A DNA stretch of 64,000 bases, from contig OX485803.1 in the NCBI GenBank assembly GCA_950295325.1, positions 57,985,554 to 58,049,553 on the forward strand. The letters are read 5' to 3'. A program made the position numbers and the translations under genes. The notes below the pieces were generated by a model. The model saw only the letters and a list, made by a program, of their open reading frames with translations. It ran no database searches and was not told the origin of the DNA. The stretch is from Polytrichum commune (taxonomy: Eukaryota > Streptophyta > Polytrichopsida > Polytrichales > Polytrichaceae). Below, piece by piece: positions 1 to 64,000 of this stretch (positions within the stretch are counted from its first letter, which is position 1; each line of letters opens with the position of its first letter).

Positions 1-390
1 AGTAACGCGAAATAGTTCCAGGACCACAATGCGGGCAACCCATGTACCCCTTGGTTGTGCATCCCGCGACAATTCCTAAACCAGGCAGGTCATCGGCAGT
101 ACAAAGCACAACCAACCTGCATGTAAAGTGATGCTGCCCTAGAAATCCGGAAGCATCTTTCATCCGCACCCCCTCAAACCACAACTCTTTCAACTCCTCT
201 GTGGTGCTTTTGGGCACCCCCCTCCGAGGGAGCCTAAAAGTACCGCACAAGTCCTTCGGTGAGGGTGGCCTGCCTAGGCAGGTGCCCAAGCCGAACCCGG
301 GTGTTATGATATTTAATGGGTATTTTATGTTAGTGGAGGGATTTGATAATCGCGTCGTATCCTTCCAATAGGTTGTGCCTAGATTTTAAG
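1..390 (-). pseudogene. CACTA (En/Spm) TNP2-like transposase fragment, truncated by window edge
   Basis: Reading the minus strand from about 390 to 1, one frame stays open to the window edge. It contains pieces in the order expected of the Transposase_21/TNP2 domain: YPLNIITPGFG, then ELKELWFEGVRMKD, then RLVVLCTADDLPG, then TTKGYMGCPHCG. The last two match the family pattern of a 'WT-x-DFPA'-like stretch followed by 'TKGY-x-CP-x-C'. An in-frame stop lies just upstream near 393, and no start codon or N-terminal region is visible, so this is a partial or decayed copy. CACTA transposases cut and paste elements ending in CACTA repeats; no such terminus was found here. The family call is based on motif order only. 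Confidence 0.6.
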
Positions 391-1459
391 TGCCTAGGAT
401 AATTATCAAGTTCCCTAACCTAATGCCTACTCTATCCTAGTCTACGCGCAGACGCACAACCTTGGGATCAAGGCAACCTAACCCTAATGGATGAAATAAC
501 CTTACCTTTTACCTTGGGCCACCTCTAATTCTCTACTTCTTCTATATTAAATTCTCTAAACGAGGGGACCTTAATTAAGTCTCACCCTCTCAACCTTCAT
601 TCTTAATTTATGGTTGATTGAACAAAGCCTATGTTACTAAGTTCATAATTTATGGCATCACCACCTACATGTTTAGTGCACGCCCTAACCCAAACCCTTC
701 AAGGCCCTGTATGGGTTTCTTGAAGGTTGATTGATACTTATACCCTCCGATCTTTGCCACCATAGGGGTAGTCTCAATCCTCCGAGTTAAGTTTCCGGTT
801 GGTTTTTTTGCCCACGGGGTTTGTACGAATGGTGTTGGTTATTAATTAGTTTAACACGGTTTGACCACGAAAATTCAACTTGATGGGATTGAGGAATAAA
901 GTAACATGTGTGTTCAACCTGTTGTACAAACTTTAAGGCTTGGGACCATCACCTCCAACCCTTGGGGCCAACAATATGATGATGATTTCGTGGGTCATTA
1001 CTCCCACCTTACCACCTACAAACATACAGAGTGGTAATGCCGGTGATTAACTCGGTTTCACCACACACGAACGAGCTATGAATAGAAAACTACTACCACA
1101 ACACTTAACCGAGAGGCTCCGCACACATGGGAGTTGGAATCCCCCTCGGCGGCTAGGTGGGTGATGCCCCCTAGCCTTACATGGATAGTTGGGTTGGGGT
1201 GAAAATATACCTTTACCGCGCTTCCTTCATCCCTAAATTGAAGGGTGTAGGTTTAAAAAACTTACCGATTGACTCCCATCTTGGTTTGGCGATGGTTGGT
1301 GCGGAACCCCTACTCCAACGCTCGGCCGCCCACAACACCAGCTCGTACCCGCCAACCTTGGATGGACGAACCTCTTCTCATAAGGCAATAGACACCCCTT
1401 TGCTTAAACGGCCACAACTTTTGCCCTTAAGCTTCAATTGAAAAAAATATTAGTAATAT
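391..1459. other. No gene recognised; AT-rich transposon-flank DNA
   Basis: No open frame with recognisable domain content was found. The stretch follows the CACTA-like fragment and probably belongs to the same or neighbouring decayed elements. The 86-codon frame at 1181-1441 shows no known motif and is not called. Confidence 0.4.
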
Positions 1460-2210
1460 GGGAAGCTAACAAAAAGAACTATCATTCATCCAATTATCAA
1501 AGTAACTGCGTGTATCTTCTTAAAGATATGAGCTTACAAAGTCAGCTCTTAAAATTCAAGAGGCAGCTGGGATACCTTCATTAAAACATCCATAACTTTT
1601 GCATATTAACTTAGATTCTAGCAAGCTTAGACTTTTTAGAAACCTTAAAATTAGATCTACAACTCCCTCAAATATCAAAACAAATGCATGCTTCTTCTTG
1701 CTGGTATGACTTACAAAGTCAGTTTTTATATTTTAGGAGGCAGTTGGAATACCTTCATTCAGATATTCATAACTCTCACTCCTTAAATCTGATTGTAACA
1801 GACTTATACTTTTAAAAAAGCTAACAACAAGAATTATAATTCATTTAAATATTAAAGCAACTGGATCATTTCTCTTTTAGTTATGCACTTACAAAGTCAG
1901 TACTTATAATTTGAGAGGCAGCTGAAACATCTTCATTAAAACACTCATAACTTTTACACATCAAATTAGATTCTAGCATGCTTGCATATTCTAAAAAGCT
2001 AACAACAAGACCTATAACATACTTAAATACCAAATCAATTGAATGACTAAGCTTTTAGTTATGCGCTTATAAAGTCAACGTTTGTAATTGAAGAGGCAGC
2101 TGAGACACCTTCATTCAAACACTCATAACGTTTGCTCCATAACTCTGATTCTAACAATCTTAGGCTTTTTGAAAAGCTAACATAAAGGGCTACATTCACT
2201 CAAAATCGGA
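1460..2210. repeat. ~178-bp tandem repeat array, about four copies
   Basis: A unit of about 177-178 bp recurs. The landmark GAGGCAGCTGG or a one-base variant occurs near 1560, 1737, 1915 and 2093. Each copy also has CTTACAAAGTCAG upstream of it and TCATAACTTTTGC-like sequence downstream. AAAGCTAACAACAAG recurs near 1827 and 2003, with related forms near 1460 and 2175. Units are diverged, with many point differences, so the array is old. The monomer length is in the range of plant satellites, but with only about four copies it may be an internal repeat of a transposon. Confidence 0.8.
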
Positions 2211-2994
2211 ATGCTAAATTATAATTTTTCTGTCCACTACACTTGCTTGGAAGTGGCACAACTCCTTAGGGGTGTTCAAAAACACACTACCTTCTCTCAA
2301 GAATTCTAATTACAAGAATTCTAACTTATGACTATATTAAATGAATGAGGATGTTTCCTCCTTTTAACTAAAATTCTAGAGGGCTTCGCCGTGCTAAATG
2401 AAAATTCGGAGAGATTTTGAAAGGGGAAGATGGGGTTTTAATCAAATGAAGGGTTGGGCCCCTTCGCCCTTCCGCTCACCGAGGGGTACCGTTCCTTGAA
2501 CGGTGGCAATCAAGCCTCGGAGGTGAATGGGGGTGAGAGATGCTACCTCGCACCCCACTTGTTTAAGCCCTTAGAAAGAATTTTCAATTTCCGTTTGAAA
2601 TTCATTTTTGGTTGGTAAGGGTGGCAACATGGCCCCCTTTCCTTAGTTGGCAAGATTCCTTACGCTCGTAGTTCTCACTTTCTTTTCTTTCTTGGCCGTT
2701 TTCGGAATTATCCTTGTTTTGCCGCCGCTTGACTTTTGCTTGTTTGATTTGGTTGTTTCTAACTTAAATTACCTACTAACTAGCCTACTATTTTCACGCT
2801 TCCGATTTGGGTAAAAACCATTTTCCTTTTATCCCTTCGGTTTCTAAGTTCTATTTGCCCAAAAGTTCTACACCCCTAGGCAACCTACATTAATCTAAAT
2901 GGTTTTTTCGCCAAATTTCTCTAGTTCTAATCTAATGATTTTGCTAAAACACCTCAATTGTGAGCCAAATTACCGTTGGGGGCAATTTTGACAC
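2211..2994. other. No gene recognised
   Basis: Mixed sequence between the tandem array and the MULE-like element, including a stretch of alternating pyrimidine-rich DNA near 2640-2760. No open frame with family features was seen on either strand. Confidence 0.4.
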
Positions 2995-5869
2995 TCACAT
3001 CCTCCAGCAATGGCTCAAAGAATAATTCGCACATCCAAGCTTGTAGGTTGCAATGCACGTACCTTTTATAGGCGAAAATCTTTTGAATCCATCATCTTTA
3101 TGTGTACGTGGAAATAAATACATATTCACAATCATTTGAACTCCCAAGATATGCTTGCAACTTGATACGCGCGCCGCACAATCACAAAAATACGTTTGTA
3201 GAGAAATATTGTATTTTGTGGTATGAGAACTTTCACTTATGATACGGAATAACAATTGTTCTTCACTTATTACCTCCAAAGTATTTTCCGGGTCCAATTC
3301 GTATGGTTTGAATAATTTTCCTCCTCCTTTCGACCGACGTTGATAATATCGATCATTTGCTCTTCTTGATAATCTTCCCGAATCACCTAAAACAAAAAAT
3401 AAAACAAAAACATACTTCTAAATTTTACAAATATCGCATTATATAACAAAATGTCATACTAGACCATAACCTATTAACCATGACAAAATGTAAGCAACTT
3501 AGACTAAACTCACTTATGAATTAAATTTGTTGAAAGTGATCCAACAAGGTAGGCCCTTCAACACGGGTACCATTTTCCGCGCTTCCAATGATTGCAACAA
3601 TTAGATATCGGAGTGAACGATTTATTTTGCCTTATAACAAAGTGTATTTGATCCACTCCCAATGACGTTCTACATTATTAGTAGTATTCATACCGCAATA
3701 AGAAAATAAATCTTCCAAATTTTGGCCATAAAGCTCTCCACGGAATATCTGGATCACTCTACTCCGATCGAAGATAAATATTTACGGTTGAAATATGTTG
3801 AAAATCATTTTACAACTTTTGTAAATGAACTTAAAAATGAGACTCATTGGGGCAATACATCAAAATATGCAATGAATGCCATAACTTCTCTTTATCTGGT
3901 TCCGGAACGCGAGTAAGTAAGTTTTTCACTCCAAGCCTTCATCACATGAAAATGACAAAAGAGAATTCTTCCCGTAATTTGAACTTTTATGGCATCTACA
4001 AACTCCAACAATTAATGTTATTAAAAATGAGTTTGTTAATAGAGTTCAAAGACGTTTTATGTTTGTCAATGACCATTGCGGAGGGTCTTATCTCTCCGAT
4101 AGAAGCAAACACCGTGGATAATGCCACCTCTATGACAATGCCTTCATGTCTTTCATACACAACATATAAAATACTGGCATCCCATTTTCATCTTGATTAG
4201 GAATAATAACCGCATATAGAGGTAAGTCCCATTGGTTTGTTTTGAAAGTAGAGTCTAATGCCCATGCATTAGCATTAGAATTTTTTTTATCACAACTCTC
4301 ATGAACCCATCTTGAATAAGTACAACAAACGGTTATTTCGTTTTTCCCGGGTACTTTGGTACATATGGTTGGTGAAAGATGACTTTGCCTTGTTCTTGTA
4401 GCCTCATCACTTCCACTTCAGCGGAATCCAAATCATGAACTCTTAAAGAATCTAATAAAATCAAATCAATACTTGAATAAAAAAAAAACCATAACACAAA
4501 GTAATTCATAAAACATAAAAAAATAGATAATGCAACATATTGTTCAACTTCATTGAATATATTATTTGTTCCACATTCTTTGCAAAAAGGTAGAATCGAA
4601 AAATGACTCGTTCCAATCCTCCAACCATGCTTATGATTTTTCTTTGTTTGTTTTTGGATGTGGACACTATCCGCTTCAAATTTTCCATAGCTAAGGACAC
4701 AACTATAGGATGCACTGGTAGAATTAGTTTATCAGTGTCCGTACCGGGTTGGTATCAACTATGCTTTGTATGTAACGATATAGTAGCCATTCCGGCGCTT
4801 AAACCTTCGATTTGTTTCCCTTTGTGTAGAGGTTCCATTGTTCTAATTCGAAATTAATAATTACATAACCTAGACATCAATTTTTTTTCATGGGTGATAT
4901 TATTTGAGCATCTCTTCACCTTAGATTTAGTTGATACCCTTCTTTTCTCACCTCTATGACAACGGTAATATTTAACAACATAACTTTTACTTTGATAAGT
5001 ACAAACCCATCGTCATAGTACAAGGTGACTCTTACAAAATTTGTCTAATGTCACATCTAATCCTTCAATTGGAACATTATGCACATCATTCCATAGTTGA
5101 GCATTCAAACAAGTTTCACAAGAATGAAGACATTTTTCAACATAAGTTGAAAAAATGCCTCCTATTCTAGTATTCATACTCCAATTCTTCCAAATTTTGG
5201 GTAAGATTGTGCGAAACATCAAATATTTACCACAAGTATCTACATGAAAAGATTGTACTATCAAACTTCAATTATCAAAAGAATGAATTTCTCTATCTTT
5301 GGAATCTTTCAACGGTAATAGACCAAGTCTATTACTTATGTTTATGACTTTCACATTCTCTTGGATTTTTTGCCATCGTTCAATGATATAATGACTATCG
5401 TTTGAATCAATGAGACGTCCATGAGTGTGAGAAAATGGTCTAAAACTTGCATCATTTTCACGAATTTCAGTGAATGTTGGAACAAACCCACCTTGTAAAC
5501 ACTTGATCATAAAATATCTACTAGCATTTGTAAAATGAACAAATTTTGGAAAAGACTCAATGGGTATATCCGCAAAAAAATGTAAGGTAGGTTCATCTAC
5601 AAAATTAGGAGTGTTTCCAATCAAAGAAGTGAAGCTTGTATCATCCCTCCTTCTTCACACTCTTCTCTTTGCTCTTCATCCTCTTCAATCACTGCTTCAT
5701 AGTCGGAGATGTGAAAGTAGGTCTCTCGGACGGTGCTATATGAAGCAAAATCATTGTTTTCTTGTGGTGCTTGGATTAGCTCCTCTACACTTACTACATC
5801 AAATAATTCTTTTTCAAAATCGGAAGGATAAATGCAATCATCACCCAAGAATTCACTATTTTTCTCCAT
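2995..5869 (-). pseudogene. Decayed MULE-type transposase with SWIM zinc finger
   Basis: Minus-strand pieces in order resemble a Mutator-like transposase. An acidic N-terminal part (5869-5268) includes FVPTFTEIRENDASFRPFSH. A DDE core begins with WALDSTFKTNQWDLPLYAVI; its Asp codon is at 4253-4255 and is followed by IPNQDENGMPVFYMLC. Then comes GEIRPSAMVIDKHKT, with a candidate second Asp codon at 4065-4067. GRILFCHFHVMKAWSEKL follows near 3930-3980. The piece 3297-2995 ends with a SWIM finger, C-x-C-x6-C-x-H, at about 3186-3151. The fragments lie in different frames with many stops, so no intact protein can be made. SWIM fingers at the C-terminus are typical of MULE transposases. No long terminal inverted repeats were identified around it. 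Confidence 0.75.
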
Positions 5870-7135
5870 GCTTCAAGACTATTTTTCAAAAGAAATACAT
5901 ATTAAAGAACACACTCACTATTCTATTACTCAAGTAAGAAGGAAATAAAAGGCACCTTCATGTACTTTCAAATCCTAATCATGTTTCCCTCTACTACACT
6001 CTTTAACTCAAGAAGTACAAGTAGTCAAGAAAGAAAAAAAAAGTTCATGGAGTACAAATGGTAGTCAACTAGCACAAGAATCAAGAGAATTTTTGATAAT
6101 TGAAAAACATCACCGTATGTGGTGAACGAACGCGTCAGAAATCATCCAGCGTTCAAAGTATGGACGCTGGTGCGTCAAAGGGTCAATATTGCAATTGGAA
6201 ATTATTCATTTCCCATTAAATTATTGATAAATTCAAAGGATTCAAATTAAATTAAAAAATACATTTAAAAGAAACAACATTGGACCCTAATAACATATGA
6301 AAATTAATGTGGTATGAAACATCAAAGCCTAATGGTTTGTTCACACTTTGTGGTGTTCATGATTTGCCACACACTTTGCTCATTGTTTGTGGAGCTCTCT
6401 GTAAGCTCTTGTGAAACAGGGCCGGATGGCTAGGGGGTGGAGATTTTTGAAGGGACGGATGAGCTGGAGCCTAAACCCTAAACCCACGCATGGGCGGGTA
6501 TCATGGGCGGGCGGGTCCAGGCATGGAGCTAGGGGAGGCCAGCTGTGCCGAGGGGCTGAGCTGGCCGGGTAGGCCTCGGTTTCGGGCAGCATGCGGATTG
6601 TGGCGGATGAAGAGCGCCTAGTGCCGAGGGGGGGAGGGGGGGGACATGTACAATCATCTAATTTGAAAGAGAAGGTTCACCTTGACAATGAATAAAGATA
6701 TTCATATGAGCTCCAAAAAACACAAGGAAAATGGTCACATGCACGATTTATATTTGCTAATCAGGAGTCTTGCTCTGATTGCATGATTCATACTTGAAGA
6801 GAAATGGGTGTGGAGCTACAAAGTGTTTGTTTTAGGCCACTTACTTACCTTACCTTGACCAAAAGGGGAGGCCACACACGTTTAAAAACTCCAACTTCAA
6901 AATGAAGTTTGGTAAGCCAAGGTAAAAGATTTCCAACCTTGATTGAAAATGAAGGTTTTAAGCCATGCAAAAGCTCCATCTTGGATTGAAGTTGGAAATA
7001 GATGGTTTTAATCAAAAAGTAAGGGACCAACCTTGAAACTGAGCTCTTTGAAGTTAGGCACATGTCAAGGCCATAGTTCTTTTACCTTGGCTTCCCAAAC
7101 TCAATTTCAAAACTAGTGTTTTCAAACATGTGTAC
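5870..7135. other. Non-coding stretch with a GC-rich island and dispersed-repeat remnants
   Basis: No gene was recognised. About 6415-6640 is strikingly GC-rich compared with its AT-rich surroundings. It contains a telomere-like AAACCCTAAACCC (about 6473-6485) and ends in a long G-tract (GGGGGGGAGGGGGGGG-like, about 6630-6645). About 6655-6770 is similar in inverse orientation to a dispersed repeat also seen near 33.0, 35.4 and 37.0 kb (AATGAATAAAGATATTCATA-like core). Confidence 0.5.
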
Positions 7136-7362
7136 TAATGTCTGGGAAATTTTTTGGGCATAATTAGCCAAAATCCTAGTGTTTCCAAGTCCAACCGGTT
7201 ACATGTTGACATCTTTCGGTTTTTCTTTATTAAAATGGGGTATATTCTATGGATTCCTCTAAAGTGATTGGTAAATATGCTGAAGTCTTGAACTTCCACC
7301 GGTTATTTCTCAAACTCAACCGGTTCATCTGTCACAAGCAGCCGGTTATCCCCGGTCATTGG
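7136..7362 (-). mobile_element. MITE family 1, copy 1 (inverted, upstream of ycf23-like gene)
   Basis: A roughly 225-bp non-coding element is present here in reverse orientation. Forward copies lie near 13.07, 25.19 and 28.62 kb. Terminal inverted repeats read (C/T)AATG-N3-GGG(G)A(G/A)A: the left end is TAATGTCTGGGAAA and the right end, reverse-complemented, is CCAATGACCGGGGATA. Internal landmarks shared by the copies are repeated AACCGGTT-like blocks, ATTACCGATCA and ATAGAATATACCCCA. It lies about 340 bp upstream of the next start codon, so it sits in or near that promoter. No transposase is encoded. Confidence 0.75.
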
Positions 7363-7702
7363 TGTGTGGCCTCCCCTGGCCTGGAGTGAAACTCCAAACA
7401 GCAGATGCCTCCAGAGTCCACACTGGGATCTTTCCATGCATAACTCAACATAGCTCAACACAGGCGGAGTAGAATAGCATCTTCTCCTTCACTGCAAACG
7501 GCCAAAGGTGCCACCTTTTTCCCTTCAAAGCCCTCCCTTCCTTATCTGCCCACTCCACCCAATTCCATCATTCCGGAACCTCTCAAATCAGTAATCTTCT
7601 TCTTCTTCTTCTAATCTGTGAGCAAGTTGCTGCCACATAGTTTCTGCATTGAAGTTGCCATCAGTCTCTCAGTGAGCCGGAGCCGCATTTGATTAGACTA
7701 CA
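7363..7702 (+). promoter_or_regulatory. Probable promoter and 5' leader of the ycf23-like gene
   Basis: A 340-bp stretch lies between the MITE and the ATG at 7703. It contains a pyrimidine-rich tract (CTTCTTCTTCTTCTAATCTG, about 7598-7617) typical of plant 5' leaders. A clear TATA box was not identified. The assignment rests on position. Confidence 0.4.
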
Positions 7703-10700
7703 ATGGCAGCTTCGGTAGCTCTTCATTCCGCTGCTGTAATTGCACCTCTCTCTGCTGCCAGGTGCTCCACCCTGTCGTCCTCGCAGTGTCTGTCGGGCCC
7801 TGCTGTGGTCGTCAAGGCCCAGGGCGTGGCGTTGGCGAGAGGCTCGGCCTTCAAAGTGCGAGCTGGTGTTGAGTCACACGACGCTATTCGGGAGTTTGCT
7901 CTGCGCGGATTCCGCGCCAAACAAGCCCTCAAGGTGGGGGAATTCCACGGAATTTAGTAGGATTTGTCGTTTCAGCTTGTGTTTCAGGAAGCTATGCGGA
8001 TTGCAACTTCTTGTCGGTTGTGGTCGTCGTCGTCGTCGTCTCATCAATATTGATGGTGCTTGGTATTCATATGCGTTGAAAAATATTGGAATTAGTGGAT
8101 GCAGTATATGTGAGCTCTATGAATTCCACTGTTCCGGTGTTGCTGCGGCGAGTGTCCCATTTTGTAGTGCGTCTGTAATTCGGGATCACCCACATGGAGC
8201 CAGTATGTTTTCGGTCACGTTGCTCTAATTCTGTAATCTGGACTTTGAATCGAGCTCCTTTAAATTCCTCAACCCTACCATGCAAATCTGGTTCCAGAAA
8301 GACATGCGAATTGCAACTTGTTATTATTGTTGTTGTTGTTGTTTTCGTCGTCTCATCAATAATGCAATGCGGTGCTCCATTTGGCAAGCGTCCCTTTGTC
8401 CAACTATGTAATGGAGCCAGTTTGCGTGTCGTAGACTCTGTCGCATGCAATGCACATATTGCTCTAATCCTGTGCCCCCGGGCTTCGAATTAATGGAGTT
8501 CTAAGTTTCTTCCTGTGTCTCAACCATATCGTGCAAGGAAGGAATGCGGATTGCAAGTTGTTGTTGTTGTTGTATACTCATTAAAATATGATAGTTCTTG
8601 CTTGGTGTTCATATGCGTCGGTTTTGTGGGGTGTTCGTCAGGTCATAGCTGGGCTCCAGAACTTCGACGCCCAGAAGGTTGCAGCTGTGGTCATTGCTGC
8701 TGAGAAGGTAATCCCCCTCCTTAGATCAAATTGCGGTTAACCATAGAGTGGTCTCTATTTCGACAAGAAATAATTAATTCCCCCCTCAAACTATCCAAGT
8801 GTCATTCTTACAGTGGTTGAGAACCTCTTGAATCCCATGTGGAAACTACATTTCGGCACTAATTTCTTAAGCTGAAGAGTCACAATTCCTATCATGAATT
8901 CAATGCACGTATACCGACGATGTTCAATCAATCTGTTTGGTCGGGTTGGTGTTGCTGATTGATTGAACAGGGCGGGGCGACCCATGTCGACATTGCATGC
9001 GACCCGGAGCTCGTGAAGCTTGCAACAAGCCTTACTAGTCTGCCAGTAAGTCCATATACCTACCGCTCTTGAGTCCTTGACCTGTTTTAGATTTTTCACT
9101 ACAAATCGCCATGTTCGCTTACGTCATATGTAGGATTATCGTCATTTGTTGAAGTGCTCGGTGCAATGCAGGTATGTGTATCTTCGGTGGTTCCTGAGGA
9201 TTTTGTGGCTGCCGTTGAAGCTGGCGCACACATGGTAAGCACCTTCGTTGCATTCCTTTAGTAGCCATTTCCAATGTCGATGGATGCCTCTTAACCTTGA
9301 AGATTTAGAGCTGCTAAAACATTTCCAAGAAGCAATGTGCTGGAGTTGCATGTTTTCGCCTTAGACACATCTTCAAGATTATAAATTCTAAGAAATTTCA
9401 TGATACTCTTAAAAGTAAAGATAAATACTTACGGGGTCTGGAAGATGGTGACCCCTGCTGTAGAAAATTTGGTTTATATTGGTTCTGTAGACACTGACAT
9501 TTGTAAGTCTGAAGCTTCTCCATCTCAGACACAGATGATATCAATGGGTTCCTCTCCATGCCTTCTTTCCAAGCATATTTAGCGCTAAGAATGTGTGAAG
9601 ATACGTTCCTCTTTGTGTAGTACCAATGAAGCATCAGTTCACGAGAAGCAATTTAGAAACAAATGTTGTAAAGGGGAGAAACCCTACTCGAAGAAAACCT
9701 ACTTGGGATGCACCCCTCTACCATTCCCCTATTGTTTCTGATTCAGTGCTCATTTAACCTTCCTCCCTCTCAGAAGTAGCATTAAGAATGAGTGTTTTCC
9801 TGTATAATTATTTGACAGATTGAGCTGGGCAACTACGATTCTTTCTATGAGAGTGGACGTGTGTTCTCCGCCACAGAGGTAAAACATCAGTGCATTACCA
9901 TCTTCAACATGTGCACTTCTAATCAAATACACCTTTCCCCTTTTTCCAAAGTATTTTCTCGAATGAATCGATCTGTTGGCTCTGTTTTTCCTACTTTAGG
10001 GTTCTGTTTTATCTATCCGGGTTTCATTGTGTCAGGTTTGAGGTCTTAGTACACGTGCTATACAGAAACTTTCTTAAGTCTTCCCCTTACCTTTGGAGAT
10101 CAGTAGTAGAGACTCAAGACAATCGCCACCTGTGCATTGAGGGTTCTATTACATTCTAGATTTTCATTGCTTGGTATTGAGTATATAGCTCTCAAAAGCT
10201 TTGAACAAACTATCTCTCTTGATTCTTTTTTCTGTAAATACTACTTACCTAAATCTGTAAGTGTTGTTTGCACATCCATATTCACAAGGATAATATTTCT
10301 GACTTCAAATTCGTAGCACTGCTGTATATTTTTCTAAGATTGAACTTCGATGAAATCGATTGTGGATATTGAGAAGCCTTCATAGTGATTGACAGATCCA
10401 CAAGCAATTCTTTTTTTTCTTTTTCTTTTCTACTGTCACTGCACACCCCATCAAGGTGTTTCTGAAAAGTGTGCAATTTCTCCACATTGAGGAACAGATT
10501 CTGGAGCTCACAAAGAGAACAAGGGAGCTGTTGCCAACTATCACCCTCTCTGTTACCGTTCCACATACTCTGCCCCTTGATGAACAAGTACGTTGAATCA
10601 CTTAATCAAACCAAAAATAAAATTGCCTTACGTAGCAGATTGGAGACTTGACTAACTCTGTGCCAAGATCTGTGCAAGTATCAGGTTCCAGATATGTGCC

Positions 10701-12502
10701 GTAAAATGTGACTTTCCAGCTGATCCAGTGCTCTTTGTGATGGGTTTCGATCTGAATTTTGGGAAACTGTTTTACTGACTCAGGTGAGCCTTGCTGAGAG
10801 ATTGGAAAATCTTGGAGCTGATATCATCCAGACCGAAGGTGGAACAAGTGCAGCCCCTCACAGTGCAGGAATCCAAGGGCTGATTGAGAAGGTACCTTTT
10901 CCTTTTGGCCTCACATCAATCACAGACACAGTAGAAATGAACGACTCGCAGGTTATGTTTGGAACCGTGAATACACATCTCCATAGTCTCCTATCACAGA
11001 ACTCTCATGTGAATTGATTGCATTCTAACCTGAGTCTGTTGATGTCTTCTTTAATTGCAGGCTTCACCCACTTTGGCGGCAGCATACGCCATCTCCAGGG
11101 CAGTGAGGATCCCAGTCATGTGCACTTCTGGAATCAGTGCTGTCACCGCACCCATGGCATGTGGTGCTGGTGCTGCAGGCGTGGTGAGATAATTCTCTGC
11201 AACCTGAATCAGTTTTATGTCTGAATCTCCAGTTGGATGCTAATTGTATCGGTCAGTCCAAGCGATTTTGCTGACATCTCTATCCTCAACTGGATACGAG
11301 GAGGCACATTATCACCTGTAATTGGATGACATGCCATGGCCTGACCACTACGCCCAGTAATGGACACGTGTTGCCTTGCTATCGGCTATAGTCGGCACCC
11401 AATACCTGCCTTTTTGGTGCCGCGGTTTGGTAGGCTAGGCGCCTACTATAGCCCGTGGCAGGGCTCCTCGCATCCATTTATGCAGTTCATGGTAGAGAAC
11501 ATCAATGTTGCCACCGGTGTGAGTGAATCATGGTGTTGCTTCATCTGTGAGCCGGTCTAATTGTATGTGTAGTCTTGAAACAAGCATCTAGAGCATTACA
11601 AGGACCTTGGAGAATAAATATTGCCTCATATTGAAGGTGAACACCTTGAATGAGCACAAACTGAATTGGCCCATAACTGTCTCCCCTAAGGAAAATCCTC
11701 TAGATTCCCACATGGTTGGTTGAAAATGTCACCCAGATCTCTCTACTATGAATGGGTGGATCCTAGTCTAAAACTATTCCAACCTCAGGCTACTTACTCT
11801 TGGAGTTCCCATTTCGATCACGGTTAAGGTCTAGATTTAAGCCATCAATGAGGACATTCATATATCATGTAAGTTTGGACCATTCAGACGGGCAGTTTTG
11901 TATAGTCATTCCATTGTATCTATTGTGTGAACACAAGGGCACTGCTTTGCAACCGTGATTCAAAATATGTAGAGTTAGAATCTGGTGGAGTGTTTGAGCT
12001 CATATGGGTCGCAGATGAAATTTATTGATTTAGCACCCTGATCCAAAGGCCTTCTCAAATGGGCCCTTGGATTAGTGGTCAAGCCAAGCAATTTCGCCAA
12101 CATGTCTATTTCTGATTGAATAAGAGGAGGCATATTATCACCTGTTATTGATAATTATGTCATGGCTCATCCACTGCGCCCAATAGTGAACTTGTGTCCC
12201 CTTGCCATTAGTTATTCTAAGCACCCAGTTTGTACCTCACCGCTACCAGCTACAGCTCGGTAAGCTAGGCGCCCATTACATCCAAAACCTAGTTCATAAT
12301 TTTATTGCAAGCAACTTGTGTGGTAGATTCAATGTGTAACTCTAACTTGTAATTGGAGCTTCTTGTGCAGGGTGTCGGCTCAGCTGTGAACAGATTGAAT
12401 GATCAAGTTGGAATGGTAGCGGCAGTGCGAAGCATTGCAGATTCTTTAGGGCTTCCCTCACGAACCACTGTCTCAAGCTCCACTTCTGTAGCTGCTCAGT
12501 AG
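7703..12502 (+). CDS. ycf23-like: Plastid Ycf23-like (DUF561) TIM-barrel protein, 9 exons
   Basis: Exons: 7703-7933, 8642-8707, 8971-9045, 9172-9234, 9819-9878, 10498-10587, 10784-10891, 11061-11183, 12371-12502. All junctions are GT-AG and phase 0, giving 315 aa. Residues 1 to about 50 are rich in Ala, Ser and Val with few acidic residues, like a chloroplast transit peptide. The mature part matches the Ycf23/DUF561 family. In order it has VIAGLQNFD, ATHVDIACDPELV, the EAGAHMIELGNYDSFY segment, LLPTITLSVTVPHTLPLD, LGADIIQTEGGTS, IPVMCTSGISAVTAPMA and AGVGVGSAVNRL. The last elements resemble phosphate-binding strands of (beta/alpha)8 barrels. Homologues are encoded in red-algal plastids and cyanobacteria; their biochemical role is not established. 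In exon 6 a downstream acceptor (before 10498) was chosen because it restores family continuity from FSATE to ILELTKRTRE. The gene looks intact. Confidence 0.9.
7950..8640 (+). repeat. Intron 1 built from three diverged repeat units with trinucleotide runs
   Basis: The landmark ATGCGGATTGCAACTT or a close variant occurs near 7993, 8304 and 8543. Each is followed by a trinucleotide run: GTC near 8022-8040, GTT near 8325-8345 and GTT near 8556-8571. After units 1 and 3 the sequence TTCATATGCGT recurs (about 8068 and 8608), and all units have similar pyrimidine-rich sequence upstream of the landmark. The pattern indicates successive local duplications inside intron 1. Confidence 0.7.
11240..12280 (+). 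repeat. Pair of ~200-bp direct repeats inside intron 8 of the ycf23-like gene
   Basis: About 11250-11455 and about 12078-12276 share the order GGTCA(G/A)(T/G)CCAAGC, GAGGAGGCA(C/T)ATTATCACCTGT, TGCGCCCA(G/A)TA-like, GGTA(G/A)GCTAGGCGCC. The copies are clearly diverged and lie about 620 bp apart in the only long intron (1187 bp) of this gene. The likely origin is a duplicated small mobile element. No open frame was recognised. Confidence 0.7.
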
Positions 12503-12963
12503 AATAATACACCAGTTTTTAAAGTGGAGAGCAGCACTAAATGTGCTCTACACTCTCAGAGAGCTACTTACCAAACACGAGCAGCCATCAATTTCACACA
12601 AGAAGCTGCAAGTGATGAACAAGCCAAAGTGCGTCAAGTTTGCTTGCCGTCCATGCCTCAAGAGTTAAATTCTAAAATTGTACAGTCTTTCTTACCTGTG
12701 GACTACTGGGAGCCTGATTGTAAACAGAGTTTGCTTATGAGTGGAAAGATCTGGAGGTTTTGGTAAATTGACATGCATGATTTAACATGTTTGAACTTTA
12801 TCCAAGAGGTACTGCAAGTTACACAACTGTAAATTTGTGCATGTGTATGTTTTTTTTCTTTTCTTGTTTCTGAGAGTATGTCGCTAGCATGATGAAAAAT
12901 GAATGTCTAAAGTTCACTCACTCAACTGCCACATAACATTATTCAATGTTCAGCTCTCAGTCT
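12503..12963 (+). other. 3' flank of the ycf23-like gene
   Basis: Probable 3' untranslated region followed by spacer. A T-rich tract occurs near 12850-12866. No poly(A) signal could be fixed with confidence. Confidence 0.35.
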
Positions 12964-13066
12964 GTGGGCCCTCATAATATAGCAGTGGGATGCTTAAAAA
13001 GTTGCAGGGAGACTCAAATTTTAAACCAAGCTCCTAGCATCCCACTGCTATATTCTGAGAGCCCAC
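12964..13066. repeat. Foldback element: 31-nt inverted repeat with 41-nt loop
   Basis: The left arm, 12964-12994, begins GTGGGCCCTCATAATATAGC. It pairs with the right arm, 13036-13066, which ends in GAGAGCCCAC, with about two mismatches. The short loop makes this a near-perfect hairpin if transcribed. It directly abuts a family-1 MITE. It is probably a very small MITE. Confidence 0.8.
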
Positions 13067-13071
13067 AACTA

Positions 13072-13304
13072 TGATCGGGGAGAACCGGCAGTTAATTACA
13101 CATGAAGCGGTTGAGTTTGAGAAATAACTGGTTGAAGTTCAAGACTGCAGGAAAATTACCGATCAGTATAGAGGAATTTATAGAATATACCCCAATTTAA
13201 TAATGGAAAACCGAAGGATGTCAACATGTAACCGGTTGGACTTGCAAACACTAGGATCTCAACCGATTATGCCCAAAAATCTCCCCGATCACTGGCCCAC
13301 AATG
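13072..13304 (+). mobile_element. MITE family 1, copy 2
   Basis: The left end is ATGATCGGGGAGAACCGG. The right end reverse-complements to AGTGATCGGGGAGATTTTTG, giving matching inverted termini. The internal landmarks ATTACCGATCAGTATAGAGG and GTAACCGGTTGGACTTG are shared with the copies at 7.1, 25.2 and 28.6 kb. It has no coding capacity. Confidence 0.75.
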
Positions 13305-13530
13305 CTGAGTAATATTACGCTGCTTCAATCTTATCTGATAATTGTGACAGAGGTTTTCATGATATATATGAGATTCGACATTTGCGTATTCCACATAATA
13401 GCATGAAATGGGTTTGATCACCTAAACATCAAAGCAGCTCTTTGGGGAAATGTTAAGGCAGGATGGGGATGGGTCCCATGGCAGTGGGCAGTTGAATCCC
13501 CAGGCTCTCCCTTGAATTCTACATGGGTTA

Positions 13531-14032
13531 AGTGCCACTTCACACACGAGACTGAGAGCCCGTGACCAGTACACCTCAAGTGCTCTCATTGGTGGAAAAG
13601 GCGGAGCCGGTCCAAGTTCGCTTCACACTAGGCTTGAGGGACCAACGGAGTATGTGAATGCAAGATGGATGTCGAGTCTACATGGATTCCTACAGGGTAC
13701 CAAATGGATCATGTTTCATGGCCACTTGGACTATTTTCCAAAACCACCTCTTGGAGGTAGGCCTCACACAAAAACCGGGAGACCACGACACTCCGAATGC
13801 TCATAACCGTTGGTTTATTTTATTTTATCATGTGTGAGGACCCGCATGAATAGAAATTCATTGAAATAGCATTCGGTTGAGGGCCTGATCACATATAACT
13901 TCACACTACACTCGAGGATCTGTGACCACACTACATGATTTTGGAGGTGTCTTGGGACAATCTTTGAACACTTTCTTTTGGGCTCTCAAAATTTCATGGT
14001 CACGGCTCTTGGCTTGTGTGTGAAGTAGCCCT
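13531..14032 (+). mobile_element. MITE family 2, copy A (~500 bp)
   Basis: The element begins GTGCCACTTCACACACGAG and ends TTGTGTGTGAAGTAGCCCT. The ends are inverted repeats of about 35 bp, with mismatches. The internal landmark TTTTATCATGTGTGAGGACC and a fixed length of about 500 bp are shared with copies near 25.39-25.89 and 38.91-39.41 kb (inverted) and a diverged copy near 60.10-60.58 kb. No transposase frame is present. Target-site duplications were not clear in any copy. Confidence 0.8.
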
Positions 14033-14106
14033 AAGAGTGTTACACTAATTATCTCATTTAATGCGTCTTACTATTCGGAGTTACGCACTAAACATGGGAT
14101 TTGTGG

Positions 14107-14245
14107 CACTCAGCCCCCACTCAGCTAAAGGTTTTTTAATCCGGTGGGGGGGAGGGGTTGCCCGCTACCATAAGAAAGATTATCTCTCTCTTCTAGGTGG
14201 ATGCATGGTTGAGTGGCTCACTTTTTGTGTCACACCCTATTTTAC
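14107..14245 (+). repeat. Left arm of long-range inverted repeat flanking the two-gene element
   Basis: Positions 14196-14220 match the reverse complement of 24011-24035 at 24 of 25 bases; the core is ATGCATGGTTGAGTGGCTCA. Outside the core both arms carry a G-tract of the form GGGGGGGAGGGG preceded by a T-run and a CCCACT-like block. The left arm has about 40 extra bases between the G-tract and the core. Inside the core both have a CA(C/T)ACCCT(A/G)TTTT block. The arms therefore look homologous over about 70 bp or more. Confidence 0.55.
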
Positions 14246-14992
14246 AGTGTACCCCCGTGCATTGCAAGCCACGTTGCATACAATTTATAGCAGCTATGGA
14301 TGTGAGATTTGGGCCACTCAAAGGTAACTTGAATAGGTAGATGACCACATATTCCTTTACATGAAATTCTTCTTCAATTAAGGGTGATGGACTTTTGAAA
14401 ATACAATATGGACTGTGGTCAACAGGTTTTGGTTTAGGAATTTTGGCGTAAACGTCAAGAATTTTTTTGCATTCTACTAGGAGTGACTATGTATGTTATG
14501 TGATCCACTATGAGGTCCATAGTAGTGATGTTTTTTTGCACATTATGTGTGTAAATACAGTTCATATGGACTTTTAAGTAGGCTAAATGACGACGTTTTT
14601 TCGAAACTCCATACTTGGGGCAAAAATAATCGTTTTTCATGATTTTTTTTCTGGAAACTACTCATGTACAATGTGTTCAGGTGGGCTTCTTGTCAAAAAT
14701 CCCACCCTTACTTGCTATACTACAATCATAGAATTGGGGTTTTCGGGTCCCACCGACTGTGGGAGGGTGGATGTGGATGAGTTTAGTTGTAGAGTGAAGT
14801 GCACACTGACGGGTGTGACCCGCCACGTGGACTACAACCCTCTGGTTTAGGGTTTAGGCAATCTGAATGTTCTCCACCAGTTTTGCGTTGCCCGTTGCAG
14901 CTCGCATGTCTCTTGTTCAAACCTGCAGGTGCTCGTCATGTGCAAGAGGAGTGAGGTTTAGGGTTCAACTTGTGTGTGTGTTGCTCGCGGAA
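14246..14992 (+). other. Upstream region of the DDE-transposase-like gene
   Basis: No gene was recognised. Near 14844-14858 there are two adjacent telomere-type repeats (TTTAGGGTTTAGG), and another TTTAGGG lies near 14956. Such telo-boxes are common in plant promoters of proliferation-linked genes. Their meaning here is unknown. Confidence 0.4.
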
Positions 14993-17900
14993 ATGGGTAG
15001 TGCGAGAGCGAGAGATAGGAGGGCAGGTATTCGGAGAGAGGGCCCTGTGGAGAAGGCGAGAATCGATGTTGCGCAAGAGCGGGCGAGGGAGCGCCAACGC
15101 GAATCACGGCGTCGGAGGAGAGCAAATGCATCGAACTCCGTGCGTGTCAACGTGGATGCGGGATCCTGCTCGGAGGGTGATGACGCGTATGCTGATGGCG
15201 TCAACCGCAGATTGGTGCGCCGGGACGTTGTGGCAATCTTGGGCTGCGTTCAGAGGACTTTGAGAGGAAGAGGGCGGTTGCTTCCACACAAGCAGGCAGT
15301 AATGCGGTCGGTGTGGAACAATACTATGACGAGGGATCTCCTGCCACTTGGGACACGGAGGGTTTGCAATGAAACAGATGCGCGACAGACAATTGTGTCC
15401 AGTTTGTTGCAACCGCTGTCGGAGGTGAAGACATCGAAGACACAGGCCCATTTAGCTACAAAACATGCTATCCTTACAGCCGCTGTGACGAATCCAACGC
15501 GAGTCTCTGCCCGCCAGACAGCTCGCCTGCTAGGCGTTCATCCCGCAATGTAGCGATGGCCACACAGAGGCGAGTGACGATGGTCAGGTTCGTGCATATG
15601 GAGTGGACTTTGTCCGTCAGGAAGATAAGGAGCGATGCGACATCTTCGATGGTACAAGACATTGTCACTGCGTGGTGGGCTGCAGAGACACGGCCAAGCC
15701 CGAATCGCAAGGAAGTTGTAAGGAAGTGGGTTGCTCCAAAAACATATGTTCAACACCATGCTCAATATTTGTTGGAATCTCTGGTGGGCGCTCTCACATC
15801 TATGTAGAATGTCTCCTTGCATTTTTTTTTTGTGTAATGCTGGTGTCTGCATTTCATAGGAGCAATCTGTGAAGCTTGGCACTTCTGATGGAGTTTTGAA
15901 TCTCTAGGTTTTTTACTGTCGCAGTTGATTGCAATAAAAACATGGGTTCTACTTTGTTAGGATGTGATTGTTTGTAGGATTTCAGGTTTTCCTTGCGACA
16001 GAGGATGCAGTAGGCTTGGAATCGAATCTTGGATTATATTTTGATATTCTAGGGTATATTGAGCATGCTGGCATCTTCAATGCTGGTATTGAGCATTGCT
16101 GGTATTGAGCATGCTGGCATCTTCAATCTGTGAAGCTTGGCACTTCTGATGGAGGTCTTAATCTGTAGGTTTTTTGCTGTCAGAGTTGATTTACAAACAA
16201 ACATGGGATCTACTTTGTCTTGAAAGTAGTTGCACATACATCTGGATGGATGCAATTTGCAACTGCCTATGTATGTTCAGGGATTTATATAAAATCCGTC
16301 AATATTGAATTCACATGTTTGAGTCAGGATTTTTCTCCTGCACCAATTTGCATATGTAATTTGTTGTTAATTCAGCCATCCGAAATGTTGGATCCCAGCA
16401 GAAAATTTGCAAAGGTTTTAAATGGAAATGCTTTTAGTTATTTTCCTGAAGCCTTGGACTTTGACTGGAGATTCCGTCGTAGTTTAGGGATGCATCATCG
16501 GGCTTCCTGTACACCTATGTAGAATGTAAACATGCCATTGCGACTTCTGGACTCTGTGGACCTTTGCACGCATGGGTGGAAGTTCAGGGTGATCCGTTTG
16601 GGTCTTCATGGGAAATGTTGGAGTTTATTTACTTCTCCAACCACTGTATGTACTACGGTGGACATGCTACAAAGTTCCCATGTAGAATATGGGAGGGTAT
16701 TGTCAATTTATGGAATGTTTAGATATGGGCGCTTCATGTATTGACATCTTTGGGGTTTCTCACCAATCCTTTGGAGTGTATGCAGTAAAGTATTGAATAT
16801 GTGGACTATTGGAGACGTTATATGCAATGTGTGGGAGTTCATGGACTTCATATTGAGTATATGGAATTAATTGTGTAATTCTAGACTGTGTGGACAGTTA
16901 CCCAAGGTGAGGACTTGGATTTGGGGTTCATGGATTTTTTGGGAGTTCTTGCAAGAAATATATGACAATATGGACTGTACAGAACATCTATGGAGTGCTA
17001 CAGGAATTTGCAAACCCATAACTTTTGCTGAATTTCTTCTTGGTGTATTCGTGTGACAGATGGCGTTCTATATGCGCTTCCGTGAGGCCCATCCCGAGGT
17101 AATTGTCGGTAAGCGTGTTTTTGATTCCATGCAACCATACTGGGTGAAAAAATTGCTAGAGAGAAATGTGTGTTGTTGTATATACCACGTAGAAATGGAG
17201 GAATTGCTATCTGCATTTACTCAATTGAGGACAAAATCAGGTATACACAACAAAGTAGATTGTGTTTGTCAATGTGAGGTCTGTCTCAGTGAATCAAATG
17301 TGGGGCATTGTGTTGCGGGAGTGTTTGTGTATCCTGGTCTGACAGCCATTTCAGATGCAGTGTTGTGCCCAAAACCTCCTAATTCAGCGTGGCATGCAAA
17401 GGATTGTTTGTTTGGTGAATGTATGTGCTGCGGTGTGGACATTCTACCCATGTGTCCTACAGAAGAGGATGGATTGTCTCCTATACCTGTGCAATGGAAG
17501 CATTACGAGATGCAGTCAATCACTACGAGGAAAGGTCTACAACGGAAGAAACTGCAGTTGGTTTACAAAGATACAACATCGCGTGAGTTAATCAAGTACC
17601 TCAAGCTTAAACTCCAATTTTTTGTGCGTCATAGTTTTGTGGCGAAGTGGGAGGATGAACAATTTAGGACGTGCTTGAGGACCTCCCCCGCAGACACAAT
17701 GGTGTCCGTCATTGACTATGCTGAAAACTATTCTTTTGAGGTGCAAAATGAGGTCCAATCCATGCACTGGCATAGCTACCAAATTAGTATCCTTGTACAC
17801 ATAGCATATGTCCGAAATCCTCACCCAGATCCACATGATGAGAGCACACGTAATATCACGAGCTACCATTTCTACATTAGTGATGATATGAAACATGAAA

Positions 17901-18954
17901 GTTATTTTGTGCAACACTGCCTCATGTTGCATTGGGAAAGCCAGGGGGGTTTCATACCCAAACATCACTGGATATGGTCCGATGGCTGTGCAAATCAGTT
18001 TAAGAGTCGAGTCCCCTGGTACTTTGTAGCTCGGTATCCAGAGATTACCGGTGGTTGCACGTGCATGTGGTCTTCTTTTTGGAACAGGGCATGGGAAAGG
18101 ACCGCACGATGGGGCAGGTGCTGTCCTGAAACGGTACATTCGAACTGCCCAATTGGACATAAATGGCCCGAAGCTACAGTGCGCTGAAGATGTGGTCGGT
18201 TACTTGAGGAAAGAGTTGAGTGACCGCCCTAAAACTGTCTATGGCGATAGGAGGCCTATGAATAGAACATTTTGGCATGTTCTCGAAGGAGATGTTGACA
18301 GGGAACATGAGTACGATTGTGAGCCCATACCTCGTTGCAGAGACTTGCACTCTATTCGCTCCGTCGACAGCATGGAGGTTGGTAAGTTGTTGAAGCGCAC
18401 TTTGGCATGTTTTTGTTTCTCATGTATTGAAGGCAACTGGGAGGAGTGTGAGAATAGAGCTTGGGCTGGGGACTGGGAATTGGAGGTCTTAGTGCCATTG
18501 AATGCTGCTTATGTCCGGAATGTCCAGCTGAATGAATTTTTGGTGGAGGATTGGCATGCATCATGTTGGAGTAAATGGTACGTATTTTGCTTCAATACTC
18601 GAAGTGGGTGATAACTTTGTTGTTGCAGCTTCCCCTGATAATGAAGAAAATGTAGATTTTTATGTTCTTGTATGCACTAGGAAAGCTTACACTTGTAAGA
18701 CAACATTTGTTTGCAAGTGGGGTGAGGAATTTATACCGGGAGATCAGGTTCTTGAGGGACTCTACTACCAGAAGTACGGTTTAGGGGCTGATACGTATGT
18801 CCTCTTGAGGAAGTCACATAGGGCGCACATTTTAGCAGATCATGTTTGTGCAGTGAAATTTCCGATGTTGTTGTGTGATCATCGTGTGTTTGGTAATGAC
18901 CCCGTGTACAAGCTGCAGAGAAAAGTGGAAGAGGCCATTTTGGAGCAGGCGTGA
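14993..18954 (+). pseudogene. DDE-transposase-like gene with C-terminal BAH-like segment, frame-broken
   Basis: The N-terminal part (14993 to about 15783) is Arg-rich (RERQRESRRRRRAN) and then helical (SARQTARLLGVH). It shifts frame between about 15535 and 15550 and resumes as RNVAMATQRR. A phase-0 intron is likely at 15784-17059. The main part, from 17060, starts MAFYMRFREAHPEV, has a Cys/His-rich block (RNVCCCIYHVEM, VCQCEVC) and a DDE-like core: IDYAENYSFEVQNEVQ, then WSDGCANQFKSR, then GTGHGKGPHDGAGAVLKR. The frame breaks inside a T-run at 18076-18080, where one extra T restores the 18081-18611 frame when ignored. It breaks again near 18577-18590, resuming as YFASILEVGDNFVVAASPDN. That tail ends at 18954 and resembles a BAH-type or PWWP-neighbour fold only by general pattern. 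I do not know a published family name. The copy looks inactive unless the breaks are sequence errors. Confidence 0.65.
15871..16218 (+). repeat. Duplicated ~88-bp segment in the intron of the DDE-like gene
   Basis: About 15871-15958 and about 16132-16218 both run from GAAGCTTGGCACTTCTGATG through TAGGTTTTTT to TCTACTTTGT. Between them, CTGGCATCTTCAAT and TATTGAGCATGCTGG are also repeated. This is a local duplication with small later changes, lying in the inferred intron 15784-17059. Confidence 0.75.
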
Positions 18955-20455
18955 ATGCTGCCATTGCGAAGAAGGGTAATTTTAAGCCAAACCATTCCAT
19001 GAGATCTTGATAACTGTGATGTTTGTGTTATTTCCTCAACATATGATCTGCTTGTGGATCTTTTTGGCTGGTTTTAGGGGTTTGCAGGTAAATGGGCTTT
19101 CGTGGCTGGTCATTTTGGCAGTAATTGCAGTATTGAAGGTTTCTTCCAAAACTCCTGTCCTCGATTGAATTGATTATGGAGAAACGTGGGGAAGTATAAT
19201 GAGAAATCGGTGGAGATTTTTATTCTGTTGAGATAGGTTTCTGGAGATTGGTGTTTAGGTTTTTTGCTAAAGCTGCATCTCCACACACTGATTTGCATAA
19301 ACCATCCATACATATTGGGTTAGTAGCTGCATAATATTGCATAGATGTTCGCTTGAAATTCCAAATTCGGAGTTGAGGTGCAAAAAATCGTTAGAGGTTG
19401 AACTGAAGATTGTGCTTTTCTTCAAGCAACCACATAAGCCCTCCAAATAAAGGTCACTATTGAACCTTAAATGGTGTCTAAGGTACTATGTGAGCCTTAT
19501 GTGATCACTACACTCTAAACTCCATCGTATCACACCAGTGGCAACCAAAGTGCACATGATATTACGGAATTTTGTAGTGTTAACGTGGAATTTAGTTGGT
19601 ACCATCTGGTTATTGAAGGTGACTGAAGTTTTGGCCATCCAAGATGCTATCTTACATCAACCATTTGAAGAAGACATTGAACTTCTACTTTCAGACTATT
19701 CTGTATAAGCAGCAACCTTACAAACTACAACATAATTGCTGAATTAATAGCTTTTGGAGGCTTCTGACAATTCATAACTGCATACAGCTAAGAGCTTTAT
19801 TGACACAGGTTCCAGATCGCACCTTCTGGAAAATTACCCATCATTCTAGAGGAATTTAAGGAATACACCCCAATACAGCAAGGTGAATTTAAAGAATACA
19901 CCCCAAGTCATTGTGTCCTACAGTATAGACATAAAAGACATACAAGGTGTGATGAGATTGGACTAAGTTCTCAAATATAGACACCATTTAAGGATCTGAA
20001 CTGATTCTGAAACTTGGAATGACAGTCTATGCAGATCAAAATTGCTAACCAGATGAAATTATTCCCAATCCGATACAGTGGCCACAGTCAGCTCTGGAGT
20101 TAAAAGTGCCCACGACAGGCTCACATACCACAATGAGAAAAGGTGCAGAAATTGGCACAAGAGTAGCAGAGCACTTACACAACGATGAGTAGAGCTAAGC
20201 AGTGATAAAATAAAGAGACAATGTACACCAGGTATAGCAAAGTTTACTAGACAAAATTGATATTGGATCTGGATTGTGGTGGCTGGAGGTCAACGTTGAC
20301 GAGAGCCACTATCATAAGATCGTCAAAATAATGGATACAATTGCCGTTGTTTGCTATCACAAGACCGTCAAGATAATGCAATCTTGAATGCAACCTCCTG
20401 CCCAACCAGAGACAAGATTCCCACAGGATATGCAAAGACCCCTAAACCATAATCC
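18955..20455. other. Spacer between convergent genes, with a partial MITE family 1 remnant
   Basis: No gene was seen. About 19809-19915 carries family-1 landmarks (GGAAAATTACCCATCATTCT, GGAATACACCCCA, the latter in two copies) without recognisable ends. The spacer separates the 3' ends of the plus-strand DDE-like gene and the minus-strand coiled-coil/RING-like gene. Confidence 0.5.
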
Positions 20456-23400
20456 TTAAGGCCTCCCCCGCTGGGACGATCTGGTCCTCGTTGAAATGCC
20501 TTTTCGATTAGGAAGGGTCAATTTCTTCCCCTTGTTCACAGGTGAATTTTTGCGGTCATCTTCGTCACTCTCACCTCTTAGGAACCGATCAATGTGGGAG
20601 TCCTTCTGCTTAAAACATAGTTGGGACAGGGTTGGGTTGTCTTGAAAATCGTCCTCCGAACCCCCGCCTTCGTCGTCCTCGTCCGTTGAGAATTCTACAG
20701 CGTCGCCCTCAAAATCACAAGGGGCCTATGATTGAGTACCCCGCCTGGAACTGCCCAGATTCGTCTTCCTCTTCTGAGATACGTCTGCCTCTGGTAAGTT
20801 GATGGGAACCTCCTTCTCATGTGGCTGAACCCGTTGGTGGCCATTTTTTCTCTTCAACCGCCCATTGACTTCCTCGTCACCGCAGGAGAGCCTCTCTTCC
20901 CACTGCACGTCGTTCCTGGATTTTGTGCGCCTCTCTCGAAACTGCACCTCATCAGAAGTGGCGTCAGCCTCCTTCTCGGGTATGATGGAATCATATTGCA
21001 CAACGGGTGCCTGCATTTTTGGAACTGCGAACTCACGAGTGTCAGGAGGTGCCATTCGATTGGAATGTGGCTGCGGGTGAGCTGGGGGGGTGACCTTCTT
21101 GGCCACATCGTCATCTTGGCGGGGCATCCTGGTGGCCAAATCTTGAAAGCTTCCAACGGAGGGGCTTGGAGTACGTGAAGGAGCTGGTTCCCGCACCTTA
21201 TCAACCCCAAAAACCATTCGGGACGTTTGTCCAAGGTCTGCAATAGACACACACAACGATTAGTTAGCCAGAGATGTTCACAGGGTTTAGCAATATAGGA
21301 ATTGCGATCCCCTAAACCCTGGTGACAAACCCATCCATGACCACACCCATTAGTAGTTAGTAGACCTCCACACCCTAAACATACAAGTCACTATATGCCA
21401 CAATATATCAATATCACATTGAACTCTACATACAAGTCAATGATCATCCAAGCAGGAAATATAGAAACCCATTCAGTGTTGTTGACATCCCTAAAAGTCC
21501 CAACACAGTCAAAACTTCATTCAAACAATCACTAGGAAGCCAGTTTGAACACTGCACTGTCCACAACTCCTATACTACATGGTAACCCTCTACACCATTA
21601 TACAACGCTGCCAAAATTATCAAATGAACCCTAAACCCCACACTTGTTGTCAGTGGACATCCACATGAGAGGGACAGAAGCCCATTCCCACCTAAACGTA
21701 AACACTGAAGACCATGTGAAGCACATACAACATCATGTTGGCTCCATACAATCAATACCACAACAATCACCTTATCATCTATGCCAAAATTTTCAAATTA
21801 ACCCCTAACTCCTCTTTTGGCTGTCACTGGACCTGCACATGAGAGGGATTAAAGCCCATCTCCACCACACCCCAACACTGAAAACCATATGAAGTACATA
21901 CAACTCAATGTAGGCTTCTTCCAATCAATACAAACAATGCAGGGATGCCAAAATCAGACATGTATTCTTAAATTCACTGCAAGTACCCATGTGTGCAGCT
22001 ACAAAGTCTAGGAGTCCAGAAGTCCAAGCCAAGCAAGTGCCAACCTCCAATTTCCATAACATGATGGAACACGCAGATGTGGTTATCTTTCCCCCCAAAA
22101 AAAGTGGACATCATATACCTAAACCAGCATGATGTCCCAACAACAGCATGATAAACTCAAATTGGACAGAAGATCAGGGGAGTGAGGGGATTACGTGTAA
22201 GAGGTGTTCTCTCCCAAGCTGCAACCATGACGACTCCATCCTTCCCCAGCACTGGCTTCGGAATCCCTGTGCAGATCCACCAATCCTTGTGCATCTCCAT
22301 AGCACAGTCTTTGTGGATGCATTTGGTGGACTCACTGAAATGGGTGAGTGCACACCATGAATGGTAAGCGTGGCGGCAGGAGGCTAAACGACAATCCCAC
22401 GCCGGCTCAAAGCCCCGCAAACAAAATGGGCACACACCCACCTGAATTGTGTCACTGAATACAGGCTCCTCTCGCCAGTCGTTGTGGATAGCCGGCAACG
22501 GCACAGGTGTTGTGGTAGGACGCTCGTAGCCGGCCCGCATACCTCGCAGTTGGGATTGGAGTGCAATTTGGTGACGGTTCCACAAGAACTGCCTCGTCTT
22601 GGCGTTGTTCCAGGCTTCCTCGGCATTCGTCAATTTCGCCAATTCCACTATCTCTGCGTGCCGACCACCACAGGTCTCCTCAAACACGGCCATAATTCCT
22701 TTTTGGGCATCCACTCGGAGCTGGAGGCCTTCAAGATCTCGGTGTATGAAGGCCAACCCACCATCTTCTAGCCTCACCGAAACCAGTTTGGCCCTCAAAT
22801 CATCCCGCTCTGCCTCCAACTCCGACAACTTTGATTGAGCGTCGGAAATCAGCTTGCGGCCATACTCCATTTGGGAGGAGACCTTATGCAAGGTCATTCT
22901 GGCCTCTTCTTTTTCGCCGAAAAGAACCTGGACGTACCCATCCAAGCCAAGCGACTCCCGCTCCAACGTCTCCAAGCAATGTTGCCATTCTTCGATGGAC
23001 ATTGCAATTTTTTCCAGAAAAGAAATTTTGTGGCCTCGCTGCGGTATAATGCCTGCACAATTGATCCCGGAGCCGGGCACCTGCTCTCGCGAGCAGTTCT
23101 CTTTGCCCAACTGACACTCCTTCTCCGAATCCACCTCTCCCTTTAGATAAATCCCCTTGGACTTTGCGGCGTCCTCTTCCTCTGCCCGCAACTTCTTCAA
23201 CTGGTCCCGACAGGTCCACTCTGTGAAAAGGGCCCAGTTAGTTTCTTTTTTCTTCACAATCTCGTACGTAAACCCTTTAGCCTCGGAGACGTTCACCATG
23301 CGGGTGTTGGGCACCACTGTTTTTTGGTGGCAAATCATCCACATTGTCTCCACCTTACGCACAAACTCCTCATCCATTGTAGCGTATCGATAGCCATTGC

Positions 23401-23662
23401 CATTCTGCCGCGGCCCAAACAAGCTTTCCACATCCGCCTCTTCTAAATGGTGCCCAATCTTAATCTGTTTCGGGGTGATTCCTCTATTGCACAAGTTGTA
23501 TTTCTCTGCAAACCAATCCCTTGTCACTACTGACTTTCGATCCCACAGGATCTCAGGCTGGCAAGCATACAGGGGATCCACCCAGCTGCTCTTCTTCGCA
23601 CCTCGTTTTGGACACAGTAGCCTCTCCTCCGGCTCCTCCTGCGAATCCTCGGAATCGGACAT
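20456..23662 (-). pseudogene. Coiled-coil protein with RING-like zinc finger, two exons, in-frame stop
   Basis: Exon 1 runs 23662-22195 from MSDSEDSQEEPEE. The frame is open 47 codons further up to 23803, but the acidic Met is the likelier start. The phase-1 donor GTAAT at 22194 joins acceptor GCAG before 21237. Residues after the start include WVDPLYACQPEILWDRKSVV and GPRQNGNGYRYATMDEEFV. A Glu-, Lys- and Leu-rich coiled-coil region (about 22.6-23.1 kb) follows. Then comes a RING-like finger: CPFC, then DCRLASCRHAYHSWC, then CIHKDC. Exon 2 is charged and disordered. A TAG at 20728-20726 interrupts it, but the same frame continues for 89 codons with composition like the rest (EFSTDEDDEGGGSEDDF, ending RTRSSQRGRP) to TAA at 20458-20456. 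The TAG may therefore be a recent nonsense change. The function is unknown; position suggests a second protein of the same mobile unit. Confidence 0.6.
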
Positions 23663-23803
23663 GGCGTACACCTTCACGTCACCGTAACAGACGTCTCCGT
23701 AGCAGGGTACCCGGACAGCAACTCCCGAGTGTGACAAAACGTGACAGTGTGATGGCTCCGCGTGCGACAGCTCCGGGAATAGAGGACAACGCACATGCGA
23801 CAA

Positions 23804-24891
23804 AGGGAGGTCATGCTCCCAAAACCCTAGTAGTTGAGGGCCATACGATCGGGTTCCATCTAACGGCCCAAACGCATGCCCGCCAAGGAGTTTGAAAATC
23901 CATCATGGTTGGATGAATGAGGGAGCAGATTTGGATGACGGACGTTTGGCACGTGTGGACGGAGAATTTGAAGGGTATGGAGTTAAAAAAAACAGGGTAT
24001 GGTCCGGTATTGAGCCACTCAACCATGCATCTACCCTCCTCCCCCCCCCCCCCAAAAAAAAGAGCTTGTAGTGGGCAGGTGATAAGTTGTAAAGTCCACC
24101 AGTTTGTTGGCTTTGTCTGTAGGACAAAGACTATGCATTGACTTTTATGTTTCAAGAGCAAAATTCCTAACCACTTTGTGTTCATACTTGAATGTTATTT
24201 GTTCCTATTATTTCTGGTCCAGTATATTTAACGCGGATGTTAATTATAGTCATATATATCTAGTCAACTATAGTTGTTCCCTAAAATGTATTGAAAAAAA
24301 AATCTAGTTAACTATAGTTATTTTGGCAGTTGTCCAAGATCTAGAAGCTTGTATATATCGAGATGGTCTACGAAGTTGCAAAACCACCTTCACATTTTTT
24401 GATCTTGCATCTACTAATTACATATATATAATTAACATTCATTATATATGGAATTTACTTGTTTTGCAAATTTTTGGATGATAAATGAGTAGTTTCAGTC
24501 CTTCACCCACATTTGAGAAGAAGGTACACAAAATCCAGGAAAGGTTTGGTTATAGGTATAGAATAGCCATGGATTGGCATGAGCAAAGTGGACAGCTATA
24601 GTTGTAGTCTTTCATAAGAAAGGACAGAGCCTCACAGTTCTACCATTTTCTTGTTCAAGTTTCTCAAGGAAACTATGTATACACAATGAATTTACAACAA
24701 AAAAAAAACACTTGTAACCACTATGTTGTCTGATTTTGTGAGTATTATTTGTGGGACCTTACAAAGTCCAAAGTGGATGAAATGAAGCACCACTCATCCA
24801 CAGCCTCCCAACATCCAATCTTAGAATTTCTTGCTTGAAGGAGACCTAAGAATCATGGATCCACACCTTTTTCTTTTAGATACTTAGGATT
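23804..24891. other. Promoter side of the RING-like gene, right inverted-repeat arm, then AT-rich spacer
   Basis: About 23985-24078 is the right arm of the long-range inverted repeat, with its core at 24011-24035 and a C-tract at about 24043-24053. Beyond it the DNA becomes AT-rich, with TA runs near 24420-24450. No gene was recognised. Confidence 0.5.
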
Positions 24892-24996
24892 AGTTTTCAT
24901 GTAGGCCACTTGCCCACTAGATTCTAGTAAAAATGTAGATTCCACCTAATGGACGTCTACATTTCCACTAGAGTCTAGTGGGCAAGCATGAAAACT
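24892..24996. repeat. Foldback element ~105 bp
   Basis: The left arm, 24892-24939, contains AGTTTTCATG and TTGCCCACTAGATTCTAGT. It is inverted in the right arm, 24956-24996 (TCTAGTGGGCAAGC, ATGAAAACT). The left arm has a few extra bases. This is a small MITE-like hairpin. Confidence 0.75.
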
Positions 24997-25183
24997 AACT
25001 GTTTAACTTAGTCCGAAGTCATTCAACCTAGCTTCCACAACTTGCTGCACTTTTGCTTCCCCCAACCTCCCTAAACCTAAGATTCCAAAAGCATCCAACG
25101 TACCCCCCCCCCTGTGTATGAGTCCCTCGCCATCATTGGTTGTGAGGAGAGCAAAAGAGCAAGGGGAGCTGTGTTGGTTAAGG

Positions 25184-25378
25184 CAATGAACGGGGAGAAT
25201 TGACCACTAGTTATAGATGAACCAGATGAGTTTGGAAAATTACCGACATTTTTGAGATTTTTATAGAATATACCTTGAATAAATGACGAAAAACCAAAAG
25301 ATGTACACATGTAACTGGTCGGACTTGGAAACACTAGGATCTTGACCGATCATGCCCAAAAATCTCCCCAAACATTGG
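25184..25378 (+). mobile_element. MITE family 1, copy 4
   Basis: The left end is CAATGAACGGGGAGA. The right end reverse-complements to CAATGTTTGGGGAGA, so 12 of 15 terminal bases match in inverted orientation. It shares the ATTACCGA, ATAGAATATACC and TGTAACTGGTCGGACTTGG landmarks. It is followed within about 10 bp by a family-2 MITE. Confidence 0.75.
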
Positions 25379-25387
25379 GTTAAGGTG

Positions 25388-25886
25388 AGGGTCACTTCAC
25401 ACACGAGACTGAGAGCCCGTGACCATTGCACTTCAAGCACTCTCATTGGTGGAAAAGGCGGAGCCGGTCCAAGTTCGCTTCACACTAAGTGTGAGGGACC
25501 AACGGAATATGTAAATGCAAGATGGATGTAAAGTCTACATGGATTCCTACATGGCATTGAATGGATCATGTTTCGTGGTCACTTGGATTATTTTCAAAAC
25601 TCACCGCTTGAGGTAGATTTAACACAAAGCCAGGAGACCATGGCACTCCGAACGCTCACGACCGTTGATTTATTTTATTTTATCATGTGTGAGGACCCGC
25701 ATGAGTAGAAATTCATTGAAATAGCATTCAGTTGACGACCCGGTCACATATGGCTTCACACTACACTTGAGGTCCGTGACCACACTACATGATTTTGGAA
25801 GTATCTTGAGATGGCCTTTGGACACTTTCTTTTGGGCTCTCACAATTTCATGGTCACGGCTCTTGGCTTGTGTGCGAAGTGGCCCT
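25388..25886 (+). mobile_element. MITE family 2, copy B (~500 bp)
   Basis: The element begins AGGGTCACTTCACACACGAG and ends TTGTGTGCGAAGTGGCCCT. It is closely similar along its whole length to copy A at 13.53-14.03 kb, including GGTGGAAAAGGCGGAGCCGG and TTTTATCATGTGTGAGGACC. No coding frame is present. Confidence 0.85.
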
Positions 25887-28620
25887 GAGGTGGGGGTGGC
25901 GAGGGAGCCATGACAAAGAAGGATGTGCTGGGGGACTTTTTAATCCGATTTTACTCTAATCTTTGTTGCGACACTAATTTGAAACATCTCAGCCATTAAC
26001 GTAACCTGTACTTAATCTTCAATATAGGGTCGGTGTCACTATGGAATCAAATTGGTGACACTAAATACCATATCAAGTGTAAAAGATATATTGATTACTA
26101 TATGATTGTCACATCAGCCGATAAGTACTTACATCTACAGTGTGGCATGTATTACCTTGTCACAACATGATCACATGTTGCACACGAAACACTCACATCA
26201 AGGGGTGTTGAATCATGTGTGATGCTTTTAGGATGAGGAATGACCGTAACCTCGATAACACAAACAAGTCCCACCTCTTCTTTATTGAGTACATACTTTA
26301 AACTTCGGGCCTGCTTAAAGTATGTGTACTATCCAAAACCAAACATTGAACATAAAACCAACACTAAGTATGCACCACATGCTTACATCTAGAACCGAAG
26401 AGTGTATGAAAGCGGTACACGGTGTTGGTTTTAAGCTATTGGTGGTTTTGGGTATACGTACCTTAACATCGAAATATGTTCTAATCGTTGGAATATTTGG
26501 AAAGTCCAAATCACACAATGGCTTTGGAGATTATCATCTTTTAGGTTGTTATCCACCGTCCGTTTCAAAGAAGATCACAAGAATCGTGACTTTGAACATT
26601 CCATGTCCTATTTGAAACTCACGAAGATTATTTCAAAGTGAGATGGAAAACATGGGTCCGGAAAATCATGAGAAAGTTCTTTATGGTGCGAAAGCTACAG
26701 AAGCGACTACTCATGTTGATTCCAAAGACGGCCTACTACAAATTTAAATTAGAATAACATTTACTTCATGCCCGTGGGGAAGCAAGCCAACAACATGAAA
26801 AGCTCACACCTAAGAGTAGTTAGGTTATACATGTCAACATAAGCCGCATGCCTACTTCGAACTCCATTGTTGACCATTGATTCTCTCCAACACTACATGC
26901 GATTTGAGCTTTTTGAGTCCCCCACACCCATTCCACTTTCGGTATCAAAAAAGTAGTGTGTTCTTGCCTCGATCGGCCGATTAGCTAAGCAAACGCGACC
27001 ATTTCTTTCTCATTGTTTCTAGGGCACCAAAATACATGGTAGCGGTTCTAGTAAGAGGAAACCTTGGTAATTGTATCTTAATTATAAGTACCAAGTCCAT
27101 TTACTTGTTGAATCATGTGCACGACACATATGGCCGCACAAATTGGAGCATGGAGCATGTGCGATTGTGAAGCTATTCGACTCTAAGAAGATCCCTTGAT
27201 TTATTCTATTATAGTGATAGAAATACAATTTTACTTGTGAAAGGTTACGAATATTTGAAAGTGTCAATTAAATGTGCCCATCGTGTGTCCATCAAAGCGA
27301 AAGGAAAGGGAAACACAAAAAGAATAGCTTTGCTTGAATGGAAAAAGTACATTTAGAGATGTGCCCACCTAAACATAAGAATCTAGACCCAAACTCCATT
27401 GTTGTGCACAACAGTGGCACGATATTGCGTATCCATTCTACTTCTATTATGGCAATGTGAAAGTCCACACATCCAACAAGCCTTGTGATTGAATCTTTTG
27501 AGACTACATAACATGTCGAAGAGCTTGGGACTCATACTGAAACTTGTATTCAAATGTTAATAGTCTAGGAGCTAGACCCAATCAAACAAGTCCTTGGAGA
27601 CCCCTAGACATAAGCCATGGTATTTTTGGGAAGAAAAACTCTTTGTATCTTAGCTTGAGAATTTGACTTCTCTAATCTACCTTGGTTGAACAGAATGATG
27701 TGTCTTTCAACAAGCCTTTGTGGGATGGGAAGAAGGATCCAACAAACAATCTGGCAAGCCATTTTTCACTACAAAAGAATTGTTGTCAAATGGATCTTCA
27801 ATTGTTAGAAGTTGCTCTTCATTTTGTATAAATATGCTTACAAGTATTGTCATCCCAAGTTACTTTTAGTTCATCCAATTTAGGTATAATCTGCATCCTA
27901 GCAAAATTTTAATGCAATATTATCATGGATGATTGAAATTTGGATAACGAAAATCACACAGTAAGTGTCAGGAATTGTTTAAACATTGTAAATCTATGAT
28001 ACCTAAACTCATTTACATGCACTGACAAATAATGTTAGGCTTACATTTAGCATTAGTGACACTGCACGGGCGGTTTACAATTAGTTGAGAAAGACAAATA
28101 GAAGTGGTGACACTATATACAATATTCAGTGTACTGCTCTCTTTTTTACCAACTTTCAGCAGCTTTATGAAAAAAATATTACAAATATAGAGTTTCTCTT
28201 GGAACAGCTCAAACAATCAAAACATGAAGAAACCTTTAGAATCAATACCTCTCACCATGACTACATCTTGTTATTTCCTGCCATAACTGGTTTCAATTAA
28301 CAAATATATTCATCTTAGGAGATAGTGGGGGTGAGCCCTAACTTGTTGGTTAACCCCTAGAGGACCATAAAGGTGTAGAGTAGGTACCTTTACTCACTAA
28401 CTTAGGTACAATTCTAGAATTTGTTATTGGAACTCATTGGGTGAAGTTCTCCGAAGGCCATGTGTGCAGCAGTAATATTATTTTATTTTGGCACACAAAT
28501 TATGACCTGTTCGTTGATGCTGTGATGCTCAGAAATCACCATGAAATGCAGTGATTCACCATCTCTTATATTGTGCAGGATTCTTGCACCAGGTTTTTAT
28601 GATTCTATCTATCAGTTGAA
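25887..28620. other. No gene recognised
   Basis: AT-rich DNA with no frame longer than about 100 codons and no domain motifs on either strand. It may hold highly decayed transposon sequence. Confidence 0.4.
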
Positions 28621-28852
28621 CTGATGGGGAGAACTGGCTGCTAGTTACAGATGAAGCGGTTGAGTTTGAGAAATAACTGGTTGAAGTTCAAGACTTCAGG
28701 ATAATTACCGATCATTTTGGAGGAATCTATGGAATACACCTCAAATTAATGAAGAAAAGCCGAAAGATCACAACATGTAACCGGTTGGGCTTGGAAGCAC
28801 TAGGATCTTGACCGAATATGCCCCAAAATCTCCCTGGACACTGATCAGTTCC
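28621..28852 (+). mobile_element. MITE family 1, copy 5
   Basis: The left end, GAACTGATGGGGAGAACTGG, is mirrored by the right end, which reverse-complements to GAACTGATCAGTGTCCAGGG. It shares GAAGCGGTTGAGTTTGAGAA with copy 2 and GTAACCGGTTGGGCTTGG with the family. It has no coding capacity. Confidence 0.75.
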
Positions 28853-29704
28853 CACTTTTTGCAGGTGTGTTTGTGTGTTTTGATCATGAGAATGTGAAAA
28901 GTAGCACAGAAACTGTACAACAGATGATCATGTTCCAATCTGTATTCAAATAATTTCTTGCTCCTTGCTGCATACGTGCATCACAATCCACTAAAGGCCA
29001 GCAAACGTAATGATAATTAAGTCAGACATAATGATACTAGCATCACACACATTCAAATCACAGGATTTGATCCTCTCAATTATCAATACAGAGTCAGTTA
29101 CAAGGAACGAAACAGGAGACACTGCTTGCCTGCAGCTTTTGTTCTCTTCGGTAAATCCATTCCTAACATTTGGGAGATTTCTCTCAAGCACTTGGACCAC
29201 TTAACTCTCAGCCACCTAATATGTTACAGATTCTGTTGTCACAACTGTTTTCATATTCAGCTGTGAAGAGTGGACCAATCCGTGTTGACAAGCATCTAAT
29301 TAACAGCAGTAGATGTAGAAATTGAGATTTAGCACCTACCTACCTACTGTAAGAACCTGATTTACAGCTTCTACCTTGACCTACCAGCTATGTTCCGCAG
29401 GGAGAATGTACCTACAACCTGTTCCGCAGGAAGAATCCAGGCCCAACCATGTACTAGGTATGTGATGGAACAGTTACAACATTCAAATTCAATTTAGCTG
29501 CTAGTGATTAAGCTCGTGGATGTTGTGAAAACCTGGGACTGGGCTCTTGTACAGTTGATCTAACTGACTTATTCAACACCGACGAGTTGTTGGGTTCTTC
29601 TGCATATGCAGCACCCAGATCTCCGACTCTCTGACTCTCCATGCCACAGTTTCACTGGTATGCTGTTCTTTTATTAGAAACATCTCTACGACTATATATT
29701 CTAG
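28853..29704. other. No gene recognised
   Basis: Spacer without a supported gene. Near 29393-29430 a short block (CTGTTCCGCAGG, preceded by GTTCCGCAGGGAGAATG) is duplicated in tandem. Confidence 0.35.
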
Positions 29705-29960
29705 AGGTATTTCTTAAGAGGTCTGGATGATGAACACCTGCTGTAGACACAATTGCTCGTAATAGGCTCTAAAGACGACATAAATGAGTTCAGACACAGA
29801 TGATGGTATCGATGGATTCCTCTCAATGCCATTCCTCGTTCCAAGCATGTTGCTCTCACTCTTTGTGAAATCATAAGAAGAGCACTGAATCATTGAAAGC
29901 ATTGGATTCAGCGATTTTAGAAATAACGGTTCTAAAGGGGACAGTTGCGACCCCAGGGCT
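29705..29960 (+). repeat. Dispersed repeat shared with intron 4 of the ycf23-like gene
   Basis: This stretch and about 9410-9690 share blocks in the same order: GGTCTGGA(A/T)GATG, ACC(C)CTGCTGTAGA, CAGACACAGATGAT, GGATTCCTCTC or GGGTTCCTCTC, CCAAGCAT and TAAAGGGGA. The copies are diverged. It lies directly 3' of the TM9SF-like minus-strand frame. The element type is unknown. Confidence 0.6.
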
Positions 29961-30068
29961 GTTATTGAAATAAGGCCGATGAGGAGGAGGAAGATAAAAT
30001 GATTCACATTTGCAAGTTGGCGGATTTCTCGACTGCTAGACTTCCTGGATCTCCAGCTGCCGAGGATC

Positions 30069-31004
30069 CTATCGCTCAATGCGTAATTGAGTTGCAGATG
30101 CCTGCGGATGCTGAGTACTAAGCTTCTGTATGTGCTTCGAAGATTCATCTTCATCTGCATCAGGATCATCTGCGCATGTCCACTTTACAGAGAATGTAAA
30201 TTGGACCTCCAAAGGCAGGTCACTCCAGATGCCTCCATCTCCATCCGAGTACGCATCCGTGAGCTTCTCGGTGATGTCGAGTGGCAATTCTGCCACTACC
30301 TCGACTTTCAGCACCGCATTCAATTTTCTCGTATACAGAACCTCGAGAGCCAGGTGCGTGAAGAGAAGGTACTCCTCCATGCTGTCCTCCAGGAAGTTGA
30401 TATTCCCTGCCGAAGCGTTCGCTGGAATATCATCTATAACGGTGATAAACTGGAAATTGTCCGCTAACGCTCTCCGGAGCCGCCTGAGGTCCCTCGGTTG
30501 GAAAATTACCGAGCACAAATTGGCCATAACCACATCCGTCCTGAAGCTCACATTAGGCAGCTTGGTGAAACTATGTCCATCTTCGGGTAGCGCCATCTGC
30601 GCCATCTTTCGGTTCCGGTCATGGCCAGTTGCTGCTGCCTTCGAGTTGTAGCATATTCCTCGCATCAATTCGAATTTTTTATCAATCGGGCCGATGCCGG
30701 CATAGGCTGCCACCTCCTCGTGCTCCGTATGATGAATTGCGCGAGAAATTTTCACGGCGCTTTGGAAAGTTCCTGGATTCGGGAAGTAGTGCGAATGCGT
30801 GCAGTGCAAAAGCAGCCAGGCCATGGCGAGCATGTATGCAACCACTTGCACTTGCAGACAACTCACGGGTACCTTCGATTGCCCGAATTCCCCTCGTGAC
30901 ATCGATCTCTGCATGGTGAATTGCCTGCTCAAAGAATTCGAGCGCTCGTGTGCAGCTAATGGGTGCCTGAGCACATCGACATCGATGTCCTGTATTTTCA
31001 TCAT
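30069..31004 (-). CDS. TM9SF (EMP70)-like luminal-domain-only protein, possibly a truncated gene
   Basis: A single-exon minus-strand frame of 311 codons. Residues about 50-68 are hydrophobic (VVAYMLAMAWLLLHC), like a signal peptide, so the real start may be Met31, Met35 or Met58. The C-terminal half resembles the luminal region of TM9-superfamily proteins. It has LCSVIFQPRDLRRLRRAL, then ADNFQFITVIDDIPA (compare family 'DDLP'), then EYLLFTHLALEVLYTRKL, then LPLEVQFTFSVKW with an acidic tail. Complete family members are about 600 aa with nine membrane helices after this domain; here a stop at 30071-30069 precedes any such helix. No downstream frame restores it. It is either a gene fragment captured by transposition or a secreted or luminal derivative. 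Similarity to the N-terminal part of the family is weak. Confidence 0.45.
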   Translation of the reverse strand: MMKIQDIDVDVLRHPLAAHERSNSLSRQFTMQRSMSRGEFGQSKVPVSCLQVQVVAYMLAMAWLLLHCTHSHYFPNPGTFQSAVKISRAIHHTEHEEVAAYAGIGPIDKKFELMRGICYNSKAAATGHDRNRKMAQMALPEDGHSFTKLPNVSFRTDVVMANLCSVIFQPRDLRRLRRALADNFQFITVIDDIPANASAGNINFLEDSMEEYLLFTHLALEVLYTRKLNAVLKVEVVAELPLDITEKLTDAYSDGDGGIWSDLPLEVQFTFSVKWTCADDPDADEDESSKHIQKLSTQHPQASATQLRIER

Positions 31005-31119
31005 CCTTTCGATATTGCAGCGACTTCACCACCTCATTCTAATTAAGTACTACTATAACTACAAAAATTACCTCTAAAATGCACAGGACTTGAATTATTC
31101 CTCCACACAACTATTATAT

Positions 31120-31840
31120 CTCCGGTGCAGATCGACGACCATCAATAGAAGTAAGCTGGTTTGCTGACAGGTCGGGATCATTCAGATTGTTGCGATCGAA
31201 AATGCAGCCACAAATCCAAAAGGAAAACACAAGAATACTAGATGGAAACTACTGGTCGAACACGTACAACTTCCGAGATGCACATCCTTCACAGAACTAC
31301 TTCACAGGTACTGCAGATCAACGACCACACCTCCAAATTAACCGAGCTAGTTTGCAGACAGGTCGGATTAATTCAAGTTGTTGCGATCGATGATCGAAAA
31401 TTTAGCCACAAATCCAAGAGGCAAACACGAAAAACTAGATGGAAAGTACTGGAACTAGAACAACTTCTGACATGCGCATGACTTCAATTAGATTTCCTTC
31501 ACAGAACTATCTCACAGGAACTGCAGATCGACGACCATATCTACCAAATTAAGCAAGCTCGTTTGCAGACAGGTCGGATTGATTCAGGTTGCTGTGATCG
31601 ATGATCGAAAACTAAGCCACAAATCCAAGAGACAGACACGAAAATCTAGTTTATGGAAAGTATCACTGGAACTCGAACAGCTAATTCTGACATGCACATG
31701 ACTTCAATTTATCCTGCACAGAACGTCTAGGATGTCATCGGTGCAGATCGATCGACCATAGCTTGTGTGCAGACCGGTCGGGGTAATTCGGGTTGTTGCA
31801 AAAAATCCAAGAGGCAAAGACGAGAATTTTAGTTGAGGAT
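31120..31840. repeat. Tandem minisatellite, four units of ~186-220 bp
   Basis: GCAGATCGACGACCAT or a close variant begins units at about 31127, 31313, 31523 and 31743. Within units, GACAGGTCGGATT, GTTGCGATCGATGATCG and CCACAAATCCAAGAGGCAAA recur. Unit length differs through small insertions. The array starts about 120 bp upstream of the TM9SF-like frame, on its promoter side. Confidence 0.85.
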
Positions 31841-31907
31841 TGACGATAGAAGGCTGCAAAGTCATGAAATATATCCATGCATGGGTCACGATATGAGATC
31901 GGCGCTC

Positions 31908-31972
31908 GCAGAGGAGACAGATACAGACAGACACAGAGACAGACACAGAGACAGACGCAGAGAGAGGAGAAA
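31908..31972. repeat. (GACACAGA)n-type microsatellite
   Basis: An imperfect short tandem repeat of ACAGACACAGAG/GACAGACACAGAG units ends in GAGAGAGG. It is simple sequence; apparent peptides across it on the minus strand are low-complexity artefacts. Confidence 0.85.
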
Positions 31973-32041
31973 TTACTAAATCCAAAGCATTCAGTTTGAA
32001 TCATAAGTATGCGTTGCCAAAATCATACAGTTCCAACCAAC

Positions 32042-32245
32042 TGCTTTGAATCTGACTATTCATGTGTAGGGGAGAGTGGCCCATCACGGATGCTGACACT
32101 AAGGCGTTTTTACTGCGTAAATGTCAACTTATTCAGCACAATAATGTCATAAAATATGACACTTTCTCTCAGTAGAAACTACTTTGAATCTAACTATTCA
32201 TGTGTAGGGGAAAGTAACTCATCATGGATGCTAATGAAATGTTTT
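32042..32245. repeat. Direct repeat, ~65 bp, period ~138 bp
   Basis: TTGAATCT(G/A)ACTATTCATG followed by TGTAGGGG(A/A)AAGT-like sequence and CATCA(C/T)GGATGCT occurs near 32046 and again near 32184. Two copies only. Confidence 0.7.
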
Positions 32246-32569
32246 GACAAGTTACATTCATAACTTATAAATTTATGCAGGCCTACTGGCCTTCAATTAC
32301 TACTTGGGGAATTTAGAAGCAGGTTGTGCAGTGAATTTGCAGGCGGTGGGCACTAATATTCTATTGTTGTCACAAGTGGACTGATCCCACAAATTCCACA
32401 CTTCAGCTAATTATAGAATGGTGTCTACAAAATTTTGACAATTCCATCAAGATTAAGCAGTGAGTGGATAGAAAACAAGCTTGCAGATATTTGTATGTTT
32501 GTCACTGGGATTGTATCACCGCTTGTCAAGGTTGTCCAAAGGATTTGAGTAACTATGCAAGTGAAACAG

Positions 32570-33530
32570 GATGTGCACCGAGGTAGATGGGTCTTGAAAT
32601 GGTTACATTTTCCGACTTTGAGCCCACTTCCTCTTAGGATATGAACATCACATTATTCAGTTGAGTGACAAGGTTGGGTGGAGCCGCAAATATGTCATGT
32701 GAGGTGCTAGAATTATATCTTATGGATGCTTGCTAATAAGTAGATTCGGTATGAAAAACAAGTGAGATTCGTGTGAAGCATTGTCACTGAATATAATTAG
32801 AATGGAACGCTTGATAGCAACCGAATAATGTTATGAAACACGTGATTAGTAAATGCACGAGATGGTCAGCAAATCCAAATCGAGTCCGTGGCCACTTTCT
32901 TCATAAATTCCAAAGCTCATAAGAGCCTACTAAGGTAGATGGGTCTTGAATGGTCACTTTTTCCAAGTAGCCCACTTCTTCTAGGATTTGAGACACATGA
33001 TTAGCTTGAGATGGTTAGTAGACCCAATTCAAGCTTGAGGTTGTAGCAACATTCCTCGTAGCTTTCAAAGCTCGTAAGAATATTTCAATCTAAGTCAAAG
33101 TGAAGATTCTTGAACTCATTAAATGGTTATATAGATCCTCTCATTTTTAGTGAATATTGAGCCCATAATGATTATCATATGTTGAGCATACATACCCATC
33201 TTTTAAACGTGATCTTTTAGTATTTGTTCTTGGAGCCTCACCAACCAAATACCACTCAAACTTAGGTGTTAGATTAAGCTGTAAGTAATCGAAATAGGCA
33301 CATCTACCTCAATTCTCGAATGTTGCTCCAACATTTAAGTACACTAGTACTAAGGCGTGTGGGCCATAAATATTGGTCACCCTTCTTAATCAGACACCTA
33401 TATTTGAGTGATAAATATAATATAGCAAGGTACGTAATGTAGTTTGGAATCAACACCAAAAACACATGTGTTACAATGAGATTATGTGCTCAAAATCTAT
33501 TTAAATGGTCAATTGTTTACACAATTGAGC
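32570..33530 (+). repeat. Dispersed repeat family 3, longest copy
   Basis: Blocks here recur elsewhere in the window. GGTAGATGGGTCTTGAA occurs twice within it (about 32582 and 32936). GAGATGGTTAG and CAAAGTGAAGATTCTTG recur near 35.38-35.47 kb and inverted near 36.96-37.09 kb. CCAAATACCACTCAAA recurs near 35.64 kb. AACACCAAAAACACATGTGTT has a counterpart near 40.39 kb. No transposase is visible; the boundaries are approximate. Confidence 0.55.
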
Positions 33531-35320
33531 GTGTCTATTTGATCACTTGAAGAGAGAGACAATTTGAATCACTTTGACCTTGTATAATAATTCTCGCATC
33601 TTTGAATTCAAGCTTGAAATGATAATTTACGTGATTTGCAATTTTTGACCCGTTGAGGCATTCCCAACTTAACCCAATGGGCCAAGATTGTTTGTGAAGT
33701 TGGAAGTGCTCACAATAGGGCCACATACCTTAGGCCCCCTTTACACTAGAGAGGATGAGAGCTCAAACATCGGTAACTAGAAGATAGGGGCCTTCTCATC
33801 ATCAAGGGGACACTCTTACTCACTCTTGTTCTGAAGTCTACCTTAAACTTGCTTCAACATTCAACTTAAGAACCTCTTAACTTTACAAAGGATTTATAAA
33901 AACTTAGACAACGTCTTGACAGACCCCAATGCATGTGAAACAACTATGACAAGCTCTCAACCAAAACCCTAAGAGCCATACTACTGTAGAGGGCTCCCTA
34001 TTTCATCTTTACATGTGTTGGAATATAATTTCCACATGGGATACAAGTGAATCCTAGTGAATGTGAGCATAACATATGACAAACTTTGAGGACAAGAAAT
34101 AATTACTTTGTGTCGGAATAGAAAGGCCTCTACAATACTAGTACCTCACGGACATCAATTCAGGATGCTTTGGGTTCAATAAGCTCTCACTTTCTAGGGC
34201 CCGATTTCCAAGTCAATGAACTCTCCAACACACTGTTGACGTACCACGTTAAGTTATCCTTTGTATATTCCATATTCCACAAGGGGAAATGATTACCCTT
34301 TAGGAGGAATTATTACATTCCCCCTTGATAATTTCATGCGAACATCGCCACTTTATAACCACTTTACATCTAGGGACATGCTAATAATTGTACCGGCTAC
34401 CCCCCCAACGGAACCCAAATGCTACTCCTAACACCCTACCCCTTCCTCATCACTAGATACATGATGTCATGCACTACTCCTTCATTGACATTCCAACACT
34501 ATTCACCCAACTAGTGTACCCACCAAGCTCACCCCCTTTCTATCATTCCGCACTTCTCTTACCTTACGACGGGGCCAAAATGGTGGGTTGTCATCCCACC
34601 CACATGTGGGCCCTAAAACCTAACACCACCTTTCCCCCCCCCCCTTCTTTAAACCCTAATTGAGCGATTCCAAAAATCTATTATAAAAGAATACGATGTT
34701 GTTCTCTATATATGAATGAGAAAAACTTTTAAGAGGAAGTTGTTCATGAAGGATCGGTAACATAAATTGATATTTTAGTTGGTGTTTGAAGGGGAGTTTA
34801 CAATACTTATATGGGCATTATAAAAGGGTTATCAATTGGGAGAATCTCGTGAATATGATTTAGATTGTATTTAGTAGAATGTTTGTTCACAATTTTTTAT
34901 AGAAAGGAATAGCGTGTCATGAAAAGTTGTGAGGATTTTTATTTTTTATATTTTATCAAGCGTGTCAAAAACCTTCAATTATGTGAATATTCTTTGTTAT
35001 TGGCTACGCCCCTGCTACACCACAAAAGTGTGGTGTGTTTGACTTTGGCAAGGCATTAAAAACAAACAGATGGTCTCATGTGGTGAGGATTGGGCTCCAT
35101 TATTAAGTCTCAAGCCTTCACCCTGCCCTACAATCAGAAGCCCGACTACATTGGAGGTACCCCGGAACCCCAACCGGCTTTGTGAAGGCGAAGGAGGGAC
35201 TAGAAATGTTCTCTTAGGCGCTTAAAGGGTTTAATAAACAATCACTTTATAATTTATTCACTTGTTATTAGACAATATACCTATACAAGTCCCACTAACT
35301 AAGGCAAATTTGATGTTATT
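33531..35320. other. No gene recognised
   Basis: AT-rich spacer with a C-tract near 34635-34648. Short frames have no family features. Confidence 0.35.
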
Positions 35321-35329
35321 CAAATATTT

Positions 35330-35700
35330 CTCTCTTTGCCCCCACTTATCATAGGATATGAAACAATGTGCAATCAATATGAGATGATTAGCAAATCCAA
35401 ATTGTGCTCATCATCATTTGCCTCGTAATTTTTGGAGCTCATATGAATACTTTCTCATTATCAAAGTGAAAATTCTTGTGCTCATTAAGTAATCACACTC
35501 GTCCCCCCCCCCCCCCCCCCTCCCACCAAGCATGTTGACTATCGAACCTAAAATGGTTAGAATACCTTAAGCACGTAGTCCAATCTCTTTTAAACGTATA
35601 TATGTCCTTACCAGTGTTCGTTTTTAAATCCACCTAACCAAATACCACTCAAAAATAGGTCTCCAAATTATTGCTATGTTGGATTTACACATGTCCATCT
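35330..35700 (+). repeat. Dispersed repeat family 3, second copy with long C-tract
   Basis: Similar to about 33.0-33.3 kb (CATAGGATATGAAACA, GAGATGATTAGCAAATCCAA, TCAAAGTGAAAATTCTTG, ACCAAATACCACTCAAA). It is interrupted by a run of about 20 C residues near 35503-35522. Confidence 0.55.
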
Positions 35701-36879
35701 TAATGTCAACATGGCTATGTACAAGCAAACGGACCCTTCTCACATTGCACCAAAGTTATGTTGTTGAGTTGTCTTATCCTTATTGTTTTTTTCCTTGAGA
35801 TATAAAGCAAGGAGTTGTGTTTTAAAAGAAGGCTCGAGTTAATGACAAGCAAGATACTCAAGTGGAAAGCCCATTGGTTGGGGACCCACAAACAAGAGAC
35901 CGGCTTCTCGGACACGCAATATTCCTAAGAGACCTCCATGAGATAGTCCAGAATTTCAGAGATTTCCCCTATGGGACCCATCAAAGGGGCATCTATATGT
36001 TTGTGCTTGGTAAAAGGTTCAAGCTATCAAGCTGAAAGAGCAAGTGTAAAGTGGACTCGAATGAATGTCAAACATAAGTAAGAGGTTCCTTGCCAAGAAG
36101 AAAGAAAAAGAAAAAGAATGCAATGTCGGGCAATCTAGCATGAATATGAGCATGTTGGTTCTACCCTACTCAAGAGGCTCCTTGCCAGTGAGAAAGATCT
36201 TTTCTTAAAAGCTCTCGATCTTCGAATTTCAAGTGCAAAGGAGGCCTCAATAGCCAATTACTTTATTGTGGTGTGTTTAGGGGGGGAGGGGGGGGGGGGG
36301 TTTAGGGTGGGTGTCTTAAGATTCCAATCTGCAATGAAACACCTTCGATGAGAATCTGCTTGCTCAATCTCTACAACAATCTTGCTTTCACGACATGCTA
36401 CATGTTAGAGGATTCTGACCACTTTATAATTGGTGCTTGTTATAGGCTCACATAACCTTGATACTCGGTGGAGGAGATGAGCTTGCCATGAGAGGGGGAG
36501 AGGGGATTATCGTGTACGAGCGTACCTCTCATTCATACAACATAAAAGTTTTGAAATAGTATGCATTCAAGATGTCACGATTTCTAGTCGATTTGACACT
36601 GAATTTATCTTTAAAGACCCCGAATTAGTCGGGTCCAAGTCATTTGGGATGAGTCGGCCAGAAACTCATAGGGTGTCAAGGTTTTATATTGAAGGATGGA
36701 TGAGAGGTGCACTCATGTGCGATAACTCCCTCTCTTATCCCATGTGATAAGTCTTTTGGTTGCATCCTCATGGTTACTTATTGGTCTTTTGGCTTCCCGG
36801 ACTTTCCAATCAAATTTCATTTCATCAGGAGGGTTATAAGTTGTAATGGAGTAAAAGAGACATGTCTAATTCAGTCACT
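35701..36879. other. No gene recognised; G-tract near 36.28 kb
   Basis: No supported gene. About 36280-36305 is a long G-run interrupted by A. The frame at 36707-37213 crosses a family-3 repeat and is not called. Confidence 0.35.
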
Positions 36880-37170
36880 CATCTTAATCATGCACCTCCA
36901 TTTGAGTGGTATCTCGAATGGTGTGGCTCCAACAACAATGACCAAACATGCAATATGTTTTAAAAGAGATTGGACAACATATTCAAACCACAATAACCAT
37001 TCTAAGTCCAATAGCCAACATAACCAGGGGGGAGGGAGAGACCTATATGACCATTTTCTAATGAGCACAAGAATCTTCACTTTGATAATGAATAAGACAT
37101 TCGTACGAGCTCCGAAAATAGTGAGGGAGGAAAGTGCTACAACCTCAATACGGATTCGCGAGCTTTCTCA
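36880..37170 (-). repeat. Dispersed repeat family 3, inverted copy
   Basis: In reverse complement it shares CCATTTGAGTGGTAT, CAAGAATCTTCACTTTGA and ATTCGTACGAGCTC-like blocks with 33.0-33.3 and 35.4-35.7 kb. Near 37026 it contains a GGGGGGAGGGAGAG tract. Confidence 0.5.
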
Positions 37171-37361
37171 TACTAATCGGGTGGTTCATATCCCCTATGA
37201 GAAGTGGGGCTAGTTGGGAAAGGTAACCATTTAGGACCCATCTACCTTAACTCAACATTGAAACAACACGTGGGGTAGACGTGAGGTACAAAACACATGT
37301 CAAGTATTGCCCTTGCCTCCTGAGTTTAGGGCTACCGCCGCTCTTTGAAGGTGTGATATTA

Positions 37362-37755
37362 GAGCATCCTCAGTCGGTCTAGGTAAAGCTCATTGCAAAC
37401 CAAAACCTATCTTTTGACTGACCTAAAATTAGAAACTGAAATTACCATCATTAGAAGCACACCTAAATAAACGTGAGATATTTCTCAAGAAAAAAGAATT
37501 GTAAAAATTTGACGTAGGTGAAATCCCTCATTGAAAACACCACATTTTCAAAATTTAGAGGGAGTGCACCAAATCTTGCTTTAAAATGGAAAGATCCTCC
37601 CACACTCCCTCCAAATTTTTGACATTTAGAGGGAGTGTGGGAGGATCTGTCCATTTTAAGCAAGATTTGGTGCACTCCCTCTAAATTTTGAGCAATTTTA
37701 AGCAAGATAGGTCTTGGTTTGCAGTGAGCTTTACCTAGACCGACTGAGGATGCTC
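37362..37755. mobile_element. Tourist-like (PIF/Harbinger-type) MITE, 394 bp, TTA target duplication
   Basis: The left end begins GAGCATCCTCAGTCGGTCTA. The right end is its inverted copy, TAGACCGACTGAGGATGCTC. The inverted repeats continue through GGTAAAGCTCA and CCAAAACCTATCTT, about 50 bp in all with few mismatches. It is flanked on both sides by TTA (37359-37361 and 37756-37758), the 3-bp duplication typical of PIF/Harbinger elements. Inside, 37558-37690 forms a second, near-perfect foldback (GAGGGAGTGCACCAAATCTT and its complement). No coding frame is present. Intact ends suggest recent activity. Confidence 0.9.
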
Positions 37756-37758
37756 TTA

Positions 37759-38904
37759 ATATTGCATGCAGAATAGTAATATGTCTGTAAACAAGCTTAT
37801 AGGTGGAAATTGGAATTTGGCATCTCTCTCAACATCTTGAAGGTTCGAGGGGCCTCTGGGCCAAGTGGGCTTTCCCAATACATTTCATTCACTTTTACAA
37901 TTGTGCTTAGAGTTAATCTTGTCAACTTGGGGGTCCAAACAGTTTGTAACCGGCCAATATCCTATATTTTTTTTCAAGTGCCGGCTAATTTCTTCTTCAT
38001 TGTAATGACAACTGGTCAAAAATTTGGGCATTGATAAGTAAGCTTGTTTTCAATGTAGCAAAATTATATGTACAAACAACATACACCATTCAACAACAAC
38101 GTCCAAAGAATATATCGACATACAACAATAATATGTAATGATATCAACATTCAACAACAATGATCAACAATTTATTTTATACAAGAAACAACAACAATGA
38201 TCAACAATTTATCCATAGGAGGAGTTGAACTTGAAATAACCCATCAACCGGTTGATGGCCATGGATTTACTCTTCTATCATACCTAGGTCTTAAAACCTC
38301 ATATTAGATTTGAGGCCACATCATGATAAAAAAAGAGTATCCTAACATACCATACTATATACAAAAATGAAATTCATCAACTGTTAGAGTCAAAATCAAC
38401 AGTATCATCTTCACCTTCAAGAGGAAAATGCCCTGAAAGGTATCTCCATGGATGTGAAAACAACCATCTAAACTTTGCAGAGTTCCTCCATAAAGCTATG
38501 GCGTCCATTAGTATGTTATCAAGATCACCACGAAGATCTTTCATAGACACACTCATAATACAATCTAAACGCTAGCCGTCAACAATGAAATGCAATAATG
38601 AAGCAAAAGCTTTGCCTATCCGCCATTCACCAAATCGCTACAAGCCTACAACGAACACATAACCTAAACCCTAGCACTAGATGATATCTGGCCCTAGATG
38701 AATCAAACCGGATGAAATCCGCTTATTTCACAATTCATCCAGGTAAAAATCCTCCTCCTCAAAATGGTTGCCGGTTGAAATCCGTTTTTTTTTGGTTTAA
38801 AGCTCCGGTTTCACATCCTCCACTTTCCCAATTCAACTGGACATTTTACAAAACCAACCGGCCGCCATTACACTAAATACCAGTTCTCCCCGGACATTGC
38901 CTCA
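37759..38904. other. No gene recognised; diverged MITE family 1-like end near 38.88 kb
   Basis: AT-rich spacer with ACAACAA-rich repeats near 38080-38210. About 38875-38900 carries the family-1 terminus CCGGACATTG with TCTCCCC, and GGTTGAAATCCG-type blocks recur near 38700-38790. A full element could not be delimited. Confidence 0.35.
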
Positions 38905-39409
38905 AGGCCACTTTACACACGAGCCAAGAGCCGTGACCATGAAATTGTGAGAGCCCAAAAGAAAGTGTCCAAAGGCTGTCTCAACACACCTCCGAAATCA
39001 TGTAGTATGGTCACAGATCCTCAAGTGTAGTGTGAAGTCATATGTGACCGGGCCCTCAACCAACTGCTATTTCAATGAATTTCTATCCATGCAAGTCCTC
39101 ACACATGATAAAGTAGAATAAATCAACGGTTGTGAGTATTCGGAGTGCCAGGGGCTCCCGGTTTTGTGGTAAGCCTACCTCCAAAAGGTGATTTTTGAAA
39201 ATAATCCAAGTGACCACGAAACGTGATCTATTGGATGCCATGTAGGAATCCATGTGGACTTTACATCCATCTTGCATTCACATAGAACTTCATTCGTCCC
39301 TCAAGCGTAGTGTGAAGCCAACTTGGACCAACTCCGCCTTGTCCACCAATGAGAGTGCTTGAAGTGTAATGGTCACGGGCTCTCAGTCTCGTGTGTGTGA
39401 AGTGGCCCT
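38905..39409 (-). mobile_element. MITE family 2, copy C (inverted)
   Basis: The element begins AGGCCACTTTACACACGAGC and ends CGTGTGTGTGAAGTGGCCCT. The interior is the reverse complement of copies A and B (AATTTCTATCCATGCAAGTC, CACACATGATAAAGTAGAAT). About 505 bp, non-coding. Confidence 0.8.
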
Positions 39410-41358
39410 CTGAGTCATTGGTTTCTGCTTCAAATAGGTTGCTCAATCTGTGCGCTACATGTTAGTCTTCTTCCTATAAGTAGTATGTTTGGTCGACATT
39501 ATCGTGAGTTATTATATATATATATTTTTTAATTCTTGAAAAACCATCGTGTTTAACATAGGTTTCATCCCACAATATACAAACTTACAGATTACTCAAT
39601 CTATCTGTGGTTTTCATAGAAAATTTAACTCAAAATCATGAAGCATGGTTGAGGTGTAAACAATGCTTCCCACGATACAAAATTTGCCATGACAAGACTT
39701 TTGAAGGACCACAAAGACCCCCTAAACGACCGTAAGGTCATATATGGCTATCTAAGTTTCTTCGAGTATTCCATTGAATCACATGAATAGTCTCATGTTA
39801 TCATGAATTTCTTCACAACATCGCCAACCCTTTGTCCAAGATCAAGAGTTTGAAATCATAGACTCAGAATGTTTTATCATTTTGAAAATGGAACGAAAGC
39901 CATGTCGCAAGAGTCACGGTGTCTAAAGGGAAGTTTTGGCACAACGTGACCCACAACGGGAGTTGAAGGTGGGTGGGATGATGCATTGAGGTGTGTGATA
40001 GACCTCGGAAGGGGGTAGGGTAAAGGGGGTGAAGATACAATAGGCGAGAGGGCTTTACCAAATTGGGCTATGTGGTTGTGTCTAGGGCCGTCATTGAGGG
40101 AGATATAGTTGGGTAATATTGGTCCCGGATTCCCTCAAGTGGTACCCAATGTTTGGGCCACAAGAGACCCGGTGCTTTGTAGTTTGTGCCCTTGAGCCAA
40201 AAATACCTAAATCTTGTTTCTATATAAAAACGAGGGAAGAGTGACTCTAAAGTATTCAAGACAAATTGTGTATTATATTTCAATCTTGAATACCATATAC
40301 TTCGAAAACCTTAAAGAATGTGGAGGGTGCTTATCTAAGATGGACACGTGTATATTGACTGGTGCATGGTTACGTGTGGATTTAGAAACCGACACCAAAA
40401 AGACATGTGTTTGATGACGATCAGACTATGAGCTCAAAAATTGTCAACTATGTTTTGTCAATATAGTTGGGAGGGCCTTATGTTGACTGAGTTATGGTTC
40501 CCCGGCTCTCACCTTTGAAAATTCATAACAATTCGGGGCGGGTTCCCAAATTCCCTCCGATTGAACTTGACTGCTCCATCCACATTCACAAATCAACCAA
40601 AGTGTAGACTCCATGATTCGGAGTCTGCAAATTGGAGTAGCGCACATGAAAAGTAACCATTTTAAGACCCTCCACATGTAACTTAGGTTTGTAACTTTGA
40701 AACCTTCAAAGATTGGCTCACATTACCTCTAGGTTCTAGCAAAGCTTCAACTTAGATGGAATGAATCGGATGGTGTTGCATTGAATTGCATGTTTTAGTT
40801 GATTGATGAGTTTTGTTTTTGATGAAAGATTGGATGAAGGCCACATACAATGGCAAAAGAGAGAGAGATGATAAGTGTTGGATGAAATTTGGTGAAGCAA
40901 AGTTCGATGACTTCTTCTTCTTACGTAGGCTACCAAATTTGAGAAATTCAACAATTGACTTATAGACTCCACAATTGGTGACAAGAGTCATAGTGAATGG
41001 CGAGTTGTGAGATATCCACCTACTCAAATTCTTTATTGAGTATCACCAATTCGCTCATGGACATGAACCAAAGGTTATGGATGGAAATAGCATGTGTGGA
41101 TAGAAAATACAAGATAGTTGTAGGAACTGAAGCGCTATTCACTTGGATGAGAGATCGATATAATGTACATAAGTTTAATGTAGACAACCCACTCAAAATT
41201 TCATAATGTACTACTGAGGTCGCATTGGTCACATTATTGTATTTTGTAAACACCCTCCACATTTTGAGCATGCGTTATGCTTATGTAAATGCTTGATGAG
41301 GGGTAACAACTACATTCATCCATTTTGTTGTGAAAATTTGGACGCTTTTGTACGCAAG
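39410..41358. other. No gene recognised; family-3 repeat remnant near 40.20-40.48 kb
   Basis: No supported gene. GACACCAAAAAGACATGTGTT and AGACTATGAGCTCAAAAATT near 40390-40445 match about 33.45-33.50 kb. Confidence 0.35.
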
Positions 41359-41458
41359 ATAAGGTCCTCGGACCACATCATTGTAGGAATGCCAATTGTC
41401 CTCGGCCCCGTCTCAAACGGGTCCTTCTTCCCAAAACGTCATGGCCCGAGGACCTTAT
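41359..41458. repeat. Small foldback element, 13-bp perfect inverted ends
   Basis: ATAAGGTCCTCGG at 41359-41371 is perfectly inverted as CCGAGGACCTTAT at 41446-41458, exactly 100 bp end to end. Inner sequence also contains GTCCTCGGCCCCG and AACGGGTCC. Likely a MITE remnant. Confidence 0.65.
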
Positions 41459-42287
41459 CCATCATCATAATTGGATTGCTCGTGTACGAGAATTGGAGGT
41501 TATGGATGAAATGTTCTTTGTGTGGATGAAGATACACAATGGAGTTGCTGGAAATGCTCTCCCCTTGGATGACACCTGGATGAACGACCACTTATGGACA
41601 TAGATAATCGATGAGAAAAGAGTGGCTGACAAGCGGTAGAAAGGATTACCAAAACTCGTCACAAATGTTCATTCATCCATGGAGGCACGATATCATCCAT
41701 AAATCCCGGATTCTGTGCATGAGCGGGAAGTGCCATGAATGCATGCAGAGCACATCGCTCCTGAGTCCTCGCAGCACAAACCCTAATTTGCAGCTCCATC
41801 CATTGAGAGCTCGCCATCGCCAGAGCAGGGCCTCCGAATCTGCCATGAAAGGCAAGGCGTAGAAGCCATACAAGCTAAGCCGTGAGAACTAATAAGTAGA
41901 AGTTGTAGGATAATATTCGGTAAGTAAGTGAGCATGTTATATACATAAGAAGCTTGAACGCTGGATAACTTCGTCGCTTGATTGCCTGATTGCAGCTTCC
42001 GTTACAAAAACCAAAACCGACCGCCATCGCCAGCGCAGAGTAACTTATACATACATACGCACGTGCATACATACGTTCCACATCGCCGTAGGAGCTGCAA
42101 GGTTAGGTACGCCGTTACCACCATTCTCCCACGTGCACATGCACATCGGAGTTCCATAATACCTACCTACCCCAGGCCACCTTATGCATAACCTCACAGG
42201 CGGTCGATTGAATTCAATCCGAGCTACATGTGCATTCCATGCACGGAACTTGATGGTTACCACGCTGCTGTGCTGCAGACGTAAAAT

Positions 42288-42333
<46 letters not shown>

Positions 42334-43077
42334 TTAATGTCGGGACTTCTGTAGCTATGTCGGGAGGTGCCGTAAGGTAAATTGGCATTGGCATTGTACA
42401 TACGGTGGAGTGATGGTGTTTGATCATGTGTGTGGATGTGTGGTCCATGGTATTGCAGTGAAGTGGACTAGGTTTGGACATGGCCGTAGAAGAGGATTCC
42501 TGATCTCATGGGGTTGGGATCGAATCAGCTGCTCGCAAGGGAATAGGATGGAAGGTGATGGTGTGTGCAATTCGGTACTGTCAGCATCGAATGATGCTGG
42601 ATTTGAGAGGTTCCGAGGGCACAGTGAAAGGGAGGAGTCGTGAAAATCGAGAAGGGGCTACGGATCGCTAATTTCGGCAATCTTTGAAGTCATAGCGATT
42701 CTAAGGGGGCAAAAGAAGGGAATCAATTGAAGGTGAATGCAGGAGCATGGGGCATCATCGTCATACCGAAATTGAGAATGTGGAGTCGCAAACTTCATTT
42801 ATATAGCTTGAGAGAACTACACTTACAATGTCATATATGTCATGCTATGCAATTCAGTGTCTTCAACAACAAGCACCGATGTCTACTATAGATTATGACT
42901 GCCATAAATTTTCCAGGTAAACTTGGAATCTCAAAGTCTCAAAAAGTTCTTTGTACCAAATTGCGTGCCAAGGAAAGACAATTTAGGTTGTGGGAAGCTC
43001 ATGTTGAGCAGACATCTACTTTGAACCACTGTAAAAGGGTAGTCCTATTTCATGTTCATCAATGAAAGTGAAGGACT
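41459..43077 (+). promoter_or_regulatory. Upstream region of the histidine-kinase gene with (GA)n microsatellite
   Basis: No other gene was seen. A pure GA run of about 20 dinucleotides lies at 42291-42331. GA/CT repeats in plant promoters can bind BBR/BPC factors, but this one lies about 750 bp from the start codon and may be neutral. ATGs at 43052 and 43062 precede the coding start in the other two frames, and an in-frame TGA at 43069-43071 blocks extension of the main frame upstream. Confidence 0.45.
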
Positions 43078-43322
43078 ATGGTGGGGATTTGGGAGGTTGG
43101 CGTACGAGTGTGGCAGAAGAGGCCGCGGAAATTGCTCAGCTGGAGCATACCCAAGAGCTGGATCCGAGGGTTTCTGGTGATATGGCTTCTGGCAGGCGTG
43201 GTGGGTGCCCTTTTGGTTATATGGAGCCGCAAAGGATATGTGGAAAAGGAGAAGACTCTCGAAATGGAAGCCTGGTGCAAGCAGCGCTCACGAATTCTCG
43301 AGGAGCAAGTGAAGGCCAATAA
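43062..43322 (+). promoter_or_regulatory. Overlapping upstream reading frames at the histidine-kinase start
   Basis: Three ATGs in three different frames lie within 27 nt: 43052 (about 43 codons), 43062 (86 codons, ending 43322 inside exon 1) and 43078 (the receptor). A scanning ribosome would meet two out-of-frame starts first if the transcript begins upstream of 43052. Neither small frame has protein features, so any role would be in lowering translation of the receptor. The transcript start is unknown. Confidence 0.4.
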
Positions 43323-46300
43323 GTACAATGCTAAGGTAAGCGACTGAGTGAAACTCTGTGTGAACTTCTGAAAAGGTACATAAATGCCACCTCGCTATGA
43401 TTATTCTGTTGATTTTCTTTGAAAAACCCCAAATTATTTATTGGTGCAGTGGTCAAAGAAAGGGTGCTGTATGTAATATTTGGATGTTCCATCTCTGTTT
43501 GCGATTTCACATCCTTTCCTCTGCCAATTTGATGTTGCTTTTCTATTTAAAAACCTCGCTGAGCTATCGCCATGCTTCCAGGTCCCCGAAGCACGTTCTT
43601 GCAGGCGCAGGTAGCGTGCATAGATTTGCTATGTAGTTGGCAGAAATTGACATATTGCATCTTTACCTATGATTTCCCCGTTGGTAGCTTTCATTTTTAT
43701 CCCTGAGAAAGTCCTTCTCGCATCCTGAGTTAATCCTTCGTCAGCACAAAAAGTCATTTCCCCTCGCGAGCACCATTCCAGAGCCGCTGGAAGCACAATG
43801 GGGTCCTGACCGCCAAGTACGTCGACAAGATAGATAGCAATGCACACGACTGTGTGCCTTTATGTTTCTAGTCCATAACCTGTCACATTTTAGCGGGTTT
43901 GGAGCACATAATGAAGATGGTGGCCAACACGCTAACGAAAGTGATCTAACTTGTTAGTGGGGAGGGATGGGGGTCAGGCATTTTCAGATATGATTGTTGT
44001 CTTTGGAAATAGCGTGAGCAAGACCACCTTTCAAAGGTTCAGTGACAGCACCAGCTATGCTCATCCTCTGCTGCTCAGCCTCATGTACGCTGTCTTTGTT
44101 GACCAAAATGGACGGTATGTATTCTCTGCCTGCCTATTGTGAGATGTGCTTAGCCAGGATACCTCTTGTCAACCTCCGATAATCAAATAACGATGGAATG
44201 CTAATTGTGGGTGTCGATCCTATAAAGGACATGATTAAGTGTTGCACTTTGTCAAGAATCCATCCGTTAAAGATCTCATAGGATGCCTCAGATTCCAGAG
44301 GCCTAAGACTCATTGGAACGAGCAGAAAGAAAGCAACCTTCTAGGGTTAGCAATAGCAATAACGTAAATGCTTGTCAACCCCAAGGGAGTTGCACTGGAT
44401 AAACCCTTGAGGTGTGGAACCAACTGCAAAGAGATAATTGTGGGACAAAGATGGGGATGTAACCTGATACGTAAATTGTGATGCTTGAGCACTCTAAAAT
44501 TAAGTAAACATTCCATCCCGACCTTGCCGTATCTGCTGCTTTAGTAGCTGCTAGATTGAAATAGCCGTGGCCCTTCATGAATGTGATGTATACATCATTG
44601 CTCCAAACTGAGATAGCTGTAGATGATGGAGCTCCGTCTGCTGAAAACCCACAAAAAACCTCTGAAGGCGGTTGATGTCAATCAAGGCAGCTACTAAAGC
44701 ATTGCTATTAATATTGCTTAAAGAGATAGGATGAGTAAAGGCTTGTGGATACCATTGTCAAGGGTTTATGAGATTCCAGAAATTAATTCTAAAGTTGAGG
44801 AGAGGTGATTCGTCCGGATTTCTACACTTGTGTTGTTTCTCAATTAATCCTCTAGTTTTATAGATTTATGTGGCTATGATGAAAGTAATGAACACTTGAT
44901 AACTATGCAAATTGATAAGTGCTTCTCCTGACCACATGCCTTGTGACCTTATTGGTGCCTGTGAGCAGAACGGGGTTTGAGACACAAAATGGGCTTAGTA
45001 TCATGGACTTGAGCACTGGTGGTGTACGATCCACCCAAGTAGACTATCTGGTCATATTATACTCCAATAGTGAGGGTCAGAAGTATGTGAGCTATGACCT
45101 TCTGTCCTTGCCAGATAACTATGATGCAGCTGTGCGTATGCGTATTTTCACCACTGGGATAATGACAGAGCCTTACCACACTACTCAAAATGGAAAAGTA
45201 GGCATTGGTTAGTAAATATTCTAATCCTCTTGTTGGTCAATAGAAGCCTGTAAAAATGTGTGAAAGCTTAAAATCCTGTGCCCATCTATGAGACTGTAAC
45301 ATCTTAAGCATCTTCCCTGTACGGATGCAAATCACGGACTGGTGATATAAACTCAGGCACTTTGGAGGCTGGTAATCTCTTACAGAGGACATCAAAGAGA
45401 CAATGACAGAATTCACTTGATGAAGAGCTGATCAAGGGTTTGGGTTTCCAGCGGTGATGTATCCAGTCTTTCCAAGCACACCAAATTCTACTACTCCGGC
45501 AAGCAATCAGACAGCATTGATGGGGGCCATATTCTCTTTATTTGATTTTGAGACTTTGATCAACAACCTTCTGATGCAGGCTGATGACCCCCGTACGTAC
45601 AATTCTTCTGTCACCCTCAAACATAACCTCTAAGTCGAGATGTCAAGACATGCATTTGTTTCATTTCACCATAGTCTGAAAGAAGAAATTGCTGGCTGGT
45701 GTCCCCGTGATTGTGAAGGATAGGATTGGGTTTAATATTTCATCACAAGTGAACTATCGTTGTAAAGGCTTTTAAATCATGTATCAGAGAACTGAGAAAG
45801 ATTAAGCACATAATCTGTATACAAATCCGCCAAAGAAGAAATATACTACGATAGTATCTTCTTGTATGTCAAGGTGTAGGTTCTTGAATTCAACTGATGT
45901 TAGGCCTTAAGAGTGTGCTGGTGGATGAGTGCAGCTTCTCCATTCGTATTTGAGCTCTTTGATGTAACGGACATCACGCAACCAATTTTGGTATTTGGAG
46001 AGAGCATCAAATTGTCAAGAGGATCAAAGGGGACACCAATTGCTTTTGCCAAACACGTCAAATTCAGCAAGTCCGACAATCCACTTGAAGTTAATCTTGG
46101 GGACCCATTTCGAAAGTACATGGTAACCTGTAGGTAATGCGCAAATTGAGGAAGTGCATCTCTTCATCTTGTCAGCAAACAAGCCTAGTTACTGATGACG
46201 CCTATCTATTCATAAAACGGTTTAGTTTCTAGGGAAACACCAAGAATAAAATATCTGTATACACTTATTTCTGTACATACAAATTCTGTACATACTTATT

Positions 46301-49300
46301 GTGATAATTCTTGCAATGTAATATCTTTGCTAATTACTGACTGCGAGAGATTGCTAAAGACACGTGGCCACACTTAGAACATATTGAATGGTGATGGCAG
46401 GTATTTGAAGCATCAATCTGGGTGGTGTTGGGGTGCAATTTCATGGGGAATCGTATTCATGGCATTAGTGATCATAGTGTACTATATTGGATGGGCAGCT
46501 GTGAAGCAGATGGAAAATTTGCGGACAAACTATGAAAGAATGGAGGCTATGAAAACCCAGGCAGAAAATGCACACAAGGCCAAAAGTGAATTTCTCACAA
46601 CAGTTTCCCACGAAATCCGAACTCCAATGAATGGTGTATTAGGTACAAGTTGACATATGACATCCACTTTACATATTTTCTCGATGTGTCTCAGCTGTTG
46701 CCACTCTCAGAAGCAGATGGATGGCTACTACTATTTAAAAATATTGATCCACTTGATGCCATCCTAGATATTAGTCGAATGGAATTAAAAAGTACCGAGT
46801 TGCAGGTATGCTAGACTTCTTATTGGACACAAAGCTCGACTGTGAGCAGCTTGAGTACACAAAAATTGCGCAAGCAAGTGGGAGTGCCTTGATCTCTCTC
46901 ATCAATGACGTCTTGGACATGGCCAAAGTGGAGTCGGGCCACATGGAGCTGGAGATTAGAGAATTTTCGATTCGTGATACACTTGAGGATGTCTTAGATG
47001 TGTTCAGGGCACGTCTGAGGGAAAGTGGAGTTGAGGGTATGGAAAATCACTACGCTTTATGCTAATCTGTATATCAGTATCTGTACAAGGCCACAGGTCA
47101 TCTTATCCCTTGAAGATTTAGCGAGAACTTGTGCATAATTGTTTTTTTGTAATTCTGACTTCTTTAGAACGTGAGACAATGGGTATATAAAGGCTCCCTT
47201 TGCACCAGCCATTGGATACATCCTTCCGGTTCATAAATTCGAAACCACACCATCTTCTCTATAATAGCTCTAAACATGTTTGCATCCTTCTACAATGTAA
47301 CTTCATGAGGTGATCTTCAGCCTGCAAGATATCGGCAGCAGTCTATTCGGGTTCTGAAATGCACAAACCGTTTACAGTTGCAGCATTGGTAGATGAAGAA
47401 GTACCTGCGATTATGGAGGGAGACCCTTCTCGATTGCGGCAGGTGCTCGTGAACTTGATGGGTGCGTTTCTTGTCTCTTGACAGTACCCTCGCAATGGTA
47501 GCTACTGTACTTCCAGAGATATGGTGTTAGCCGCAACATTCGTAGCGAATTTTGTCCTTCATAGATGTTTCAAAGTCGCTTTACCATGAAGACCATTTGG
47601 TCACTTGTTCCTTGTAGATTCTTATAATTCTTATAATATTTTGGTGTGTCACTGAAGCACTTCAACTGTGAGTAATGCAATGCATATGAAGGACCAAACA
47701 AATTTACATTGAGTCTGTACAAACTTAGTTGAAACTGGCAATTCAAGGACTCATGGAGAAACGGTGGGTTCATTCAAACAGGAAATGCCCTGAAGTTTAC
47801 CGCATCAGGCCATGTACTACTACGAGTGTGTTTGTACCGGGAGAATATGATGAAGGTGAATAAGTCAGGTGAGGAAAGTAGTTGGGAAGACTCAAAGAGC
47901 ACTCCCGTGTCTCTATCGCCAAATGAGGCTCTTCAATCCAAGCCATTTTCAGATGTCAACGGACATAGATTTTCTACACATTCTCGGTATAAAGCGACTC
48001 TTAGCTTGGCTAAGAGATCTGTTGACAGGATGCGATATTCACTAGACTCACGTCATGACTCCCCCCTACCCAGCACCAAGAGAGAGAGGTATAGCTCCTT
48101 TGAAAACGTTTATGACACACTTAGCGGCAAACAAGCCCCAGATGATCGCAACAGCTGGAGCCGCATCAAACAAACCTGGGAAATGAAAGATTGTCAGACC
48201 AGGGAGTCCTCGGAGGATGGGAAATCGAACAGAAGTTCAGATCGTTCTATTGACTTAGAAAAAGGTGATGATGATGAGGATAAGAAAAAGATACCCTCTG
48301 TGATTCCCACGCCAGAGTCTCTGGATTCAGGTCATGCAGGGAGTGTGAAAGTATGCATCGTTTGTGAAGACACAGGTGCAGGCATTCCAGCTGATGCCCG
48401 AGCTCGAATTTTTAAGCCTTTTGTACAGGTTAACTGTCAACCATTTATCATGCCAAGCGTCCTTTGCTTTGTTTACCCAAATTAAAATATGTGCCACTGT
48501 CACCACCCTACATCCTGTTTGTGGACAGAGGTTCTTTTCGATAGGTGGACACAGGGTCCGAATATGTCATGGACGGGGTGTTAATTCCTCTTAAATAAGG
48601 ATGCATACATGTATGAAATTATTCTTTGCACGATAGAAACTTGTATAATTATGTGTGCAATATAGAGGTTGCTGTTATAGCTTTCGTTGCATCTTGTAAA
48701 GGTATAGATTGATGATTATGTGTGATATTGAAGCTATGTCTTAAGCACTTATGTTCTCGATATCTGTTATGGTTTTGTTTAGGCTGAAAAAAGCACTACC
48801 CGACTGTATGGAGGAACAGGCGTGGGTCTCTCCATTAGCCAACAGTTGGTAATCATATCTAAGGCTTCGCACAATAAAGTTTGAAAGCACGTTATATATT
48901 AAAGAATAATGAATGTCTTACAATATATTCTGATGAAAAAGTTTAGGAAGGGTACACTTTAGAAATTTTGTACTACTATTGTGGTGGACTTGCACAGATT
49001 TGGTTCTTTCAGACTACTAACAAGACAAGAAATGTTTCTAAAGGGGATAGCTGCAGTCCAAATGCATCAGGAAGTGCCAAAAATGGAATAAGTCTTGTGC
49101 ACAAAGTATACAAATAACAGTGGTTCAACAGTAGGTCCAAAGAACTTCGAATTCTTTCGAGGTGCAGGGGCTCATATGGGTATAGTTTGTTTTGTCACAG
49201 GTGCATTTAATGGGAGGAAAGATATTCCTGAGCACACAAGTTGGGGTGGGTACCACATTTTTCTTTGCTGTCACCTTTGGGTTGCCCGTAAAGTGTGACA

Positions 49301-52300
49301 TCAATAATGAGAGCAAGCAGAAATCAAATGAACCAGACTCAACAAGTGGCCTACATGGCAAGAGAGTCATCTTAGTGGATGGTATCCCTCTTCGCCGCAT
49401 GGTGGGTCCAGTCTCTTTCCTAGCTGCAGACACTCGGTATCTTTTGGTGGATGTTTGTTCACAAGAACCTGATTATTGAGTACAACATGTTTAGAGCCTC
49501 TTAGAATCCATAATTAAAGCACAAAGTCTTGTGAACATGCCTAGGTTTTCTCTTCATTACTTATTCTCCTTGACTAGTAGACCTTGACAAAAATAAGGCT
49601 GTACTGAGATATGCTTGGTTTAGTCGATGGGCAGACTGCAGCCAGAACTTTTCCTCATCCCTGTGCTTCTGAATGTCGACCTTTCGGTGCTTGAACTGGG
49701 ACTGTGCAATTTGTGCACCTTAGGGCATCCCCTAGTTTCAGGATATCGTTGAACATGCAGTTCACTTCTGTCGTCCTGCCAACACTTTTCCTGTGGTATG
49801 GAGAGTTCGCACTGTAAAAAGCGTTCCGTGCATATTCTGTACATCTTACATGCTAAAATGAGCTAAAATTAGAATATTTTGGCAGTTTAGCTTTGCACCC
49901 TTTTCAAGCAAGCATGCTATGGGTGGGTATGGGAATCATTAGTATGCGCTAGCTTCCTGAAGGTCTGAAAATGAGATGTGTGTGGCTTCAGATAACAGAG
50001 ATTGCACTCCGAAGATTAGGAATGGATGTGCTATCAGTGAGCAATCCGCAGACTCTGGCAGATACCATGAGTGTTTTTTATGATGAGGGAGGAAAGCCAG
50101 CGCTTGAGAAGGAGGCCTTACTGGGCATATTTAAGAGCTGGATTGCTCCCTTTACAAAATCGTCCTTTATTCAGAACCGAGAGGACTGGAAGCCTCCTAG
50201 AACAAGTTATCATTTAACACGTGACAATGAAGGATTAAACTCAGAAATTTCAGGTGCATATATACTCTTTCATTCTTTCACCTTTGAGAATGTCTACGGC
50301 AAGGGAGAACAATGGTCTCATTGATGTGGAATGTGAACGGTGGTAGTGTTTGACACATGACTTGATATGTCTATGTGCCTATTTCTAGCTACAATGTACT
50401 CAGAATTGCACCTAACCATCAGATTCACATCTGCTGCTGGGTTGACGTGTAATATTCCAAAGTAGGATTCATGTTGCATCAAATGCTGAACTTTCAGACT
50501 TGATGGAAATGTTGCAGGGGCGAATGGGCCTGTAGATCAACTGGATTCAGGGCCGGTCACCCCTGTGCGCACATCCTACCAAACTCACCTACACAAAAAT
50601 TTACAGCGATTACCATCACTTAGGTTGCCCACGGACATACCACCAGGGACCTCAGGACCGTCAGCAATGAGAGTGCACTATAATCCAACACAGGCAGAAA
50701 GACAAGTGGTTGAGGAATTCAGAAAGGGGATGAAATGTGATGTGATATTGGTGGACAAGGACTGCTTCGGGAAGGGTTCAGGTGTGGAGATGGGGAAATT
50801 CTTACAGGAAGCCCGCATAAAGTCGCCAACAATTCAACCACCACCAATGGTGCTCCTTGCTTGCAAACTTGAAGAGAACGAAAAAAATGTTCAAAGCCTT
50901 GGTTTTGGGGGTGTCTTGTTCAAACCCATCAAACCCACGGTCATGTTGATGCTGCTCACTGAGGTGAGGCGTAATACAATCATGCTAGTCCACAATTTTG
51001 AAGTTCCTGGAAAGCATGACCAGAAGGAGTCAGTAAAGAAGTGTCTGTGCAGGGTCCACAGACTGAAGTACAGATATATTCCGCTACCGTTTTCTCACTG
51101 TTTAGATAGTTGCCAATATTATGGAGTATATTATAAATCTCGAAATTTTCGGTTGTGATTAGTTTGTTTATGTTTTCTATAATTACAAAAGTAAGTTCAA
51201 CTTTTGCTGGACTGGACAGGTTATGAAGATAGTGAGTCAGCAGAACATTGTGGGAAATGCGAGAGATTTGGAGAAAGCTTCTATCCGACGTTCTCTTCAG
51301 ACCTTAATGAAGGGACTACGAGTCATGGTAATACAGTTTGCTCCTTCAGTTTCTTACACCTCATCAAGGAATACACTCACCTGGACGTGGAATTTGTGAT
51401 AGATCGTCTCCGATGAACAGTAAATGTCGCATTGGATTACCTGAGTGCTATTTCTGCATGCCTGAAAGGGCAACTGCAGCCAATCAACCAGGATAGTAAG
51501 GGTAGAATAGAAGAATGGATATTATCCTGCATAATGATATTATCCTCATAGGCTTCTTCCATCAAAGATTCACGTTATTGACTATAATTCAATATCTGCA
51601 GGTTGTGGATGATAATTATGTGAACCGTCTAGTCTCAACGAAAATGTTGCGACGGTATGGTGTGAATGTGGTCACAGCAGAGTCTGGACAACAAGCTATT
51701 GATATTCTGAAGGGAGCCGCCCATGACATAGATATTGTATTCATGGATGTGCAGATGCCAGGAATGGATGGGTCAGTTTTCTCTTCACACTCTACATAAC
51801 AGTTGAATGTTTTCTGACCTCTTCAACTTGCAGCGAGGTTTTTTTTCCAGGGATACCGGTACTGTAGTGGGAAATAATTAATAGACTTTGCGTGACTGCC
51901 GGAGTAACTGCCAAATTTTCTTATTGTTTCATGGTTACAATCAAATTCTTCTGAACTGAGAGTGGATTGTCAAGAAAGAGAATTCCGCTGAAGGTAACTG
52001 GGATATTTGTATTGGCATTCACAATCGATTGTCTGGGAATTCTCTAGATTGTCTTAAATAAGTATTTTGATGTGCTCCGTAGGTTTCAGACGACAACAAA
52101 GATACGTGAATTGGAGACAGCTGGTGAGATTGTCAGAAATGAGATAGTGATGTCTTCGATGGCGATTCAAAGGAAACGTCGGCTGGTTGTGATGGCTATG
52201 ACGGCAGATGTATTCTCTACCAACAGTGAGAAGATTGCAGCTGGCAAGATGGACGGTTTTATCACAAAGCCAATTGACGAATACCAGCTCTACAGAGCTT

Positions 52301-52314
52301 TGAAAGCAATCTGA
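43078..52314 (+). CDS. CHASE-domain hybrid histidine kinase (cytokinin-receptor type), 17 exons
   Basis: Exons: 43078-43335, 43605-43632, 43988-44114, 44969-45207, 45437-45592, 45935-46133, 46401-46642, 46806-47036, 47378-47461, 47782-48428, 48783-48848, 49201-49401, 49992-50253, 50518-50963, 51220-51327, 51602-51771, 52083-52314. Every junction is GT-AG and phases agree throughout (1231 aa). The first membrane helix is at about 31-49. The CHASE domain follows to about 335, ending [13 protein letters not shown], and the second helix is at about 347-366. The H-box [10 protein letters not shown] has phospho-acceptor His406. Then come the N-box [31 protein letters not shown] and [11 protein letters not shown] degenerate receiver follows (ILVDKD, LFKPIKP). 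The terminal receiver is complete, with Asp1101/1102, phospho-acceptor Asp1147, Thr1195 and Lys1217. In plants such proteins sense cytokinin on ER or plasma membrane and feed His-to-Asp phosphorelay via HPt proteins. The CHASE domain is divergent, so ligand specificity is uncertain. Exon 2 (28 nt) is inferred. Confidence 0.9.
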
Positions 52315-53249
52315 TCCAACCCCAAAATCAACAAGCTCCCTATCTTCTGCAACCCCACATTCCTGCCAAGCAGGCATGCTGCAAGGTGAAGCAAAGGCAT
52401 TGTGTATGTCATCACCTCAGGATGTCTATCTGAACTCTCGAGATGTATTTACGACTGACTTGAGTGAGGCAGTAGCCAGTCGCTTGGTATCATTGCAAAA
52501 TGCATACAACGAGGACCTAGTAGTGCTACCAATGAGACCCAGATTGGAGAAAGGTTTGTCAGGCATGGTTTCGAAACCAATCCTGGCGACGACACGAGTG
52601 ATGTTTTGAGTGATCATGTGAAGCAGGAAGAATCTCAAGAGAACCCTAGTGGACAATAATGGAAATGGAAGCAACTGTGGTCGGAATGATCTCACGATTG
52701 GCGTTGGAGATCAACCAGAATAGTGATAAATCAAAGGGTGCTGGATCCTGGGATGCAGGATTCCACTTCTTGACAGATATACCCTAAAGTCAACACATTC
52801 AACTGTATTATGCTGTAGCAAATTGGGACTTTGAAAGTTATATTTGGTGATGGGCATGCCTGGCTTTTATTTCACATGGCGAGTGAGGGGTGAAGTCGCA
52901 GCTCAAAGAGCCGATTGTTCCACTTTTTACCTCTCATTTCAACTTATCAAGATTTTCAACAGATTTTCTGGCAACCTGCAAGGTCAAGAGCTGGAAGCAG
53001 CTTCTGTCTACATAATAGATTAGTTCCATAGTATGACTATCTGAAGCAGGAAAGACTACAATGAAACTGACAGGAAGGATTCAAGCCTGAACTGAGGTAA
53101 CAAAAGTTTACCAGAAACTTCTCGCTGGGATTACTTCAATTCTAGCTCAAGAAGATCCCCAGGTCCCACAATGTAACTTAGACTTTCAATCCCACCAGGC
53201 ACCGGAAAGTGCAATTTCTTCCTTCCAACTCTGTATTGCGTGCACCACA
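52315..53249 (+). other. 3' flank of the histidine-kinase gene
   Basis: Probably 3' untranslated region followed by spacer. The frame at 52376-52609 is not in phase with the receptor and has no known motif. Confidence 0.4.
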
Positions 53250-54139
53250 GTGGATGAATTTGGTGGAGTGGCGTGTGCCTCCGAGAGGAAGGCATCCTTT
53301 CATTGGCCACAAGCACGTGGGCTGGGGTGCCCCGGTGACCCGGCTGTTCACTGGGCGGGGCGGTTTCCCGTGACTGTAAAAGTGAGTGACCACGTCGACA
53401 TTCTAACGGCCCAAGCCCCGGGTCCGGCAATTCTCCGGGTCACTGGGTCCCCTTGCTTCAAAGGCATATTTCCTCGACCATTTAGGCCACTTGGTGTGTC
53501 CATAGGCTTGCTCCAGAGTCCAGAGTTCCAAGGTGATGAATTTTTTAGGCCTTGTAGGTAATCTATTTGCAGAAATCGCAGTAAGTTGGAGTGTTTTATG
53601 GGTAAGCTAATTTTGCCGTGGTTGCTAATTTCTTCACGTAAGGCAATGTGACAGTTTTCTCGCCCAGTTTAGTGAGTTCATCTCGTTACTTAAGAATGGA
53701 GTTCTTAGCCCTCATAGCAATCAGTTTGTAGCATTTACAGTTAGTTAAGAGTGTTTGCAGTGCTTCACTATTGAAGTCAGAATTCCCTCCGCAAATAAGT
53801 GGGTAGGACTACCTTGTTGCTTGAGGAGGGAATATTTAGCGCTTGTAGGGGTCATTTTGTTAGTGGGATCCGCAGTTAGATAAGTTGGAGTGTTCTGGAG
53901 TAGAATAGCTACGTCTGCAAGTTTCTTCACTTGGAAGTCACGGGGTTTGAGTGCCGGACACGAGGTGCCGGTGCCATGGCGGAACTTGAAGTGGAGGGTC
54001 AAGACCATAGAGGTGCAGTTACGTCACCACGCAGTACTCTATTTTGTGCAGGACCTTGTTATGGAATTGTCGTGGATCTAATACCGCGGTTCGGTTGGAG
54101 TATACGATCAGAGATTCAATTCCGGTGATGAACGATCGG
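53250..54139 (+). promoter_or_regulatory. Probable promoter region of the ABC1K gene, with G-box
   Basis: A GC-richer stretch than its surroundings. CATTGGCC (a CCAAT box in reverse) lies at about 53301-53308 and a perfect G-box CACGTG at 53314-53319. A second ACGT core (CCACGTCG) follows near 53391-53398. G-boxes are common in light-responsive plant promoters, which fits a plastid protein, but about 2.5 kb separate it from the start codon. A leader intron would be needed: an acceptor (TTCCTCAG) lies about 16 bp before the ATG. Confidence 0.4.
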
Positions 54140-54315
54140 AAGGAATTAGACTAGCGCTCGAGGCGCGCGCGGTTCTTGTGAGCGATTGCGCTTCAAGGTG
54201 ATATTTTCATACGAGCACTTACAGGTGAAGGAATTAGACTAGCGCTCGAGGCGCGCGCGGTTCTTGTGAGTGATTGCGCTTCAAGGTGATATTTTCATAC
54301 GAGCTCTTACAGGGG
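54140..54315 (+). repeat. Exact-period tandem duplication, 2 x 88 bp
   Basis: 54140-54227 and 54228-54315 are nearly identical, with about two or three differences. Each starts GAAGGAATTAGACTAGCGC, contains the GC-rich CTCGAGGCGCGCGCGG and ends ATACGAGC(A/T)C(T)TTACAGG. The low divergence marks a young duplication. Each unit ends in a CTTACAG|G motif that could serve as a splice acceptor. Confidence 0.9.
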
Positions 54316-55793
54316 TTGACTGTTGCTGCAGAATTGAGCGCAAAATTTAGTGTTCTGCTTTTTCTTGGGTGGTTGAGGCTGTTGGGGTTTGTGTGAAGGA
54401 TTTTGGTTCACTGCGTTTTGATACTGGATCTGCTTGAATTTTTTTTGGAGCTGTTCTAATAATATCTGCAATGCCTTCATTGTTTCCCTCCTATACAAGG
54501 TTGCATCATTTTTGGTGATGGTTGTTTTGTTCCTGAAAAAGCTTCATATGCGTTCCGCACCAATCTGTCTTCCAGTTGATTCCGCTTGTTAGCGTCGTGC
54601 AAAACCTCCGTAATGTGACTTTACTAATTCACTTCTTCTGAGTAGCTGGAAATTCTTTAAGATCAGAGTTGCTCGTTAGTGAGAGCGCTTGAAATACTTT
54701 GTCTTGTAAGTAAAATGGATCGTCCCATCTAGCACGTATCCTTGTTCTCTACTCGATTTTGGTAGTACTCGTACGAAACCGTGTGCTCTCGTTTCGCAGT
54801 GGGTGTATTGATAGGAAATTGTTTGCATTTTTCGCGAGATCTTCAGAAATTCTGTTAGAGTCGTCATCGCCTTCATTGGAGCATGTGCTCTGTTTCCCCT
54901 TAAATAATCTACTTTGAATTCCGCATATTCGACTCAGTTATTTTGTTTCCGTCCAAGTAGCGATTCTTACCCCTTTTTTTTTCGCTCTTTTTTGCATCGA
55001 GCTTTCAAGAGGTTACTTGACACTTCGTTCATGGAATGCTCTCGTTACAGATACTGAACTTTGTAGGTGGGGAAGATCTCCGTACCAATTTGGTACTTCT
55101 TTCAAGAATCTTGTCTTCAATTTACTTTTCGAGAAACAAGTGGAACGCACCAACCAGATGTTGAATGTCAATGTTCTTGAAGTGTAAAAAATTGATCATC
55201 GTCTCTGTAAATTGTTTAGAATATTTCTGATTGCTTCCTGTTGCCTTATAAACAAAGAACTGAATCTTTGGTAGACTCTTGGAGTTGCAGACATATTGGA
55301 GTTTATATGTCTGCAAATTTCCCTCTTGTTCCTCCCTTCTCCACTCAGATTATAGATATATTTGTTGAGGTTAGTAGAATGAACTTGGCTTTCTTGTCTG
55401 CTTTTTTTTTTGTCAATCATTTCGAATTGTGATTCAAGCAATTTCTCCCACTTTACATCCCAACTGTCCCTTGGAACTCTGCGATGGTAGGAGACATTTG
55501 ATCACGACTGTGTCCTCATAGCTACTACCTCTGAATCTGCATTAGGCTTAACTTATATTTTTTTTTATCACTATCGATGAATCGACTTCAAGCTCAACTA
55601 CAGCTTCTCTGTTCTTATGACATGGGACGATGCATTAGGCCTCCATAAAGCAACCTCTTTTTGGTACCCGCAGGAAGGAACTTGTTAAGGCAGGCGGACT
55701 TGATTGACTCAAATGTTAACTAGATGATTATGATGCCAGCTAAGTTCATGCTCAATAAACCGTTTTACGCTTCCTCAGGTTGAAAGAGTCAAG
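54316..55793 (+). other. Presumed leader or spacer upstream of the ABC1K start
   Basis: AT-rich and T-rich DNA with no supported gene. It could be a long 5' leader intron, because a plausible acceptor lies just before the coding start. Confidence 0.35.
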
Positions 55794-58700
55794 ATGACGG
55801 CGTCCAGGCTTTCTCCCTGCCTCGCTCGCGCATCAATCAGCATTCACCCACCAAATGGTACCAGAAGCACATCAAGTTCCAGGCTACAGATAGTCCCTCG
55901 GAACAGTTTCGAGAGCTTTCACTTGAGAAAATTGCATCATACTTCTTATGCAATCAGGTCCTCAAGTTATTCAACGTATAGACACAAAGTACCTATATGC
56001 TTTCTTGAGAAGCTTCCACCCCAGGCGAATGTAGGACACCTAACATACTTGCATGACATGCACACAAGGTTATTGTTGGGAAGTTTGAATCGGACCATAG
56101 AGACCTCACCGGACCCATCCAGCACCTATCATCTTCTTGATTCGGTGAGAAGCGTATCAGATTTGTCGAGCGTGGATTCTTTAGTAAACTCCATGTCCTC
56201 AGTTTTGCATAATGCGGAGGAGGTGACAGCAAACCTTGTGTCGAATCTTGGTCATTTGGAGGTGAATGGGTTGTCAGCCCAGGATTTGGTTGATCAGATA
56301 GGGAGTTCTGTAGCTGGAATTATATCTGCGAAATTGGGTGCCGATTTTACACCTGGAGTAACAATGGCTACCCTTGCAACATTAGCAACCTCGATGATGG
56401 TCGTTTCTTCATTGAACTTAAGAGAAGAGAATCGAGGTTTTGTGGAGGGCCATGACCTGCCATTACGGTATGATCCAGAGATTATTGCCACATATTTCAA
56501 GAAGAGACCCATGGATGTTCTTATAAGGTCTGCGAAAATCATGCTCGAGTGCTCTTCGTTGACATTCAACATCCTGTGGGATAAATACGTCGGGCGTGAC
56601 CAAAAGATGGAAAAGATTCGTGCCAGACAGCTCGTTGAGCTTATTGCCAGGCTTGGACCTACTGCCATCAAGGTACATGGGTTGCCTACATGCATATGGG
56701 ACTCAGGATGTGGCCAGGGTGGATTTCTACGTTAATCAAGCATTTGCGTATGTCTTACATAGGTCATGTACGAGAAGTAGAGCTGAGAATCTGATGCAAT
56801 TTGAGCAGCTGGCCTGCAACTTGATATTTACCAAATTTTCTTCTTAAATGTAGGAATTAACGGCTGAAGTGATCTGTTTCCAAGGGAATTGTTAATAAGT
56901 TATGTTTCATATCAAGTACAGATACTACAACCCTGTGCCGCCTCAGTAGAATGCGGTTGTTTGTCTGGTAATTTACTGTTAACTTCTAGGACAGCAGTAC
57001 CACAATACATGAAATGTTACAGCAGAAATTTTTTTGCTGGGCTTATGAGTGTGGGAATCATGCAAACGCTGAAACATTTCTAATTGGGGGTTGCGTGGTT
57101 AATAGATTGGGCAGGCACTGAGCATCCGTCCAGACATTTTGCCACAAGTGTATCTGGACGAGCTACAAAAGCTTCAAGACCGTGTCCCTCCTTTTTCCAA
57201 CGAGGAGGCTAAGCAAATTATTCTTGAAAGCCTTGGTAAACCTGCGGAGGAGATATTCACAGAGATATCTGAACACCCCATTGCAGCTGCTTCTTTGGGC
57301 CAGGTTTGAATATAACCCTGGTTCCACTTCCTTGGATGCGATTTGGAAAAGTCTACTTTGAGCTCAACAAGAATCATTTGAGTTTACCCAAAATAGGGAC
57401 CTTCGCTTCAAAAACAATGTCTGCACCTTCCTTGAGTAAAACATCATCGTCAAGAACCAAGAGACATTTTGTGCTGAAGTTGAGCAGATATAATCTTAAC
57501 CTCATTTGATGCTTGCAATGGTCAACTTCAGGTGTACAAGGCAAAACTGCGAGATACAGGAGTGGTTGTAGCAATCAAAGTACAACGACCAGGAGTTTTA
57601 GAAGGAATTTCACGTGACCTCTTTCTGTTGAGGATAGGTGCGCAAATGCTTCAGCATGTGCCAATAGTTCAGTCCGACATGGTTGGTCTTATTGACACCT
57701 GGGCTTTGCGATTCTTTGACGAGCTCGACTATGTGCAAGAGGTCAGAAGCTACGTCTATTCTCTGCTTTTCATAGTTACATCCACATTTTCAATAATGAT
57801 AAAAATGTGTAATCTGAACCAACTTAACTAATTTGAAGAATCTAGCCACATTACATGTTTCCAACAATCCTCTGTTCATCTCTATTTTGTTCAGATACAA
57901 GTACTACCTAGTTTCAATAACTCGTTCTCAGTGTGACTTTCTGAATTGTAAGACCCCCAGAGCAGAGACTGTAATGCTGTAATGCTGCAACGAATTGACT
58001 CATGATCTACAACTTACATCTCTGTACCTCGGTATGTATCCAGGCAAAGAACGGGATCCAATTTTTGGAAAACATGAAGTTTTTGCCAAATGTGACAGTT
58101 CCTGAAATGTTCCTTTCATACACAGCTCGCAAGGTTTGTAATATGATCATTCTTTGTGTAACACGAAGACATATGAAGCTGCCCCCGTTCTTCCATATTA
58201 AAGCAAACTCAAGTGGATTACTGAGAACACGACTTTTTATCTCTGACATATGTATGAACATCGTAATCATTATCCAATAGGGTAGAGAGTTCTGTATCCG
58301 TTTAGATGGAGGGAGCTGTGAAGTGATTGTCTGTACCTTATTTTCAAAAAATGGAAAGTTTTTGAATAATTCTGTTATGGTGATACAGAACTTTTTCTAA
58401 AATGGTAATGTTACTGAATGTAGAATCTGGATGTATGTACATTGGAATTCACATTTTCAGGTCCTAACAAGTGCGTGGGTAGTTGGGGAAAAACTTTCCG
58501 AGAGCAACGCTGCCGACTTGCTGCCCTTGATCACGACAGCTATGAATTGTTACTTGGTGCAACTGCTTGAGAGCGGTTTCCTTCATGCAGACCCACATCC
58601 TGGAAATCTTTTACGTACCCCTGACGGCCTCCTCTGTGTCTTGGATTTTGGCCTCATGACAACGGTAACCTCTCAACAGATTTGATTAACACCTTCATGT

Positions 58701-61546
58701 AGTGCACATATAACAGCACATTGTGTACCTGTCTGCTACTACAAGCGGTTCAACTTCAACTCTTTCTCTAATAGGTTTAGAAGGGGTATTTTTTTCAGGT
58801 GACTGAAGACCAGCGATATACTCTGATAGAGTATATATCACACTTAATGAATTCTGATTATCCCCGTGTTGCGGATGATCTAGTGAGGCTTGGATTTGTT
58901 CCTGAAGATAGGGCTGACCCTGAGAAGACAGCAGCCGTAGTGCCCCAACTAACTCGTGTCATGAGCCAGCTCATACAAGGTGGTGGAGTCCGAAAAATCA
59001 ATGTTCAACAGGTACAGATCTATAAGGGAACCTGGAATCTACTTACAAAAAAATCGTCTGATTGTAGTGAACTTCAAAAAACGCACTTGGAAAAGTAATT
59101 AAGAAAGTATAGTTTTTTTGTTTTTGTTTTTGTTTCGTGGACTGTTATTGTATATGTAAGCAGTCGATGTGTTACTTTTGGGGCTTTCTGCGATCAATGT
59201 CAATGTGTGCACATGTGCAGATGAGTGAGGACTTGGCAATGATATCCAAGGACTACATATTTGTGATTCCACCATACTTTGCACTTATACTACGTGCCTT
59301 CTCAGTCTTGGAGGGAATTGGATTAGATGTAAATCCTGACTTCAGTATCGTCGATTCCTGCTACCCATACCTCTCCAAGCGTCTCCTCACTGATGACAGG
59401 TAGTTACACGTGGTATCCATATCTGGTAAGAGAGGAACTGGTTCCTGTACAAAGGATGTCAGCCATCTATTTATTAGTCAAAGCTTTGAATAGATAAATG
59501 TTGATCAAAGTATGGATACTCAAACAACATGATACAACTGGATGCTATGCATTAGAAGCTTTAATCAGATTGTCGATGTGTCACTTATAGGTTATCGTAT
59601 CTTTGAGCATTTTGCAAATTTGTATAATCTCAAATACCAGACTGAAATCTGATATTAAAATTTAATGGATGATGCAGTCCCCGAACTCGAGCAGCACTTA
59701 AGTACTTTCTGTATGGAGAGAAGACCCAATTAGATATACAAAGAGTAGAAGCATTGGCCTCGGGGTTTCAGAGCTTCAGAGATCTAATGGCTGTGACACC
59801 CGGGGGACCTGATGTTCCACGTCCTAAAGTAAATTATATGGATCCCACAACGAAAGAAGCCTTGAAGCTACTGTTTGCACCTGAAGGCAGCTACATACAA
59901 GAGCTGCTCTTGACTGAGGTAACACCATTGGCATGTCTCCATTGAACCAATAGTGAGTAGGACTTGATTGTGTTCAGTGTTTTCTTCTATGCGTACTATT
60001 TCTCTCGTCATTTTATGGTCTCTGTTGTCTGTACACATCATGTTAATGAAACATCATACAGTCAATTTTGCAAGTTCAACTTCCTGACCTAGATTAGGGG
60101 CACTTTACACCAGAGGTTGAGGCTCGTCACCATTGATATCTAAATCTCATTTGTGGAAAAGGCCAAAACCGTTCCACTTCACTTTGCAATAATGCTTGAG
60201 GGCATAAGGGACCAAGGAAGTTTGGAATTACGAGAAACCTACATGAAGTCCTACATGGCATGCAATTTATACTTTTTTATTCTCTTCTGCATTTTGCATC
60301 AAGCCCTATCTCAAAGAGGTGGGTCTAACACAAAACCAGGAGACAATGACACTTCAAAAGTTCAAAACCCTTGATTTGTTATAGCTTAATAGAAGCGCCC
60401 ACATGAATAGGATGGTGACGAAATAGCATTTGGTTGAGAGCACAGTTGCGTATATCCTTGCACTTGAGGGCCCTTGAGCATACAAAATTCAATTTCAAAT
60501 TTCCATGGTGCAGCCTTCGGGTGAATTTGAAGGGCCGTCACAATTTCATAGTCACGGTCCTTGGTCATAGTGTAAAGTGGCCTCAGTTCTCCACATCTAG
60601 GGCAGCAAGCATAGAATCAGAACACAAGCCCAAGGATATACTCAAGTTCTTCCATATTAGCAGAAAGCTTGTGCCTCCGGCTGCAAGTACATTAATACTA
60701 AGATAATTCCTCACTAAAACCTGAAATATTTCCAGCTAGAGACAGCATAATAGGATCGGATTCAGATTTTTTTCTGATAAGATGTGTTTGAAGAGTTTGA
60801 TATAATGTGTTTATGTCTCTAAACAGGTTGTTCGTGCAGTGGATGCACTCTCTCGGGAAGCACTATCAGAGCTCTGGTATTTCTTCTCAAAGCGTGTGCC
60901 CTTACCTCCAACAATTGCAACAATTGCAATTCCAGGGTCTTGGCCGCTCCCAGGCATGGTTTTTGGTGTCAACACCGTGGCCAAGCTCTCCCCAGAGGAT
61001 TACAAATCACTTGACCTAATCCGACGACTATGGCTCCTTGTAGAGCCTCACCTCACACATCCCAGCTCTGCCAAAGGTATGCTCACCAGAGCAATAACAA
61101 ACTTCCCCAAAGTGCACACACTTTTGCTTATGACGTACATCTTCATAATATTGATATTCCTTTTCTGTCTTTGTGGTAAGTGTGAAACCAATGGAATATG
61201 AGATGATTGCTACAGGGTTTTGCGCTCGGTTAGCTTTGTAAAGTATGATGGCAACAGGTGACATCAAATAATAAGCTTTTGGTTTTATGCAGAATTCGCC
61301 GAAATTGCTCAGGATATGGCTCCGATAGTTAGGGAGCTCCTTCCTGGTGTTACAACAGCTGCCCAGAGATTTGTCATTATGCTTATTCAAAGGCAATCAC
61401 TGCGCCTTGCGGATGACCTTGACGGCCACCACTCCGTTGGAGAATGGGACAGAGACCCAGCTGCCTTTGCTCGCAAAATTCGACCACATCGAGGTTTACC
61501 ACCACCCGGACAGAGTCCGAAAAGCCAACCACAACTGACTGCTTGA
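55794..61546 (+). CDS. Plastid-type ABC1K (ADCK/UbiB family) atypical kinase, 10 exons
   Basis: Exons: 55794-56672, 57106-57303, 57532-57741, 58044-58133, 58461-58664, 58799-59011, 59221-59399, 59678-59918, 60827-61076, 61293-61546. All are GT-AG with consistent phases (905 aa). The N-terminus is Ser/Arg-rich and poor in acidic residues, like an organelle transit peptide. The conserved core has the family's KxGQ motif (Lys293-Gln296, followed by ALSIRPDILP). The Ala-rich nucleotide loop AAASLGQV (353-360) replaces the usual Gly loop. The catalytic Lys is in VAIKVQRPG (Lys375). Next come FFDELDYVQEAKNG, HADPHPGN (Asp503, Asn508) and LDFGLM (Asp521). The long C-terminal part after the kinase is typical of plastid ABC1K proteins that sit in plastoglobules or thylakoids and affect prenyl-lipid metabolism. 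That location is inferred. The exact subfamily was not assigned. All catalytic motifs are present, so the gene looks functional. Confidence 0.92.
60096..60583 (+). mobile_element. MITE family 2, copy D, inside intron 8 of the ABC1K gene
   Basis: A diverged copy begins AGGGGCACTTTACACCAGAG and ends TAGTGTAAAGTGGCCT. It retains GTGGAAAAGGC, CAGGAGACAATGACACTT and CCACATGAATAGGATGG-like blocks of family 2. It lies between exons at 59918 and 60827 and does not disturb splice sites. It is older than copies A to C, judging by divergence. Confidence 0.7.
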
Positions 61547-62449
61547 ATCACTGCCATGTGTATTAACACGGTTGCATTTCCTTGTGGGTACAATGTGTGA
61601 CACAGCTAATTTATTTTCCAATGTACATTGATGGGAGTCCACGGAAGGCCCAGCCTAACTACATCGAAATCAGATGACCTTCCCTCCATTGTAAATAGGT
61701 ATTTAGAGGTTAGGTGACAAATGTCTCTCAAAAGGTCGATTCAATTTCATACAAGTGGACAGGATTGTAATGATATAAAGTAGACCTAGAATATGTTGTA
61801 CAAGTATACTTCAGATTTTTGGAGTGCAAAGAACTCTGAATGCAGGACAGTGGACTGGCAGAGTGCCCAAAAGTGTGAAAGACCAGACTACCTACCTGAC
61901 CTAGTTTTTGGATCTTTGTGTCAATCTAGTAATCCCGTGTCGTGTCTCGGTACTTTCAAGCAACAAGAAAGATGCCCCACACTTTGGTCCAGAAATTGTG
62001 CCTCACTTCTGGCTCCTGCCACTCTTTAGGAGGCATTTATGTTTGTGAATTATGAAAGAGCTCGCCTTTCAATCATGCCAAAGTGCTTGTACTCATGGGT
62101 AACAGGAGGTGTATTTTGGTGAGGATACTTGTTGAACTGACCTTGTTATAAATTATTCAGTAAGATATGCATGAGTAATATCTTATGTACCTGAACTCCA
62201 GTAATTGCTAATTACTGTTTGAGGTTATGAGTACAGTGTGATGAGTGTTTTGGGTTTGTTTGCCAACTACCGTAACTGAACAGAGGTTTAAGTATTACCA
62301 TAAAAGAACGGAGTCGAGTCCCCCACACATGAATTAGTTAGACCACACCAAGAAATGATAAGGATGAATGTTACACGACCGACCAGATTTCTAATGCTTT
62401 GTGAACAGGTTGTGCAGGAAGTTGATAAGCAACACATCTGAAGAACAAA
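61547..62449 (+). other. 3' flank of the ABC1K gene
   Basis: Probable 3' untranslated region and spacer. No further gene was recognised. Confidence 0.35.
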
Positions 62450-62697
62450 GAATACTTGTGTAGCTTGATGCTTCCTTCTTTAGATCACTACAGTACAGTA
62501 GAGACAACAGACTATGTCACTTTCACTCACAACGTAGTTGAAAATGAGGCACACTTTGTGTTGGAGTGTTCCCTCTACAACATCTTAAGAGATAAGTTCC
62601 CTGCCCTATTTGAGAATGTAGTATTAGGAAATCTCAAGTCTTTCTTTTAATCAAACCATCAAGTGGATATCAACTTCTACATTGATTATCCCAATTA
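62450..62697 (+). pseudogene. Retroelement reverse-transcriptase C-terminal zinc-binding fragment
   Basis: The plus-strand frame contains VENEAHFVLECSLYNILRDK followed by FPALFENVVLGNLKSFF. It is followed in frame by a stop at 62648-62650 and then SNHQVDINFY. An E-x-E-x-H-F-x-L-x-C pattern followed by Y-x-x-L-R is the usual C-terminal signature seen after the reverse transcriptase of many non-LTR elements. No reverse transcriptase core lies upstream, so this is a 5'-truncated, decayed fragment. Confidence 0.55.
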
Positions 62698-64000
62698 GTG
62701 TATGGTACTAATTTTTGAAACATGCACTATTTTTTCAAATCTCAAAATTAGTGAGGGTTGAGTGATACTAAATTCATGAATACATGCTCATTTACCATAC
62801 ATTCCAAGAAAATCAATGCATGCTCTAAGGTGCTTGTAGAGTAATAAAAAAAATTACATGCAAACACACGCTTGCCAATGAATAATGCATGTATTTTCAA
62901 TGAATAATGTTACTATGAAAAATAATATTGTCAGTGAATAATGCCAACATGAACAATGTTTTCTAGATCTTTTGATGGCACTAATTTCATAGCTTTGAAA
63001 ATTTTAATATCACCTTTGCTAATTTCCCACACACACTATTAGCCCTCCCTCACTAATTGAGATAATTAGTGTAGGTGTCTCACGGAGGCTACCGTACTCT
63101 GTTACTCTAGAGAAATAGTCTTTTTGACACCATAGTCCCATAAGTCTTCAACTGGCTTCTTGAACTTTAACCCCTACATCCCTAAGAGACCCAAAATGAC
63201 CAAATTTTGAGGGTTATGGACTCAATGAGGTGTGCAACTTCTTAAATTGGATGTGAAATTTTAGTTAGCATTAACGGTTTTGATTTATCATTTAGTGCCC
63301 CAAATTCCGTTGGATTTGGACAAAATGTCAGCCTAACGATTTTTTTCAAAGTGACCATGTGCCAAAATAATTGGCAAGCACCGTTTTTGAAAACTTGCCT
63401 GGTAATGATGTTCCGCCATGTGTGGTAGCCCATAGCCTAAGGTAAACTGCGGGCAAGTCCAAGTTGAGGTTGAGTCCAAGTTTTGCCCTTGATTTCATTG
63501 GTTTGCTTGGTAAACCATTTGGGTAATTGCCAAGCCACTTGTACTGAAGAGGCTTCTAACATGGATAAGACCATCATGGTGTGGAGGAGGGGATTTGTAA
63601 AACCAATTTTTTGGCTATCGCCTAGCCGAAGTTGGCCATTTTCAAATTTTGATGAGATTCATCCGGCTATTAGCCTCTGGAGGTCGTCCAGTGTGAAAAG
63701 GAAGGGCAATCGCCGTTGCAGAGACAGTTACAAGGCTAACCGACTGTCTCTCTCCCCCGGCACTATGAGGAGAGGACAACCGAGACAGAAGGCAGGCTAT
63801 TTTCACTTTTAGAAATCAGGCATAGTCTCTTAGCGGAAGCAATAGGCTTTTCAAAGCACCAACTCTCGGTGATCGAGGTTGGATGGCTATTAGGCAGCTA
63901 AATCAAAATTTAGTAGAGTAGGCAAGTATGTCAAAGCCGTGAGATGCGGACTTCGGTAGAGTCAGAACTTGGACATTGAAGTAAAGTTGTAATTTCAGTG
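62698..64000. other. No gene recognised
   Basis: AT-rich DNA to about 63.1 kb, then mixed sequence. The 109-codon frame at 63483-63812 shows no recognisable domain. AATAATG(C/T)- and GAATAATG-type short repeats occur near 62880-62960. Confidence 0.35.

Follow-up and report, generated by a model that had tools for sequence, protein, structure and literature searches.

A 9,842-bp interval in Polytrichum commune, extending from 14195 to 24036 within the 64,000-nucleotide stretch of contig OX485803.1 that was analysed (the window), is very probably a member of a DNA transposon family in which the autonomous elements bear two genes in convergent orientation, one for a DDD-type transposase and the other for a RING accessory protein. 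The preliminary description had proposed a single mobile unit of about 9.9 kb, and this is borne out by ends that are shared with other genomic copies and by 4-bp target site duplications in the family. The two genes, lying tail to tail at 14993–18954 on the plus strand and 20456–23662 on the minus strand as originally described, are both confirmed by homology.

Ends of the Element

The ends of the window element are marked by a 25-bp inverted repeat (14196–14220 and 24011–24035) with 96% identity. This repeat, with its single mismatch, had been noted just outside both genes, and comparison with genomic copies confirmed that it marks the true ends, although these lie one base further out than the arms first reported, at 14195 and 24036. 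With a left-end query, 13 of 14 other matches begin exactly at window position 14196 and one begins 4 bases earlier, and for a right-end query the starts of 22 other matches fall at 24035 to 24038; homology between the copies ends at the arms. The inverted repeats of the family are short and begin with GGG. In the window, the left terminal inverted repeat (14195–14220, plus strand) corresponds to the family motif GGGTGGATGCATGGTTGAGTGGCTCA, with the terminal G that is typical of the family replaced by A at 14195, and the right one (24011–24036, minus strand) to the family motif GGGTAGATGCATGGTTGAGTGGCTCA. The arms had also been described as sharing a G-tract and a sequence block. The block, CACACCCT/CATACCCT, lies inside the ends, whereas the G-tracts are located outside 14195–24036 on both sides and were rejected as parts of the ends.

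When up to three mismatches are allowed, the window has just two occurrences of a 21-bp core of the repeat, and 100 shuffles had none. Across the genome, a 22-bp end motif yielded 45 matches in 407.8 Mb and its reversed control none. Thirty of these matches pair by their coordinates into 15 inverted pairs, each of which has matches to both the transposase and the partner between its ends. Altogether 41 of the 45 are assignable to these elements or to a partner gene, the remaining four being weak, and an unrelated high-copy repeat was therefore rejected as the source of the core.

The window element is flanked by TTCT (14191–14194) and TCCT (24037–24040), which probably constitute a 4-bp target site duplication with one mismatch. 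Exact 4-bp duplications were present at 11 of 14 elements, which represent the window's family along with three groups more distantly related to it (ATTA, TTGA, TTGA, AAGA, TATT, TCTA, ACTT, ATAA, ATAT, ATAA and TGAA), against 5 of 182 control combinations of ends from different elements. Duplications of 3, 5, 6 or 8 bp were found at none of the 14. Copies e and h, both among the elements tested, carried no matching 4-bp duplications; the set covered elements with sequence available for both ends, so that copy j, the three group B elements and other groups lay outside it. The TGAA duplication belongs to element G, a distant cousin nested inside another copy, and its empty site is kept in copy d.

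The Transposase Gene

The transposase-like gene runs on the plus strand from 14993 to about 15806 and from 17060 to 18954. Its first coding part (14993–15806), which is N-terminal, shows 93% DNA identity to copy d; its frame is broken in the window and an open counterpart is found in L042, a group D element (1884–2801). The putative catalytic part (17060–18954, plus strand), also with a broken frame, carries the DDD-type motifs IDYAENY, HWHS, WSDGC..QFK and GHGKG..DGAGA. The region between them (15807–17059, plus strand) is a probable intron or spacer, since two open frames separated by a gap recur in L042 (1884–2801 and 3415–5310) and in copy d. In total, small frameshifting indels interrupt the gene at three places, and the window copy has lost the capacity to encode an intact transposase.

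Three aspartates, D219, D304 and D346 in the L042 numbering, are invariant in all four transposases compared and occur in suitable motifs, which makes them candidate catalytic residues. The triad was picked by motif because D212, D274, D408 and D410 are likewise invariant among the four sequences. Searches with the transposase gave no Pfam match, no PDB sequence match at E values up to 10 and only unrelated sub-threshold matches in NCBIfam and, since Pfam and PDB matches are lacking, both an RNase-H fold and Sola membership are putative. A four-sequence transposase alignment produced 80 pattern matches in prokaryote genomes and 35 in viral contigs, with no confirmed relatives among them. Single-sequence AlphaFold2 models of the window transposase fragment (pLDDT 30.3) and of the window partner exon (pLDDT 35.8) were too poor for fold searches.

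The Partner Gene

The partner gene is encoded on the minus strand at 22160–23662 and approximately 20456–21250. Its first exon (22160–23662) is open, shows no internal indel against copy d and encodes a conserved N-terminal domain, a coiled-coil-like region and a RING-H2 finger. The coiled-coil-like segment (22709–22975, minus strand) gave a sub-threshold match to CENP-F_leu_zip, and the extent of the RING-H2 finger (22319–22432, minus strand) was taken from a match to Pfam zf-RING_2 that scored under the curated cut-off. The second exon (20456–21250, minus strand), with a putative exon boundary and 93% DNA identity to copy d, encodes a low-complexity charged tail; its frame ends at 20726, about 90 codons before its counterpart in copy d terminates, and an analogous open reading frame is present in L042.

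The eight zinc ligands of the RING-H2 finger (C-x2-C, C-x-H-x2-H-x2-C and C-C) are invariant in five of five sequences from five element groups, which share 22–25% identity with the first sequence of the comparison. The last ligand pair of the window partner is C-x4-C, where C-P-x-C is usual, and this atypical spacing, together with RING matches that fall below curated cut-offs, renders E3 activity of the partner uncertain. Comparison with PDB sequences gave four weak matches (E 0.03–0.17), two of them to RING proteins (E 0.08 and 0.17), and a Pfam scan of the partner sequences recognised no known DNA-binding domain. In one element group, an open reading frame lying downstream resembles a second RING, as judged by eye.

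Selection and Decay

Both genes are under purifying selection in the window's subfamily. Comparison of the window copy with family-A copies yielded dN/dS values of 0.22–0.27 for the partner (three pairs) and 0.20–0.21 for the transposase (two pairs, 337 codons). For the youngest copies, the values are 0.6 and 1.7, based on 28 and 15 changes, and constraint is not visible. The window element is an old and decayed member of its family, with a frameshifted transposase and a shortened partner tail. Its close relatives measure 15.1–15.7 kb or longer, owing to extra internal sequence and nested insertions. No BLAST match to the spacer between the two genes (18956–20353) appeared in the other copies examined, and in copy d this position holds some 6.9 kb of a different sequence.

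Co-Occurrence of the Two Genes

Among 60 transposase loci, a convergent downstream partner was located within 40 kb in 53 cases and within 20 kb in 48, the latter count including copy c, for which the partner belongs to an element nested within it. Uniform random placement, a control that ignores the clustering of mobile elements, gave means of 0.27 and 0.15, respectively, and the maximum never exceeded 3 in 1,000 runs. None of the 60 loci was classed as divergent. Co-occurrence, for which a comparison with other genomes had been proposed, was assessed across the element families of this one genome, where pairing is retained even when transposase identity falls to about 40%. Two of the partner queries, L042 and L043, were taken from elements found via the transposase. 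For the co-occurrence analysis, 104 transposase rows were reduced to 61 by dropping 43 rows below 139 bits and then to 60 by dropping the copy i fragment, and 83 partner rows were reduced to 60 by dropping 23 extra pieces or tandem partner genes at listed loci; partner loci were added by eye from searches of 101 rows (12 loci) and 72 rows (16 loci).

Occurrence of either gene without the other had been named in advance as evidence against a single unit. Such loci exist but are a minority: within 40 kb, a convergent partner is missing at 7 of the 60 transposase loci (at one of the seven, a partner lies on the same strand), and of 88 partner loci 27 lack a listed transposase. Copy m retains only the right part of the element.

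Relationship to Known Transposons

Judged by its traits, rather than by comparison with Sola1, Sola2 or Sola3 transposase sequences, the transposon most likely belongs to the Sola superfamily, which is suggested by the DDD-type motifs together with the 4-bp target duplications. Sola elements are described as having a DDD-type transposase, 4-bp duplications, variable inverted repeats and sizes ranging from 2–9 kb to more than 15 kb (PMC10741241), and the present family resembles them in its candidate DDD-type transposase, its target duplications, its variable inverted repeats and its size. Sola1 has been recorded in the moss Physcomitrella (PMC9033089, table). The convergent coiled-coil/RING partner constitutes a difference, none being mentioned in the accounts of Sola consulted in PMC10741241 and PMC9033089, and a search of one collection of open-access papers turned up none that pairs a Sola element with a RING protein. 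Sola2-Fanzor1 of dictyostelids similarly combines a Sola-type transposase with a second protein and generates AT-rich 4-bp duplications, but there the second protein is Fanzor1, which is described as having been captured by elements of several superfamilies (PMC3627910).

In most families of KolobokP, a transposase lies on one strand and an accessory nuclease downstream on the other, and the Kolobok lineages are, like the window element, two-protein DNA transposons; in the account given in PMC9587614, however, they generate TTAA duplications, their partners are a His-Me nuclease, KolX, a helicase or an exonuclease rather than a RING protein, and KolobokP has long terminal direct repeats. Kolobok and piggyBac were rejected because TTAA is absent among the 11 exact target duplications. 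Ginger was rejected in the absence of a Pfam integrase match in the scanned proteins. For PIF/Harbinger and CACTA, the target duplication is 3 bp, and these were rejected given that 3-bp duplications occur at 0 of 14 elements and a Pfam match is absent.

In MuDR, the genes mudrA and mudrB are convergent in orientation. They provide a transposase and a protein apparently needed for integration and lie within inverted repeats (PMC6446971), as do the two genes of the window element. Mutator-like elements (MULEs) are reported to generate 8–11-bp duplications (PMC6446971), in contrast to the 4-bp duplications found here, and they were rejected on the basis of 5-, 6- and 8-bp duplications at 0 of 14 elements each and of the lack of a MULE Pfam match in the scanned proteins; duplications of 9–11 bp are also excluded because such a match must contain shorter ones.

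Possible Roles of the Partner Protein

An accidental juxtaposition of unrelated repeats, in which inverted repeat and genes have nothing to do with one another, can hardly be entertained. All that was found in its favour is that the window copy is decayed and has an imperfect target duplication, and this reading is refuted by the 15 inverted end pairs that enclose both genes and by the 4-bp duplications at 11 of 14 elements. It is also very improbable, and the less likely reading of the partner, that chance capture brought this gene into the element as a passenger or a piece of a host gene, comparable to the host genes that Mutator-like elements acquire. The convergent partner at 53 of 60 transposases, persisting to about 40% transposase identity, the low dN/dS ratios in the window's subfamily and the invariant RING ligands all argue against capture, even though 27 of 88 partner loci lack a listed transposase nearby and extra open reading frames are described as common in DNA transposons (PMC3627910, PMC6446971).

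The partner is probably an accessory transposition factor, for which two putative roles can be considered. It might act as a RING E3 ligase, permitting transposition by removing or modifying a host protein of silencing, chromatin or repair. Anti-silencing and the RING of RAG1 provide models for such a ligase, and conservation of all eight RING-H2 ligands, the weak RING matches in Pfam, the two RING proteins among the PDB matches and the second RING-like frame seen by eye in one group are consistent with it; given that the RING matches fall below cut-offs, we consider a ligase possible, if short of probable. Alternatively, the main task of the partner may be to bind or organise the DNA of the transposon ends, as TnpA of En/Spm and the Myb-like protein of Harbinger do, with the RING serving only as a zinc-stabilised interaction domain. 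The conserved N-terminal domain, the coiled-coil-like segments, the charged tail and the atypical last ligand pair would fit this role, against which stands the failure of Pfam to recognise a known DNA-binding domain in the scanned partner sequences, and the chance that it is the main one appears to us somewhat less than even.

For the two-gene transposon as a whole, we infer a cut-and-paste mode in which the DDD-type transposase of the left gene would bind and cut the ends before joining them to the target, where a 4-bp stagger would give rise to the 4-bp target duplication. The accessory protein of the right gene is inherited together with the transposase. Our best guess is that it is a dimeric RING factor working with the transposase, which may act at the transposon ends or ubiquitylate a host protein involved in chromatin, repair or silencing.

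Implications

Cut-and-paste transposons are often treated as one-enzyme systems. We tentatively suggest that the whole of this Sola-like clade could depend obligatorily on two components, with a RING-H2/coiled-coil protein and the DDD transposase having evolved together from a time before the groups diverged to about 40% identity. The RING-H2 protein would then be an E3-type factor built into the transposon, comparable in principle to the RING of RAG1, and one group would carry it as two tandem partner genes. With its ends, its target duplications and its open reading frames defined, a Sola-like element can now be tested, and both genes should be annotated as transposon genes rather than as host genes. 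In the case of RAG1, the RING has led to the suggestion that ubiquitin signalling plays a role in transposition. Because a RING protein has been maintained beside a DDD-type transposase over a long divergence, the pair offers a natural system for testing why some transposons bring along a second protein and whether ubiquitin signalling takes part in transposition.

Element ends and extent

In the 14.1–24.1 kb interval of the window, two sets of open frames lie on opposite strands with their 3' ends facing each other, a plus-strand transposase gene and a minus-strand coiled-coil/RING-H2 gene (the partner), with a 25-bp inverted repeat on the outside of both. A search of the window located the core of this repeat in its two arms and nowhere else. 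When the host genome was searched (407.8 Mb, 64 contigs), a 194-bp left-end query matched 14 other sites, 13 of them starting exactly at window position 14196 and one 4 bases earlier, while a right-end query yielded 22 other matches with starts spread over window positions 24035 to 24038. The arms, taken as the unit boundary in the preliminary description, are real element ends at or near which the homology of other copies begins.

The end motif read from the copies is GGGT(G/A)GATGCATGGTTGAGTGG and, since its terminal left G is replaced by A in the window copy, the window element extends over 14195–24036 (9,842 bp). Allowing up to two mismatches, the motif occurs 45 times genome-wide and a reversed control gave no matches. 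By their coordinates, 30 of these matches constitute 15 inverted pairs and eight are internal right-end-like sites; the others comprise two in copy m (contig C5, without a left end), one beside a partner gene on contig C2 and four weak matches. In all 15 inverted pairs, matches to both genes, transposase and partner, lie between the ends. With 41 of the 45 motif matches attributable to these elements or to a partner gene, the arm core does not belong to an unrelated high-copy repeat.

A further inverted repeat, of 31 bp with a 16-base spacer, lies shortly beyond the right end of the element (window 24909–24986) and is possibly a small hairpin element. Elsewhere the window carries tandem arrays of 178-bp and 88-bp units (1463–2182 and 54139–54313, respectively) and, at 47826–51158, open frames which, read by eye, resemble parts of a hybrid histidine kinase.

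Target duplications and an empty site

Target duplications were scored in 14 elements for which the sequences at both ends were compared. Exact 4-bp duplications flank 11 of them (ATTA, TTGA, TTGA, AAGA, TATT, TCTA, ACTT, ATAA, ATAT and ATAA, with TGAA on both sides of the nested element G), and none showed duplications of 3, 5, 6 or 8 bp; in a control pairing the ends of different elements, 4-bp identity occurred in 5 of 182 cases. The duplications anticipated earlier are present in most of these elements, with that of the window copy itself imperfect (TTCT/TCCT, one mismatch) and no matching 4-bp duplication at the flanks of copies e and h. Element G, whose transposase is 40% identical to that of the window, lies inside copy c, and the same site is empty in copy d with a single TGAA, which shows that this distant cousin entered the site as a single piece bounded by fixed termini. 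Defined ends, 4-bp duplications and an empty site together identify the element as a transposon.

Pairing of the two genes

Selected from genome-wide homology matches, 60 transposase loci were compared with 88 partner loci, two of the three partner queries being derived from elements first found via the transposase. Of the transposase loci, 48 have a downstream partner in convergent orientation at a distance of up to 20 kb and 53 at up to 40 kb; none fell into the divergent class. Uniform random placement, which ignores the clustering of mobile elements, gave means of 0.15 (20 kb) and 0.27 (40 kb), with no run out of 1,000 exceeding 3. The partner also diverges in step with the transposase: transposase identities of 94–95% correspond mostly to 90–92% for the partner (69% in copy f, where it carries stops), 83% to 58–60%, 67–68% to 43%, and 50–53% to 28–30% for long or 36–41% for partial matches. 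The two genes form one unit, as had been proposed. Single genes, envisaged earlier as a case against this, do occur, with 7/60 transposase and 27/88 partner loci lacking the other gene within 40 kb, and the majority are paired.

Partner-like open frames of about 470–510 codons with no listed transposase within 40 kb include C1:62320649-62321896, C6:129007-130383 and C3:38153505-38153813; they may belong to more distantly related elements or be genes that have been domesticated.

The window copy and its relatives

Copies a to h carry the same two genes and match the window at about 86–94% DNA identity across the main blocks; they also have extra sequence between the genes (about 6.9 kb in copy d, differing amounts in others) and, in several, further nested insertions. 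Copies d, e, f and g measure 15.1–15.7 kb, whereas the more distant groups are shorter, at 9.2 kb for group C, 8.5 kb for group D and about 9.7 kb for two group B end pairs, so that the window copy looks like the simpler form of the element.

Its transposase frame is broken at three places by small frameshifting indels. In six of the copies compared (a, c, d, e, f and g), the second part of the transposase is an open frame of 632 codons. Aligned with copy d, the first partner exon of the window shows no internal indels, while the second-exon frame ends roughly 90 codons early. Between the window and family-A copies, dN/dS is 0.22–0.27 for the partner and 0.20–0.21 for the transposase; at deeper levels silent sites are saturated, and the youngest copies show few changes and no constraint. 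In the subfamily to which the window copy belongs, selection acts on the partner.

Copies d and e (C1:24062755-24078455 and C1:24132894-24148594; loci L005–L008, L021 and L022) are inverted relative to one another and 99.97% identical, with a common right flank (545/545 bases) and different left flanks, which suggests an inverted duplication, aberrant transposition or other local rearrangement, or an assembly artefact.

The encoded proteins

The transposase is in two parts, the first some 300 residues long (305 codons in L042, a group D element) and the second about 630, with the motifs VDFAENY, QSMHWHS, WSDGC..QFK and GHGKG..DGAGA. All four transposases compared share D219, D304 and D346 (numbering of L042), along with some other Asp residues. 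Pfam and PDB sequence searches gave no match, and NCBIfam only weak unrelated ones.

The partner combines a conserved N-terminal domain, coiled-coil-like segments and a RING-H2 finger, its second exon encoding a charged low-complexity tail, and the eight RING ligands are invariant among five sequences, each from a different group. In the group E element L043 (C1:72560100-72564600), reading by eye revealed one partner gene, the apparent start of a second and, downstream of the first, an ORF resembling a second, RING-HC-type finger. Separate partner matches, N-terminal followed by C-terminal, suggest tandem partner genes in other group E elements as well.

Affiliation and possible function

By inference from the known chemistry of such enzymes, the transposase would cut and paste the element with a 4-bp stagger. 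MuDR genes are convergent. Two-protein DNA transposons already described include MuDR (PMC6446971) and the convergent KolobokP (PMC9587614). Sola traits are given as a DDD transposase and 4-bp duplications (PMC10741241), Sola1 is listed for Physcomitrella in a table of PMC9033089, and Sola2 elements with Fanzor1 are known (PMC3627910). The present element has the 4-bp duplications, and its transposase carries candidate DDD-type motifs; it may be termed Sola-like, by traits rather than by sequence. No Sola element with a RING partner is described in the open-access literature searched, within which the combination appears new.

Being under selection and travelling with the transposase, the partner most likely serves transposition, where it could, with equal weight given to both, bind the element ends or act as a predicted E3 ligase on a host protein.
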